Shown: one piece after another, positions 1 through 6,295 of the stretch
Numbering within the stretch: the first letter of the stretch is position 1
Layout: every line of letters starts with the position of its first letter
Source of the DNA: Candidatus Zixiibacteriota bacterium
GTDB lineage: Bacteria > Zixibacteria > MSB-5A5 > SM1-73
Direction: 5' to 3'
Length of the DNA: 6,295 bases
NCBI GenBank assembly: GCA_023127875.1
Contig: JAGMFA010000121.1
Span: 1-6,295, forward strand
The notes under the pieces: model-generated
What the model was told of the DNA's origin: nothing
Seen by the model: the letters and a program-made list of their open reading frames with translations, nothing else
Databases searched by the model: none
Position numbers and translations under genes: made by a program

Positions 1-5
1 TACAG

Positions 6-178
6 TGGGAGAGGGTTAGGGAGAGGGGTATAAAGACGCGTAGCCAAGGCTTTATGCCTTGGCTGGCAAGCCATGAAGGCTTGCCTACGCTGGGGTGTCA
101 GTTGGAGTGCACCAGCTTGCTGGTGCGGTTTCACTGAATTTCAAGAAATCGCGAAAGCAAGCTTTCGCACTCCAAAAA
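6..178. repeat. Composite palindromic repeat, copy 1
   Basis: First of two direct copies; the other is at about 1091-1302. Positions 12-66 are identical to 1117-1171 over 55 bases, and the match continues to 127 (1251 in copy 2) with one 17-base and one 2-base gap and a single substitution. The left half (38-90) folds as a three-way structure: outer stem GCGTAG/CTACGC (38-43 with 85-90), hairpin AGCCAAGGC/GCCTTGGCT (42-50 with 56-64; it shares two bases with the outer stem) and hairpin CAAGCC/GGCTTG (67-72 with 78-83). The right half is bounded by TTGGAGTGC/GCACTCCAA (102-110 with 167-175). It encloses GCACCAGC/GCTGGTGC (109-116 with 119-126) and GCGAAAGC/GCTTTCGC (151-158 with 161-168). No coding potential is evident. 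It may be a MITE/REP-like dispersed element, but mobility is inferred. Confidence 0.85.
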
Positions 179-266
179 CCACCTTTCGACGGTAACAGAA
201 AAGAGGAGAAGTTGAATATAGGAACAGGGTTTGTCCTTCAGGATGAATCTCTGTCCATCGTGAGGT

Positions 267-350
267 CACCGGGATTGAATCCCGGTGCTTCTGTTCGGGA
301 TGCACAATCCCGAACACCTCTTAAAGAGCGGACAGCCACAAGGGCTGTCC
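267..350. repeat. Run of three perfect hairpins
   Basis: Three unrelated-sequence hairpins of the same design follow each other: CACCGGGAT/ATCCCGGTG (267-275 with 279-287, loop 3), GTTCGGGAT/ATCCCGAAC (293-301 with 307-315, loop 5) and GGACAGCC/GGCTGTCC (330-337 with 343-350, loop 5). The last is followed by CTACG (351-355), the pentamer that also closes other repeat units in this window. They sit in the leader of the dockerin gene, ending about 18 bases before its ribosome binding site. They could affect its transcript, but the simplest reading is insertion of small palindromic repeats. None is followed by a T-run, so I do not call terminators. Confidence 0.75.
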
Positions 351-381
351 CTACGGGAACCAAAAAGAAGGAGAGGAAATT

Positions 382-834
382 ATGAGTCTTTCAAAAAGTA
401 AAATTAAAAGGATTTTGCTATCGGTTGGATTCTTCACGCTATTGGTTTTTATCTCCCAACTTTCATGGGGTAATGGTTACACAATAGATTGGGACAATCT
501 GAACAATGGCATACAGCCGGCAAGCTCGGATGTTTATTTCATCATGTCCTCAGTTGGGCAACCGGTCACAGGGAGCATGCAAGGAGACAATTACATTTTG
601 GTGGGTGGATTCTGGACAGGATACTATGAATCCGGCGATGTCAATTGTGATGGAAAGGTTGACCTCGGAGATGTGGTCTTTTTGATAAACTACCTTTACA
701 GAGGTGGACAACCGCCCTCTCTTTGGGAAACAGGTGATGTCACCTGTGACGGAGTAATAGATATAGGAGACGTTGTCTATCTGATAAACTATCTATTCCG
801 TGACGGTTCACCACCGCTTCATTGCGATCCATAA
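382..834 (+). CDS. Secreted small dockerin type I protein
   Basis: A 150-residue exported protein. Residues 1-30 are a signal peptide: basic KSKIKR, a hydrophobic stretch from ILLSVGFF to about residue 25, and cleavage likely near SWGNG. Residues 33-82 form a short segment with the phrases SSDVYFIMSSVGQPVTG and NYILVGGFWTG, a style I recognise from other secreted dockerin proteins but cannot assign to a named domain. Residues 85-145 are a type I dockerin of two F-hand repeats. The calcium ligands are D86, N88, D90, D94, D97 in the first and D119, T121, D123, D127, D130 in the second. The start is supported by AAGGAGAGG at 368-376. Dockerins bind cohesin modules on scaffolds or cell surfaces; no cohesin partner or catalytic domain is present here. 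Both flanks are repeat DNA, so no operon partner is visible. The dockerin call is firm; what it attaches is unknown. Confidence 0.9.
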   Translation: MSLSKSKIKRILLSVGFFTLLVFISQLSWGNGYTIDWDNLNNGIQPASSDVYFIMSSVGQPVTGSMQGDNYILVGGFWTGYYESGDVNCDGKVDLGDVVFLINYLYRGGQPPSLWETGDVTCDGVIDIGDVVYLINYLFRDGSPPLHCDP

Positions 835-848
835 CGGTTGGAAGACAT

Positions 849-1033
849 GTAGGTCAACCATGCCCGCCCTTCGACAAGCTCAGGGTGGTGACAGTTCGAC
901 TTCGCTCACTGTCCCTGAGCAAGGTCGAAGGGAGCAAAGCCGAACCAAAGGGCTGGTTGACAAATAAAGATGCGTGTGCATTGATATGAATTTGTCAAGC
1001 ACCCCCGATGAATCGGGGGATGCATGACCTACG
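849..1033. repeat. Palindromic unit bounded by GTAGGTCA/TGACCTAC
   Basis: The unit is closed by a perfect 8-base inverted repeat (849-856 with 1025-1032). Inside it are further nested inverted repeats: GTCAACCA/TGGTTGAC (853-860 with 954-961), TTGACAAA/TTTGTCAA (957-964 with 991-998) and CCCCCGAT/ATCGGGGG (1002-1009 with 1012-1019, loop GA). No gene is visible. Its ends share the GTAG...CTAC pattern with the outer stem of the larger composite repeat, which suggests a family of modular palindromes. It lies just downstream of the dockerin stop and could also limit read-through, but this is inferred. Confidence 0.65.
867..932. repeat. Inverted repeat CCCTTCGAC...GTCGAAGGG
   Basis: The left arm (867-885) and right arm (913-932) pair as CCCTTCGAC with GTCGAAGGG and GCTCAGGG with CCCTGAGC, separated by a small asymmetric internal mismatch. 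An inner stem GACAGT/ACTGTC (890-895 with 908-913) can also form, sharing one base with the right arm. The CCCTTCGACAAGCTCAGGG arm is, from memory, a widespread intergenic palindrome in many bacterial genomes. It is nested inside the 849-1033 unit. Confidence 0.75.
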
Positions 1034-1049
1034 AATCACCCTCCTTTAA

Positions 1050-1133
1050 TCCCTCCCATCGAGGGAGGGAAAAAAGTTCCCTCTCCCCCTGTGGGAGATT
1101 CGTATGAATGCTTCGCAGGGTTAGGGAGAGGGG
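1050..1133. repeat. Purine/pyrimidine hairpin pair before repeat copy 2
   Basis: The hairpin TCCCTCCC/GGGAGGGA (1050-1057 with 1063-1070) is followed by CCCTCTCCC (1079-1087), which can pair with GGGAGAGGG (1124-1132) inside repeat copy 2. The A-run after the first hairpin (1070-1075) becomes a T-run on the - strand upstream of the stem, so it does not make a terminator for either strand. In copy 1 the corresponding left arm lies before the window start and cannot be seen. Confidence 0.55.
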
Positions 1134-1302
1134 TATAAAGACGCGTAGCCAAGGCTTTATGCCTTGGCTGGTCTCAAGATCCTGCGGACAAGCCATAAAG
1201 GCTTGCCTACGCGCTGGGGTGTCAGTTGGAGTGCACCAGCTTGCTGGTGCGAAGTTGGTTTTACCTTTAGAACCGCAGAAGCAAGCTTCTGCACTCCAAA
1301 AC
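1091..1302. repeat. Composite palindromic repeat, copy 2
   Basis: Second direct copy of the element at 6-178, with the same architecture. The outer stem is CGCGTAG/CTACGCG (1142-1148 with 1207-1213). The hairpins are AGCCAAGGC/GCCTTGGCT (1147-1155 with 1161-1169) and CAAGCC/GGCTTG (1189-1194 with 1200-1205). The right half is bounded by TTGGAGTGC/GCACTCCAA (1226-1234 with 1291-1299). It encloses GCACCAGC/GCTGGTGC (1233-1240 with 1243-1250) and GCAGAAGC/GCTTCTGC (1275-1282 with 1285-1292). Compared with copy 1 it has an extra 17 bases between the first two hairpins (1172-1188) and about 20 extra bases near 1098-1117. The final hairpin differs from copy 1 at two stem positions with matching changes on the other arm. 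Confidence 0.85.
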
Positions 1303-1502
1303 ACTTTTTCAGTTGACATTTCTTATTTGCCCAACCGAGAAAAGAACTTTTTCATGCTTCGTCGATTTCAAGCCTTATATTTTAAAAACCTCAAATTCCT
1401 TCTAAAAATATTGCGTTTCAAGAAAAATCTATTAAATTACCAGGGGGGTATTTTAGTTATTGCTAGTGGTATTCTTTAGTTCTCAAATTCGGACATCACA
1501 CA
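1303..1502. other. AT-rich spacer with no recognisable gene
   Basis: This is the only part of the 668-base gap after the dockerin gene that is not repeat DNA. It is AT-rich, especially 1370-1440. A TTGACA at 1313-1318 has no convincing -10 partner at normal spacing. I looked for residual transmembrane coding sequence of the downstream CDF transporter fragment and did not recognise any. Confidence 0.5.
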
Positions 1503-1844
1503 ATGACTGATTCTATATACTCTCGTTACTGTGTACAAGAAAAAATGAAATTCGTTGTGTTTTTGACCCTGGGAATTTTTCTTCTGAAGCGGGTGCCCAG
1601 AAATCTGAAACTCTGTGAAGTGAAATCCGTTTTAAGAAAAGTGAAGGGAGTCGAAAACCTGCATGAGTTGCACGTGTGGAGCATTTCTTCTGAAGATTTA
1701 GCACTCTTTTGCCATGTGATGATAAAAGACTTAGGCATCCACTCTGCCCAGAATATATTAAACCAGCTCCAATCACAGCTTAAGGAAAGATTTGGGATCG
1801 AGCACACCACCATACAGTTTGAGTGTGGGTGCTGTACGACATAA
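1503..1844 (+). CDS. CDF metal transporter C-terminal domain fragment (probable remnant)
   Basis: From about residue 26 to 107 the 113-residue product reads like the cytoplasmic dimerisation domain of cation diffusion facilitators (CzcD/ZitB type). It has VPRNLKLCEVKSVLRKVKGV, then the family phrase NLHELHVWSI with H54 and H57, ALFCHVMIKD with H71, and GIEHTTIQFE with H101, and it ends in a CGCC cluster. Full CDF proteins are about 300 residues, with six membrane helices before this domain. Here only a short hydrophobic stretch, KFVVFLTLGIFLL (16-28), precedes it. That stretch could be a scar of an internal deletion. There is no convincing ribosome binding site before ATG 1503 or the internal ATG at 1545, so the start is uncertain. 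A functional stand-alone metal-binding domain is possible, but a decayed gene next to repeat DNA is likelier. A full-length relative would export Zn, Co or Cd from the cytoplasm. Confidence 0.7.
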   Translation: MTDSIYSRYCVQEKMKFVVFLTLGIFLLKRVPRNLKLCEVKSVLRKVKGVENLHELHVWSISSEDLALFCHVMIKDLGIHSAQNILNQLQSQLKERFGIEHTTIQFECGCCTT

Positions 1845-1868
1845 AGAACGGAATGTTGGCTTATTTGG

Positions 1869-1909
1869 AAGACCGAAGGTAGCTTAAAATTACCTTAACA
1901 AACGGTCTT
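1869..1909 (+). other. Imperfect stem-loop between CDF fragment and sigma gene
   Basis: AAGACCG/CGGTCTT (1869-1875 with 1903-1909) and AAGGTA/TACCTT (1876-1881 with 1891-1896) stack into a 13-pair stem with a six-base bulge (1897-1902) on the 3' side. Only three T follow the 3' arm. It may act as a weak terminator isolating the sigma operon, or its 3' side may simply overlap the sigma promoter. Neither is proven. Confidence 0.4.
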
Positions 1910-1926
1910 TCAGCCGAAAACGTATC
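1898..1926 (+). promoter_or_regulatory. Candidate ECF-type promoter of the sigma operon
   Basis: ACAAAC (1898-1903), then 17 bases, then CGTATC (1921-1926), resembles the AAC-type -35 and CGTA-type -10 used by many ECF sigma factors (for example TGAAAC-N16-CGTA of Bacillus SigW). Transcription would start near 1931-1934, giving a very short leader before ATG 1945. ECF genes are often autoregulated, so the position is apt. Such short motifs occur by chance, so confidence is low. Confidence 0.3.
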
Positions 1927-1944
1927 AAAAAGCGAGAAGGATAA

Positions 1945-2634
1945 ATGATCTCTGCTAAATTTGGGGAGCAAAAGTTCGTTAAAGAAGGAAAAAAGGATGC
2001 CGACTCCAAGATTACGCAAAAGAAGTCCAATAGAACAGAGTCCAGCGCAGAGGACAAGGATCTTTTAGACATCATTGAGAGGGCGAAGAAAGGAGACCAG
2101 AGCGCTTTCCAACAGATCGTAGATAAGTATAAAACCCAGGTGGCCAGCATCGCTTACAAGATGGTGGGTGATTATGAAGACGCCAAAGATATCTCGCAGA
2201 TAGTTTTTGTCAAGACCTATCAAAATCTGGTCAACTTTGACACCACCAAGAAGCTTTCCACCTGGCTTTATCGAATAACCATTAATGCTTCTATTGATTT
2301 CATCCGAAAACATAAGAAGCATAAGCATGAGCTTTTAGATAACATATTCGGCGAACTGAAGGAAAAGAAGCAAGATGTAGAGAAAATTTATCAGCGCAAT
2401 TTAATAAAATGGGCGATTAATGATTCCATGGCGGCGCTCAATCCGAGACAAAAGGCGGTTTTTGTCCTGCGGGATCTGGAGGGGTTAGATATTAAGGAGG
2501 TTGCCCAGATAACTGGCATGCCACAAGCTACTGTGCGGTGGTATTTACATAGAGCACGATCCAAACTGCGAAGTGAGCTGACCAAGCACCATCCTCAACT
2601 ATTAAAAAAGATGGGGATAAGACATGAAGTGTAG
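1945..2634 (+). CDS. ECF (sigma-70 family) RNA polymerase sigma factor
   Basis: A 229-residue extracytoplasmic-function sigma factor, which directs RNA polymerase to a stress regulon. Residues 1-38 are a charged, low-complexity extension not typical of the family. Sigma region 2 spans about 54-124, with KYKTQVASIAYKMVGDYEDA, the core-binding stretch DISQIVFVKTYQNL and the -10-reading helix around STWLYRITINASIDFIRKHKK. A linker rich in Lys and Glu (125-150) leads to region 4 (about 154-212), whose helix-turn-helix DLEGLDIKEVAQITGMPQAT...WYLHRARSKLR reads the -35 element. There is no region 3, as expected. ATG 1945 follows GAGAAGG (1934-1940) at short spacing, and no better start lies before the conserved part. 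The last 11 bases overlap the start of the anti-sigma gene, which implies translational coupling. I cannot name the ECF subgroup. Confidence 0.95.
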   Translation: MISAKFGEQKFVKEGKKDADSKITQKKSNRTESSAEDKDLLDIIERAKKGDQSAFQQIVDKYKTQVASIAYKMVGDYEDAKDISQIVFVKTYQNLVNFDTTKKLSTWLYRITINASIDFIRKHKKHKHELLDNIFGELKEKKQDVEKIYQRNLIKWAINDSMAALNPRQKAVFVLRDLEGLDIKEVAQITGMPQATVRWYLHRARSKLRSELTKHHPQLLKKMGIRHEV

Positions 2635-3100
2635 AAAGGCTAAAAAGCTGATCCTCAGTTATGCCGAGTTAGAATCGCCCCTGAAGAAGAGACTGGATGA
2701 GCATCTTTTATCCTGCCCTCACTGCTCATACGAATTCACCCTCCACCTGAAATCCATTAATCTGCTTAAAGAAGTCATTAGCTTCGAGGAGTCCAAAGAT
2801 TTCTGGGAGGGCTATCAGGTTAATCTAAAAAGAAAGATTGGCTCAACTCCTTTGTGGAGCAGAGCCTGGACAAAAGTGGAAGGGTTAACCAGCCTCTTCA
2901 GAACCCCGGTTTTGGGCCCGGTTCCCGCTTATGTATTCTCCTTTGCCATGATAGTACTTTTGACCTTGAGCCTTTATCCGGGCTTTTTTTCCTCCAAAAA
3001 TGCACAGGGTTTCAAAAACAATCTGGTGGCTTATGAAGGGGAATTGCTTTCTGCAGTAGATGATGGAGGGGTGACCATCTATACCTTGGGGAGCAGATAG
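2624..3100 (+). CDS. Membrane-anchored zinc-finger anti-sigma factor
   Basis: The 158-residue product starts inside the sigma gene. Its N-terminus carries the zinc-binding anti-sigma (ZAS) pattern: C3 early, then H27-x3-C31-x2-C34 in DEHLLSCPHCSYEF. This domain binds and blocks ECF sigma factors in the cytoplasm. A linker (about 45-95) leads to one hydrophobic helix (about 98-121, VLGPVPAYVFSFAMIVLLTLSLYPG). That leaves only about 36 residues outside the membrane, a short target for site-1 proteolysis. Translation coupling comes from the 11-base overlap. The gene stops at TAG 3098-3100, but the same frame is open for 28 more codons to a TGA at 3185-3187 that overlaps the next ATG, so the true or ancestral C-terminus may lie there. 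No sequence outside the ZAS domain and the helix is recognisable. Confidence 0.9.
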   Translation: MKCRKAKKLILSYAELESPLKKRLDEHLLSCPHCSYEFTLHLKSINLLKEVISFEESKDFWEGYQVNLKRKIGSTPLWSRAWTKVEGLTSLFRTPVLGPVPAYVFSFAMIVLLTLSLYPGFFSSKNAQGFKNNLVAYEGELLSAVDDGGVTIYTLGSR

Positions 3101-3187
3101 TACAAGGTTAAAAAAGAGGATCTGGAAAAAACGATCAGGGTGAAGAGGAAAATCCTCCGAAATTTGATAACGTTTAGGGGAGTATGA
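3101..3187 (+). other. In-frame extension of the anti-sigma frame beyond TAG
   Basis: Directly after TAG 3098-3100 the anti-sigma frame continues without a stop for 28 codons. It begins YKVKKEDLEKTIRVKRK, is rich in Lys and Arg, and ends with TGA 3185-3187. ATG 3184-3186 of the next gene overlaps that TGA as ATGA, the commonest coupled junction in bacterial operons. It may be a recent nonsense mutation, a sequencing or assembly error, stop read-through, or chance; 28 open codons alone are not significant. Confidence 0.4.
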
Positions 3188-4209
3188 AGTCGAGGAAACA
3201 GAAGGCGGCAGTTCTTCTCTGGCTTTCCGGGATGATGATCTTTTTAGGGGGGTGTGGCGAAAGTTCGCTTCAAGGTCTGGAGGAGGATTTAGCCAAAGTT
3301 GTGGAAAAGGCGGGACCATCTGTCGTCTGCATAATGGCTAAAAACGAAAGCTCCGGGGAAGTGAAGTTCGGCTCCGGAGTGATTTTGGATGGGGGGTATA
3401 TTCTTACCACAGAAAGTATCTTCGACAACGTGGATAACATCACCTTTAAACTACAGGACGGGCGGGTAATAAACGATCACGAGATCGTTGGGATATCTTG
3501 TGACTTCGAAACCAATGTCAGTTTGATTCAGGTGGAAAATAAAGAACTTAAGCCCATCCGCATTATGGAAGAAGGGAAGGTAGAGAACGGATGTCTGGGC
3601 ATTGCCTTAGGGAATACCAATTATTCCAAGGGCTTGGATGTCAGTCTGGGCACGGTGACCAAATCCTGGATAGGAGGGGCGGACGCATATGATGAGAGCC
3701 TTATGATCTGGCACGGTCCCGTGGTCCCCTACCACGGAGGCACCCCCATATTCAACCGCAACGGAGAGCTTTTAGGTCTAACTGAGGGCATACCCGAAGG
3801 TGAAGGTGGGGTAGTTTTCATTTTGCCTGCCAGAACCTGTATGCGAGTCAGTGAGGTGCTCAAAAAGGAAGGCAAGGTTAAAAGAGGGTGGATTGGAATC
3901 TTCTGCGAAAGAAAGTCCCGGGGGTGTGAAAAAGGAAGGACTTCAGAAGGTGTTTTGATCACCAAGGTGGCCGAAGAAAGCCCTGCCTTTAAAGCGGGAT
4001 TGAATCCGGGTGATAGAATCGTCAGCTTTAACGGAAAACCGATCGAAAGCTCAGCTCAACTCAGAAAGCTTATCTCAGCCACCGGAGTGGGGTCCCACGT
4101 CTTGTTAAGTGTGATCCACCGCAGAGATGAAAAAAGGGGAAATGTCGTAATCAAAACGGCTGAGCATAATGGGCTGGGAATGAGAAGATGTCCCCACCGA
4201 TCAATTTGA
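3184..4209 (+). CDS. HtrA-like pseudoprotease lipoprotein with PDZ domain
   Basis: The 341-residue product begins with a lipoprotein signal: basic MKSRKQK, a hydrophobic run, then lipobox LGGC with acylated C24. G25 at +2 does not match the E. coli inner-membrane retention rule. Residues 34-225 follow the HtrA trypsin-like fold: VEKAGPSVVCI, GSGVILDGGYILT, IVGISCDFETNVSLIQVE, GTPIFNRNGELLGL. Every catalytic residue is replaced. Where HtrA has TNAHVV there is TTESIF (His to S78). Where it has SDLAVV there is TNVSLI (Asp to N111). Where it has GNSGGP there is YHGGTP (Ser to G185 ungapped, or H184). Residues 232-325 form one PDZ domain (RGWIGIF, GVLITKVAEESPAFKAGL, GDRIVSFNGKPIES). ATG 3184 follows AGGGG closely and an in-frame TAG at 3175-3177 bars an earlier start. 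By context it may bind peptides or partners that control the anti-sigma factor or the downstream HtrA; that role is inferred. Confidence 0.88.
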   Translation: MKSRKQKAAVLLWLSGMMIFLGGCGESSLQGLEEDLAKVVEKAGPSVVCIMAKNESSGEVKFGSGVILDGGYILTTESIFDNVDNITFKLQDGRVINDHEIVGISCDFETNVSLIQVENKELKPIRIMEEGKVENGCLGIALGNTNYSKGLDVSLGTVTKSWIGGADAYDESLMIWHGPVVPYHGGTPIFNRNGELLGLTEGIPEGEGGVVFILPARTCMRVSEVLKKEGKVKRGWIGIFCERKSRGCEKGRTSEGVLITKVAEESPAFKAGLNPGDRIVSFNGKPIESSAQLRKLISATGVGSHVLLSVIHRRDEKRGNVVIKTAEHNGLGMRRCPHRSI

Positions 4210-4351
4210 AAATTTCTTTCCCGCTGGAACATCTCGCCTCTTTTTTTGTATATCCTAATAGGGAGACAAACTTGAGTATGGGTGCTAAAGGATGGAGGTT
4301 AAAAGTTCTCCCAAAAAAGGCACAAAAACCTTTTAAAACAAGGAGGCAAAG

Positions 4352-4516
4352 ATGGCTATCGATCCGATTTGCCTGATGGAGATAGACGAGAAGAGCGCTC
4401 CCGCCAAGAGCGTATTTAATGGTCAAACTTTTTATTTCTGTAACGAAAGTTGTAAACAGAAGTTCGAAGAGGATCCAGAAAAATATATAGACGTGGAAAG
4501 GAAGGAAGAAAGTTAA
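4352..4516 (+). CDS. Small YHS-domain protein
   Basis: A 54-residue protein that is essentially one YHS domain: DPICLMEI at 4-11, the spaced GQTFYFCNESCKQKF at 24-38, and the closing EEDPEKYI at 39-46. Conserved Cys are C7, C30 and C34. YHS domains occur in heavy-metal P-type ATPases, multicomponent monooxygenases and many small free-standing proteins, and are thought to bind metal; no reaction is known for the free-standing form. A perfect AGGAGG (4341-4346) lies five bases before ATG 4352, so this is a translated gene despite its size. It stands between the two HtrA-type genes, 142 bases after the first and 117 before the second, with no overlap, so it may have its own promoter. No signal peptide is present, so it should be cytoplasmic. 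The metal link with the CDF fragment upstream is suggestive only. Confidence 0.9.
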   Translation: MAIDPICLMEIDEKSAPAKSVFNGQTFYFCNESCKQKFEEDPEKYIDVERKEES

Positions 4517-4562
4517 ATAAGCGTCCGGGTGAGTTGATTTCACCAATCTGAATCATTCAATT

Positions 4563-4606
4563 GGGGTCGGGAAAGGTTTTGGCTGGATGAAAGCCATCCC
4601 GACCTC
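4563..4606 (+). other. Stem-loop in the leader of htrA
   Basis: GGTCGGGA (4565-4572) pairs perfectly with TCCCGACC (4597-4604), extended by one G-T and one G-C pair to 4563/4606. An inner stem TGGCT/AGCCA (4580-4584 with 4592-4596) caps it with a seven-base loop; seven bases bulge on the 5' side. The T-run after it is poor (TCTTAACATT), so an intrinsic terminator is doubtful. An attenuator, an mRNA-processing site or another small dispersed palindrome are alternatives. The htrA ribosome binding site at 4621-4626 is not inside the stem. Confidence 0.55.
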
Positions 4607-4620
4607 TTAACATTAGAAGA

Positions 4621-4626
4621 AGAGGA
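4621..4626 (+). promoter_or_regulatory. Ribosome binding site deciding the htrA start
   Basis: AGAGGA lies seven bases before ATG 4634, a normal spacing. The in-frame TTG at 4628 would be only one base away, so the ATG is the better start. Confidence 0.7.
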
Positions 4627-4633
4627 TTTGAAA

Positions 4634-6172
4634 ATGCCGGTGGGCAACATGAGAAAAACCCGCATCATATTTGGGTCTATTTTATGCGGGATGATAGTTG
4701 GAGCAGGCATAGTAATTTTGCTTTCGGCTTTAGGATTCTTGCAATCCCCGCTTTCCACAGGGACCACAGGATCAGATGAGAATCACCTTTTTCCACCAGC
4801 ACCCAAGATGGTGCAAACCGTCGCTTCCCTCCAGGATGAGATAACCAGTTCCCGCCAGAACGCCATCGTCCGGGCGGCACAGAGGGTGGGTCCAGCCGTG
4901 GTATCCATCAGCGTGGTTCAGGTGAGGGTGATCAGAGAGCATCCTTTTTTCTCACCATTCGGGGATAAGTATTTTGACGAGTTCTGGGGAAAGTTCTTTC
5001 GCCCGCGGGAATATAAGGAGAAAGTTTACAGCATAGGCTCCGGGTTCATAATAAACCATGACGGATACATATTGACCAATGCCCATGTGGTAAGAGGGGC
5101 AGACCAGTTGAAGGTAAGTTTGACCACCGGAGAGGAGTATGAGGGAAAAGTGGTGGGATTAGATGAGGTCTCAGACTTGGCAGTGGTGAAGATAGACACA
5201 GAAAATTTGCCCTCGGTGGTTCTGGGCAATTCCGATGATCTGATAATCGGGGAGTGGGCTATTGCCATAGGCAATCCCTTCGGCTATCTGCTGGACGATC
5301 CCAATCCCACCGTGACCGTAGGGGTTATCAGTGCGGTGAATCGAGACATCAAAAGAGAAAGGGGACAGGTTCAGATCTACAGAAAGATGCTCCAGACCGA
5401 TGCCGCCATAAATTTAGGAAACTCAGGTGGCCCTTTGGTTAATGCCTCTGGGGAAGTGATTGGAATCAATACTTTCATCTTCACCACCAGCCGGGGCTCT
5501 GAAGGGATCGGCTTTGCCATACCCATTAATCGAGCCAAGGCCATACTTTCAGATCTGATCCAACACGGCAGTGTCATCCCTGCCTGGATTGGCTTAAGAG
5601 TCCAGGAAGTCAATCCCATTCTGGCGCAGAGCCTTGATTTGAAGAAGGTTGAGGGGGTGATCGTATCCGACGTGGAGGAGGAAAGCCCGGCACAAAAGGC
5701 TGGACTCAAAAGAAAAGATGTGATAATAGAGGTGGATGATCAGAAGATAAAAAACTTAAGTGACTGGGAGGATTTTGTCTATCTGGCAAGAGCAAAACAA
5801 AGTCTGAACATCGGTTTTCTGCGGGATGGCAAAAAGAAGGATGCCCGATTGTTGCCGGAAGCACTTCCCACTCAAGCAACCAAAAGCTCTCAAAGTAAGC
5901 TGGGAATAACTGTGGCTAACATAAGTTCGTCCATTGCTTACCGCCTGGGAATAAACGATCGAAGAGGAGTGGTTATCGCCGGTGTGGATAAAGAAGGCAT
6001 CGCCTACGAAGCAGGTCTGGAGGTGGGAGATATAATCCGAAGAATCAACGACCAGCCCATCCGAAACGTTGAAGACTATGATAAGATAATTAATCGGATA
6101 AAAAACAAAGATAGATTGATTCTGTTGATCGAACGGGATGGCGCTTTGTATTTTGTTTCAATAGAGCTGTAA
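4634..6172 (+). CDS. htrA: HtrA/Do-family periplasmic serine protease
   Basis: The 512-residue product (numbered from ATG 4634) degrades or refolds damaged envelope proteins. A basic start (NMRKTR) and hydrophobic helix at about 11-34 anchor or export it; no lipobox or clear signal peptidase site is seen, so an uncleaved inner-membrane anchor is likely. The protease domain (about 76-310) has an LA-type loop rich in Phe (HPFFSPFGDKYFDEFWGKFF) and an intact triad: H151 in TNAHVV, D181 in SDLAVVKID and S264 in GNSGGPL. PDZ1 spans about 317-413 (AWIGLRVQE, SPAQKAGLKRKDVI) and PDZ2 about 422-512 (LGITVANIS, AYEAGLEVGDIIRRIN). This is the usual Do/DegP/DegQ layout and near-usual length. A TTG six bases earlier gives 514 residues but has poor ribosome binding site spacing. 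It is the catalytic counterpart of the dead paralogue upstream, and a natural target or regulator of the ECF system. Confidence 0.96.
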   Translation: MPVGNMRKTRIIFGSILCGMIVGAGIVILLSALGFLQSPLSTGTTGSDENHLFPPAPKMVQTVASLQDEITSSRQNAIVRAAQRVGPAVVSISVVQVRVIREHPFFSPFGDKYFDEFWGKFFRPREYKEKVYSIGSGFIINHDGYILTNAHVVRGADQLKVSLTTGEEYEGKVVGLDEVSDLAVVKIDTENLPSVVLGNSDDLIIGEWAIAIGNPFGYLLDDPNPTVTVGVISAVNRDIKRERGQVQIYRKMLQTDAAINLGNSGGPLVNASGEVIGINTFIFTTSRGSEGIGFAIPINRAKAILSDLIQHGSVIPAWIGLRVQEVNPILAQSLDLKKVEGVIVSDVEEESPAQKAGLKRKDVIIEVDDQKIKNLSDWEDFVYLARAKQSLNIGFLRDGKKKDARLLPEALPTQATKSSQSKLGITVANISSSIAYRLGINDRRGVVIAGVDKEGIAYEAGLEVGDIIRRINDQPIRNVEDYDKIINRIKNKDRLILLIERDGALYFVSIEL

Positions 6173-6295
6173 GAACCTTTTTACATCCCTCGTTCTTGCA
6201 GGTTACCCCTCTACCCTGCAGCAACTGTGGTTGGGATGAGTGCACCCTGAACTAATGTTTAAAGGAAATTGGGTTCTTTCGTATTTAATGTGGAA

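Follow-up and report, generated by a model that had tools for sequence, protein, structure and literature searches.

A DegS-shaped HtrA lipoprotein with a lost catalytic triad in an ECF sigma/anti-sigma operon of Zixibacteria

Gene layout and properties of the degenerate HtrA

The window, that is, the whole stretch of 6,295 nt that was analysed, comes from an uncultured Zixibacteria lineage, and all relatives of its HtrA-like lipoprotein (pseudo-HtrA) whose organism is named among the matches listed are also Zixibacteria. The gene had been placed at 3184..4209 in an earlier note on this DNA; its coordinates and frame were correct, as were the sigma, anti-sigma and active HtrA genes that the note implied. 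The features of the window are the following:

1503..1844, + strand, CDF metal transporter fragment (C-terminal dimerisation domain only)
1899..1924, + strand, promoter-like site CAAAC-N17-CGTA, about 45 nt upstream of the sigma start codon
1945..2634, + strand, ECF sigma factor, 229 aa (Sigma70_r2 and Sigma70_r4)
2624..3100, + strand, membrane anti-sigma factor, 158 aa, overlapping the sigma gene (zinc finger and one hydrophobic segment)
2966..3097, + strand, predicted periplasmic tail of the anti-sigma factor (13-locus alignment)
3184..4209, + strand, pseudo-HtrA lipoprotein, predicted to be DegS-shaped, 341 aa (ATG at 3184, stop ending at 4209)
3184..3255, + strand, lipoprotein signal peptide and Cys24 (lipobox LGGC)
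3415..3417, + strand, Ser78 at the catalytic His position (alignment)
3514..3516, + strand, Asn111 at the catalytic Asp position, within conserved C-D-F-E-T-N (alignment)
3664..3678, + strand, conserved S-W-I-G-G, residues 161-165, before the active-site Ser region (alignment including DegP)
3736..3738, + strand, Gly185 at the catalytic Ser position (alignment)
3919..4143, + strand, PDZ domain of the pseudo-HtrA (PF13180, residues 246-320, E 9e-15)
4183..4206, + strand, C-terminal octapeptide R-R-C-P-H-R-S-I-COOH of the pseudo-HtrA (conservation)
4352..4516, + strand, small YHS-domain protein, preceding the intact HtrA
4628..6172, + strand, intact Do-type HtrA with two PDZ domains (TIGR02037 over cut-off; H-D-S intact)

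A CDF transporter of 303-311 aa occupies the equivalent place in two related loci (L003 and L005), whereas only the C-terminal domain is present in the window. The YHS-domain gene stays with the gene corresponding to the intact HtrA in L008 and L024, apart from the sigma operon. The frame at 382-834 encodes a protein that looks secreted and carries a dockerin type I domain, dockerin-like frames recurring near several related loci, and similar non-coding-looking sequence was seen by eye at 1-180 and about 1108-1290, likely a dispersed repeat.

Trypsin_2 (residues 63-199) and PDZ (residues 246-320) domains were both detected above the curated Pfam cut-offs, identifying the HtrA/DegS fold, and the best NCBIfam match, to the Do/DegP subfamily (E 7e-40), lay far under the cut-off of that family. 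The earlier note had located S78, N111 and G185 (with H184 adjacent) at the positions of the catalytic residues. Alignment with the intact HtrA of the window gave the same assignment, and an HMMER alignment to DegP agreed in register, the sites thus being assigned by sequence alignment and not by atom superposition. The replacement sites lie in conserved motifs: T-E-N (S in 3), C-D-F-E-T-N and G-T-P-x-F-N. The His-Asp-Ser signature of HtrA peptidases was complete in none of the 120 listed family proteins. A triad elsewhere in the domain, which the note had set as a test of its claim, was not found, as neither the 30-row nor the 81-row alignment has a His in an invariant or near-invariant column. 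The S-W-I-G-G stretch, presumably loop L3 of DegP/DegS, is invariant in the 30-row alignment (W162, I163, G164 and G165 in 120/120 listed proteins), and the PDZ domain carries a conserved R-G-W-I-G-I stretch. Judged from its sequence, the pseudo-HtrA is without the residues required for cleavage of the anti-sigma factor.

The lipobox, described as good in the note, reads LGGC, with Cys at position 24 in 112/112 listed proteins having that column. The residue at +2 after the lipidated Cys is other than Asp in 108 of the 112 readable listed proteins. According to the sorting rule of E. coli lipoproteins, a non-Asp residue at +2 leads to the outer membrane; by this rule, a short-tethered protein might therefore not reach an anti-sigma factor located in the inner membrane.

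AlphaFold2 models were obtained from 30 rows (mean pLDDT 83.8) and, for the mature pseudo-HtrA, from 81 rows (mean pLDDT 88.0, pTM 0.84). The best solved structure by Z was DegS 3gdv, with values of 29.0 and 28.9 and an rmsd of 2.5-2.6 over 286 residues, followed by other DegS entries and then by AlgW (about 27) and MucD. Foldseek E-values ranked DegP entries first, yet with a TM-score of 0.60 vs 0.75 for DegS, and the best PDB match by sequence was DegP, DegS being favoured by TM-score and Z only. Within the predicted models, DegS is the nearest in domain arrangement.

The last eight residues are the most conserved stretch of the pseudo-HtrA, with a mean majority fraction (81 rows) of 0.90, the values for the dead protease domain and the PDZ domain being 0.72 and 0.58, respectively. 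Each of the 119 listed proteins whose C-terminus could be read has the ending R-R-C-[PAV]-x-[RKQ]-[SACP]-[IL]-COOH, with R334, R335 and C336 present in every one of them; the ends of divergent members are RRCSNRSI (P0121 and L009), RRCSNRPL (P0122) and, in the most distant one (L023/P0123), QRCRQRPL. In the second AlphaFold2 model, the RRCPHRSI block is predicted to be ordered (mean pLDDT 84), as neither strand nor helix. The tail as a canonical ligand of its own PDZ domain was considered and rejected, since neither AlphaFold2 model has a strand at 334-341, though the segment is predicted to be ordered. Cys106, Cys219 and Cys336 are all present in 114 of the 116 listed rows that are readable at the three positions; Cys106 is missing in L023 (L009 has a Cys one place earlier) and Cys219 in P0118, with the tail retained in these proteins. 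A disulfide of Cys336 with Cys106 or Cys219 may be questioned, each partner being absent from some members that keep Cys336.

Conservation of the family and of its sigma/anti-sigma neighbourhood

The family sample consisted of the best 120 of 549 matches (E <= 1e-3), among them the window's own protein (P0001) and a few fragments. The His position was occupied by N in 114 proteins and by S in 3 (3 unreadable; the window's own protein counted), the Asp position by N in 114 and D in 3 (3 unreadable), and the Ser position by G in 71, S in 18, C in 14, A in 9, T in 5 and P in 3. Three further members, P0121, P0122 and P0123 (P0123 being 99% identical to L023), were retrieved with a profile built from the most divergent sequences, and all three are dead; among the next 49 profile matches (P0124-P0172, the best of P0124-P0187), H-D-S was present in all 46 that could be read (P0140, P0163 and P0169 were unreadable). 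The gap between both groups is sharp: dead members extend down to E 5e-113, and the next 49 matches, at 1e-41 and weaker, carry H-D-S wherever readable. Among the members examined, the pseudo-HtrA family is dead and widely separated from active HtrAs.

Values of omega (NG86) were 0.085-0.144 for the pseudo-HtrA gene (five pairs), similar to the 0.095-0.159 of the neighbouring active HtrA (four pairs), and were 0.119-0.183 for the anti-sigma gene and 0.044-0.062 for the sigma gene (five pairs each), most dS values being near or above 1, so that only the order of size of omega counts. Internal stops were absent from all 12 genome copies of the pseudo-HtrA. Three triad losses in one copy might be read as the mark of a decaying duplicate en route to loss, an explanation that is hardly credible against the low omega, the uninterrupted frames and the sharing of the losses by the whole family. 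Isolated decay was rejected on account of the family-wide triad loss and the low omega.

The order sigma, anti-sigma, pseudo-HtrA (referred to here as the trio) was found in 10 of 10 loci from a named genome collection. Among 132 genomes of the phylum, a pseudo-HtrA was present in 12 (E <= 1e-60) and the trio in all 12, including G110 (L024) and G126 (L023). A full-length anti-sigma (E below 1e-50) was detected in 13 of the 132, namely these 12 genomes and G109, whose sequence ends 42 nt past the anti-sigma gene. Matches to the anti-sigma at E <= 1e-5 extended to 99/132 genomes, the weaker ones covering mostly the zinc-finger part, and a sigma homologue (E <= 1e-45) was present in 87/132. Of the 74 sigma-containing genomes without the trio, 17 were examined (L071-L087), and none of these has an HtrA in the available downstream sequence of 1.5 kb or less. 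In one of the 17, G127 (L071, about 1230-1500), where no pseudo-HtrA was found, the anti-sigma frame ends beyond the zinc finger and includes neither the membrane segment nor the periplasmic tail. The tight link between pseudo-HtrA and anti-sigma comes from one lineage, so that shared descent explains part of it, and the case of G127 is a single genome. The comparison of orthologues suggested in the earlier note gave family-wide triad loss and a conserved trio, not orthologues that mostly keep the triad; its proposal that the pseudoprotease is maintained, in connection with sigma and anti-sigma, was borne out by that loss throughout the examined family, by purifying selection and by the conservation of the trio. 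The RseB-like or decoy-DegS role at the anti-sigma put forward in the note has indirect support in the co-occurrence of the two genes.

The anti-sigma factor gave weak matches to zf-HC2 (Pfam) and to antisigmaE, NF052368 (NCBIfam). C3, H27, C31 and C34 of its N-terminal zinc finger are invariant in 10 rows, a hydrophobic window lies at residues 96-114, and the tail beyond the best window comprises 36-46 aa, with a conserved stretch N-L-V-x-Y-E-G-E-L-L-S-x-x-D-D-G-G-V-T-I-Y in the 13 loci aligned. The last residue of the window-type anti-sigmas is basic in 14/14. A single-pass zinc-finger anti-sigma encoded by a gene overlapping that of sigma is the arrangement of RIP-controlled ECF sigma factors. 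An RseP-type site-2 protease (PF02163 over cut-off) was detected in 12/12 trio genomes; it was equally present in each of the 14 control genomes, which makes this evidence weak.

A scan with the pattern AAAC-N15..20-CGTA revealed CAAAC-N16/17-CGTA in 12 of the 14 loci, placed 43-52 nt upstream of the sigma gene (the window, L002-L010, L024 and L067), with N17 except for N16 in L009, and with L007 and L008 being near copies. The site has one base different in L001 and is absent in L023. Bacillus SigW promoters are of the class TGAAAC-N16-CGTA, which the site upstream of sigma resembles, and SigW is also the best NCBIfam match of this sigma factor, under its cut-off. The promoter-like site suggests that sigma probably autoregulates its operon. 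Membership of the downstream HtrA in the sigma regulon was not supported, since none of the scanned loci showed an AAAC-CGTA site ahead of its HtrA gene. A divergent second ECF sigma gene was observed on the minus strand in three loci (L006:3925, L007:4841 and L010:4270), preceded by GAAAC-N16/17-CGTA.

A second sigma/anti-sigma/HtrA operon type

A second type of sigma/anti-sigma/HtrA operon was met in the phylum while checking other HtrAs of the trio genomes (L104:285-2539, L105:4208-6295, L106:5928-8687, L107:3515-6239, L108:3447-6194 and L111-L149). A five-member profile retrieved it from 27/132 genomes (E <= 1e-60), and 41 matches from 40 genomes came up with a broader profile; the set analysed comprised 39 loci from 39 genomes (the 27, 11 more and G079), HtrA frames of 527-542 aa in G001 and G007 and the second match in G005 being omitted as ordinary by length. 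Intact H-D-S was found in only 3 of the 39 HtrAs (G105, G106 and G107). His was kept in 4/37 readable proteins, Asp in 9/38 and Ser in 28/39, with 22 different dead patterns, in which single letters are unsure where the Asp position lies beside alignment gaps (RET, RQS, RDS and SDT rows). Among the best 120 of 4479 protein matches to this type, the patterns were SNS in 116, TNS in 3 and GNS in 1.

A zinc-finger anti-sigma was found upstream of HtrA in 37 of the 39 loci, within 300 nt in 36 and at about 630 nt in L131; none was found in L116, which starts at the contig end, or in L140, with a short frame. A sigma gene lies upstream in 36/39 loci (none in L116, L131 and L140, and a short match only in L112). 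The anti-sigmas of this type end in Tyr or Phe in 35 of 37 readable cases, L143 and L149 ending in Pro. The PDZ domain of DegS prefers carboxy-terminal aromatic residues, and the Tyr/Phe end of these anti-sigmas has the appearance of a PDZ ligand. As a control, 17 other loci yielded 14 zinc-finger ORFs, the 14th being that of G079; none of the 13 without an HtrA in the 0.4-1.4 kb downstream ended in Tyr or Phe, and one ended in Trp, several of these ORFs being longer and possibly not anti-sigmas. Fisher's test of the aromatic ends against the control gave 3e-10, a value to be taken as a guide only, with related rows and a small control. The window-type anti-sigma ends in a basic and not an aromatic residue, and the PDZ-tail contact suggested for the second type is therefore not transferable to it.

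In a quick tree of 60 chosen rows, with two long branches and 13 rows of odd composition, the pseudo-HtrA family, the second type and the other HtrAs each fell on one side of a branch (support 100, 86 and 99, respectively). Parsimony with regain allowed requires 2 changes only, so that repeated loss of the triad depends on the assumption that its residues are not regained.

Known systems, proposed role and alternatives

The pseudo-HtrA is like DegS and AlgW in combining a protease domain with one PDZ domain, in its membrane anchor, in its link to an ECF sigma factor and a single-pass anti-sigma, and in giving the best Z. It differs from them in lacking His, Asp and Ser and in being encoded inside the sigma operon. 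DegS is anchored by an N-terminal membrane helix, in contrast to the lipid anchor of the pseudo-HtrA. E. coli RseA is cleaved by DegS and shielded by RseB (PMC10202637), and RseB and MucB protect their anti-sigma factors from cleavage (PMC3815931, PMC10202637). A non-proteolytic periplasmic role, as proposed below, and a gene directly after that of the anti-sigma would make the pseudo-HtrA analogous to RseB/MucB; it differs from these in the HtrA-PDZ fold of its predicted model, and no RseB/MucB match was obtained at E <= 1 among the families covered by the Pfam and NCBIfam scans. MamO, a degenerate HtrA, is reported to bind metal and to activate proteolysis by MamE (PMC4794232). MamO and the pseudo-HtrA have in common a degenerate triad, a retained non-catalytic role and an adjacent active HtrA, whereas the di-His metal motif and TauE domain belong to MamO, and the PDZ domain, lipobox and anti-sigma neighbour to the pseudo-HtrA, in which neither a conserved His for a di-His motif nor TauE (Pfam) was found.

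The earlier note knew of no described system with this gene order. In this regard, HtrA genes near ECF sigma/anti-sigma genes are known from M. tuberculosis, with sigE and with rseA in an operon with htrA and tatB (PMC10027907), and from P. aeruginosa, with the operon algU-mucA-mucB-mucC-mucD, MucA being the anti-sigma of AlgU (PMC3815931). The neighbourhood itself is thus not new, but these HtrAs are described as proteases. No report of a pseudo-HtrA in a sigma/anti-sigma operon was found in the titles and abstract starts listed from open-licence PMC text on HtrA, pseudoprotease, ECF and Zixibacteria topics. These comparisons suggest that the combination is new and its parts known.

We consider it probable that the pseudo-HtrA is a membrane-anchored, dedicated, non-proteolytic partner of the anti-sigma encoded just upstream, DegS-shaped and probably RseB-like, and we infer its contacts with the anti-sigma tail and with a ligand. 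In the resting state, the zinc-finger anti-sigma would hold the ECF sigma, and the pseudo-HtrA would grip the periplasmic tail of the anti-sigma, hiding it from the true site-1 protease. A protein that senses and holds but does not cut implies that this protease must be another HtrA or protease; it may be one of the cell's intact HtrAs, which exist in the trio genomes. The PDZ domain and linked loops would sense a ligand, such as an unfolded protein end or other envelope signal, and release the tail, which would be cut by the intact HtrA and then by RseP; the freed sigma would probably activate its own operon. As to the direction of control, we lean towards such a shield, an activator or presenter being a serious though lesser candidate. 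More tentatively, the HtrA of zixibacterial sigma/anti-sigma operons may be a receptor and not a protease in two operon types, by repeated independent triad loss. The sensor would then read the anti-sigma: in the second type, a C-terminal Tyr/Phe would fit the PDZ groove, whereas in the window type the dead domain would do the reading, the invariant RRCPxRSI end of the pseudo-HtrA acting as a built-in lock.

In the usual account of envelope-stress signalling, DegS both senses the stress and cuts the anti-sigma. Here, a sensor-shaped operon protein is without cutting residues in two operon types of one phylum, and intact and dead HtrAs coexist among relatives of the second type. This suggests a protease fold reused as sensor or shield, and HtrA-PDZ sensing would thus be separable from cutting, which is directly testable with natural variants. 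After MamO, the operon would also provide another instance of an HtrA pseudoprotease retained under selection.

A different partner was contemplated in the earlier note, which suggested an adaptor for the active HtrA encoded downstream. In the same vein, the dead HtrA could assemble with or activate that HtrA and lie in the sigma operon merely for co-expression, a MamO-like arrangement for which the reported activation of MamE-dependent proteolysis by MamO provides a precedent (PMC4794232). An intact HtrA does lie within about 0.45 kb of the trio in the window, L001, L002, L003 and L010, and in L005 (L005:6912-8432) the gene is 0.55 kb away and interrupted by an in-frame TAG. However, the trio stays where that HtrA is reduced to a 172-aa piece (L006:9006-9524), split in two frames 3.8 kb away (L008:12815-14357), displaced by 2.5 kb (L024) or not detected over 8 to 9.5 kb of downstream sequence (L007, L009 and L023). 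Of the 12 loci that can be judged (L004 ends too early), 7 thus show no HtrA next to the trio, or one that is truncated, interrupted or distant, which weakens the adaptor proposal; the intact HtrA is a neighbour and not a constant partner of the trio. The lack of an AAAC-CGTA site before the HtrA gene in the scanned loci also speaks against this arrangement, which we regard as unlikely.

The old active site might have been rebuilt for thiol, redox or metal sensing, as could be suspected from the new conserved residues in place of the triad, from the three conserved Cys and from the nearby CDF and YHS genes, both of metal-related families; yet divergent members lose Cys106 or Cys219 and keep the tail, and the conserved His of a MamO-like di-His site was not found in the 30-row and 81-row alignments, so that we hold such chemistry to be very improbable. 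A little less remote, although still quite doubtful, is that the protein is merely part of the regulon, produced on sigma activation to act in the periplasm as a chaperone or as a lipoprotein that binds peptides, and takes no part in signalling. HtrA folds are able to bind unfolded chains, and the gene lies within a putatively autoregulated operon. On the other hand, the pairing with a full-length anti-sigma would be unexpected for a mere target gene, and so would the existence of the second type, in which the anti-sigmas mostly end in aromatic residues.
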